DNA from: a virus
Length of the DNA: 23,510 bases
Reading direction: 5' to 3' (one strand)
Virus record (IMG/VR): IMGVR_UViG_3300032316_000614
Span: 1-23,510 of that record
Part shown: piece after piece, positions 1-23,510 of the stretch
Position numbering within the stretch: the first letter of the stretch is position 1
How the letters are laid out: every line of letters begins with the position of its first letter
Translations under genes and position numbers: made by a program
The notes under the pieces: generated by a model
Databases searched by the model: none
Told to the model about the DNA's origin: nothing
The model's input: only the letters and a program-made list of their open reading frames with translations

Positions 1-1665
1 GTTAGGCCAACAGCGCCTAATCATGCGGTGTTCATTGGTTTTTGTGTCAGAAAGCACGCATCAGTCGGCGTTATATTTGTGAATGTGCAAAATGGTTACG
101 AAATAAACGAACTGCACAATGTGTACGCACCATCACCGACCAATGGCCAGGTACTTACTTATGTGTCCGGCAATTCACGATGGGAGGCGGCAACGGTGGC
201 AGATCAGAGCGCGACCAATGAACTGCAAACGCTATCGGTGGCTACCAATACCGCTACCCTATCCAACTCCGGAGGCTCTGTAACCATCGCGGGCGGTGGG
301 ATTAATAGTGTATCAACAGCCGGAAGCACGATAACCGTCACAGGCACGGAGGTTGACGGATCTGTAACTAACGAACTACAAACCATTGACACGTTCAGTC
401 TTTCGGGGCAAACATTGCGCGCATCACTATCGAATGATGGACAAGCGGCAAAAACCGTGACGCTTCCGGTGGTGGGGATTACGGCGGGCACAAATGTGAC
501 GGTGAGCAGTACGGGGGGTAATTTTACGATTAACTCAACGGGTGGCGGGGGCGGCACTCCGGCAGGTTCTACCGGCCAGGTGCAGTATAACAACGCGGGG
601 GCATTTGGAGCGAGTAGTAATTTATTTTGGGACAACACAAATACGAGGCTTGGTATTGGTACATCAACTCCGGCAGCCCCTTTAAATGTATTCAGGTCAA
701 CAGACGCAGAAATAAGGTCGTCTGTTACAAATGCGTTTTGTTCTTTTACGGCATATACGGCGTTCTCCGGGTATCCAAGATCATACTTTTTAATTGGAAA
801 CTCATCATCAGATATAAATACAGGATTGGTAGTTTCGCCTTTTTTTGACGACAAACAAACTTTTTTGGAGATAAGATCGTATAAAGGCGGGACAGATTCA
901 AGAAGCAGAAACTCAGTGCTATACAATAACCCAACAAGCGGATTTCTTATTGGAACCAACTCTGGAGACGGGAATACTGCAGGGCTACCTATTTCTATAT
1001 CAACGAGGGACTATAGCAATGCCTATTCGAATCCGGCCATATATATAAACACCTTTGCAAATAGCCAGCGCGTAGGCATCAATTCAACCACAACAAACGG
1101 TCAGTTGCATGTTAAAGGGTCTGGTTCTACCTCTGGAACATGGACAGCGCAATTTCATAATTCAGGCAATGCGAATAATGCGCTCATGGTTCGAGATGAC
1201 GGTATTGTAGCAATGGGTACGGCTTCTCCAAATTCATCCGCGAGACTTGACATTACCAGCACTACGCAGGGCGTTTTGCTTCCGCGAATGACAACAACAG
1301 ACCGGGGAAATATCGCATCGCCCGCTGACGGTCTGACGATTTACAACACGACCACAAAAACGCAGGATGTTTATAACAACACGCGGTGGTTAACAGGGAA
1401 CGCGGGCCTTACAGGTTCTGCGACCTTGGATTTCGGCTCTACTGCTGCTCAAACATCGTCTGACCTGACAATAACCGTAACGGGTGCCGCGGACGGCGAT
1501 GTTGTATCCTTGGGCGTTCCTAATGCGTCGGTGAATGCGAACACAAATTATACGGCATGGGTAAGCGCTGCGAACACGGTAACGGTCAGGTTCAACAACT
1601 ATTCATCGGCGGCGGTTGATCCGACCTCTGGTACATTTAAGGTTTTCGTCACGAAATTCAGTTAA
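1..1665 (+). CDS. Phage tail fibre / receptor-binding structural protein, 5' partial
   Basis: The frame is open to base 1, so the N-terminus lies outside the window; 554 residues are visible. A GTG at 28 is in frame, but the residues before it continue a pattern (APNHAVFIG, then VQNGYEINELHNVY) that I recognise near the N-terminus of tail proteins of Bacteroidota phages. The middle is low-complexity Ser/Thr/Gly/Asn beta-structure with a twice-repeated TNELQT block near residues 73 and 122. It then carries the typical fibre motif LGIGTSTPAAPLNV (about residue 220), a GVLLPRMTTTDR stretch (about 433), and a beta-rich C-terminal domain. No C-terminal S74-type chaperone domain is evident. Role: host attachment at the virion tail. 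The secreted accessory protein follows after 30 bases. Family-level call is strong; the receptor is unknown. Confidence 0.85.
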   Translation, partial: VRPTAPNHAVFIGFCVRKHASVGVIFVNVQNGYEINELHNVYAPSPTNGQVLTYVSGNSRWEAATVADQSATNELQTLSVATNTATLSNSGGSVTIAGGGINSVSTAGSTITVTGTEVDGSVTNELQTIDTFSLSGQTLRASLSNDGQAAKTVTLPVVGITAGTNVTVSSTGGNFTINSTGGGGGTPAGSTGQVQYNNAGAFGASSNLFWDNTNTRLGIGTSTPAAPLNVFRSTDAEIRSSVTNAFCSFTAYTAFSGYPRSYFLIGNSSSDINTGLVVSPFFDDKQTFLEIRSYKGGTDSRSRNSVLYNNPTSGFLIGTNSGDGNTAGLPISISTRDYSNAYSNPAIYINTFANSQRVGINSTTTNGQLHVKGSGSTSGTWTAQFHNSGNANNALMVRDDGIVAMGTASPNSSARLDITSTTQGVLLPRMTTTDRGNIASPADGLTIYNTTTKTQDVYNNTRWLTGNAGLTGSATLDFGSTAAQTSSDLTITVTGAADGDVVSLGVPNASVNANTNYTAWVSAANTVTVRFNNYSSAAVDPTSGTFKVFVTKFS

Positions 1666-1695
1666 GCACTCAAAATCTCTCAAAAAAACATCACC

Positions 1696-2346
1696 ATGAA
1701 AAATACAATCATCGTTTTTCTCTTCGCATTCATCACGACCGCACAAACGCAAACCATCATTCAGGATTCATCCTGGCTTACCCTAAACTCCGGCATCTAC
1801 TTCGCAAACCGTCTGCAAACCTACGACAATGGCAATAGTGTGCTTAGCACTACGAAGGTCGGTGACACAACAGCAGTCGTACAAGGCGCGATAAATGTGT
1901 ACAGAAGTCAGGCGGCCACGATGGCATCAGACGCTATACTGCTGTGCAGCAACGGCGCTAAAATTCGTGAAATAATCAGACAGGATGGACTGCTTCAAAC
2001 GCAGGTAGGAAAGTCGGCACTTAATCAGATTGCGCTACAGGTGGATACGTCAACTGTGGCAGGCAAATACTTTACCGCTTCAGGTTGGACTATCAAGGAT
2101 GGTGCAGATGCAGCAAAAAACATTGTATTCTCATTTAGTGCAACCACAGGCGCATTCAGATATAAAATCGGCTCTGAAACGGTGCGTTTGGCGTATTGCC
2201 TGGGTAATGTCATTCGGTTGGCTAATTATGGAACTACGGGGCGCGCCCTTGACTTTTACCGCGCTCCAAATGGCCGATGGGTGACGATAGACCTGCAACA
2301 GCAACTTATACCACCGCCTGCCATCATTCAAGCGCTTCGCAATTGA
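1696..2346 (+). CDS. Secreted hypothetical protein next to the tail fibre
   Basis: This 216-residue protein starts with a good signal peptide: a basic start (MKN), a hydrophobic core over residues 4-14, and a likely cleavage around residues 15-19 (TTAQTQ). The remainder is beta-rich and Ser/Thr/Asn-rich, with no catalytic motif that I can see. Its C-terminal half (about residues 110-190) resembles the short beta-segments of fibre-associated proteins. It sits between the tail fibre and the caspase-like gene; its stop lies just one base before the caspase ATG, so the two are probably translated together. It could be a fibre accessory or a periplasm/outer-membrane protein made late in infection. 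I do not recognise a family. Confidence 0.7.
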   Translation: MKNTIIVFLFAFITTAQTQTIIQDSSWLTLNSGIYFANRLQTYDNGNSVLSTTKVGDTTAVVQGAINVYRSQAATMASDAILLCSNGAKIREIIRQDGLLQTQVGKSALNQIALQVDTSTVAGKYFTASGWTIKDGADAAKNIVFSFSATTGAFRYKIGSETVRLAYCLGNVIRLANYGTTGRALDFYRAPNGRWVTIDLQQQLIPPPAIIQALRN

Positions 2347-2347
2347 C

Positions 2348-3079
2348 ATGGTTTACTCGCTTCACATCGGAATTAATAAGTACAGCGTAAGCGAATACGG
2401 CGAAGGTGCGAACTTGACGCAATGTGTGCGCGATGCGTATGTGCTTGCTGAAATTGCGCGCACGAAATTTAACTCAAGCAATGCGCGCGTACTTGCAGAT
2501 GAATTTTGCACGCTCGCGAACATCAAGCACGAACTTACGAAATACGCGCACCTGATGAACGCAAACGATGTACTGCTTTGCACGCACAGCGGACACGGCA
2601 CGTATCACGATTATCAGGGAACGCGCGCAACGGGTGTATGCGCGTATGATGGTGTCTTTTGGGATTTTCAGTTGTTTCCATTTTGGAAACAGTTTAGAGC
2701 AGGCACGCGCATTGTCCGGCTGATTGACACCTGTTATTCTGAATCCAATTTCAGGGCTGCACAGCCATTAGGCCGAACACGTTTTATTCAGATGCCCAAA
2801 GCGCCTGTAATAAAGCCGACTACCAACAAGATGGCCGAAGTTCGATGCAGTATCATATCTGTAAGCAGCAGCACGGTAAAGCAACCATCATACGAGAACG
2901 ACAAGGGCGGCGTGTTTACATTGGCGCTGGAGGAACTATTCAAGCAAGACGCTATACCAACCTACAACGAACTGCATAAGTTCACCACAGGGCAAATAAA
3001 CGCGTGGAAATACCCACAGACACCACGACTGGAGGCGCACAATGCCGGACAGTATAAGGCAAAGAAGTTTTTAACCTGA
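2348..3079 (+). CDS. Caspase-like cysteine protease (peptidase C14 / metacaspase type)
   Basis: This 243-residue protein is a nearly bare caspase domain. Seen: a first beta strand LHIGINKY (residues 5-12), a CVRDA helix start (26-30) typical of meta- and orthocaspases, the catalytic His in HSGHG (H83), and the catalytic Cys in LIDTCYSES (C129). D127 sits two residues before the Cys, the position that in metacaspases helps select Arg/Lys in the substrate. A p10-like segment follows (ISVSSSTVKQ and GGVFTLALEEL, about residues 175-200). Family knowledge: such enzymes cleave after basic or acidic residues and often mediate regulated proteolysis or cell death. There is no signal peptide, so it should act in the cytoplasm. 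It lies between tail and lysis genes, which suggests virion-protein maturation or a lysis/host-killing role; neither is shown. Confidence 0.85.
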   Translation: MVYSLHIGINKYSVSEYGEGANLTQCVRDAYVLAEIARTKFNSSNARVLADEFCTLANIKHELTKYAHLMNANDVLLCTHSGHGTYHDYQGTRATGVCAYDGVFWDFQLFPFWKQFRAGTRIVRLIDTCYSESNFRAAQPLGRTRFIQMPKAPVIKPTTNKMAEVRCSIISVSSSTVKQPSYENDKGGVFTLALEELFKQDAIPTYNELHKFTTGQINAWKYPQTPRLEAHNAGQYKAKKFLT

Positions 3080-3090
3080 AATAACGCCAA

Positions 3091-3357
3091 ATGCCACTAC
3101 CCGAACTGCCAAATTCAAAAAATCTACCCTATTGGGTTATATTTTGCCTGTGCGCTGCAATTGGGGTGCTGTATGGCAGGATAGTGGAGATTGAACGCGA
3201 CTGTGACACGGCGTTACAGCAGGAGCGCGAGTACTGGGAGCGAAGATTTACAGCAGAGCGAGAGAACAACGAAAAGATACGGAATGAAATGCTGCAATTC
3301 GTAAGCGAACAGCGCGCAAAGTATGACGAATTATTAACCAAAGTTCGCACTCAATGA
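3091..3357 (+). CDS. Inner-membrane spanin-like protein (Rz-like)
   Basis: The 88-residue product has one N-terminal membrane segment (about residues 14-28, YWVIFCLCAAIGVLYG) followed by a long charged helix (about 30-86, rich in E, R, K, Q) that looks like a coiled coil. This is the architecture of inner-membrane spanins (Rz). Its last four bases overlap the ATG of the following lipoprotein gene, the usual arrangement of Rz/Rz1 pairs, and a holin-like gene and an endolysin come next. Assignment rests on architecture and context; there is no sequence motif specific to spanins. Confidence 0.65.
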   Translation: MPLPELPNSKNLPYWVIFCLCAAIGVLYGRIVEIERDCDTALQQEREYWERRFTAERENNEKIRNEMLQFVSEQRAKYDELLTKVRTQ

Positions 3358-3674
3358 AATACATACTTCTTTCTACATTGTTCGCTTTCGTTCTTTCGTT
3401 TTTCATCACGAATTGCGCGAAAGAAAATTACAGGCATCCGACAGACCCACACGCAGACGATTACGCGAATATACGCGCGAATGAACGCACGAACATACGC
3501 AATGACGAACAGGCGCAAATTTTCAGCACACCGGAGATACGCGCAATCGCGGAGCAGGCAGACAGCGCGAATGATGCCATGCGCGCACGTATAGCGCTGG
3601 AACTTCGCAAAGCAAAAATGAACAAACAGGCAGGCGCGTGTAGTGCGACCTGCGACACATCATTAACACATTAA
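3354..3674 (+). CDS. Outer-membrane spanin-like lipoprotein (Rz1-like)
   Basis: This 106-residue protein begins with a lipoprotein-type signal: a hydrophobic stretch over residues 4-19 and Cys21 in FITNCAKE, a loose lipobox of the kind tolerated in Bacteroidota. The mature part is short, hydrophilic and helical, rich in Ala, Arg, Asn and Glu (for example ANIRANERTNIRNDEQ). The ATGA overlap with the upstream transmembrane coiled-coil gene supports a spanin pair that would bridge inner and outer membranes at lysis. It lacks the proline-rich segment of lambda Rz1, so the spanin assignment is by context. Confidence 0.6.
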   Translation: MKYILLSTLFAFVLSFFITNCAKENYRHPTDPHADDYANIRANERTNIRNDEQAQIFSTPEIRAIAEQADSANDAMRARIALELRKAKMNKQAGACSATCDTSLTH

Positions 3675-3685
3675 ATCACGACATC

Positions 3686-4150
3686 ATGTCAAAAACTAAA
3701 TTCAATCCAAAGTCACCCGGATTTATCGCATCCATCACCTATGCCATTCTTGCTGCCTTCGCAGCCACAGGCATTGAGTTTCCCAAAGACCCGTCTGCAA
3801 TTGCAAGTGATTTTGAAACCACGCTATCAAGTGGTGGCATCTTTGCCGTCACGGGCCTGCTGGTTTCAGCCATCGTGTTCCCGATATGGAACTTCACGAA
3901 GAAGGGCGGGAAGATCAACGCAAAACTGATTCTATCAAACACTACCTTTTGGGTGTCGCTTGTTACTGCTATACTCGGCTTTGCAGCGCTCTACGGATTC
4001 ACCGTGCCGGATGGCACAGCGGAACAGATTGTATCTGCCTTATACGCTAAAGATTGGGGCGTGCTGCTTTCGGTGCTGGCTATTAACATCCTCAATCCGC
4101 TCATTCGCTTCCTGAAGGAGGTAAAAAATATTGAGCCTGCCGAAGGGTAG
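3686..4150 (+). CDS. Holin-like multi-pass membrane protein
   Basis: The 154 residues contain about four hydrophobic segments (roughly 11-30, 50-70, 82-105 and 122-140) separated by short charged loops such as FTKKGGKINAK, and a charged C-terminal tail. Its place between spanin-like genes and the endolysin makes a holin (inner-membrane hole former that releases the endolysin) the natural reading. It is longer than many class II holins. No family-specific motif is recognised, so an anti-holin or other small membrane protein remains possible. Confidence 0.6.
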   Translation: MSKTKFNPKSPGFIASITYAILAAFAATGIEFPKDPSAIASDFETTLSSGGIFAVTGLLVSAIVFPIWNFTKKGGKINAKLILSNTTFWVSLVTAILGFAALYGFTVPDGTAEQIVSALYAKDWGVLLSVLAINILNPLIRFLKEVKNIEPAEG

Positions 4151-4192
4151 GTTAAAGGCACTTGATGCGTGTTTTTGATGATGAACGACAGG

Positions 4193-4216
4193 CCCGCCTG
4201 TGACAGCATGGGCGGG
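4193..4216 (+). other. GC-rich hairpin upstream of the endolysin promoter
   Basis: CCCGCC at 4193-4198 pairs with GGCGGG at 4211-4216 around a 12-base loop. A T-rich stretch follows after a short gap (GTTTTCTG at 4221-4228), so this may be a weak terminator that ends lysis-gene transcription before the promoter at 4244. The T tract is too broken for a firm call. Confidence 0.3.
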
Positions 4217-4221
4217 AACTG

Positions 4222-4251
4222 TTTTCTGTCAATTGAAAAGGCGTATCTTTG
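4222..4251 (+). promoter_or_regulatory. Bacteroidota-type promoter for the endolysin gene
   Basis: TATCTTTG at 4244-4251 fits the -7 consensus TAnnTTTG. The -33 element is weak: TTTT at 4222-4225, 18 bases upstream. The predicted RNA would start about 4255-4258, leaving a leader of about 25 bases before the ATG at 4283. This argues that the endolysin starts at 4283 and not at in-frame codons further upstream. Confidence 0.5.
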
Positions 4252-4282
4252 TCCGACACAAAACGGAACGAAACAAGAGACC

Positions 4283-4831
4283 ATGTTTGCAAAACAGATC
4301 ACGCCTGAATTTTACCGCGCACTTGCAAAGGCATTGAAATCTGCCAGGTTCACGCCTGTGCAGGAGCAGGCACCGAAGTTGATTGCAGAGAACTGCGACC
4401 GCTTCATCATCACCGACAAAAGGATGTTTGCCTATATGCTGGCTACTTGTTGGCATGAATGCAGATTCAAGCCTATACGCGAATTTAGAGCGGCTGAAGG
4501 CCATCCGGTAAGGCAGATGCAAGACAGGTACTGGAACACGGGATACTTCGGGCGCGGATACGTTCAATTGACATGGAAGAGAAACTATCAAATTTGGAGC
4601 GACATTACGGGCGCTGATTTGGTGAATTTTCCCGATAGGGCGCTTGAACCAACCATCGCTGCCTTTGTTTTGGTCAAAGGCATGAACGAGGGACTGTTTA
4701 CAGGTAAGCGCCTAAGTCAGTATATTAACGCCGAAAGGTGTGATTACTTCAATGCCAGGCGAACGGTTAACGGCGTATTCCATGCCGACATAATAGAAAA
4801 AGCAGCCAAAGCCATAGAGGCTGTTTTGTAA
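4283..4831 (+). CDS. GH19-family endolysin (muramidase/chitinase-like)
   Basis: The 182-residue protein fits glycoside hydrolase family 19, used by many phages to cut peptidoglycan. Seen: the helix carrying the probable catalytic acid in ATCWHECRF (E59), and the signature GYFGRGYVQLTWKRNY (about residues 87-102), followed by a helical C-terminal part. There is no signal peptide, so release by the holin-like protein encoded just upstream is expected. The open frame extends upstream to 4169, but that part (including a Cys/Pro-rich stretch) overlaps a promoter and hairpin, so the ATG at 4283 is preferred. A strong terminator follows at 4868. Confidence 0.85.
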   Translation: MFAKQITPEFYRALAKALKSARFTPVQEQAPKLIAENCDRFIITDKRMFAYMLATCWHECRFKPIREFRAAEGHPVRQMQDRYWNTGYFGRGYVQLTWKRNYQIWSDITGADLVNFPDRALEPTIAAFVLVKGMNEGLFTGKRLSQYINAERCDYFNARRTVNGVFHADIIEKAAKAIEAVL

Positions 4832-4867
4832 ATGTAGGTGTTTCTTTTTTTTGTGTAGGTTCCACTT

Positions 4868-4898
4868 GCCCGACTTGATTTCAGGTCGGGCATTTTTT
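4868..4898 (+). terminator. Rho-independent terminator after the lysis module
   Basis: A 10-base-pair stem (GCCCGACTTG at 4868-4877 with CAGGTCGGGC at 4882-4891, one G-U pair) closes an ATTT loop and is followed by six T residues. It ends the tail/lysis transcript. The same stem core recurs at 8030-8053. Confidence 0.85.
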
Positions 4899-4918
4899 GT
4901 TAATGCCTGAAAAACGTA

Positions 4919-4949
4919 TTGACAAACATCAAAAAGGTTTATATATTTG
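4919..4949 (+). promoter_or_regulatory. Strong Bacteroidota-type promoter
   Basis: TTG at 4919-4921 (within TTGAC) and TATATTTG at 4942-4949 are separated by 20 bases, an excellent match to the Bacteroidota primary-sigma promoter. It lies between the terminator at 4868 and the exonuclease gene. Transcription should start about 4953-4956. This also shows that the TTG at 4919 is a -33 element and not a start codon. Confidence 0.8.
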
Positions 4950-4975
4950 CAACGAACTTACACAAACATCACGCT

Positions 4976-5743
4976 ATGAACATCAACCACTTATCATTCA
5001 GTCGCTTAAAGGCGCTGCAACACAGCCCGCGAAAGCTGTACAATTATCTGTCTGAAAAGAAGGCAGAAACGCCATCCATGATTGAGGGCCGCCTCCTTGA
5101 CTGCATCCTTTTCACGCCCGATCAGTTCGACAGCGAGTATATCACGCTGCCTGAATCGCTGGACAGGCGCACAAAGGAGGGCAAAGCGGAATATGCCCGC
5201 ATTACGGGTATTGCAGCGGAGCAAGGCCTATCCATCGTCACATCCTCACAGGTAACCGAATCCTCGTTACTCGCAGTCGCTGTCAAAGAATCCGCAACTG
5301 TGCAAAAGCATGGACTGCTTAACCGTGAACTATTCAAATTTCAGGATTTTACGGACTTTGAGTTCGGCGGCTTTCGCCACGTGGGATACCGCGATGCAAT
5401 CGGCATTGACACCAAAGGCCGCCGCGTCATTTGGGATTTGAAGCGCTTCGGGGCGAAGTCGGGCGTTCAGGTGGGCTTTGAGATCAGGACAGGCGGGTAC
5501 GACCTTCAGGCAGCCATCTACTGCCATGAATTTGACAGCCAGGGCGAAGAGTGTATTTACCACCTGATTGCGGTGGATAATGACGGCATGGTAACGCCTT
5601 ACACTATCACACCCGAAGCGCGGGAACGTGCCACCGGGCAATGGGAGTATCTTTGTTCGGTGGCAAAGAAAATTGACGGAACGGAGTTCAGACAAGGGCC
5701 TGAATACTACGCTCCCGATGGGGAGTTCTACCTGTACACATAA
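4976..5743 (+). CDS. RecE-like PD-(D/E)XK exonuclease
   Basis: The 255-residue protein matches the phage exodeoxyribonuclease VIII/RecE-type nuclease fold. Seen: an N-terminal helix motif SFSRLKALQHSPRKLYNYL, a RecB-type helix around SMIEGRLLDCILF (34-46), the first metal-binding Asp in GYRDAIG (D140), the DLK of the PD-(D/E)XK motif (D154, K156), and the downstream helix YDLQAAIYCHEF with Q178 and Y182. Known role: 5'-to-3' digestion of double-stranded DNA to give 3' single strands for annealing-based recombination or DNA repair. An SSB-like protein is encoded two genes downstream, but no RecT/Beta-type annealase is obvious. The start at 4976 is chosen because upstream in-frame codons lie inside the promoter. 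Confidence 0.8.
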   Translation: MNINHLSFSRLKALQHSPRKLYNYLSEKKAETPSMIEGRLLDCILFTPDQFDSEYITLPESLDRRTKEGKAEYARITGIAAEQGLSIVTSSQVTESSLLAVAVKESATVQKHGLLNRELFKFQDFTDFEFGGFRHVGYRDAIGIDTKGRRVIWDLKRFGAKSGVQVGFEIRTGGYDLQAAIYCHEFDSQGEECIYHLIAVDNDGMVTPYTITPEARERATGQWEYLCSVAKKIDGTEFRQGPEYYAPDGEFYLYT

Positions 5744-5797
5744 GCCAAAGACACTTTTGCGTTTTTTTCCATCAAATCGGTTTTCATTCTGACAGTT

Positions 5798-5828
5798 AGT
5801 CCGGCGCTGCAAAGTGTCGGGCTTTTTT
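5798..5828 (+). terminator. Rho-independent terminator after the exonuclease gene
   Basis: An 11-pair stem with wobble pairs (AGTCCGGCGCT at 5798-5808 with AGTGTCGGGCT at 5813-5823) closes a GCAA tetraloop of the stable GNRA type and runs into six T residues. It should end transcription from the promoter at 4919. Confidence 0.8.
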
Positions 5829-5840
5829 GTTTGAAATCAG

Positions 5841-5907
5841 TACCTTTGGGGTAAGAAAACAGATGATATAGGCGCTTTCGGTCGTAAGATTGGCAGCGCT
5901 TTTTTTA
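5841..5907 (+). ncRNA. Possible tiny RNA: promoter box followed by a hairpin terminator
   Basis: TACCTTTG at 5841-5848 fits the TAnnTTTG box, though no good -33 element is seen. About 50 bases on, a hairpin (GGCGCT at 5871-5876 with AGCGCT at 5895-5900) runs into seven T residues. Its inner part, CGGTC-GTAA-GATTG, can form a second helix with a GNRA loop. Any transcript would be about 50-55 bases and free-standing between two terminators. It may simply be a second terminator. Confidence 0.4.
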
Positions 5908-5923
5908 TTAACTGATAAATAAA

Positions 5924-5957
5924 TTTGTTGAATATTAAATAAAGTGCATTATATTTG
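5924..5957 (+). promoter_or_regulatory. Bacteroidota-type promoter for the SSB-like operon
   Basis: TTG at 5928-5930 and TATATTTG at 5950-5957 are 19 bases apart; an overlapping TTTG at 5924-5927 gives 22. The surroundings are very AT-rich. Transcription should start about 5961-5964, so the ATG at 5962 would be at or before the RNA start and the ATG at 5983 is preferred for the next gene. Confidence 0.8.
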
Positions 5958-5982
5958 CAGCATGAAACACACGAATAATAAC

Positions 5983-6336
5983 ATGGAACAAAACGACAAT
6001 CCGACCATTTACGAAGCATTCAGGCAACTGGCAACAGCCGTAGGCGCTGACAATGCAATCCCGTTTATCAATCAACTACAGAATGAGCCCTATGAGGATG
6101 CGCGCACTATCATGCGCATTCAGGTAGGATTCAAGGCATGGAGCATGATTAAACCGGATCCGCCCGCACGCGGTTTGCGCCTTGACCCTAAACTATGGTG
6201 GGGCTTGCTTGATGATGGCTGGTGGCGCGAACTTTACCGTGACCCGAAGAGCCACAAAGCGCAAACGGTGGCACGCTGGATTATCAAGGGAATCAAAGCC
6301 GGACGCCATCAGCGCCCGTTATTCATAACAAACTAA
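5983..6336 (+). CDS. Hypothetical protein
   Basis: This 117-residue protein has an acidic helical N-terminal half and a tryptophan-rich, basic C-terminal half (PKLWWGLLDDGWWRELY at about residues 74-90, then ARWIIKGIKAGRHQRP). No membrane segment or signal peptide is seen. It is the first gene after the promoter at 5924 and is followed 12 bases later by the SSB-like gene, so a role in DNA metabolism is likely by context only. I do not recognise the family. In-frame ATG codons at 5944 and 5962 fall in or next to the promoter. Confidence 0.65.
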   Translation: MEQNDNPTIYEAFRQLATAVGADNAIPFINQLQNEPYEDARTIMRIQVGFKAWSMIKPDPPARGLRLDPKLWWGLLDDGWWRELYRDPKSHKAQTVARWIIKGIKAGRHQRPLFITN

Positions 6337-6348
6337 ACTTTCAAGGAC

Positions 6349-7290
6349 ATGAATTTTCAACCATCAGAAACAGTAGAAGTACCTGAGCAGCAGGGCCGCC
6401 CGTTCCGGCTGTTTATCGAGTACAAAGGCGGTAAAACACCGTCCAACTTTGCAGCCACAGCGACCGCGCATCAGGCGGGCGCTGGATTCAGCGCTTACGA
6501 CAAGGAAGCGGAACAGAGAATACAATTTGAGTTGCCACTTGATTTGATTGTCATTGGCCAGGCATTTGGTGTGGCGGGCGTTACCAAAGTTGCAGATCGG
6601 TTTGAGGGCTATTACTCAAACATTGTGCGCGACACAAGAACTGACATCATGCGCGTGTTCTGCAGGGGCATCAACAGACCGCAGCATCAGGGCGTGTACA
6701 AAGACATCAAGGCTCAACTGCCTATGGGCGTAGGCTTTCAGCATTATTTCATTGTGTGGAATGTAGCGGCCAAAGAAATGCAAGCGCTGCAACTGACAGT
6801 CGGGCTATCCAACCACATTAAACGCGCCATCGCAGAAGCAGCATCGGCGGGCGGTCGCAAAGTGAGAGCCGACCGGGTGAACATTTTTGACCTGCTGACT
6901 ATGGAGAACAGGTTTTACTATTTCCGGTTTCAAAACGAGTTTATCAAGGTGGACAAGGAAGGCAGTGATTGGCTGCAAGGCGAAGCCTACTTTTACCCGC
7001 GTGTCAAGGTAATGACCATCACAGACGCAAAGCAGGTTGAGTTCCTGAAGGCTGAAGGTGATAAGTTTCAGAACTGGTTATCTTTGGACATCTTGAAGAA
7101 TACCACAGCCGCAATGATGCCATCCGCCGACACGCAGCAGCCACAGCAACCACAGCAGCCGCTATATGAGCAGCAGTACAAACAACCCGCACAACAGCAG
7201 CAGAACTATCAAAACACCGCACCGCCTGCACCGTCATTCGATGATGGATTTCCGACTTCAGAGCCGTTTAACGGCGATCTGCCATTCTAA
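6349..7290 (+). CDS. Probable single-stranded-DNA-binding protein
   Basis: The 313-residue protein has a folded region of about 250 residues, then a Gln/Pro-rich linker (about 260-295), and ends in an acidic tip FDDGFPTSEPFNGDLPF. A disordered Q/P-rich linker plus a D-x-P-F end is the hallmark of bacterial and phage SSB proteins, where the tip recruits partner enzymes. The folded part is longer than the usual 110-residue OB domain and I cannot align it to a known SSB, so this may be a divergent phage SSB. It follows the RecE-like nuclease module and precedes replication genes, which fits a role in protecting single-stranded DNA in the cytoplasm. Confidence 0.65.
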   Translation: MNFQPSETVEVPEQQGRPFRLFIEYKGGKTPSNFAATATAHQAGAGFSAYDKEAEQRIQFELPLDLIVIGQAFGVAGVTKVADRFEGYYSNIVRDTRTDIMRVFCRGINRPQHQGVYKDIKAQLPMGVGFQHYFIVWNVAAKEMQALQLTVGLSNHIKRAIAEAASAGGRKVRADRVNIFDLLTMENRFYYFRFQNEFIKVDKEGSDWLQGEAYFYPRVKVMTITDAKQVEFLKAEGDKFQNWLSLDILKNTTAAMMPSADTQQPQQPQQPLYEQQYKQPAQQQQNYQNTAPPAPSFDDGFPTSEPFNGDLPF

Positions 7291-7314
7291 AACTTTTTCA
7301 TGAGATCATTAAAC

Positions 7315-7344
7315 GGAAGCGCCTGCACAAGCGCGGGCGCTTCC
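7315..7344 (+). other. Hairpin upstream of the small HTH gene
   Basis: GGAAGCGCC at 7315-7323 pairs perfectly with GGCGCTTCC at 7336-7344 around a 12-base loop. There is no T tract, so it is more likely a stability, processing or translation-control element than a terminator. It lies between the SSB-like stop and the preferred ATG at 7357. Confidence 0.5.
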
Positions 7345-7356
7345 TCTTCCAAAAAC

Positions 7357-7641
7357 ATGGACACAGCAAAAATAAAGGAGCGAGCAAAGCAATTATCAGA
7401 TGACCTGATATTGCAGATTGAGGCTGCAAAAAAGAAAGGCAAAATATCAAACGTGCAGATTGCCAAAGCGCTGGACACTTCGCCGCAAAACATCGGCGAA
7501 AAGCTGTCAACAGGCAAAAAGCGCGGAGCCTCTTATTTTGAACTTGCATCTATCATTTGTGCAATCGAAAGCATATCCGGTAATAGGTTCATGCTTCCAA
7601 AGTTTTGCAGCGCTGATTTTCCACAAAGCAATGTGAGATGA
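7357..7641 (+). CDS. Small helix-turn-helix-like DNA-binding protein
   Basis: The 94-residue product contains a segment around residues 31-60 (ISNVQIAKALDTSPQNIGEKL) that reads as a helix-turn-helix: a helix, a short turn, then a recognition helix after SPQN. This resembles the lambda-repressor/Cro class of small DNA-binding proteins. A start at 7300 is possible, but the residues it adds are encoded by the hairpin at 7315-7344, so the ATG at 7357 (after AAAAAC) is preferred. Its stop overlaps the next gene's start. A regulator of phage early transcription is possible but not shown. Confidence 0.6.
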   Translation: MDTAKIKERAKQLSDDLILQIEAAKKKGKISNVQIAKALDTSPQNIGEKLSTGKKRGASYFELASIICAIESISGNRFMLPKFCSADFPQSNVR

Positions 7642-8009
7642 TAAAAATTTCATCAATCCTTTCCTGGCGAAAGGAAAAGCAAGCAGCGAAGTCGCAGGCA
7701 TCCGATGTAGCCCGATTCATTATCGCTGAAACAAAGGCGGGCCGCCCGTGCTGGATTCGCAAAATAGCCGTACACGCCGATAAAATCGGGCATGATGGAC
7801 TTTTTCAAATCAGCACAGCATCTGCCAGGGTGAACTACCTGCGTAAAAATGGAGCATATATAGCAGGCCAACAGTACGTGATTCACGAACTGGAGCCGCG
7901 CAAATGCCCGTACAGTAATAGACTGGTGGAACACTTTTGCATGGTGCTTGAAACGGAACACAAGCGCATCCAACAGGCAAAGGTTGACCGTGCCATCACA
8001 GGTGACTGA
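7638..8009 (+). CDS. Hypothetical protein, possible winged-helix
   Basis: This basic 123-residue protein has a central segment (FQISTASARVNYLRKNGAYI, about residues 55-75) that looks like the recognition helix of a winged-helix domain followed by its wing. The N-terminal part is basic and helical. The gene overlaps the preceding stop by 4 bases, so it is coupled to the HTH gene. Its end is followed by a hairpin at 8030 and a compositional shift into the IbrA cassette. The DNA-binding idea is inference from motif shape. Confidence 0.55.
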   Translation: MIKISSILSWRKEKQAAKSQASDVARFIIAETKAGRPCWIRKIAVHADKIGHDGLFQISTASARVNYLRKNGAYIAGQQYVIHELEPRKCPYSNRLVEHFCMVLETEHKRIQQAKVDRAITGD

Positions 8010-8029
8010 TTCGATTTATTTTGCATAAC

Positions 8030-8053
8030 GCCCGACCTGAAAGCAGGTCGGGT
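8030..8053 (+). terminator. Perfect hairpin, possible weak terminator
   Basis: CCCGACCTG at 8031-8039 pairs perfectly with CAGGTCGGG at 8045-8053 around AAAAG. No T tract follows, so termination would be weak or factor-dependent. The stem core nearly repeats the terminator at 4868. It separates the early small genes from the IbrA cassette. Confidence 0.5.
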
Positions 8054-8063
8054 AGGACGAGGT

Positions 8064-8095
8064 TTGTTTAGATCAGCCAGAAGATGTAAATTTTC
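8064..8095 (+). promoter_or_regulatory. Probable promoter for the IbrA cassette
   Basis: TTTG at 8064-8067 and TAAATTTT at 8088-8095 are 20 bases apart, one base off the TAnnTTTG consensus. The predicted RNA would start near 8100 and carry a short upstream open frame (ATG at 8110, seven codons, TGA at 8131-8133) just before the ATG at 8136. Confidence 0.5.
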
Positions 8096-8135
8096 GGGTA
8101 TTTTTTAACATGAAACAACGCAAAACACATTGAAC

Positions 8136-9452
8136 ATGAAAAAATATATTGACGTCAATGTTTATGACGCAGCCAATGAAAGAATTGATTTCATATTTAA
8201 GAACTTTGAGAAAATATACATATCTTTTTCAGGCGGAAAGGATAGCGGAGTAATGCTTAATCTTGTAATTGATTACATGAGAAAAAATAGCATCAACAGC
8301 AAGGTAGGTATTATGATACTTGATAATGAGGCTAATTATGAGCATTCATTGAATTTTATGCACGACATAATTAGAAAAAATCTTGACATACTTGATGTTT
8401 ATTGGTGTTGTATGCCAATAACACTGCCATGTACGGTAAGTGCATACGCTACAGAATGGCAATGCTGGGGGGTAAAAGATGAAAAAAGATGGATAAGGCC
8501 AATGCCGACTGACTCATACATTGTAAACATCAATAACCATCCGTTTCCCTGGTTTATTGAGAATATGAGTTATGATGAATTTTGGGATAAATTCGGCGAA
8601 TGGTACAGCGAAGGAAGCAAAAAGACAGCCTGTCTTATCGGCATACGCGCAGATGAAAGCCTGAATAGATACCGGGCTATTTTGAACGAGGATAAGACCA
8701 TGTTTATGGGTAAAAGCTGGACAAAAAAGAAGACACACAATAATGACTTTGTTTACAATTGTTATCCAATATACGATTGGAAAACAAAGGATATTTGGGT
8801 GGCAAATGCTCGCATGGGATGGGACTATAACAAGTTGTATGATATATTCTACATGGCAGGGCTTACAATTGCACAAATGAGGGTTGCGTCACCATTTATG
8901 TCAGAGTCAAAATCTTCGCTTAATTTGTACCGTGTAATTGATCCTCACGTGTGGGTAACTTTGTGCGCACGCGTTCAAGGTGCAAATTTTATTGCTACTT
9001 ACGGAAAGCAAATAAATTACCACAGTTTTAAACTTCCAAATGGTCACACTTGGAAATCTTTTGTAAAGTTCCTTTTAAGCACTTTGCCAAAAGAGGTTTC
9101 AGAAAATTTTAAGGCTCGGTTTATTCAATCAATTCTATTCTGGGGAAGGGTAGGCCGAGGATTACCGGAAGAAGTAATTTCAGAACTTGACAAGCATGGA
9201 GTTCAATACACAATTAACGGCTTAACCCCTCACGGATCAGGAAATAAAAGAAGGGTTCGCATTCAATCAATGCCCGATCATCTTGATTCACTTTCGTTCC
9301 ACAATTCAGAGGTTGCAAGCTGGAAAAGATTTGCAATAACAATCTTGAAAAACGATCACACGTGCAAGTATATGGGGCTTGCACCTACAAAGGAGCAAGC
9401 TGCCAGGCAGCGCGAAATCATGGAAAAGTACAAAAACATTGAACAATTTTAA
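8136..9452 (+). CDS. ibrA: IbrA-like PAPS-reductase-family protein (DUF3440)
   Basis: The 438-residue protein has the PP-loop SFSGGKDSG near its N-terminus (residues 31-39), the ATP-pyrophosphate-binding motif of the adenine-nucleotide alpha hydrolase / PAPS-reductase superfamily. Further on are IGIRADESLNRYRA (about 170-183) and YPIYDWKTKDIW (about 209-220), both typical of the family. The C-terminal end, CKYMGLAPTKEQAARQREIM, matches what I know of DUF3440/IbrA proteins. Biochemical role is uncertain: family members activate substrates with ATP, and relatives take part in sulfur transfer, including DndC in DNA phosphorothioation. In E. coli, IbrA works with the ParB-domain protein IbrB in gene regulation. 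A cupin gene and an IbrB-like gene follow. An upstream TTG at 8130 is less likely than the ATG at 8136. The gene is AT-rich relative to its neighbours. Confidence 0.88.
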   Translation: MKKYIDVNVYDAANERIDFIFKNFEKIYISFSGGKDSGVMLNLVIDYMRKNSINSKVGIMILDNEANYEHSLNFMHDIIRKNLDILDVYWCCMPITLPCTVSAYATEWQCWGVKDEKRWIRPMPTDSYIVNINNHPFPWFIENMSYDEFWDKFGEWYSEGSKKTACLIGIRADESLNRYRAILNEDKTMFMGKSWTKKKTHNNDFVYNCYPIYDWKTKDIWVANARMGWDYNKLYDIFYMAGLTIAQMRVASPFMSESKSSLNLYRVIDPHVWVTLCARVQGANFIATYGKQINYHSFKLPNGHTWKSFVKFLLSTLPKEVSENFKARFIQSILFWGRVGRGLPEEVISELDKHGVQYTINGLTPHGSGNKRRVRIQSMPDHLDSLSFHNSEVASWKRFAITILKNDHTCKYMGLAPTKEQAARQREIMEKYKNIEQF

Positions 9453-9464
9453 ACACACAAAAAA

Positions 9465-9863
9465 ATGAAAGTTCGCACAATTAAAAGCATCACACACACG
9501 GAACGCCATGTAATTGGCGTAGGTTTTGAATCATTAAGAATTGTCCTGGCAAAGGATGATATTGGATTTTCCGTTCACAAAACAGTAATACCAAAAGGCC
9601 CTGCAAGGCATTGGCATTACAAACACCACAAAGAGGTGTGTTATTGCATTCAGGGGCGCGGAATACTTACAAACCTTGAAACCGGAGAAACATTTAAGAT
9701 TGTGCCTGATACGGCGTACATTCTTGACAACCACGACAATCACACGTTTCAGGCAATTACAGATGTTGTGTTGATTTCTGTTTTTAATCCACCCGTAACC
9801 GGACATGAACTTCATGATGAAGATGGCTCATATCTGCCTGCTAAAAAAATGCTAAACCTGTAA
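9465..9863 (+). CDS. ectC: Ectoine-synthase-like cupin (EctC family)
   Basis: The 132 residues align along nearly their whole length with L-ectoine synthase, a small iron-dependent cupin that cyclises N-gamma-acetyl-diaminobutyrate. Seen: FSVHKTVIPKG (35-45), HWHYKHHKEVCYCIQGRG (49-66), AYILDNHDNH (84-93) and the C-terminal signature FNPPVTGHELHDEDGSY (107-123). The residues expected to bind iron, E57, Y85 and H93, are all present, as are R25, T40, Y52, H55, F107, E115 and H117 that I recall as substrate-pocket residues; residue 21 is Phe where Trp is usual. No ectA or ectB is in the window, so this is a solitary copy. It sits 12 bases after the IbrA-like gene and 11 before the IbrB-like gene, so it probably works with them on another small substrate. 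Confidence 0.82.
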   Translation: MKVRTIKSITHTERHVIGVGFESLRIVLAKDDIGFSVHKTVIPKGPARHWHYKHHKEVCYCIQGRGILTNLETGETFKIVPDTAYILDNHDNHTFQAITDVVLISVFNPPVTGHELHDEDGSYLPAKKMLNL

Positions 9864-9874
9864 ATCAATCTGAC

Positions 9875-10561
9875 ATGAACGATAAAATAAAATTACTCGC
9901 TGATCAATTGGCCGCTGAAATAAACGGCATTGATAACGTTGATTCTAAAATTGACGTGCTGAATGAAGTGCGTAAGACATTGCACAATGTAAGCCCGCTA
10001 AAACACCATCCGGTTGATTGCGTGTTTTGGGAAAAGAGTTCAAATGTTGAGGCGAATGAATACAACCCGAATGCGGTTGCCCCTCCCGAAATGGCCCTTT
10101 TAAGGCAGTCAATCGTAGAGGATGGATACACTATGCCAATTGTTGCGTACAGGGGTGAAATAATCAAGATTGTTGACGGATTCCACAGGCGGCAAACAGA
10201 GCGCAATAATCCCGAGGTAAGCGCTTCTACATTTGGCCGTGTTCCATTGACGCAAATAAGAACTTCGCAAGAAGGTCAAGGAGAAAGGATGGCATCTACA
10301 ATCAGGCACAACAGAGCAAGGGGATCACACAATATTGAATTAATGTCAACCATTGTGGCGGAACTTGTTGAAATGGGAAAAGGTGACAGATGGATATGTC
10401 AGCATCTTGGAATGACAGCAGATGAGCTTTTGCGCATGAAGCAGATAACTGGGCTTGCTGCATTGTTTCAAAATGACAGCTTTTCAAAGTCATGGGAAGT
10501 TGAAGGCCATGATGATGGTTTAGATGTAATTGAATTTGAAAATTCAGGATTTGATGATTAA
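9875..10561 (+). CDS. ibrB: IbrB-like ParB/sulfiredoxin-domain protein
   Basis: The 228-residue protein carries a ParB-type N-terminal domain: NEYNPNAVAPPEMALLRQSI (about 61-80), GYTMPIVAY (84-92), VDGFHRRQ (100-107) and STIRHNRARG (141-150). DGFHRR corresponds to the nucleotide-binding GxxR-type box and RHNRARG to the second ParB motif. A helical part with a possible HTH follows (ICQHLGMTADELLRMKQITG, about 174-193). The ParB fold can bind or hydrolyse CTP/ATP. Partnering with IbrA/DUF3440 proteins is well known for this subfamily. The gene overlaps the next one by 8 bases. Its exact activity in phages is not known to me. Confidence 0.85.
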   Translation: MNDKIKLLADQLAAEINGIDNVDSKIDVLNEVRKTLHNVSPLKHHPVDCVFWEKSSNVEANEYNPNAVAPPEMALLRQSIVEDGYTMPIVAYRGEIIKIVDGFHRRQTERNNPEVSASTFGRVPLTQIRTSQEGQGERMASTIRHNRARGSHNIELMSTIVAELVEMGKGDRWICQHLGMTADELLRMKQITGLAALFQNDSFSKSWEVEGHDDGLDVIEFENSGFDD

Positions 10562-10949
10562 CCAGGTTTGGGTGCATTACGAAAAATGGGAATGCTACAA
10601 AAATGGAATGTGGAGGAAATTGCCAAAAGCCGATGCAAATGATATGCTCGCTTTAGCGATTGAATTTACAGGAAATCATGTTGATTACGGAATGGCCATG
10701 CGGAAAGTGATTTTTGCATGGCCCAATTCCATCAAAAATGCGCTCACAAACGTATCAATCAATCAAAGAGCATACGTAGGGCATTGCGCCGCTTGCTATG
10801 CGCACGGCATACCTGAATACATAACCCGTAAGGCTTGGGGTTTTTTAACTGATGAACAAAGATGCCTTGCTGATTTGCAAGCATCAATTGCAATAAATCA
10901 CTGGAAACTTTGGTATCAATCAGCCGGACAATTGAAATTTGAATTTTAA
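10554..10949 (+). CDS. Small conserved protein of the IbrA/IbrB cassette
   Basis: The 131-residue protein (ATG at 10554, overlapping the IbrB-like stop by 8 bases) starts VWVHYEKWECYKNGMWRK and has a His/Cys-containing helical region, RAYVGHCAACYAHGIPEYIT, followed by TRKAWGFLTDEQR and a Trp-containing helix. I have the impression that this type of small protein accompanies IbrA/IbrB pairs in phages, but I cannot name a domain. H-C-x2-C-x2-H (residues 84-91, approximate) could bind a metal. An ATG at 10530 would also be in frame but lies deeper in ibrB. Confidence 0.65.
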   Translation: MINQVWVHYEKWECYKNGMWRKLPKADANDMLALAIEFTGNHVDYGMAMRKVIFAWPNSIKNALTNVSINQRAYVGHCAACYAHGIPEYITRKAWGFLTDEQRCLADLQASIAINHWKLWYQSAGQLKFEF

Positions 10950-10950
10950 A

Positions 10951-11208
10951 ATGCAAAAAGAAATTGACAAGTACATTAATACGTGGGAGCAAAGATGTTA
11001 CAAACGCTTCATTCCTGATGAAGCGCCAAAAGACATTGAGCATCTTGTTCCGTCTTACAAATTGATTGCAAAAGCAATTTTGAGCAATAATTTGTCATTG
11101 CTTGGAATTGAACAAAAGCCATGTGTTTCTTACGCTGAAATAAAGAGAGCCGAAATAGTGCAGCGAAAAAGAAAAGCAGGCCAACCGATTCAATTGACAT
11201 TTTTTTAA
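10951..11208 (+). CDS. Small hypothetical protein closing the IbrA/IbrB cassette
   Basis: This 85-residue basic protein reads YINTWEQRCYKRFIPDEAP early on, then VPSYKLIAKAILSNNLSLLG, and ends IQLTFF. It begins one base after the previous stop; the TTG at 10939 is a weaker start. Its AT-rich composition matches the cassette and contrasts with thyX, which follows 9 bases later. Small proteins of this look occur beside IbrA-like genes in my recollection, with no known function. Confidence 0.6.
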   Translation: MQKEIDKYINTWEQRCYKRFIPDEAPKDIEHLVPSYKLIAKAILSNNLSLLGIEQKPCVSYAEIKRAEIVQRKRKAGQPIQLTFF

Positions 11209-11217
11209 CAACACACC

Positions 11218-11859
11218 ATGCCACAACAACCCAACAAGGTGGAACTCATAGGGCATTACGGAAGTGACGAGATAATCGCGCTAAGTGCCTGGACTTCCAC
11301 ATCACGCGACCTGACACCGGAGAAACGCGACCGGATACCTGAACTCATACAAAAACTTTGGACATCGGGCCATAAAACGCCATTTGAGAAAGGCGCAGTT
11401 CATTTCCTTGTCACAACCGACATCGCAACGCACATTCACCTGCTTAAACACCGCATTGCTTCTATAAATGCGGAATCAGCGAGGTACAAAGAGATAAAAC
11501 ACGATGGGTATTATGTTCCGCATGACTTTGCAGGAGGCAAACAGTATGATTTCTGGACAGATGCGCTAATCGAACACACGGAGCGCGGTAATCAACTCTA
11601 CCATCAGTACCTGGCAGAGATGACACCCGTAATCGGACGCAAACGCGCAAAGGAGGTAGCGCGTTATTTCAAGTCATACAACAGTCGGATAACAGCGGAT
11701 GTCATGTTCAATATGTCCAGCTTTGCAAACTTCATCAAATTGCGAACAGCAGATGATGCGCAAAAAGAGATTCAGCAGGTCGGCGTACTTATGTGGGATG
11801 CCGCGCAAAGCATTGAGGGAAACCCGTTTCAACACACACTAAAAGCGATTGCGCAATGA
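11218..11859 (+). CDS. thyX: Flavin-dependent thymidylate synthase ThyX
   Basis: The 213-residue protein has the ThyX signature: KHRIASINAESARY (residues 77-90) corresponds to RHR-x7-S, with Lys in place of the first Arg, and FANFIKLRTADDAQKEIQ (about 169-186) is the second conserved block with the dUMP-binding Arg. Length is typical. Role: converts dUMP to dTMP using methylene-tetrahydrofolate, FAD and NADPH, raising thymidylate for phage DNA synthesis. Its stop overlaps the next gene by 4 bases. The R-to-K change at the first motif position is seen in some functional-looking phage copies as far as I know, so activity is still likely. Confidence 0.92.
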   Translation: MPQQPNKVELIGHYGSDEIIALSAWTSTSRDLTPEKRDRIPELIQKLWTSGHKTPFEKGAVHFLVTTDIATHIHLLKHRIASINAESARYKEIKHDGYYVPHDFAGGKQYDFWTDALIEHTERGNQLYHQYLAEMTPVIGRKRAKEVARYFKSYNSRITADVMFNMSSFANFIKLRTADDAQKEIQQVGVLMWDAAQSIEGNPFQHTLKAIAQ

Positions 11860-12080
11860 AAAAACTCACACCGCAACAGTCACTCGATGACCTGACTAAT
11901 GAGTATATGATTATGGTCACAATACTTGATAAGGCAGGCGTGTACAACGACACAACCAAAGCAGCCACATCCCGATTCAAAGATGCAGCATTCAGGCACG
12001 GAAAGCAGATGCAGGTGTTTGGGCATTTGGATGCCTTGCAAGATGAAATTTACAAAAGAAAGCATGAACTTGAAAGGTAG
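11856..12080 (+). CDS. Small hypothetical protein coupled to thyX
   Basis: The 74-residue product is helical and charged (for example QSLDDLTNEYMIMVTILDKAG, split around residue 10-28, and a Lys/Arg-rich end). It overlaps the thyX stop by 4 bases, so it is translationally coupled. No motif is recognised. It is the last gene before the structured RNA region at 12153. Confidence 0.55.
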   Translation: MKKLTPQQSLDDLTNEYMIMVTILDKAGVYNDTTKAATSRFKDAAFRHGKQMQVFGHLDALQDEIYKRKHELER

Positions 12081-12152
12081 CATCACCTTCCTGACATCAG
12101 GAAAACGATACAATTGATCAAAAAAATTCAGCATACAGGAATAAACTTCCAT

Positions 12153-12160
12153 TATCTTTG
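12153..12160 (+). promoter_or_regulatory. Promoter -7 box before a structured RNA
   Basis: TATCTTTG at 12153-12160 is a full match to TAnnTTTG and identical to the boxes at 4244 and 19012. The -33 region is poor (TTC at 12127, 23 bases upstream), so it may need an activator. An imperfectly placed inverted repeat TTCCTGA-CA-TCAGGAA at about 12088-12103 lies upstream and could be an operator. Confidence 0.55.
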
Positions 12161-12163
12161 TAC

Positions 12164-12310
12164 TGCCTTCAGAGGCCGCCGAACTGGTAATCCGGCGTAT
12201 CAAAGAGTAATTCAATAATTCAAAAACGCCTGTGACGGGCGGGTCTGCGCTTTATACTCTTTCTGCGCAATGGCAAACCAAAGCCGCCCACCGTCACAGG
12301 CGTTTTTTTA
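12164..12310 (+). ncRNA. Candidate structured leader RNA / attenuator before the replication genes
   Basis: No gene occupies 12081-12322. From the predicted RNA start (about 12164) the sequence can form a hairpin CGCCG (12177-12181) / CGGCG (12193-12197). Then comes the strong stem CCTGTGAC (12229-12236) / GTCACAGG (12293-12300), continued inward by GGGCGG / CCGCCC and followed by a run of T. The stem's loop holds TACTCTTT (12255-12262), an exact 8-base complement of AAAGAGTA upstream (12202-12209), so a pseudoknot is possible. CCGCC at 12176-12180 can also compete for GGCGG. The terminator ends only about 14 bases before the ATG at 12323, which has no other promoter. I read this as a regulated leader or a free small RNA; no known Rfam class is recognised. 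Confidence 0.55.
12222..12310 (+). terminator. Strong terminator hairpin before the replication operon
   Basis: AACGCCTGTGACGG (from 12225) pairs with CCGTCACAGGCGTT (to 12304) around a large structured loop of about 50 bases, followed by a T run at 12303-12309. The AACGCC/GGCGTT outer extension makes this one of the most stable stems in the window. The long loop is unusual for a plain terminator and supports a regulatory role. Confidence 0.75.
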
Positions 12311-12322
12311 TTTGCAAAAACA

Positions 12323-12574
12323 ATGGCCAAAGCGATTAGTACGAAACCGCGCCTATTCTTCTCTGTGCATGATAGTATTTTTGATGGATGGGATTCTCAT
12401 GGTGGTGCACATCATCCATTAACAATTGCTGTCTATGCTTTCATCTGTTACAATTACGGAGTTGTTGACACACGTAAAATCAAGAAGGCGTTTAAGCATG
12501 AAAATGCAGAAGCGATTGACAATGCACTATACGCGCTTGAAGTGTATAAGTTGATAACCATCGTAAACAAATAA
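12323..12574 (+). CDS. Hypothetical protein at the head of the replication operon
   Basis: The 83-residue protein reads PRLFFSVHDSIFDGWDSHGG, then TIAVYAFICYNYGVV, and ends in a helical charged segment (KKAFKHENAEAIDNALYALE) and YKLITIVNK. The last part looks like the end of a winged-helix domain, as in replication-initiation helper proteins. The next gene, 6 bases downstream, is a clearer HTH protein. No catalytic motif is seen. The call of function is by context. Confidence 0.55.
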   Translation: MAKAISTKPRLFFSVHDSIFDGWDSHGGAHHPLTIAVYAFICYNYGVVDTRKIKKAFKHENAEAIDNALYALEVYKLITIVNK

Positions 12575-12580
12575 CCCAGC

Positions 12581-12841
12581 ATGGAACTTCCAAAACACAT
12601 TACCGTTCTTCCTGCAGACATCAGATACCGGACGGATTTAACACCGTTTGCGCGTGTGCTATATTCGGAGATATTTTACCATGAACTACAATTCGGATAC
12701 TTCTGCGTTTCAAATACTCAAATAGCTGAATGGTATAATTGCACAACAGACACGGTTTCAAGGACAATATCAGAACTCAAGAAGGCAGGGGTAATCATGT
12801 TGTCTTCTAAAAAACCAAGATCATTCATTACAGTACGTTAA
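12581..12841 (+). CDS. Winged helix-turn-helix protein (replication-initiator type)
   Basis: This 86-residue protein is almost entirely a winged-helix domain: PADIRYRTDLTPFARVLYSE (first helix), VSNTQIAEWYNCTTDTVSRT (turn and recognition helix, about 45-64), ELKKAGVIML (third helix) and a wing ending in FITVR. The same layout occurs in the N-terminal domain of phage replication initiators and plasmid RepA/HTH_36-type proteins. The larger replication protein encoded 22 bases downstream has a similar domain, so the two may be relatives or partners at the origin. Confidence 0.7.
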   Translation: MELPKHITVLPADIRYRTDLTPFARVLYSEIFYHELQFGYFCVSNTQIAEWYNCTTDTVSRTISELKKAGVIMLSSKKPRSFITVR

Positions 12842-12862
12842 CCCAAGAAATAACCATCAACC

Positions 12863-13855
12863 ATGAGTACAGTAGTAAACAAATCACCGCGCAAAGGCTT
12901 TACAGCCATAGATAACAACGCAGTCAGGGACAACCGATTGAGGCTCAAAACACGCGGGCTTTTGGCCTACATTATGTCGCTTCCACCTGGATGGACATTA
13001 AACTTGCAATGGCTGCAAAAACAGACAGGCGAAGGCCGTGAATCAATACAGGGCTGTTTCAAAGAGCTGTCAATTTATGGCTATGCAAAGCTGCTAAAGT
13101 CTCAAAACGAAAGCGGACAGTTTAATGGTTCAAGATGGACGGTTACGGATGTGCCTGGCAACTTCGGGGAAGATCAGGATGAAGCTGAAAGCGCTTTTTT
13201 TGGGCAAAATATCGAATCCGACCAACTTTCAAAGCGACAACCGGAAAACCCGATGGCCGGAAAAGCCATCTGTGTAAATAATAATAAAGAGTATAGTAAT
13301 AAAGAATATAAAAAAGAAAGAGAGAGAGAAGCACTCTCTGAAAAACCGAAATCCAACTTTTCAAATCAACCGGAGAACGACACGGTTAACCCGATGCTTT
13401 CAAGACCAACATTTGATCAGGTAATTTTTGCGGGCGCTAAATTAATGCCCGTTGAACCCTTGCCTTCGGAGAACCCCTTTAATGAACGGGAACGGGCCGC
13501 CACATATTACGAAAATTCACAATATGTTATTCAGCAGGGAGAAAAGTACACGACCGATTCAGATTTAGTTGCTGTGATGGCCAACTATTACCGGAACAAC
13601 CCACAGGAATACAAGGTCGGCATCCTGCAGGACGCTAAGGGCACACGCTTCACACCTGAACAGATCAAAGACTTTACCGTCATGTGGGCGGCGCACGCCA
13701 TCGCAAACAACAAGTACAACCGGACGGCACATCAGTTGCACATGGATTTAAAACGCTGGATACTTCGTGAATCGCAGTACAGCGCAAAGTCCATGAAACA
13801 GGCAGGGAGTGCAGCCGCTCCGGTTGTCAAGAAAAAAACAGTAGATTTCATTTGA
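12863..13855 (+). CDS. Phage replication protein with N-terminal HTH (replisome-organiser type)
   Basis: The 330 residues have an N-terminal winged-helix domain (about 12-95: LKTRGLLAYIMSLPPGWTLN, then QTGEGRESIQGCFKELSIYGY), a disordered charged linker (about 105-190) and a helical C-terminal region (about 215-310) ending in VKKKTVDFI. This matches phage replisome-organiser/DnaD-like architecture: origin binding by the N-terminus and loading of helicase by the rest. The DnaB-type helicase is encoded two genes on. The linker-coding DNA is very AT-rich with iteron-like repeats (13282-13310), as in lambda gene O where the origin lies inside the gene. No catalytic residues are seen. Confidence 0.7.
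   Translation: MSTVVNKSPRKGFTAIDNNAVRDNRLRLKTRGLLAYIMSLPPGWTLNLQWLQKQTGEGRESIQGCFKELSIYGYAKLLKSQNESGQFNGSRWTVTDVPGNFGEDQDEAESAFFGQNIESDQLSKRQPENPMAGKAICVNNNKEYSNKEYKKEREREALSEKPKSNFSNQPENDTVNPMLSRPTFDQVIFAGAKLMPVEPLPSENPFNERERAATYYENSQYVIQQGEKYTTDSDLVAVMANYYRNNPQEYKVGILQDAKGTRFTPEQIKDFTVMWAAHAIANNKYNRTAHQLHMDLKRWILRESQYSAKSMKQAGSAAAPVVKKKTVDFI
13272..13325 (+). other. AT-rich repeat tract inside the replication gene, possible origin
   Basis: Two 14-base direct repeats, TAATAAAGAGTATA (13282-13295) and TAATAAAGAATATA (13297-13310), differ at one base and are separated by one base. They sit in an A-rich tract that continues into a purine run. The tract encodes only a low-complexity linker (NNNKEYSNKEYKKERERE), so its DNA sequence may be under selection. 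Origin function is inference. Confidence 0.4.
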
Positions 13856-13876
13856 ACGACCTAAAACACAAACGAT

Positions 13877-14356
13877 ATGAAATATGTAATAACAGGGCCT
13901 GCTGCATCAGGCAAAACAACCTTTGCAGCCACTTTAGAGGCCAAAGGTTTAAAGCTGGCAAAGGCAATGACCACACGCCCGAAGCGCGGGCCACTTGACA
14001 GGGAATACAATTTTGCAAGCGCCGAAGATGTTAAAAACAGTTGCGAGATATACCACGTGTACAACAGTTGGTACTACGGATTTACAAAGGCACAACTGTT
14101 TGCATCGGATGTATTCATTGCGGGCGCTGAAATGGCGCTCAAACTTCAGGATTACTTTGGGGCTGACAAATGCCTGGTTATCTTCCTGAATGCGCCTGAA
14201 AGCCTGCGAAGAATGCGCCTGAAGTTCAGGGATGACAAAGCCGATGAAGCAGACGAGCGCATAACACGGGATTACAAAGACTATGCGATGTTTTCCGCTG
14301 CGGAGCGCTTTGATATTGAGATTTCCAACTTTACGCTGAATCAGCCGAAATCATGA
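13877..14356 (+). CDS. Guanylate-kinase-like P-loop protein
   Basis: The 159-residue protein starts with a Walker A motif GPAASGKTT (residues 7-15). Next come TTRPKRGPLDREYNF (about 35-49), matching the GMP-binding TTRxxR...Y-F segment of guanylate kinases, a hydrophobic strand ending LVIFLNAPE (about 99-107), and an Arg-rich lid-like helix (LRRMRLKFRDD). Length is a little below cellular Gmk (about 200 residues). Likely activity: phosphorylation of (d)GMP or another nucleoside monophosphate to feed replication. Its stop overlaps the helicase start by 4 bases. Modified-nucleotide kinases of phages share this fold, so the substrate is open. Confidence 0.75.
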   Translation: MKYVITGPAASGKTTFAATLEAKGLKLAKAMTTRPKRGPLDREYNFASAEDVKNSCEIYHVYNSWYYGFTKAQLFASDVFIAGAEMALKLQDYFGADKCLVIFLNAPESLRRMRLKFRDDKADEADERITRDYKDYAMFSAAERFDIEISNFTLNQPKS

Positions 14357-15813
14357 AAGAACCTGTAATCATTGTAAAGGGCACGCCGCCATCTTCGGAG
14401 GAACTTGAGCGTTCTGTCCTGTCAGCGCTCCTGACAGACCGTGACGCAGCAGCCAACATCATGGACATACTTACACCTGATGCCTTTTACAGCGACACAA
14501 ACAGGGAAGTGTACAACTGTATTGCCATGCTGTACAGCAGAGGTAGCGCAATTGATATGCTGACTGTGACAAATGAGGTAAAGAAGTCCGGTAAAGTTGA
14601 CCCGTTCTATGTATCCGAACTTGCTATGATGTTGACAGGAACAGCCAATGCTGAATACTACGCCCGCATATTGACGCAAAAGCAGATCAGCCGTGCCATC
14701 ATCCGCACGGGCATCGAATCCGTCACAGATGCTTTGCAGGAAAAAACAGACCCGATTGAACTACTGGATAAAACGGAGCGTGAAATATACGCCATCGGGC
14801 ACGGGATAACCACAACCGATGCCGTACAGGTCGGACAGGCAGTTCCTGAAATACTTAAGCGGATAGAGAAAGCCGCGCAATCAAAGGGTATAACGGGCAT
14901 TGAAGGTGGCATCAGGCAATTTGACCGCCACACCGGAGGCTTTCAGCAGGGCGAACTGTACATCCTCGCAGGCAGGCCAGGCATGGGAAAAACAGCGCTT
15001 CTTCTGTCATGGGCTTTGAACATCGCGGCATCGGGCGTGCCGGTCGGCGTGTTCTCTTTGGAAATGACAAAGGACGAACTGGTCATGCGCCTGCTGTCTA
15101 TGCTGTCCGGTGTTCCATCGGCAGACATGAAAAAAGGCATGATGGCCGAATCGAAATGGCCCGAACTTATGAAGGCATCAGAGCAACTATCTGCCATGCC
15201 GATGTACATTGACGATGAGGGCGGGCAATCAGCAAGTGCCGTAAGATCACGCGCACGCCGGATGGTGCAGCGTAACAAAGTCCAAGTTCTATTTCTTGAC
15301 TACCTGCAAAAGATGTCAGCGCCTAAGCAGTACGCAGGCAACAGGGAGGCAGAGGTGAATTACAATGTGCAGAGCCTGAAGAATATCGCAAAGGAACTCA
15401 AGCTGCCATTTATCTGCCTGTCGCAACTTTCGCGGGCTGTGGAAAGCAGAGCCGACAAAAAGCCGATACTGTCAGACCTTCGGGAATCGGGAGCAATCGA
15501 ACAGGAGGCAGATATGGTGCTGTTTCTGTGGAGGCCCGAATACTACGGCATTACACAGGATGCGGAGGGCAACGATATGTCAGATGGCTATGTTGAATTG
15601 GATGTAGCAAAGTTCCGGCACGGGCCGACTATGACCATACCGATCAAGTTCATCGGCGAACTTACCAAGTTCACAGACTACCGACATCCGAATGACTTTA
15701 AAGGCATCCAACAAGCGCCTGTGGGCGATTTTAACGCATGGGGTAACGCTATACACGATGCGCCTGTAATATCGCAGCACAGGCCAAATTTGGACGTTGA
15801 AATACCGTTTTAA
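14353..15813 (+). CDS. dnaB: Replicative DNA helicase, DnaB family
   Basis: The 486-residue protein has the full DnaB layout. The N-terminal helical domain begins at SSEELERSVLSALL (14-27). After a linker, the RecA-like domain opens with GGIRQFDRHTGGFQQGELYI, followed by Walker A GRPGMGKTA (about 207-215), GVFSLEMTKDEL (about 233-244), Walker B VLFLDYLQKM (about 311-320), LSQLSRAVESR (sensor region, about 355-365) and SDLRESGAIEQEADMVLFLW (about 374-393). It unwinds DNA 5' to 3' at the phage replication fork. The length is normal for DnaB. No separate primase is seen in the window, so the phage may use the host primase or one encoded elsewhere. Confidence 0.95.
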   Translation: MKEPVIIVKGTPPSSEELERSVLSALLTDRDAAANIMDILTPDAFYSDTNREVYNCIAMLYSRGSAIDMLTVTNEVKKSGKVDPFYVSELAMMLTGTANAEYYARILTQKQISRAIIRTGIESVTDALQEKTDPIELLDKTEREIYAIGHGITTTDAVQVGQAVPEILKRIEKAAQSKGITGIEGGIRQFDRHTGGFQQGELYILAGRPGMGKTALLLSWALNIAASGVPVGVFSLEMTKDELVMRLLSMLSGVPSADMKKGMMAESKWPELMKASEQLSAMPMYIDDEGGQSASAVRSRARRMVQRNKVQVLFLDYLQKMSAPKQYAGNREAEVNYNVQSLKNIAKELKLPFICLSQLSRAVESRADKKPILSDLRESGAIEQEADMVLFLWRPEYYGITQDAEGNDMSDGYVELDVAKFRHGPTMTIPIKFIGELTKFTDYRHPNDFKGIQQAPVGDFNAWGNAIHDAPVISQHRPNLDVEIPF

Positions 15814-15823
15814 AAGCCGACAC

Positions 15824-16861
15824 ATGAAACATATATCACTATTTTCAGGTATCGGCGGCTTTGACCTGGCAGCGGAATGGATGGGATGGGATAACATTGC
15901 ATCCTGTGAAATCAATCCGTTTTGTAATCGCACACTTGCTCATTATTGGCCGGATGCATATCACCACGATGACATTCACACTTTAACCTTTGATTTACTC
16001 AATGAAAAAATCAGCAAAAAATATCCCGACTGGCAATCAGATGACATTATTCTCACCGGAGGATTCCCTTGTCAACCCTATTCACAAGCAGGTAAACGGC
16101 TTGGAAAGGAGGACAGCCGCCATTTGTGGCCCGAAATGCTTAGAGTTATACGAGAGGTCAGGCCGCGCTACATCGTTGGGGAAAATGTTAGCGGCCTTGT
16201 TAATTGGTCAGACGGATTGGTATTCGAGGAGGTGCAGGTTAATTTGGAGAATGAAGGGTACGAAGTACAGGCGTTTGTACTTCCAGCTTGTGCCGTTGAC
16301 GCGCCGCACCGGAGAGACAGGGTTTGGTTTATTGCCAACCGTAACAGCACATCAACAAAACACCCAATTCAAACAGGGGGGAACTTGTTTGCAAGCAAAA
16401 GCGGTTCATGGACTACTTCCAACGCCGACTGCAATGGACAGCAGTGGGGCAACAGCAAACATGAAATCAACGCAGGTCAAAGAGGGGAGTATGCACAGCG
16501 TGACGTTGAGCAGAGCGTTAAGTATGGGACTACTTCCAACGCCGACAGCAAACGATATGAAAAATGCAACGCTTCCAAAATCTCAATTAACGAGAGATGG
16601 AGGGATGATAAAATATGTAATGAATTCAATGCTTCCAACTCCAACAACCAGGACGCGAACGGAATAGAACACTCTCCGTCACAGAAAAACAAATCACATT
16701 TGGCGGCAGATATAGGCACGATGTTTCAGGAAACACATGGCAAAACTTCCCAACTCAATCCCCGGTTTGTGCTGGAAATGATGGGATTCCCGCCCGATTG
16801 GACGGAATTACCTTTCCAAAATGGAGAAACGAAAGTATCAAAGCAGCCGGAAACGCCATAG
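15824..16861 (+). CDS. dcm: C5 cytosine-specific DNA methyltransferase
   Basis: The 345-residue protein has the ordered motifs of the family: SAM-binding LFSGIGGF (6-13), catalytic GGFPCQPYS (C83), VGENVSGL (motif VI, about 118-125) and DAPHRRDRVWFIA (motif VIII, about 159-171). The C-terminal motif IX/X region is LNPRFVLEMMGFPPDW. The target-recognition region between them (about 172-310) is low-complexity, rich in Asn, Ser and Asp, with repeated TTSNAD blocks. It likely protects phage DNA from host restriction; the target sequence cannot be read from this. The upstream in-frame codon at 15797 lies inside dnaB, so ATG 15824 is used. A long +1 open frame overlaps it (16002-16667). Confidence 0.92.
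   Translation: MKHISLFSGIGGFDLAAEWMGWDNIASCEINPFCNRTLAHYWPDAYHHDDIHTLTFDLLNEKISKKYPDWQSDDIILTGGFPCQPYSQAGKRLGKEDSRHLWPEMLRVIREVRPRYIVGENVSGLVNWSDGLVFEEVQVNLENEGYEVQAFVLPACAVDAPHRRDRVWFIANRNSTSTKHPIQTGGNLFASKSGSWTTSNADCNGQQWGNSKHEINAGQRGEYAQRDVEQSVKYGTTSNADSKRYEKCNASKISINERWRDDKICNEFNASNSNNQDANGIEHSPSQKNKSHLAADIGTMFQETHGKTSQLNPRFVLEMMGFPPDWTELPFQNGETKVSKQPETP
16002..16667 (+). CDS. Overlapping +1-frame open reading frame inside the methyltransferase gene
   Basis: A 221-codon frame starting ATGAAAAAATCAGC lies wholly inside dcm, one base ahead in phase. Its product is basic and protein-like: QMTLFSPEDSLVNPIHK, SLGKMLAALLIGQTDWYS, LIWRMKGTKYRRLYFQLV and then repeated LLPTPTA blocks (LLPTVTA, LLPTPTAMD, LLPTPTAND, MLPTPTT). 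I recognise this kind of sequence from Bacteroidota phage and prophage proteins, where it is sometimes annotated beside or as part of a methyltransferase. The repeated LLPTPTA blocks are the same DNA as the TTSNAD blocks of the dcm frame. It may be a true overlapping gene or a shadow of the repeats; function is unknown. Confidence 0.45.
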   Translation: MKKSAKNIPTGNQMTLFSPEDSLVNPIHKQVNGLERRTAAICGPKCLELYERSGRATSLGKMLAALLIGQTDWYSRRCRLIWRMKGTKYRRLYFQLVPLTRRTGETGFGLLPTVTAHQQNTQFKQGGTCLQAKAVHGLLPTPTAMDSSGATANMKSTQVKEGSMHSVTLSRALSMGLLPTPTANDMKNATLPKSQLTRDGGMIKYVMNSMLPTPTTRTRTE

Positions 16862-16919
16862 TGCCACAGGTTGCACTTAAAATATTTCAGGCAATCGAAC
16901 AAATCAATAATCACACACG

Positions 16920-17147
16920 ATGAAACACATCTTTCAAAAATTCACATCAAAACTCCCGCAATGGCTGCGCGATGACCTGCAAAAACTTGCAATCGGCGGT
17001 GCGGTTGTTCTGCTTATCATTTTCATCGTATGGCTGGTAATGCTATTCAAGCGCTATGCCGCCATCATTGCAACCACAGTTGCCGTTATCGGCTTTGCTT
17101 ACATAATCGGTGAAATCATACTGGGTGTAAAAAAACGCAGGCCATGA
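16920..17147 (+). CDS. Small two-pass membrane protein
   Basis: The 75 residues contain two hydrophobic segments (about 26-44 and 48-67) joined by a short basic turn (LFKRYA), and end in KKRRP. An amphipathic N-terminal helix precedes them. A hairpin topology with both ends in the cytoplasm is likely. It overlaps the next gene by 4 bases. Possible roles include a second holin-type or membrane-anchoring protein; nothing specific is recognised. Confidence 0.6.
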   Translation: MKHIFQKFTSKLPQWLRDDLQKLAIGGAVVLLIIFIVWLVMLFKRYAAIIATTVAVIGFAYIIGEIILGVKKRRP

Positions 17148-17677
17148 AAGCGGTGACGCACGTAAACGATGAAGGCCGCATCACAAGCGCGGAGGCAATC
17201 ACAGCCATCAGGCAGACGCTGAATGAGCAGCGCAACACGGAGGTACTGATTACCATCATGCCCGCAATGGACATCCGGCGCACTTTCGATATTCTACCCG
17301 AACAGGATTTATTTGACCGCGTGAAACACCTGGATGCACTTGCAAGTACGCACGTTGACCACACAGACATAAACGCTGTACTTGACCTGTTGAATGAACT
17401 GTCCGCATGGCTGCCTGAAGCGGGCAAGTGCCAGGCATCGGCAAAGTTTTATCTGCTTGTCGCTGTAGATGCTGTTATGTCTGCTATTCCCGATGACATC
17501 AAGGTACTATCTATTAGCGAACGTAAAAGATGGGTATCTGCACGAATAGCCGAATGGGAGGCAATGTTTGAACGATCAGAGAGGCTGTGCGCTGCCATCA
17601 CGCATAGATGCGATCATCTGCGTACATTCGTGTCTTACGAAAAAGAACAGGCGAAAGCTGCCATTTCAGCAATTTAA
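17144..17677 (+). CDS. Hypothetical helical protein
   Basis: The 177-residue product is predicted mostly helical, with no membrane segment and no catalytic motif. Features: an early RITSAEAITAIRQTLNEQ stretch, a middle acidic region (HTDINAVLDLLNELSAWLPE) and a charged C-terminal helix (YEKEQAKAAISAI). It is translationally coupled to the upstream membrane protein through ATGA, so it may work with it. A promoter box overlaps just past its stop. Confidence 0.6.
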   Translation: MKAVTHVNDEGRITSAEAITAIRQTLNEQRNTEVLITIMPAMDIRRTFDILPEQDLFDRVKHLDALASTHVDHTDINAVLDLLNELSAWLPEAGKCQASAKFYLLVAVDAVMSAIPDDIKVLSISERKRWVSARIAEWEAMFERSERLCAAITHRCDHLRTFVSYEKEQAKAAISAI

Positions 17678-17679
17678 AC

Positions 17680-17687
17680 TAAATTTG
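17680..17687 (+). promoter_or_regulatory. Possible promoter -7 box
   Basis: TAAATTTG at 17680-17687 fits TAnnTTTG and lies just after a stop codon. The -33 site is weak (CTG at 17658-17660, 19 bases upstream). The RNA would start about 17692 with a very short A-rich leader to the ATG at 17705. Confidence 0.4.
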
Positions 17688-17704
17688 TCCACAAAAAAGG
17701 AAAC

Positions 17705-17950
17705 ATGAACCAACAAGTAGCAGCGCGATTCAGGCTGATGTCGGAACACGAACGCGAAAAGTTCACAGCAGAGTGCATTGAACAAGGCCTGACAGCCCAC
17801 CAAACAGACCTGATGGAAAACCACATCTGCGGAAGGCGTGCCGGGCAATCGGACGCAGAAACAAAACTGATAGGCCATTTTATGAAGTGGCCAAAGCAGG
17901 CAGACGCAGCACAATCTCTTTTCAAAAAATACACAACCTTTACACGATGA
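17705..17950 (+). CDS. Small hypothetical protein
   Basis: The 81-residue protein is helical, with Arg- and Glu-rich segments (RFRLMSEHEREKFTAECIE, about 9-27) and GRRAGQSDAETKLIGHF near residue 45-60. No known motif. It overlaps the MazG-like gene by 4 bases (ATGA at 17947-17950), so the two are coupled. Confidence 0.6.
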   Translation: MNQQVAARFRLMSEHEREKFTAECIEQGLTAHQTDLMENHICGRRAGQSDAETKLIGHFMKWPKQADAAQSLFKKYTTFTR

Positions 17951-18519
17951 AGAATCAGATCACACCCGCACAATTGCAAACGTGGGCAAAGGAAATCCAT
18001 GCCAACGCCATTGCCAAAGGATTCTACCCTGAAAACCCAAAGGACAGGAATGACAAAGAAATGCTGATGCTGATAATCTGCGAACTTGCTGAAGCGGTGG
18101 AAGCGCACCGTGAGGACAGGTGGATGGATGGCAGGCAGGGAATCATTCCTGAAGAACTGGCAAAGTATCCGCAGGAATTTGAAGCCAATTTCAAGGCATG
18201 GGTGAAAGATACGGTAGAGGATGAAATGGCTGATGCGCTGATACGGATACTGGATTTTACCGAACACAAGGAGTATGATTACTCTATAATTACTGATTTG
18301 GTTACGATGCCTGTATTAAATGAGCCATTTGCAGCAAATTTACTGAATGTTACATATCAACTGACAGAGCCTAGAAACAACGATTTTTACAATTGTATTT
18401 TTGCAATCAAGCAAATCATCGGCATCTGTGACGAATACAACATCGACCTGGTGTTCCATGTAGAGGCAAAGATGAAATACAACGCAACCCGCCCGATCAA
18501 ACATGGCAAAGCCTATTAA
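17947..18519 (+). CDS. MazG-like nucleotide pyrophosphohydrolase
   Basis: The 190-residue protein carries a MazG-type all-alpha NTP pyrophosphatase core: LIICELAEAVEAHRED (E46, E49 of the first ExxE) and EDEMADALIRILDF (E93 and D96 of the ExxD), which together bind Mg2+. Known role: hydrolysis of (d)NTPs to monophosphates, sanitising the pool or lowering alarmone levels. With ThyX and the kinase-like protein it suggests nucleotide-pool control by this phage. The start at 17947 is chosen because it overlaps the preceding stop as ATGA. The C-terminal 85 residues are more variable. It overlaps the next gene by 17 bases. Confidence 0.75.
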   Translation: MKNQITPAQLQTWAKEIHANAIAKGFYPENPKDRNDKEMLMLIICELAEAVEAHREDRWMDGRQGIIPEELAKYPQEFEANFKAWVKDTVEDEMADALIRILDFTEHKEYDYSIITDLVTMPVLNEPFAANLLNVTYQLTEPRNNDFYNCIFAIKQIIGICDEYNIDLVFHVEAKMKYNATRPIKHGKAY

Positions 18520-18970
18520 GCATACAACCGCTACGCCTGCTGAACTAAAGGAACTTTGGAGAAAGCAGGAAGAGCGGAAGCAGAAGCGGCGCGCGCAATG
18601 GGAGGCGCGCGCCGCTGGACAATTGAAGCCGAAGCCGGAAAGCGCAAACCGGATAACCGCAAACATTATCCGGTTAATTAATATGCAGTCGGGCTGCTAT
18701 GCCTTCAGGGTAAACAACGTGGGCGTATGGGATGCGGCAAAGCAGATACATCGTAAAGGCAACACGGAGCGCGGAATATCAGATGTGATTGCGTGTATTC
18801 GCGGTAAGATGGTATGTATCGAAGTAAAGGCAGGAAAGGACAAAGAAAGCATCCATCAACAGCAGTTCGGAGCGAATGTACAACAAGCCAAAGGGCTGTA
18901 TTTTGTAGCCAGGTCAACCGATCAGTTTATCGAATACTTTGAGCAAATGTTAAAATCTGAAAGTTTCTGA
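18503..18970 (+). CDS. VRR-NUC domain nuclease
   Basis: The 155-residue protein has a basic, helical N-terminal arm (KQEERKQKRRAQWEARAAG, about 21-39) followed by a VRR-NUC domain of the PD-(D/E)XK fold. Seen: FRVNNVGVWD, then ERGISDVIACIRGKMVCIEVKAG containing D94, E107 and K109 (written here across residues 90-111 in parts), and the Gln helix IHQQQFGANVQQ. In phages such proteins are thought to act as structure-specific nucleases or Holliday-junction resolvases during replication and recombination. The start overlaps the MazG-like gene by 17 bases. The arm and following residues are encoded by two strong hairpins. Confidence 0.85.
   Translation: MAKPIKHTTATPAELKELWRKQEERKQKRRAQWEARAAGQLKPKPESANRITANIIRLINMQSGCYAFRVNNVGVWDAAKQIHRKGNTERGISDVIACIRGKMVCIEVKAGKDKESIHQQQFGANVQQAKGLYFVARSTDQFIEYFEQMLKSESF
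18586..18615 (+). other. Very stable hairpin inside the VRR-NUC gene
   Basis: GCGGCGCGCGC at 18586-18596 pairs perfectly with GCGCGCGCCGC at 18605-18615 around an 8-base loop. It is GC-only in an otherwise mixed gene and encodes RRAQWEARAA. It could affect message stability or translation, or be the DNA substrate of a structure-specific protein. Confidence 0.6.
18647..18675 (+). other. Second perfect hairpin inside the VRR-NUC gene
   Basis: AACCGGATAA at 18647-18656 pairs perfectly with TTATCCGGTT at 18666-18675 around a 9-base loop, only 31 bases after the first hairpin. It encodes part of NRITANIIRLIN. Confidence 0.55.
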
Positions 18971-18989
18971 AAAAAAGTAAAGAAAAAAC

Positions 18990-19019
18990 TTGACAAATAA
19001 ATAAAGGCGCGTATCTTTG
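18990..19019 (+). promoter_or_regulatory. Strong Bacteroidota-type promoter
   Basis: TTG at 18990-18992 (within TTGAC) and TATCTTTG at 19012-19019 are 19 bases apart. It lies in an A-rich gap after the VRR-NUC gene and should drive the small genes from 19073. The predicted leader is about 45-50 bases. Confidence 0.8.
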
Positions 19020-19038
19020 TAAGGTCAAACGACAACAG

Positions 19039-19058
19039 CACACACAAACATTCAATTT
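19039..19058 (+). repeat. Leader repeat, copy 1
   Basis: A 20-base sequence beginning CACACACAAACATTC is identical at 19380-19399. Both copies precede a gene start by 15 bases, and both starts read AAGACATGAA. Probably a shared translation-initiation leader. Confidence 0.7.
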
Positions 19059-19072
19059 TTAATTTCCAAGAC

Positions 19073-19366
19073 ATGAAAAACGAGTTCGAAATTACACTTG
19101 CATCTGAAAACGCATTGACTCCATCACAAAAGCGCTCCGCACTTGCAAAAGCGCGCATTGCCCTTAAAAACAAAGGGTATTTTGCCGGAATTGCTTTTGT
19201 TTATGCAGATGGCACTTTGGCTGTTATGATTCATCCGGCACTTAACATGACCGCTTTTGTTGCTCATAAATTTCAAAAAGTACAGGGCAAATGGCGCTCT
19301 TACGTTGGCGCTCCAAATTGGGAGAAGTATTTTGATTTTCGCCACCTGATTAATTCAGCCAACTAA
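19073..19366 (+). CDS. Hypothetical protein
   Basis: This basic 97-residue protein has a helical start (TPSQKRSALAKARIALKNKG) and a beta-rich middle (FAGIAFVYADGTLAVMIHP). It ends with aromatic residues (NWEKYFDFRHLI). No signal peptide or membrane segment. It is the first gene after a strong promoter, so it should be well expressed. I recognise no family. Confidence 0.65.
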   Translation: MKNEFEITLASENALTPSQKRSALAKARIALKNKGYFAGIAFVYADGTLAVMIHPALNMTAFVAHKFQKVQGKWRSYVGAPNWEKYFDFRHLINSAN

Positions 19367-19379
19367 TCACTTTTCAACA

Positions 19380-19399
19380 CACACACAAACATTCAATTT
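19380..19399 (+). repeat. Leader repeat, copy 2
   Basis: Identical to 19039-19058 and placed at the same distance from the next start codon. The two genes that follow the copies are not obviously related, so only the leader was duplicated or conserved. Confidence 0.7.
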
Positions 19400-19414
19400 C
19401 AAAACTTCTAAGAC

Positions 19415-19816
19415 ATGAATCTCGATCAAGTTACCGACAGCATTTCTTGCATGATTTCTGACAACAAAAGCGAGTATCAAACACTTATTGCGTCCGGCAA
19501 ATGGACGGCAAGAGATGAAGCAGAATCTATTTACGATGCAGATGAGCATGACTTTACCATTGAACAGCTTGAGGAGTCAATCCAAAGGATGTTTAATGAA
19601 TTTGAGCCACAAAAGCCAACTTTGACAATTCGTCAATACATCGACTACACATTGCCTTATTTTACAACAGACGCGGATAACGCAATTGATTATGCAGACG
19701 CGTTTTGGCAGCACCTTCAGGATGACAATGACTCGTTGCCATCAGAGAATGTTACAATATATGACGAGCAGCAGTTTAAAGCCGCTGCAATTGAGTTCTA
19801 TAATAACAACTATTAA
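19415..19816 (+). CDS. Strongly acidic hypothetical protein
   Basis: Of 133 residues, 28 are Asp or Glu and only 7 are Lys or Arg, a net charge near -21. Acidic residues are spread along the length (for example YDADEHDFTIEQLEES and TTDADNAIDYADAFWQ). This composition is typical of DNA-mimic proteins, which phages use to block restriction or other DNA-binding defence enzymes, but acidic proteins are not all mimics and no ArdA, Ocr or Ugi motif is recognised. Expressed from the promoter at 18990 and carrying the repeated leader. Confidence 0.65.
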   Translation: MNLDQVTDSISCMISDNKSEYQTLIASGKWTARDEAESIYDADEHDFTIEQLEESIQRMFNEFEPQKPTLTIRQYIDYTLPYFTTDADNAIDYADAFWQHLQDDNDSLPSENVTIYDEQQFKAAAIEFYNNNY

Positions 19817-19827
19817 TATCATCAACG

Positions 19828-20601
19828 ATGGGAACTTTAGCCACAACCGGAATCACATTCAAACAACTTCACCATCAGGCAGCCCCGAATATCGGGCTGC
19901 GTGCCTGGCAGGTCAAGGTAAAGAAAATCACAGGCGCTTACGATGGCAACGCCATTGCTACGCCCGATCAGATAAACGCCCTGCTATCAGCAGGCGCAAA
20001 GAGGATTCATACGATTCATACAGCTTCTACTAAAGCAGCAAAGGTTAGCTATTCCCATCGGCAACAGCCGGAATCAAAAGCGGTTCCGGCTGAACCTTTG
20101 GAAGCAACCAAAGTGCAGCCTGAAGTGCATCCTGAATTAAAGCCTGAAGCGCAACAGTTTGAACAATATCAGCCATACGAACCGGAGCCGCTGAATTGGC
20201 AACTGTGGGCTGTACTGGTATTCTCACTCGGTTGCAGCGTGCCAAATATGTATTCTGTAGCGCTTCAAATGAAAGACAGCGCATTCCTCGCAATGGCAAT
20301 AACCGCCACGTTCACAATCAGTCCAATGTTACTACTTACATCTGAGAACCGAACAGCGCGCATTGCAGCGTTCATCCCAATCGCCATTGAAGTATTCGCC
20401 AACACAGCGGGCTATTATGGCAACCTTTTGTCTATAACAGTAGGCAGCGACATCATCACGCCTGGTAAGTTCCTGAACATGGTTATGCAGATGGCAGGCA
20501 CAGGCGCACGCGGAACGGCTTTATTTTTGGCACTTATGATGGCAGCCGCAATTGCTGCAATGTCGGTAGTGTCAGTTCACTCTATAATTAAAAAAGCATG
20601 A
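19828..20601 (+). CDS. Multi-pass membrane protein with a long cytoplasmic N-terminus
   Basis: The 257 residues begin with a soluble segment (1-120). It contains a small folded-looking part (about 20-65, IGLRAWQVKVKKITGAYDG) and a Pro/Glu/Gln-rich linker (about 75-120). Four hydrophobic segments follow (about 124-145, 153-170, 179-197 and 225-248), ending HSIIKKA. No transporter motif is seen. The gene overlaps the next, a membrane-anchored lysozyme-like protein, by 4 bases, which suggests the two act together at the inner membrane. Confidence 0.65.
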   Translation: MGTLATTGITFKQLHHQAAPNIGLRAWQVKVKKITGAYDGNAIATPDQINALLSAGAKRIHTIHTASTKAAKVSYSHRQQPESKAVPAEPLEATKVQPEVHPELKPEAQQFEQYQPYEPEPLNWQLWAVLVFSLGCSVPNMYSVALQMKDSAFLAMAITATFTISPMLLLTSENRTARIAAFIPIAIEVFANTAGYYGNLLSITVGSDIITPGKFLNMVMQMAGTGARGTALFLALMMAAAIAAMSVVSVHSIIKKA

Positions 20602-21392
20602 AACAGGACATTGATGACGCGCACTATGAGGAACTGTCAGGGCGCGTTCAAAGGACAAATCAGCCGCCTCCATTCCTGACAAAGCGATTTGTCATTGTGG
20701 GTGCAATCACAGCACTCGCATACAACTACGCCACCAAAGAGCGCGAAAGCCGCGATGTACTTGCATTCACAGATCAGCCTGAAGAGGATACGCAGTTCGG
20801 ACTGATGGCAACAGCGCCTGAAGCCAAAGCAGCCGCGAAAGTGCCGGAGCAGACAAACGGCCACGACTTGTTCAAGTACGTTATGCTGGAAACAAAGCGA
20901 AGAGAGGCGTTAGGCAGGCGCGGTAAAGAACTGGAATCATACATGGATGGTGATTCACCTGCCATCGGGTACGGTAACCGCATCAAATATCTGCCTGCCA
21001 AATGGAAGCAGGTGGTAGATGAACAGGGGTACAAAGTGACGGAAGCACAAGCGAGGGCGATGATGTACGATACCTTTGATAGTCTCAAAGAAACCATTAG
21101 CGCCGACCTGCCACATCTTGACCGTCACGAATTGTGGGCGGTTCAATCGCTTGCTTTCAATTGGGGCTATGGTAACGTCAAGCGATCACCGCTATATCAG
21201 CACCTGAAAGCCGGAAACAAAACGGGTGACGCACGCCGTGCCTGGATGAAATGCCACGCAGCCACCGATAACCACAGGACAAGCAGACGGTTTGAGTGGG
21301 CGCTTTATACCGGAGATTTCAAAGAGGCAAAAAGGTACGCTGACAAGGCGTACAACAGTATTGCCGGACGTGGTGACTTGAAACATTATTGA
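20598..21392 (+). CDS. Membrane-anchored GH24 (T4-lysozyme-like) protein, catalytic Glu displaced
   Basis: The 264-residue protein has an N-terminal membrane segment (about 31-44, FVIVGAITALAYNY), a linker, and a C-terminal T4-lysozyme/GH24-like domain (about 95-235). Seen: ESYMDGDSPAIGYGN (113-127), matching the AYxDxxGxxTIGYG block, VTEAQARAMMYDTF, and LWAVQSLAFNWGYGNVKRS. In active members a Glu lies seven residues before the Tyr of that block; here it is Arg (R108). E103, E111 or E113 could replace it, or the protein may only bind peptidoglycan. It is separate from the GH19 endolysin at 4283 and not in the lysis module. Confidence 0.65.
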   Translation: MKQDIDDAHYEELSGRVQRTNQPPPFLTKRFVIVGAITALAYNYATKERESRDVLAFTDQPEEDTQFGLMATAPEAKAAAKVPEQTNGHDLFKYVMLETKRREALGRRGKELESYMDGDSPAIGYGNRIKYLPAKWKQVVDEQGYKVTEAQARAMMYDTFDSLKETISADLPHLDRHELWAVQSLAFNWGYGNVKRSPLYQHLKAGNKTGDARRAWMKCHAATDNHRTSRRFEWALYTGDFKEAKRYADKAYNSIAGRGDLKHY

Positions 21393-21396
21393 CGCT

Positions 21397-21609
21397 ATGG
21401 AAGATTTGATTAATCTCAACTTTTGCCATAGTGATGGATCTGGATCAGGATGCGGTTTTAGCTCAGGATCTGGCAACGGCTACGGATACGGCAATGGTAG
21501 TGGCAGCCGCGGAACCCACTACGGAAGTGGAACTGGATCAGGATTTGGATACAGCTACGGAAATGGCAGCGACAACGGCATTAGTAATTCTTTTGGTGAC
21601 GTAGAATAA
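21397..21609 (+). CDS. Gly-rich X-Gly repeat protein 1
   Basis: The 70-residue protein starts MEDLINLNF and then is mostly Ser/Gly, Tyr/Gly and Asn/Gly dipeptides; 21 of 70 residues are Gly and aromatic residues recur (FGYSYGNG, GYGYGNGSG). Codons for Gly are mixed, so the array is not a recent expansion. The N-terminus resembles those of the two following repeat proteins (M-[EQ]-[DS]-L-I). No signal peptide. Such [G/S]-Y-[G/S] composition resembles low-complexity proteins that phase-separate, which is inference. Function unknown. Confidence 0.7.
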   Translation: MEDLINLNFCHSDGSGSGCGFSSGSGNGYGYGNGSGSRGTHYGSGTGSGFGYSYGNGSDNGISNSFGDVE

Positions 21610-21618
21610 AAACAGGCA

Positions 21619-22140
21619 ATGCAAGACTTAATCAGACAAGGTTCAGGGCATGGCCATGGAAACCAAAATTGCTACGGAAACGGTTATGGAGATGGTATGT
21701 CTTCAGGCACTTACGAAATGATGAGTCACGGATCGGGAAGTGGTGAAAGTAACGGAATTCAAAACGCACGGTCAATTGGCTGGAGTGTTGAATTAATAGA
21801 GAAAAGAACAAAACAATTCACAACCAAACACACAAATAACATGGCAAGCATGATTAACAAAATTTGCATCATCCGCTCTTATGAAAGCGGTGTTCACTTA
21901 GGAGAAGTACTTGAAACACGCGACACAATTCACGGACTATCCGTAACACTCAAAGATAGCCGCCGCGTTCACTACTGGGAAGGCGCTGCTTCATTATCGC
22001 AAATGGCGCTTGATGGCATCAAAACCGGACGTATCGCAATGGTGCTGCCTGAAATTCAGGTAGAGAACGTCTGCGAAATCATACCGATGTCAGAAGCCGC
22101 AATTGATAACATGAAAAAGCAGCCGATATGGAGAGTTTGA
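21619..22140 (+). CDS. X-Gly repeat protein 2 fused to a small conserved domain
   Basis: The 173-residue frame begins MQDLIRQGSGHGHGNQN, with a Gly/Ser/Tyr-rich segment to about residue 47. From residue 75 comes a folded domain (INKICIIRSYESGVHLGEVLE, split around 78-98; RRVHYWEGAASLSQMALDG at about 114-132; then a VLPEIQVENVCEIIP strand). That domain resembles small phage proteins of the DUF6948 type, as I recall them. The ATG at 21841 gives a 99-residue protein preceded by an A/C-rich leader nearly identical to the one before 22333. So the domain may be its own gene, and the repeat part may be a separate small gene that lost its stop. It overlaps the next gene by 13 bases. Confidence 0.65.
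   Translation: MQDLIRQGSGHGHGNQNCYGNGYGDGMSSGTYEMMSHGSGSGESNGIQNARSIGWSVELIEKRTKQFTTKHTNNMASMINKICIIRSYESGVHLGEVLETRDTIHGLSVTLKDSRRVHYWEGAASLSQMALDGIKTGRIAMVLPEIQVENVCEIIPMSEAAIDNMKKQPIWRV
21815..21835 (+). repeat. A/C-rich leader element, copy 1
   Basis: Matches 22300-22320 at 20 of 21 positions (AATTCACAA, C or G, CAAACACACAA). Here it lies inside the open frame of the repeat protein 2 just before an ATG at 21841, which suggests a real translation start there. Confidence 0.55.
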
Positions 22141-22295
22141 TTAAGATTCGCTCCGGCTCCGGCTCCGGCTCCGGCTACGGCTCCGGATACGGCTCCGGCG
22201 ACGGCTCCGGATACGGCTCCGGCGACGGCTACGGCTACGGCTACGGCTCCGGCTCCGGCTACGGCTCCGGCTCCGGCTCCGGCTACGGCGAATAA
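22128..22295 (+). CDS. X-Gly repeat protein 3 (55 residues)
   Basis: ATG at 22128 opens a 55-residue frame: MESLIKIR, then 23 X-Gly dipeptides (Ser, Tyr or Asp before Gly), then Glu and stop. It overlaps the previous stop by 13 bases. Almost every Gly codon is GGC and the variable codons are TCC, TAC or GAC, so the array is uniform and probably young. The N-terminal MESLI matches MEDLI and MQDLI of the two preceding proteins. The other strand also has an open frame here, but with no sensible start or context. Function is unknown. Confidence 0.7.
   Translation: MESLIKIRSGSGSGSGYGSGYGSGDGSGYGSGDGYGYGYGSGSGYGSGSGSGYGE
22152..22289 (+). repeat. Hexanucleotide array (TCC/TAC/GAC + GGC or GGA)
   Basis: Twenty-three 6-base units encode the dipeptide array of repeat protein 3. 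A 24-base block is perfectly duplicated in tandem (22182-22205 and 22206-22229). Replication slippage or unequal recombination would easily change its length. Confidence 0.9.
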
Positions 22296-22299
22296 AATT

Positions 22300-22320
22300 A
22301 ATTCACAAGCAAACACACAA
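22300..22320 (+). repeat. A/C-rich leader element, copy 2
   Basis: Near-identical to 21815-21835 and placed before the ATG at 22333; the stretch up to that ATG continues as CA repeats. No promoter box is seen. Confidence 0.55.
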
Positions 22321-22332
22321 CACACACAACAC

Positions 22333-22845
22333 ATGAAACACATCATCATTCTTTTCACATTCATCTTTGCATTCATTCTTTCAGCATCCGCAATCAGCGC
22401 CCAAACCGTTATTGCACGACCTACTGAAATGACCATCAACGCCGTACTGGACTGCGTACCTGCCACCATCCCGGCAGCGCAACAGGCAGAGGCACGCGAC
22501 AACCTGACAACCAATTACTACCTGACAATTGCCTCTTTAAGGCAGTTTGATGACGGCATGGATGAGGCAGCGATTCAGGAAGAGGCAGCCGGACAAACAT
22601 ACGCTGTACTTCAGGGATGGTATCAGACAGAGCAAACCGCCAAAGGCATGGCATCCGGCTACGGCTTTGATCTTAAGGTTGTCAATCCAATCAGATTCTT
22701 TGAGTTGAATATGACCACTGAACAATACGCAGATCAGGTTGAAACAGCGATAGCAAAGGCAGGTAAGGTCAAAGGATATAGCATTGAGGAAATCAAACGC
22801 CGTGCGCTGTATTGGGGCGTTCAGTTAAACGTCAAGCAGCTATGA
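22333..22845 (+). CDS. Secreted hypothetical protein
   Basis: The 170-residue protein has a classic signal peptide: MKH, a hydrophobic core over residues 4-17 and a cleavage site near ASAISAQ (residues 18-24). The mature part is helical and acidic (MDEAAIQEEAAGQ, about 76-88), with two Cys at most and no catalytic motif. It should act in the periplasm or outside. Its stop overlaps the next tiny gene by 4 bases. Superinfection exclusion or an envelope role are possible but not shown. Confidence 0.7.
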   Translation: MKHIIILFTFIFAFILSASAISAQTVIARPTEMTINAVLDCVPATIPAAQQAEARDNLTTNYYLTIASLRQFDDGMDEAAIQEEAAGQTYAVLQGWYQTEQTAKGMASGYGFDLKVVNPIRFFELNMTTEQYADQVETAIAKAGKVKGYSIEEIKRRALYWGVQLNVKQL

Positions 22846-22931
22846 TTGTATTTGCAGTAGTAGTTGCTTTGTCGCTCATTGTTTACGCTCATTCAATTGA
22901 TACATGGCAAAGAAAGAACAAAAGAAGGTAG
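22842..22931 (+). CDS. Tiny single-pass membrane protein (29 residues)
   Basis: ATG at 22842 overlaps the previous stop as ATGA. The product is a hydrophobic segment (VFAVVVALSLIVYA, residues 3-16) followed by a basic tail ending KNKRR. The overlap at both ends with real genes and the clean membrane-plus-basic-tail design support coding, but it is very short. Confidence 0.5.
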   Translation: MIVFAVVVALSLIVYAHSIDTWQRKNKRR

Positions 22932-23074
22932 CGGGCGTTGAATACTTTGACGTAAAGAAGTACCAATGTTGGATGTTTCCTACCATTCAAGCGGAAGAGC
23001 GGAACAGGGCGGCCAATAAACAGCAAGCTGAACGCCGCGCTGAAACGCTCAAGAAACAAGCAGTTAACAGTTGA
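22904..23074 (+). CDS. Small basic hypothetical protein (56 residues)
   Basis: ATG at 22904 lies inside the previous gene; the frame ends at 23074. The product is MAKKEQKKVAG, then YFDVKKYQCWMFPTIQAEE and an Arg/Lys/Gln-rich helix. No motif. Its stop is followed at once by a hairpin and the HNH gene. Confidence 0.5.
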   Translation: MAKKEQKKVAGVEYFDVKKYQCWMFPTIQAEERNRAANKQQAERRAETLKKQAVNS

Positions 23075-23081
23075 TGCAAGT

Positions 23082-23107
23082 CCGGCACACTTTCAGTAGT
23101 GTGTCGG
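23082..23107 (+). terminator. Hairpin before the HNH gene
   Basis: CCGGCACAC at 23082-23090 pairs with GTGTGTCGG at 23099-23107 (one G-U) around an 8-base loop. Only a short T stretch follows, so termination would be partial. Same CCGRC/GTCGG design as the hairpins at 4868, 5798 and 8030. Confidence 0.5.
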
Positions 23108-23131
23108 GCGTTTGCATTTAAAGCAATCACG

Positions 23132-23470
23132 ATGCCAACAGTAAATAAGAAGTCAAAGTCATATCCCTGGAAGCCAAAGGCAGCGCCGATGTTTGAATCC
23201 ATCAAGAACAGGGCATGGTCACAGGCGCTATACAACAGTCAGCGGTGGCGCAAGATGGCGAAGTATGAGATCATGCAGGAGCCATACTGCGTGCTGTGTA
23301 AGCAAAAAGGGATAGTGACAACCGACAATCTACAGCGTGACCATATCAACGGTTTCACCACCGAAGATGAGTTCTGGAGCGGAGCGCGGCAAACGCTGTG
23401 CAAATGGCACAATATGCAGAAGGCCGCGCAAACGCGGGCGAGGAAGTCCAAAGAGGGGGGTGGGGCATAA
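23132..23470 (+). CDS. HNH endonuclease
   Basis: The 112-residue protein has the HNH zinc-finger nuclease layout: CVLC (residues 53-56), RDHINGF with the catalytic DH (70-71), and TLCKWHNMQKA with the second Cys/His pair and N94. The basic N-terminus (NKKSKSYPWKPK) can bind DNA. In tailed phages this small HNH type is commonly next to the terminase genes and assists DNA packaging; terminase would be expected just beyond the window. A GTG at 23099 also opens the frame but overlaps the hairpin, so ATG 23132 is used. Confidence 0.85.
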   Translation: MPTVNKKSKSYPWKPKAAPMFESIKNRAWSQALYNSQRWRKMAKYEIMQEPYCVLCKQKGIVTTDNLQRDHINGFTTEDEFWSGARQTLCKWHNMQKAAQTRARKSKEGGGA

Positions 23471-23494
23471 TCTACATCCCTATCCGCTTAACAT

Positions 23495-23510
23495 AGATCG
23501 GAAGAGCACA
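23495..23510 (+). other. Sequencing adapter remnant at the contig end
   Basis: The last 16 bases, AGATCGGAAGAGCACA, are the start of the standard Illumina TruSeq-type adapter. They are not biological, so the true genome sequence ends by about 23494 here. Confidence 0.93.

What the first reader, a model, noticed from the sequence alone, without database searches (positions are those of the whole stretch)
2348..3079. Phage-encoded minimal caspase between tail and lysis genes
The His/Cys dyad (H83, C129), the CVRDA helix, Asp two residues before the catalytic Cys, and a p10-like part are all present in 243 residues. Caspase-fold proteases are best known as host or defence-system enzymes; a late-region phage copy could process the fibre or spanin partners, trigger death at lysis, or disarm a host defence. 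The adjoining genes (tail fibre, secreted protein, spanin pair) are co-oriented and tightly spaced.
Basis: partly seen in the sequence, partly recalled or inferred. Interest (0 to 1): 0.76.

Follow-up and report, generated by a model that had tools for sequence, protein, structure and literature searches.

The report
Phage-borne caspase in late operon
A bacterial virus carries, among its tail and cell-bursting genes, a small protein-cutting enzyme of the caspase kind with its active site kept intact by selection; phages of several types carry relatives, but what it cuts is unknown.

Summary
ORF 2348-3079 encodes 243 residues with His83, Cys129, Asp127 and Asp29. A ten-sequence family model gives a confident caspase fold (pTM 0.81; best solved match GSU0716/3bij, Z 25.7, over residues 1-243). 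Ten of ten aligned full-length rows keep the dyad. dN/dS is 0.04-0.06 among close relatives. Residues aligned with the metacaspase S1 pocket predict cleavage after Arg/Lys, not Asp.

The gene lies in a late operon (tail fibre, exported protein, caspase, spanins, holin, endolysin). It is not the head protease: a probably complete relative has its own S78 enzyme. A caspase frame follows the exported-protein gene in 11 of 12 contigs; one lacks it. Linkage to lysis genes is not kept: in two relatives the holin homologue lies 18-20 kb away. So the caspase is accessory and travels with the tail/exported module.

Window, L021, L028 and L052 form a supported phage clade with a C-x-(S/A)-E-S signature. 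L031/L032 share it in a gene whose His segment has moved to the C-terminus. No paper found in eight searches describes such phage caspases. Substrate and purpose remain inferred; a late Arg/Lys-specific effector acting on host or exported proteins is likeliest (about 0.4).

The parts
2348..3079 (+). Metacaspase-like C14 protease, 243 aa, p20 plus p10-like part, no prodomain
2423..2437 (+). CVRDA (residues 26-30); D29 aligns with the Asp of the S1 pocket of T. brucei MCA2
   Evidence: pocket role recalled
2588..2596 (+). Ser81-Gly82-His83, catalytic His
   Evidence: H83 and S81 invariant in A3
2726..2734 (+). Asp127-Thr128-Cys129, catalytic Cys with pocket Asp two before it
   Evidence: D127 and C129 invariant in A3
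2744..2827 (+). Low-confidence basic linker between p20 and p10-like parts (residues 133-160)
   Evidence: pLDDT under 50
1696..2346 (+). Exported (signal-peptide-like) protein, always directly upstream of the close caspases
28..1665 (+). 3' part of a tail-fibre gene (807 aa in G003)
   Evidence: phrog_677 E 4.5e-5; G003
3091..3357 (+). Putative inner-membrane spanin
   Evidence: N-terminal hydrophobic segment; inferred
3354..3674 (+). Putative outer-membrane lipoprotein spanin
   Evidence: lipobox-like FITNC (sequence); inferred
3686..4150 (+). Holin
   Evidence: phrog_297 E 2.9e-4
4169..4831 (+). Endolysin, GH19-like
   Evidence: phrog_181 E 1.1e-22; PF00182 23.4 bits, just under its cut-off of 25.5
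4867..4892 (+). Terminator-like hairpin after the endolysin, probable end of the late operon
   Evidence: 3 such sites found, 4.3 expected in shuffles; this one has an 11-pair stem and a T run

Best explanation
Shown: the gene encodes a caspase-fold protein with the His-Cys dyad, kept by purifying selection, in a late operon of a tailed phage; it is accessory, and it travels with the fibre/exported-protein block. Inferred: it is an active cysteine protease that cuts after Arg or Lys, made late with virion and lysis proteins. It stays in the cytoplasm (no signal peptide seen) and most likely cuts host proteins, or the neighbouring exported protein once the envelope is breached, so as to speed host shut-down and clean release. 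That it is a phage-encoded C14 protease: about 0.93. That it acts as a late host- or envelope-directed effector rather than a virion-maturation or anti-defence enzyme: about 0.4.
For: Fold and dyad. Purifying selection. An orthologue passes the PF00656 cut-off over nearly the whole domain (L028, 52.2 bits against 21.4), as do L052, L053, L054. One base separates it from the upstream stop, no convincing promoter lies just upstream, and a terminator-like hairpin follows the endolysin, so late co-expression is likely. A distinct S78 prohead protease exists in the relative G003. The caspase is absent from L027, hence dispensable. A gene with a signal-peptide-like or lipoprotein-like start directly precedes the caspase in window, L021, L028, L052 and L054, 5 of the 8 contexts looked at; not in L031, L053, L055. 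In L031 the caspase again lies near a fibre-like gene and next to multi-TM proteins.
Against: No substrate, activity or expression data. Holin neighbourhood not kept in G009/G010. L053 lies by terminase, and no lysis context was recognised for L055. L007 has lost the Cys half, so the activity is not always kept. The exported-protein pattern was read by eye and by hydropathy, without a null test.
Confidence: 0.4

Rival explanations
1. It trims the tail fibre or the neighbouring exported fibre-like protein, i.e. an accessory processing protease for particles or surface proteins.
For: A caspase frame directly follows the exported-protein gene in 11 of 12 contigs that carry that gene, one of them a fused remnant; this linkage survives at 50% caspase identity while the downstream genes change.
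Against: L027 keeps fibre and exported protein without the caspase; unrelated neighbours in L052-L055.
Confidence: 0.25
2. It protects the phage: it cleaves a host immune protein, or it is a phage-borne defence effector against rival phages.
For: PADLOC 'caspase' model matches P0001 (E 1.2e-7 over residues 3-106) and five of seven relatives scanned; presence/absence polymorphism suits an arms-race gene.
Against: No sensor or gasdermin-like partner recognised beside it; late rather than early position; no own promoter seen.
Confidence: 0.2
3. It is the head-maturation protease or another essential structural enzyme.
For: Late operon.
Against: G003 carries an S78 prohead protease (PF04586, E 2.7e-36); L027 lacks the caspase.
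Confidence: 0.02
4. A caspase-fold protein used for binding, not for catalysis.
For: No activity data; pseudo-orthocaspases without the dyad are described (PMC6426788, abstract in the listing).
Against: H83 and C129 are in all ten rows of A3 and both motifs are in the permuted L031; the pocket residues D29, S81, D127 are invariant in A3.
Confidence: 0.06

Closest known systems
GSU0716 of Geobacter sulfurreducens (PDB 3bij), single-domain bacterial C14 protein
   Same: Same fold over the whole length (Z 25.7), same dyad, no prodomain
   Different: Bacterial; 22% identity in the structural alignment; CHSG active-site motif instead of CYSES
Type I metacaspases (T. brucei MCA2, yeast MCA1)
   Same: Profile alignment nearly end to end, pocket residues aligned
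   Different: No N-terminal prodomain and a shorter protein; calcium dependence untested
Bacterial orthocaspases (p20-only homologues, as defined in PMC5756287, passages read)
   Same: Prokaryotic-type C14 with the dyad
   Different: Here a p10-like part follows the p20 and no accessory domain is attached
Metacaspases of giant eukaryotic viruses (BFVD: Fadolivirus, Clandestinovirus and others)
   Same: Virus-encoded caspase fold, E down to 2.4e-13
   Different: Different viruses and hosts; no tailed phage is among the 26 matches at E 0.001 or better
'Phage-related' metacaspase operons of Clostridium botulinum (PMC3501461, passage read)
   Same: Caspase homologues near phage-like genes
   Different: Reported in bacterial genomes without description of a phage protease; not compared in sequence here

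Membership tests
Peptidase family C14 / PF00656 | Curated profile score | tested here: inconclusive
   P0001 and L021 do not reach it; orthologue L028 52.2 bits against cut-off 21.4, L052 63.4, L053 88.3, L054 50.7
Peptidase family C14 / PF00656 | Caspase-hemoglobinase fold | tested here: met
   Model pTM 0.81; 3bij Z 25.7, metacaspases 20-24, caspase-7 19.6
Peptidase family C14 / PF00656 | Catalytic His and Cys | tested here: met
   Invariant in 10 of 10 rows of A3; the L007 fusion lacks the Cys
Peptidase family C14 / PF00656 | Proteolytic activity | not testable with these tools
   needs protein
Type I metacaspase | p20 followed by p10 domain | tested here: met
   Profile alignment to MCA1 and MCA2 to near the C-terminus; model strands and helices 168-231
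Type I metacaspase | Acidic S1 pocket for Arg/Lys | tested here: met
   D29, S81, D127 align with residues of 4afr; that those MCA2 residues form the pocket is recalled
Type I metacaspase | N-terminal prodomain | tested here: not met
   First strand begins at residue 2; the review says type I can contain, not must contain, extra N-terminal motifs
Type I metacaspase | Calcium activation | not testable with these tools
   needs protein
Orthocaspase (p10-less) | Lacks p10 | tested here: not met
   p10-like part present
Anti-phage defence caspase modules | Dedicated sensor or effector partner gene | tested here: inconclusive
   PADLOC caspase model hit; neighbours are fibre, exported protein, spanin-like frames, holin, endolysin; neighbours were not scanned against PADLOC
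Phage head maturation protease | Prohead protease of a known type next to the capsid gene | tested here: not met
   A separate S78 protein lies beside the capsid gene in G003

The most novel reading that the evidence does not exclude
Tailed phages have their own caspase subfamily (signature D-x-C-(Y/F)-(S/A)-E-S-N, including one member with its His segment transposed to the C-terminus) that works as a two-compartment device. The protease waits in the cytoplasm, its partner is exported ahead of time by the gene just upstream, and holin-made holes bring them together at lysis, for example to strip a surface decoy or receptor mask so that progeny leave the debris unbound.
Probability: 0.08. Interest if true: 0.85.

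Novelty: new variant of a known kind. Interest (0 to 1): 0.55.

Why it matters
Caspase-type proteases in bacteria are discussed mostly as host suicide or defence enzymes. A phage-carried clade under strong selection would make phages users, and perhaps donors, of this machinery, and would give a small single-domain enzyme whose substrate and role can be tested genetically. The transposed member L031 would add a new architecture to the caspase fold.

Tried and rejected
Head-maturation role: rejected, separate S78 protease. Own promoter: the scan of 1600-5000 gave 6 promoter-like hits against 4.5 in shuffles, none on the + strand just upstream of 2348. Random open frame: rejected by dN/dS. The first AlphaFold run on six similar rows gave only pLDDT 53, though it already matched 3bij and metacaspases; superseded. 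INPHARED: P0001 has no match at E 0.01 and only chance-level rows up to E 10; L028 finds one unannotated 485-kb phage record. Genome contigs gave one relative at 30%, so no host was identified. A Bacteroidota host is only a guess: the ten best DnaB rows include human-faecal phages and Cellulophaga phage phi39:1, but also a Streptococcus phage, and the nearest terminase and capsid rows are from other hosts. Contig ends: 4 of 8 close records end inside the gene against 0.77 expected. Two of them (G004, G005) stop at the same place inside a block of about 44 bases that is identical in the window and three relatives although these differ elsewhere in the gene, so I read these as assembly stops, not as a site-specific event; this is inference. 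L007 fusion: its 3' part resembles the C-terminus of the exported protein (35-40%); recombination or misassembly not resolved. Scan with the holin found only records already held; scan with L031 found only itself in two metagenomes. Literature: searches found no description of a tailed-phage caspase. PMC4933709 puts hits from viral size fractions only in a supplementary table (passages read; the table was not seen). PMC7475262, PMC9301287 and PMC11500664: passages only, nothing on phage-encoded caspases. PMC7077304 and PMC7468147 were searched for caspase terms with no occurrence.

Full report
What is there. ORF 2348-3079 (+) gives 243 residues. The window is a 23,510-base virus record. The gene starts one base after the stop of an exported-protein gene (1696-2346). 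It is followed after 11 bases by two spanin-like frames that overlap by four bases, then a holin (phrog_297) and an endolysin (phrog_181). A terminator-like hairpin lies at 4867-4892.

Is it a caspase? P0001 alone has no Pfam or PHROGs hit and a sub-threshold NCBIfam hit; phmmer finds 3bij (GSU0716) at E 6.5e-10. Relatives close the gap. L028 reaches PF00656 with 52.2 bits (cut-off 21.4), residues 8-235; L052, L053 and L054 reach 63.4, 88.3 and 50.7 bits; L021 does not. A six-frame search with PF00656 over eight relative records rang in four, so the Pfam model misses part of this clade. A profile of ten relatives (A3) matches 3bij at 1.7e-45, and metacaspases of yeast, trypanosome and plants at 1.5e-32 to 4.7e-24. 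Its AlphaFold2 model (pLDDT 77.8, pTM 0.81; linker 133-160 under 50) aligns over 1-243 with 3bij at Z 25.7, metacaspases at 20-24 and caspase-7 at 19.6.

Active site. Twenty-five columns are invariant in A3, among them D29, S81, H83, D127 and C129. In the alignment with T. brucei MCA2 (4afr) these meet the Asp, Ser, His, Asp and the mutated Cys of that enzyme. From memory these include its S1 pocket; a review states that all characterised non-caspase C14 members cut after Arg or Lys because of an acidic pocket (PMC5756287, passages).

Selection and distribution. Among window, L001, L002 and L006 dN/dS is 0.039-0.059 in six of six pairs; L021-L028 gives 0.159. Close relatives lie in eight IMG/VR records. 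Three have the whole gene (G001, G002, G006). One (G003) has it split over the ends of a contig with a 25-base end overlap, probably a complete circle. Three are cut by contig ends (G004, G005, G008). G007 (L007) is a fusion that keeps the His half and loses the Cys half. Orthologues at 50 and 49% are in G009 (L021) and G010 (L028). More distant phage-contig members are L052, L053, L054 and a stretch of an unannotated 485-kb phage record, L055. A tree of 15 rows puts window, L001, L006, L021, L028 and L052 in one clade (100/100) apart from plasmid and cyanobacterial proteins and from L053-L055; the sampling of bacterial proteins was small (6 rows) and L054 is a long branch. Clade members read D-x-C-(Y/F)-(S/A)-E-S-N at the Cys, where L033, L053, L054, L055, 3bij and MCA1 read C-x-S-G.

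Context. Twelve contigs carry the exported-protein gene (11 loci plus the window). A caspase frame follows it in 11 (three cut by the contig end, one the L007 fusion); L027 goes straight to the spanin-like gene. In G009 and G010 the caspase follows the same exported gene, but an opposite-strand gene lies beyond it and the holin homologue is 18-20 kb away (from the coordinates). So the caspase goes with the fibre/exported block, not with the lysis block. G003 has TerL, S78 protease and HK97-type capsid protein and no tyrosine or serine recombinase by PF00589 or PF00239, whereas G009 and G010 have a tyrosine recombinase. In five of eight contexts examined the gene just upstream starts with a signal-peptide-like or lipoprotein-like segment; no null test was made.

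A transposed relative. L031 and L032 (identical proteins, two metagenomes) hold a 269-residue frame in which profile positions 21-75 are followed by 125-233 and then by 67-117. The segment with the His has moved behind the p10-like part. All parts are in frame, the Cys motif is DTCFSES, and no long repeat flanks the junctions, which argues against a repeat-driven assembly error. PF00656 matches its Cys part above the cut-off (28.6 bits). The two metagenomes may not be independent samples.

Mechanism. Shown: caspase fold (by prediction and profile), dyad, selection, late-operon position, dispensability, linkage to the exported protein. Inferred: activity, Arg/Lys specificity, cytoplasmic site, late action on host or exported proteins. 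Rivals are given separately; optional fibre or exported-protein processing is the strongest.

Known or new. The enzyme family is known. Caspases of giant eukaryotic viruses are known; the 26 BFVD matches at E 0.001 or better include no tailed phage. PMC3501461 mentions phage-related metacaspase operons in C. botulinum (passage). Eight library searches gave no account of a tailed-phage caspase. PHROGs gave nothing for seven of eight phage or phage-contig members tested (P0001, L021, L028, L031, L052, L053, L054); the eighth, L055, touched phrog_18397 at E 0.014, the cyanobacterial L033 matched at 0.036-0.061, and the L007 fusion touched an anti-repressor family at 0.019. I call it a new variant of a known kind.

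Noticed in passing
L031:9752-10561 and L032:9058-9867: Caspase gene with its His-containing segment transposed to the C-terminus, all in frame, next to multi-TM proteins and near a 1586-aa beta-helix fibre-like gene.
   Followed up: partly
L007:1064-1537: In-frame fusion of about the first 96 codons of the caspase with a segment like the C-terminus of the exported protein, followed by head-tail-connector-like genes.
   Followed up: partly
window 2777-2820: About 44 bases identical in window, L001, L002 and L006 although the genes differ elsewhere; two contigs from different metagenomes stop inside it.
   Followed up: partly
window 9465-9863: Phage-encoded ectoine synthase-like cupin (PF06339, 154 bits) beside a PAPS-reductase/DUF3440 protein (8130-9452).
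   Followed up: no
window 1696-2346; fibre genes of G003, L021, L028, L031: Several fibre-like late proteins begin with signal-peptide-like sequences, which is odd for virion proteins.
   Followed up: no
window 21397-22140: Two adjacent Gly/Ser/Asn-rich repetitive frames of unknown function.
   Followed up: no
window 20598-21392 and 4169-4831: Two lytic enzymes: a phage lysozyme (PF00959) far from the lysis block, and the GH19-like endolysin within it.
   Followed up: no

Follow-up and report, generated by a model that had tools for sequence, protein, structure and literature searches.

A five-gene phage cassette linking an ectoine synthase-like cupin to the IbrA/IbrB pair

Gene content of the locus

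The window, i.e. the whole stretch of 23,510 nt that we analysed (IMG/VR virus record IMGVR_UViG_3300032316_000614), carries five tightly packed genes, for IbrA, an EctC-like cupin, IbrB and two small proteins designated sm4 and sm5 (Table 1). Successive spacings between these genes are 12, 11, −8 and 1 bases, and a ThyX gene is located 9 bases past sm5. An earlier note on this DNA had placed the five genes at 8136–11208; both the coordinates and the gene identities were borne out by profile matches. We found no near phage record for the window phage, and the best matches of its DnaB (34–39% identical) were to unrelated phages.

Table 1. Coordinates of the cassette genes and of the upstream features in the window
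Feature	Position	Strand	Description
IbrA gene	8136-9452	+	PP-loop (PAPS reductase / FAD synthase / CysD fold) and DUF3440
EctC-like cupin gene	9465-9863	+	Ectoine_synth PF06339 and NCBIfam matches
IbrB gene	9875-10561	+	ParB/Srx-type NTPase domain and HTH-like C-terminal part
sm4 gene	10554-10949	+	Conserved all-helical small protein
sm5 gene	10951-11208	+	Free-standing homologue of C-terminal DUF3440 piece
Perfect 9-bp inverted repeat (hairpin)	8031-8052	+	5′ of cassette; without T run
Possible Bacteroidota-type promoter TTTG-N20-TAAATTTT	8063-8094	+	Not above chance

Two signals had been suggested upstream of the genes. The terminator-like hairpin is real as a perfect inverted repeat, and the region 8020–8070 has an RNA fold of −20.9 kcal/mol (z −3.7); lacking a T run, it is ruled out as a standard terminator, and terminator prediction did not list it. 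The probable promoter at 8064 does not exceed chance: the TTTG-N20-TAAATTTT motif has 2 matches in the window versus 1.9 expected in shuffled sequence.

The first and third genes do encode the IbrA/IbrB pair, as had been proposed. IbrA matched DUF3440 (E 1.1e-58), PAPS_reduct (E 1.2e-11) and phrog_2302 (E 5e-108), while IbrB matched the ParB-like family phrog_2159 (E 1.4e-63) and contains a DGFHR motif. Pfam ParB_N was matched by 12 of the 17 IbrB relatives and not by the window copy.

The fold nearest to the predicted IbrA model was the PAPS domain of FAD synthase (Z 15.9, rmsd 3.3 over 173), followed by CysD (Z 15.2) and PAPS/APS reductases (Z 14–15); TilS, NcsA and TtuA gave Z about 10–11. 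The match to DndC models was weak and partial (E 3e-8), and the NCBIfam DndC assignment of IbrA failed, with 21 bits versus a cut-off of 290. IbrA retains its catalytic set, composed of the PP-loop, GIRxxESxxR and PIYDWxxxDIW. The catalytic ECGxH motif of CysH was present in none of the 154 IbrAs compared (see below), which led us to reject CysH-type sulfur metabolism for IbrA.

For sm4, a confident all-helical model was predicted. Its PDB search yielded no convincing fold relatives (best Foldseek E 2.4, Z at most 3.7), a result that should be read as absence of a match and not as proof of a new fold. In BFVD, sm4 had a single clear match, another viral protein, and no consistent family emerged from its Pfam search. 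The sm5 protein aligns to positions about 363–425 of the IbrA profile, i.e. to C-terminal DUF3440; PF11922 was matched by 13 of 14 sm5 relatives and not by the window sm5.

Linkage of the cassette genes across phage loci

We collected 154 distinct IbrA loci, 99 with the cupin and 55 without it. IbrB was present in all 99 cupin-bearing loci, and sm4 together with sm5 in 91 of them; sm4 was also found with 18 of the 55 cupin-less loci. The cupin-bearing loci have seven gene orders and unrelated neighbourhoods, and the cassette genes were grouped far above chance. The five-gene set occurs in many unrelated bacterial viruses, including phages of distant hosts.

In the IbrA tree, 97 cupin-linked IbrAs fell into a single clade (SH-aLRT 100). 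No cupin was found in the 55 other loci, one of which (L022) is the sole cupin-less member of this clade and is truncated by a contig edge right after IbrA. The cupin and IbrB form a single ORF in 27 loci; rarer fusions join sm4 with sm5 (two loci), sm5 with IbrA (one) and IbrB with sm4 (one). The search for the three genes together in other phages, put forward in the earlier note as a check, was thus strongly positive, with 99 distinct loci and one IbrA clade.

That the cupin, IbrA and IbrB are parts of one system is well supported, because of the 99 loci, the single IbrA clade, in which every intact member has the cupin, and the 27 cupin–IbrB fusions. An accidental insertion of the cupin is ruled out by the linked loci, the seven orders and the fusions. 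Across this broad set of phages the five proteins are genetically inseparable and partly fused.

The cassette clade shares the same linked core proteins with the known IbrA/IbrB pair of phages and prophages (PF11922 DUF3440 plus a ParB-like protein; YbdN/YbdM in E. coli), and differs from it in the added cupin, in sm5 (at most loci) and in a CC-x6-C-x10-C motif of IbrA. This motif, formed by C91, C92, C99 and C110 in the window IbrA, was present in 91 of 99 cupin-linked IbrAs versus 1 of 55 others. Because the motif and the cupin are both hallmarks of this one clade, finding them together amounts to a single evolutionary event.

Among neighbouring genes with Pfam matches, most were DnaB, ERF, YqaJ, RecT, Rad52, SSB, primase-type and helicase genes. 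No recurring dedicated nucleotide-precursor gene was found within about 4.5 kb of the cassettes.

The cassette cupins and cellular ectoine synthases

The second gene had been described as a complete ectoine-synthase-type cupin, and its product indeed matched Ectoine_synth (PF06339, E 2.9e-45) over 125 of 127 positions and exceeded the cut-off of NCBIfam NF009806 (ectoine synthase); AraC_binding gave a weak match (E 0.018). It belongs, over its whole length, to the same family as EctC (PDB 5BXX, 5ONM-5ONO). In the window cupin the metal ligands E57, Y85 and H93 are kept, Phe stands at the Trp21 position, and Cys59 and Cys61 come after metal ligand E57.

We compared 98 cassette cupins with 77 cellular EctCs. 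In the cupin tree all 98 formed one clade (100/99) separate from the cellular proteins. Both the metal ligands (E57, Y84/85, H92/93) and the substrate-side residues (S23, R25, T40, Y52) of EctC are conserved in cassette cupins; S23, R25, T40, Y52, E57, Y85 and H93 were all retained in 97 of the 98. In contrast, the Trp21 position is W in 77/77 cellular EctCs and F, G, M or L in 98/98 cassette cupins, while Cys59, which takes the place of Val59, is present in every cassette cupin and in none of the cellular EctCs. Cassette cupins further differ from EctC in Phe95, in frequent fusion to IbrB and in having no adjacent EctB: the EctB signature motif was found near 0 of 98 cassette cupins versus 72 of 77 cellular loci.

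Trp21 is needed for EctC function, with variant W21A keeping 9.7% of activity; it is conserved in 437 EctCs of ect clusters and in 145 orphan EctCs, some with a shift by two residues (PMC6344544). Since the catalytic residues are kept, Trp21 is lost and no EctB is nearby, the cassette cupins probably carry out EctC-like chemistry on another substrate. They are a distinct phage lineage keeping the EctC metal site, a sign that cupins of EctC type also serve another purpose, specific to phages.

Contamination by cellular ectC as the source of the cassette cupins is ruled out by the separate clade and the loss of Trp21. Such contamination does explain one gut scaffold (L036), which carries ectB and a cupin with Trp21.

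Possible functions of the cassette

We see nearly an even chance that the five genes make up one IbrA/IbrB-centred phage system that chemically modifies a nucleotide or a nucleic acid, in the latter case most likely replicated DNA of the phage itself. Through its PP-loop, IbrA would spend ATP on adenylating the target at a carbonyl or phosphate. The DNA would be held or selected by IbrB, whose ParB-type NTPase domain comes with an HTH-like part. Carried on IbrB, as the 27 physical fusions suggest, the cupin may perform EctC-like metal-assisted ring closure or dehydration of the activated or substituted group; structural or substrate-handling roles on the IbrA side would fall to sm5 and sm4. 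The likely benefit would be shielding from host restriction or defence. The lack of a recurring nucleotide-precursor gene nearby and the occurrence of ParB-type domains in nucleases, kinases and partition proteins weigh against this reading. The earlier note had similarly supposed that the cupin may take as its substrate an intermediate from the PP-loop enzyme, the outcome being DNA modification, anti-defence or regulation. Judged from the sequences, the kept catalytic residues and the lost Trp21 are consistent with an EctC-type reaction on a different substrate. The replication and recombination setting fits a nucleic-acid target.

ParB-superfamily partners are known in DNA modification systems: excerpts of two papers (PMC10853773, PMC12839542) pair PP-loop DndC with DndB in Dnd and TGT-like DpdA with ParB-like DpdB in Dpd, and describe a cupin in neither system. 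Among the window proteins scanned, no DndA, DndD, DndE or DpdA was recognised.

The same set of a cupin, a PP-loop enzyme and a ParB/Srx NTPase could be viewed as a small-molecule toolkit directed against a small signalling nucleotide or an NAD-type molecule made by host defence, which it would degrade, mask or bind, the cupin binding or altering the ligand while IbrA and IbrB provide ATP-dependent activation. The position among replication genes and the presence in phages of distant hosts would suit this role as well; nevertheless, we regard it as unlikely: an HTH-like part and fusion to the cupin are features of IbrB that would be better explained by a complex bound to DNA. Profile searches showed no relationship to known sponge proteins or to proteins that degrade signals, and PADLOC, whose scope is defence and not anti-defence proteins, returned only weak partial matches to DndC and BrxP. 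Transcription control, with IbrA/IbrB as prophage co-activators and the cupin as a ligand sensor like that of AraC-type regulators, appears a little less probable still. It agrees with the way in which the pair has historically been annotated, as co-activating the expression of prophage genes, with the weak AraC_binding match and the HTH-like part of IbrB, and with the LysR regulator adjoining E. coli ybdNM (PMC9068703); however, the full catalytic sets kept in IbrA (its motifs) and in the cupin (metal triad, T40 and Y52) would be superfluous for a pure sensor.

The adenylation and ring-closure chemistry may also be directed at RNA (tRNA or rRNA) or at a host protein, given that the tRNA-modifying PP-loop enzymes TilS, NcsA and TtuA share the IbrA fold. 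Yet we recognised no RNA-binding domain, and both the ParB-like nature of IbrB and the surrounding genes for DNA replication and recombination speak against it; we rate such a target as improbable, marginally below transcription control. Auxiliary metabolism, in which IbrA would serve sulfur assimilation as a PAPS reductase or the cupin would make ectoine for the host, is disfavoured and very improbable. Viral ‘PAPS reductases’ have been interpreted in this way, as genes of sulfur metabolism (PMC7785012), and the cupin does score as an ectoine synthase in NCBIfam; against this stand the missing ECGxH motif, the lack of EctB beside the cassette cupins and their uniform loss of Trp21.

Modification of a nucleic acid or nucleotide is thus the reading that we prefer. 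A bolder version of it, which we consider doubtful, is a new hypermodification, in which the adenylating PP-loop enzyme and the DNA-bound ParB-type protein would present a base group to the EctC-derived cupin; ring closure would yield an undescribed ring-bearing base (cyclic amidine-like or sulfur-containing). If DNA is the modified molecule, the cassette would represent a new enzyme class for phage DNA hypermodification and restriction evasion. The IbrA/IbrB pair is common in phages, and its membership in a tight unit of five genes, one of them for a catalytic fold re-purposed from ectoine synthase, is a concrete chemical clue.

According to the earlier note, a cupin of this family between IbrA and IbrB had not been met before. 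In the literature, we found no paper on the cupin–ParB association or its function (the term ‘IbrB’ has many other uses), but in GenBank an ‘ectoine synthase/ParB multidomain protein’ is already named in phages Gaia and XCL1123. Both Mycobacterium phage Gaia and Pseudoalteromonas phage XCL1123 are isolated phages and have the whole of this cassette, from IbrA through sm5; the annotation is by name only. In Gaia, IbrA (gp103) lies beside a single cupin–IbrB gene (gp104), with gp105 as an additional inserted gene. Growth of phage Gaia on Mycobacterium smegmatis offers a tractable laboratory system.

Linkage, order and fusion of the cassette genes

The earlier note had called the five genes of this 23.5-kb viral record correctly; they are spaced by gaps of 12, 11, −8 and 1 bases, and ThyX starts 9 bases past the fifth. 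The promoter proposed upstream scored no better than chance, and the terminator-like hairpin, although genuine, has no T run. Family searches gave no match of their own for genes 4 and 5 (sm4 and sm5).

Coordinates of features in the window and of two inserted genes at other loci
Feature	Position	Description
Cassette	8136-11208	five genes, head to tail
Gene 1, IbrA		PAPS_reduct and DUF3440 (family matches)
Gene 2, cupin		full-length, ectoine-synthase type; PF06339, E 2.9e-45
Gene 3, IbrB		ParB-like; phrog_2159
Gene 4, sm4	10554-10949	
Gene 5, sm5	10951-11208	
Nucleotide and replication module with own DNA methylase	11218-16861	ThyX directly 3' of cassette, then guanylate-kinase-like gene, DnaB, C5 cytosine methylase
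Caspase-fold protein	2348-3079	metacaspase-like; PDB 3bij (GSU0716), E 6.5e-10
Lysin	4286-4831	
Lysin	20598-21392	
Gly/Ser-rich repeats	21397-22295	GSGSGYGSG type, three reading frames
gp105 of Gaia	L034:8197-8571	free-standing gene within cassette
Inserted gene at cupin locus L110	L110:4666-4980	GIY-YIG-looking, between IbrA and cupin

A cupin query found one close viral relative and an IbrA query 31 loci; from alignment-based IMG/VR scans the best 80 of 198 cupin relatives and the best 80 of 404 IbrA relatives were retained. Every locus was scanned with profiles for all five proteins. The neighbourhood of IbrA, IbrB and an EctC-like gene, for which the earlier note had proposed a count, recurs widely: the cupin is present in 99 of 154 distinct IbrA loci, IbrB in 99/99 of these cupin loci, and sm4 and sm5 together in 91/99. 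The locus set was gathered partly via the cupin itself; the IbrA-led scans, its unbiased part, gave on their own the same split of loci with and without cupin.

Seven gene orders occur among the 99 cupin loci (A, IbrA; C, cupin; B, IbrB; 4, sm4; 5, sm5): A-C-B-4-5 (69 loci), A-C-B (8), 4-5-A-C-B (7), A-C-4-5-B (6), C-B-4-5-A (4), B-4-5-A-C (4) and A-4-5-C-B (1). Linkage has thus been kept while order was shuffled, which argues for a shared function. In the IbrA tree 97 cupin-linked proteins form one clade (SH-aLRT 100), whose sole member scored without cupin (L022) has a contig edge just past IbrA; at the remaining 54 cupin-less loci IbrA falls outside this clade.

Cupin and IbrB form a single open frame in 27 of the 99 cupin loci. 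Fusions of sm4 with sm5 (two loci), of sm5 with IbrA (one locus, L141) and of IbrB with sm4 (one IbrAB locus without cupin, L190) were also found; taken together, the fusions link all five proteins. Two isolated Mycobacterium phages, Gaia and Nebkiss, have the cupin-IbrB fusion as well, so assembly alone does not account for it. We are nearly certain that the five genes are one functional unit. The cassette accompanied one of the best 80 cupin matches listed for GTDB genomes (L191, a Planctomycetota MAG contig), indicating that it is rare in cells.

Gaia gp105 also occurs in Nebkiss, where it is annotated as GIY-YIG-like, and the cluster of the L110 gene is found in four cupin loci; the cassette may be a target of homing endonucleases.

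The cupin and IbrA as enzymes

Of the 176 cupins in the tree, 98 are from cassettes, 77 are cellular EctCs and one is from a gut scaffold; the cassette cupins form one clade (100/99) separate from all the others. The metal ligands E57, Y85 and H93, together with S23, R25, T40 and Y52, are all retained in 97/98 cassette cupins, and Cys59 and Phe95 are fixed across the clade. Position 21 differs: Trp in 77/77 cellular EctCs, but Phe, Gly, Met or Leu in 98/98 cassette cupins. Trp21 of the Paenibacillus EctC holds the substrate, and W21A retains 9.7% activity; 437 ect-cluster EctCs conserve this Trp, as do 145 orphans, some of which have it displaced by two residues (PMC6344544). No EctB signature adjoins any cassette cupin, whereas 72/77 cellular loci have one. 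The cassette cupin is no ectoine synthase in ordinary use; from residues, clade and EctB absence we infer that it would retain EctC chemistry on a different substrate. The gut scaffold (L036, MT835761, GenBank 'Bacteriophage sp.') carries ectB and an ectC with Trp21 that groups with cellular EctC, and is most likely bacterial DNA, a cellular ectBC piece within a phage collection.

The predicted IbrA model (mean pLDDT 89) shows, over about residues 3-282, a PAPS-reductase-like PP-loop fold in structure comparison, matching FAD synthase (Z 15.9), CysD (Z 15.2) and PAPS/APS reductases (Z 14-15). SGGKDS, GIRxxESxxR and PIYDWxxxDIW motifs were found, and the CysH catalytic ECGxH is absent in 154/154 IbrA proteins; an ATP-dependent activating role thus appears to fit IbrA better than one in sulfate assimilation. 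Viral PAPS reductases have been interpreted as sulfur AMGs (PMC7785012); such genes may in part be DUF3440 IbrA. CC-x6-C-x10-C, a possible metal or Fe-S site, occurs in 91/99 cupin-clade IbrAs versus 1/55 others and counts as one evolutionary event because it coincides with a single clade.

Small proteins, genomic setting and proposed mechanism

PF11922 was matched by 13 of 14 sm5 relatives, and sm5 matches the IbrA profile at about 363-425; judged from sequence, it is a free-standing homologue of the DUF3440 C-terminal piece. The confident, all-helical sm4 model (pLDDT 95.8) had no convincing PDB match. sm4 is also present at 18/55 cupin-less IbrA loci; its partnership with IbrAB is therefore probably an older one.

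Among 145 proteins beside diverse cupin loci, the commonest Pfam families serve replication and recombination (DnaB, ERF, YqaJ, helicases, RecT, Rad52, SSB, Toprim), with a few C5 methylases. Each non-cassette neighbour cluster occurs in at most 16/99 cupin loci; the phage backgrounds that host the cassette are therefore numerous and unrelated. Within about 4.5 kb, no gene for a nucleotide precursor came up repeatedly, so that, over this range, a post-replicative or soluble-nucleotide target appears likelier than a modified dNTP pool.

The mechanism we consider most likely is built on linkage, fusion, fold and residue conservation, and we infer its target, product and benefit. With IbrB bound to DNA, IbrA would adenylate a target group. 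The activated group would undergo ring closure or loss of water at the cupin, which is often fused to IbrB, and sm4 and sm5 would assist. The cassette probably acts on nucleic acid or nucleotides; DNA modification specifically is a more tentative reading, somewhat short of even.

Phage annotations call IbrA/IbrB prophage co-activators, and a study touching the E. coli pair YbdN/YbdM assigned no biochemical role (PMC9068703). For Gaia and XCL1123, the GenBank name of the cupin-IbrB product is 'ectoine synthase/ParB multidomain protein'; no paper treating it was found in the open-access literature. As far as that literature shows, the cassette is a variant of the IbrAB kind known to annotators and neither described nor explained.

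Other features of the window

The phage-borne caspase-fold protein carries HSGHGT and DTCYS motifs and had no Pfam match. One of the two different lysins is a GH19-like protein (E 4.4e-5, slightly below the Pfam cut-off), the other a phage lysozyme; the Gly/Ser content of the repeats is very high.

Follow-up and report, generated by a model that had tools for sequence, protein, structure and literature searches.

The window (the entire 23,510-nucleotide stretch of viral DNA that was analysed) contains three frames encoding X-Gly dipeptide repeats, termed XG1, XG2 and XG3, and a member of the Pfam family DUF6948 (Table 1). The first-pass annotation had described three tandem genes starting with MEDLI, MQDLI and MESLI, with mixed Gly codons in the first two and almost pure GGC in the third. 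All three frames were present, at 21397, 21619 and 22128, and the codon counts agreed with its description: XG1 had 12 GGA, 6 GGC and 3 GGT codons for Gly and used both AGY and TCN codons for Ser, the Gly codons of XG2 were also mixed, and XG3 had 21 GGC and 2 GGA codons among its 23 Gly codons. When the entire window was Markov-shuffled 200 times, no X-Gly window arose, indicating that these arrays are not due to chance, and the frames behaved as real coding sequence. XG2, however, is not free-standing but runs in frame into DUF6948, which had been overlooked.

The open reading frame containing XG2 (21619-22140) encodes 173 residues, of which only about the first 50 are X-Gly-like. Residues 81 to 163 matched DUF6948 with an E value of 4.2e-19 and a score of 68.9 bits against a curated cut-off of 27, and the PHROGs matches for this frame were only to families of unknown function. 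Pfam TrAA12 matches to the arrays were discarded as low-complexity hits below the cut-off. In two close phage contigs, L003 and L004, the gene order was lysozyme, X-Gly, DUF6948 and X-Gly, plus a further X-Gly gene in L003, and then the next gene; DUF6948 was a separate reading frame in both. As the DUF6948 leader (ATTCACAAC...) and start codon region are common to the window and to these contigs, where DUF6948 stands alone, the natural start of this gene in the window is most likely at position 21841. XG2 is most likely a decayed X-Gly copy which has lost its stop codon. An array also lies in frame and upstream of DUF6948 in another locus (L261), and by comparison with this arrangement XG2 and DUF6948 may constitute a functional fusion.

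Table 1. Coordinates of the X-Gly and DUF6948 features of the window
Feature	Position	Strand	Remarks
XG1, putative displaced X-Gly copy, MEDLI, 70 aa	21397..21609	+	directly after phage lysozyme gene
Ghost of DUF6948 C terminus in other frame of XG1	21395..21409	+	CTA TGG AAG ATT TGA = L-W-K-I-stop
XG2, probable degenerate X-Gly copy, MQDLI	21619..21840	+	own stop absent; in frame with DUF6948
Ghost of DUF6948 C terminus in XG2	21617..21631	+	Q-C-K-T-stop; stop retained, Trp gone
DUF6948 (PF22253), cassette core gene, predicted Sm/LSm fold	21841..22140	+	own conserved start MASMINKICIIR; Pfam, relatives, AlphaFold
XG3, X-Gly array protein, MESLI, 55 aa, putative ancestral position	22128..22295	+	overlaps DUF6948 stop
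13-nt overlap ATGGAGAGTTTGA	22128..22140	+	W-R-V-stop (DUF6948 frame); M-E-S-L-(I) (XG frame)

Origin of the X-Gly start motif

The overlap between DUF6948 and the X-Gly gene was exactly 13 nt in 105 of 129 measured loci. In each of these 105 overlaps, the X-Gly ATG lay over the Trp codon (TGG) of a DUF6948 C terminus ending in Trp-x-x-stop, such that ATG GNN NNN NT(A/G) was read across TGG-NNN-NNN-T(AA/AG/GA). At residue 2 of the X-Gly protein, all 105 had E, A, G, V or D, and at residue 4 all 105 had L, I, V or M. Conservation of the M-x-x-L-I start among relatives had been proposed as a check, and M-x-x-L/M-I starts were detected in L003 and L004. However, because the overlap with Trp-x-x-stop dictates residues 2 and 4, and hence the M-[GNN]-x-[LIV] start, this pattern is an imprint of the gene overlap, being the C terminus of DUF6948 read in another frame, and not an independent protein motif.

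Tandem copies which overlap no DUF6948 gene still exhibited a ghost of this C terminus (LWKI-stop in XG1 and QCKT-stop in XG2). A third copy in L003 contained KQPIWRV-stop, matching the end of the DUF6948 protein of the window, and other ghosts were WNV-stop in L004, WKE-stop in three tandem copies in L247 and WKI-stop in L068. We read the extra X-Gly copies as products of duplications that took in the end of DUF6948. The three frames of the window are related copies, as had been proposed, with XG3 apparently in the ancestral overlapping position and XG1 and XG2 apparently displaced.

Linkage of DUF6948 and X-Gly arrays

The association of the two genes was examined from both sides. A blind DNA pattern for Gly-Ser/Tyr dipeptides identified 120 stretches in viral contigs, from which 14 truncated stretches and 38 without a mixed array were set aside; the latter, mostly pure Ser-Gly repeats, were treated as a different kind of repeat. 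DUF6948 was present upstream and on the same strand in 56 of 59 mixed X-Gly loci, at a distance of 200 nt or less in 54 of them. In a 57th locus, L048, a DUF6948 gene with several in-frame TGA codons (L048:2590-3010) was located directly before the X-Gly frame. One of these codons sits at a Gly conserved in other DUF6948 proteins, and this phage is probably recoded, with TGA read as an amino acid.

From the other side, DUF6948 was the sole criterion for retrieving loci, of which 60 came from bacterial genomes and 80 were viral. An X-Gly frame lay directly downstream in 133 of the 135 loci scored, namely those with downstream DNA, or in at least 131 if L223 and L233, which are distant or doubtful, are not counted. 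The true exceptions were L042 and L088, with an array and no DUF6948, and L215, with DUF6948 and no array. In the 697 kb of these DUF6948-fetched loci, 120 arrays were linked to DUF6948 versus 4 elsewhere, all 4 within about 1 kb of the cassette. One phage (L022) encoded a single protein in which DUF6948 is followed by an X-Gly tail, the only C-terminal fusion found in a phage, which suggests a physical partnership of the two proteins.

Records with DUF6948 had titles from the Pseudomonadota, Acidobacteria, Bacillota, Bacteroidota, Planctomycetes, Verrucomicrobia, Cyanobacteria, Spirochaetes, Actinobacteria, Ignavibacteriae and candidate phyla, although most are metagenome-assembled and single host assignments may be wrong. 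Five deposited phage records, including a Chlorobiaceae phage and a Vibrio phage, exhibited the same pairing with the genes unannotated or hypothetical. Vibrio phage IKEMa6-1 and Chlorobiaceae phage CV-1-33 are examples of cultured phages with the pair. Among bacterial genomes DUF6948 was seldom encountered (2 of 395 in the Bacteroidota), in keeping with an accessory gene of phages. The tight linkage over many phyla and the mostly retained 13-nt overlap indicated that this gene pair must do something important. No paper in the library searched mentioned DUF6948, or such repeats in a phage, in agreement with the first-pass annotation, which knew of no such system; this two-gene phage cassette is apparently undescribed so far.

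Two other arrangements of X-Gly genes were observed. In L036 (1660-2970), about 0.7 kb downstream of DUF6948, five X-Gly genes lay in tandem; their ends were identical (MGLKAFLKF...EPNLTSAGATVVEE), but the interiors of their arrays differed. L042:1473-1985 (reverse-strand coordinates), from a phage record without any DUF6948, contained Tyr/Asn-Gly arrays (MKYPKGYGYGYG...) that are possibly a separate X-Gly family. Many contigs (L133, L200, L212, L213, L236 and others) ended within 50 to 200 nt, inside or just past an X-Gly array. These repeats probably break short-read assemblies, with the cassette under-counted.

Composition and turnover of the arrays

Ser, Tyr and Asp occupied 39%, 30% and 22% of X positions over the loci, respectively, and X codons were almost only TCY, TAY and GAY; Ala, Pro, Thr and Val were nearly absent, though one base away. 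Each of the three residues reached at least 5% in 93% of long arrays. Of 113 arrays of 12 or more dipeptides, 84 had a within-locus uniformity of at least 95% at the Gly third base and also at the X third base, with X mixing TC, TA and GA, and the mean entropy was 0.17 for the Gly third base and 0.17 for the X third base versus 1.71 bits for X. The third-base sets varied between loci and comprised GGC/NNC, GGC/NNT (in AT-rich genomes), GGT/NNC and GGG/NNC. Uniform third bases were found in most arrays occupying the position of XG3; the near-pure codons of XG3, previously taken as a sign of a young gene, agree with an array that is constantly remade rather than with gene youth.

Repeated five-letter words were more frequent in the arrays than in shuffles (380 versus 170), and identical neighbours (SS, YY and DD) were slightly under-represented. 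The DUF6948 DNA of the near-relative loci compared was 95 to 98% identical, yet their arrays were unlike, as in the pairs L160/L162 and L204/L205 (95 to 97%). Between L224 and L248, whose flanks are about 99% identical, the array differed by two GA-to-TC double changes. These patterns lead us to infer a rebuilding of the arrays from units that outpaces drift at silent sites, with selection at the protein level maintaining the Ser/Tyr/Asp mixture. The products are acidic, with a net charge of about -9.5 per 100 residues, and represent a Tyr/Ser/Gly-rich sequence of conserved composition and free order, as in condensate-forming low-complexity domains. Antisense and other frames were rejected as the conserved product, these being Val/Ala, Thr/Pro or Leu/Arg repeats that are altered when third bases change between loci.

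An expansion-like mode of evolution and the repeated blocks could also stem from a hexanucleotide repeat that is selfish or neutral and open only by coincidence. Such a repeat would, however, be expected to show equal synonymous and non-synonymous variability, in contrast to the 0.17 and 1.71 bits observed, and would not be expected to have its position, frame and composition fixed over many phyla, so that this explanation is scarcely credible. It is also improbable that the array is a regulatory element in which translation of Gly-rich sequence slows ribosomes, or mRNA structure tunes expression of DUF6948 or downstream genes, with the X-Gly product being incidental. The strictness of the 13-nt overlap and a repetitive mRNA with third bases fixed within a locus are consistent with regulation, but the X-Gly protein sequence survives third-base changes between loci, the four residues only one base away are nearly absent and some arrays are followed by a C-terminal domain that is conserved and folded.

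This domain, of about 150 aa, was detected mainly in Bacteroidota and Clostridia records (L151-L189, alignment A6) and has the pattern FAHGxTL...WHHxLTGSCxxGR...YGG. A confident AlphaFold model was obtained (pLDDT 91), for which there was no convincing match to a PDB structure (best E value of 0.4).

Targets of diversity-generating retroelements vary at codon positions 1 and 2 while position 3 is fixed. The X-Gly arrays similarly vary at positions 1 and 2 only, but are almost restricted to TC/TA/GA rather than covering the full NNY spectrum and also vary in length. They were not classed as targets of adenine-templated NNY variation because the X codons are almost only TCY, TAY and GAY.

Predicted fold of DUF6948

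Alignment A2 of DUF6948 was too diverse for back-translation, and alignment A3 and a closer set, A4, were used instead. An AlphaFold model based on 49 sequences had a pLDDT of 95.3 and a pTM of 0.85, and consisted of a five-stranded, strongly bent barrel of the Sm type. In comparisons with the PDB, all 50 listed matches from Foldseek and VIA were Sm/LSm proteins, with a best Foldseek E value of 3.9e-3. The best VIA-align matches had Z scores of 8.5 (rmsd of 2.0 over 66 residues) and 8.4 (rmsd of 1.8 over 64 residues), just over 8 and in a range where a shared arrangement alone is possible.

Sequence comparisons gave a different result. A DUF6948 profile search of the PDB produced no Sm match, and hhalign of DUF6948 against five archaeal Sm sequences (the first being checked against 1i4k) returned a probability of 1% and an E value of 0.05. 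The aligned register spanned the Sm1 region, and Sm1 and Sm2 sequence motifs were not detected in DUF6948 by profile comparison. As sequence methods give no homology support, DUF6948 is called Sm-like in predicted fold and is not filed as an Sm protein. The family is near neutral (median pI of 7.9; 6.3 for the window copy) and hence not obviously nucleic-acid binding.

Genomic neighbourhood

A scan of 118 neighbouring genes matched many families, few of them more than twice. The recurring neighbours of known function were RecE-like exonucleases, RecT/Sak4 annealing proteins, SbcC-like proteins, helicases and DNA methylases, as raw counts; the cassette of the window adjoins lysozyme. The first-pass annotation had suggested adhesive fibres. 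A structural or adhesive fibre or virion protein would accord with the silk-like alternation of Gly with other residues, but known-function neighbours were mostly replication/recombination genes and methylases rather than structural genes. Moreover, X-Gly frames start with few residues and no apparent signal peptide, and are coupled to a small protein with a predicted Sm fold, making such a role highly improbable.

A role in counter-defence or host takeover appears rather unlikely. DUF6948 would then bind a host protein involved in defence or regulation, and the X-Gly protein, being hypervariable, would act as a decoy or sponge escaping recognition, in a mobile accessory module. The presence of methylases among the neighbours, the patchy accessory presence (2 of 395 Bacteroidota genomes), the spread over phages of many phyla and the fast change of the arrays are all consistent with this possibility. 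However, the two genes are far more tightly linked than is usual for accessory genes, and a constant array composition argues for a material or compositional role and not for escape from sequence recognition.

Proposed function of the cassette

The best explanation, to which we assign a probability of about 0.4, is a translationally coupled pair of an Sm-like core and a low-complexity X-Gly partner forming a nucleic-acid scaffold or condensate. The first gene encodes a small protein of one domain, predicted to fold as an Sm/LSm-type beta barrel. The second gene, which encodes a low-complexity product alternating Gly with Ser, Tyr or Asp, starts within the last codons of the first, so that coupled translation probably yields both proteins together. 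The Sm-like protein would probably assemble on RNA or single-stranded DNA into a ring or oligomer, and the X-Gly protein, acidic and rich in Tyr, would be its disordered multivalent partner, comparable to the Gly-rich tails of some Hfq proteins. Phage nucleic acid and proteins could thus be gathered into a scaffold or condensate during replication or recombination. As hexanucleotide units are duplicated and exchanged, the array would be quickly remade, its order being free while selection holds the Ser/Tyr/Asp-Gly composition, and in the window the array gene would have been copied along with the tail end of DUF6948, yielding XG1 and XG2. The suggestion of condensates in the first-pass annotation is compatible with the composition of these proteins. 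A broader proposal, that tailed phages of many phyla encode an Sm-fold protein and a coupled, continuously regenerated (Ser/Tyr/Asp)-Gly polymer as a composition-selected condensate organising RNA or single-stranded DNA, is advanced only tentatively and with some doubt.

In FUS-type [G/S]Y[G/S] low-complexity domains and silk fibroin (GX)n, Gly alternates with Ser or Tyr and composition outweighs order. The phage arrays likewise alternate Gly with Ser and Tyr but differ in a regular period of two, about 20% Asp at X and almost no Ala or Gln, and in being phage encoded and paired with a protein of predicted Sm fold. A second comparison is with Hfq of A. baumannii, in which an Sm core carries disordered Gly-rich GGFGGQ repeats that modulate the core and whose number matters for Hfq fitness functions (PMC11617691). 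Both systems combine an Sm-type core, predicted in the case of DUF6948, with a long, disordered, repeat-built Gly-rich partner. In Hfq, however, the repeats are covalently attached to a bacterial RNA chaperone as its tail, whereas here they are mostly encoded by a separate overlapping phage gene and have a Ser/Tyr/Asp-Gly period of two. No covalent C-terminal repeats of the Hfq type occur in the window, where the arrays form a separate overlapping frame and an in-frame N-terminal stretch, and no sequence homology of DUF6948 to Hfq or Sm was detected.

The window protein belongs to Pfam DUF6948 (PF22253); this domain of unknown function gains a predicted fold and a partner, both apparently new. 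The arrays also offer a natural experiment in composition-level selection, in which order is free, composition is fixed and the DNA appears to be rebuilt faster than silent drift. If condensates form, the cassette would represent a phage-encoded organiser built from only two proteins, both very small, and would serve conveniently as a model and a tool.

Other features of the window

Elsewhere in the window, a PAPS-reductase/DUF3440 protein, an ectoine-synthase-like cupin (PF06339; E value of 3e-45) and a ParB-like frame lie in a row at 8130-10561. The third of these had no Pfam match; from reading of the sequence we take it to be ParB-like and the row to resemble an IbrA/IbrB pair with a cupin between. 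A frame at 2348-3079, which had no Pfam match at 0.001, exhibited the caspase-like features SGHG and DTCYS and is a possible phage-encoded caspase-like protease. The sequence at 23495-23510 (AGATCGGAAGAGCACA) is the start of the Illumina TruSeq adapter, and these last 16 bases of the window are probably adapter and not phage.
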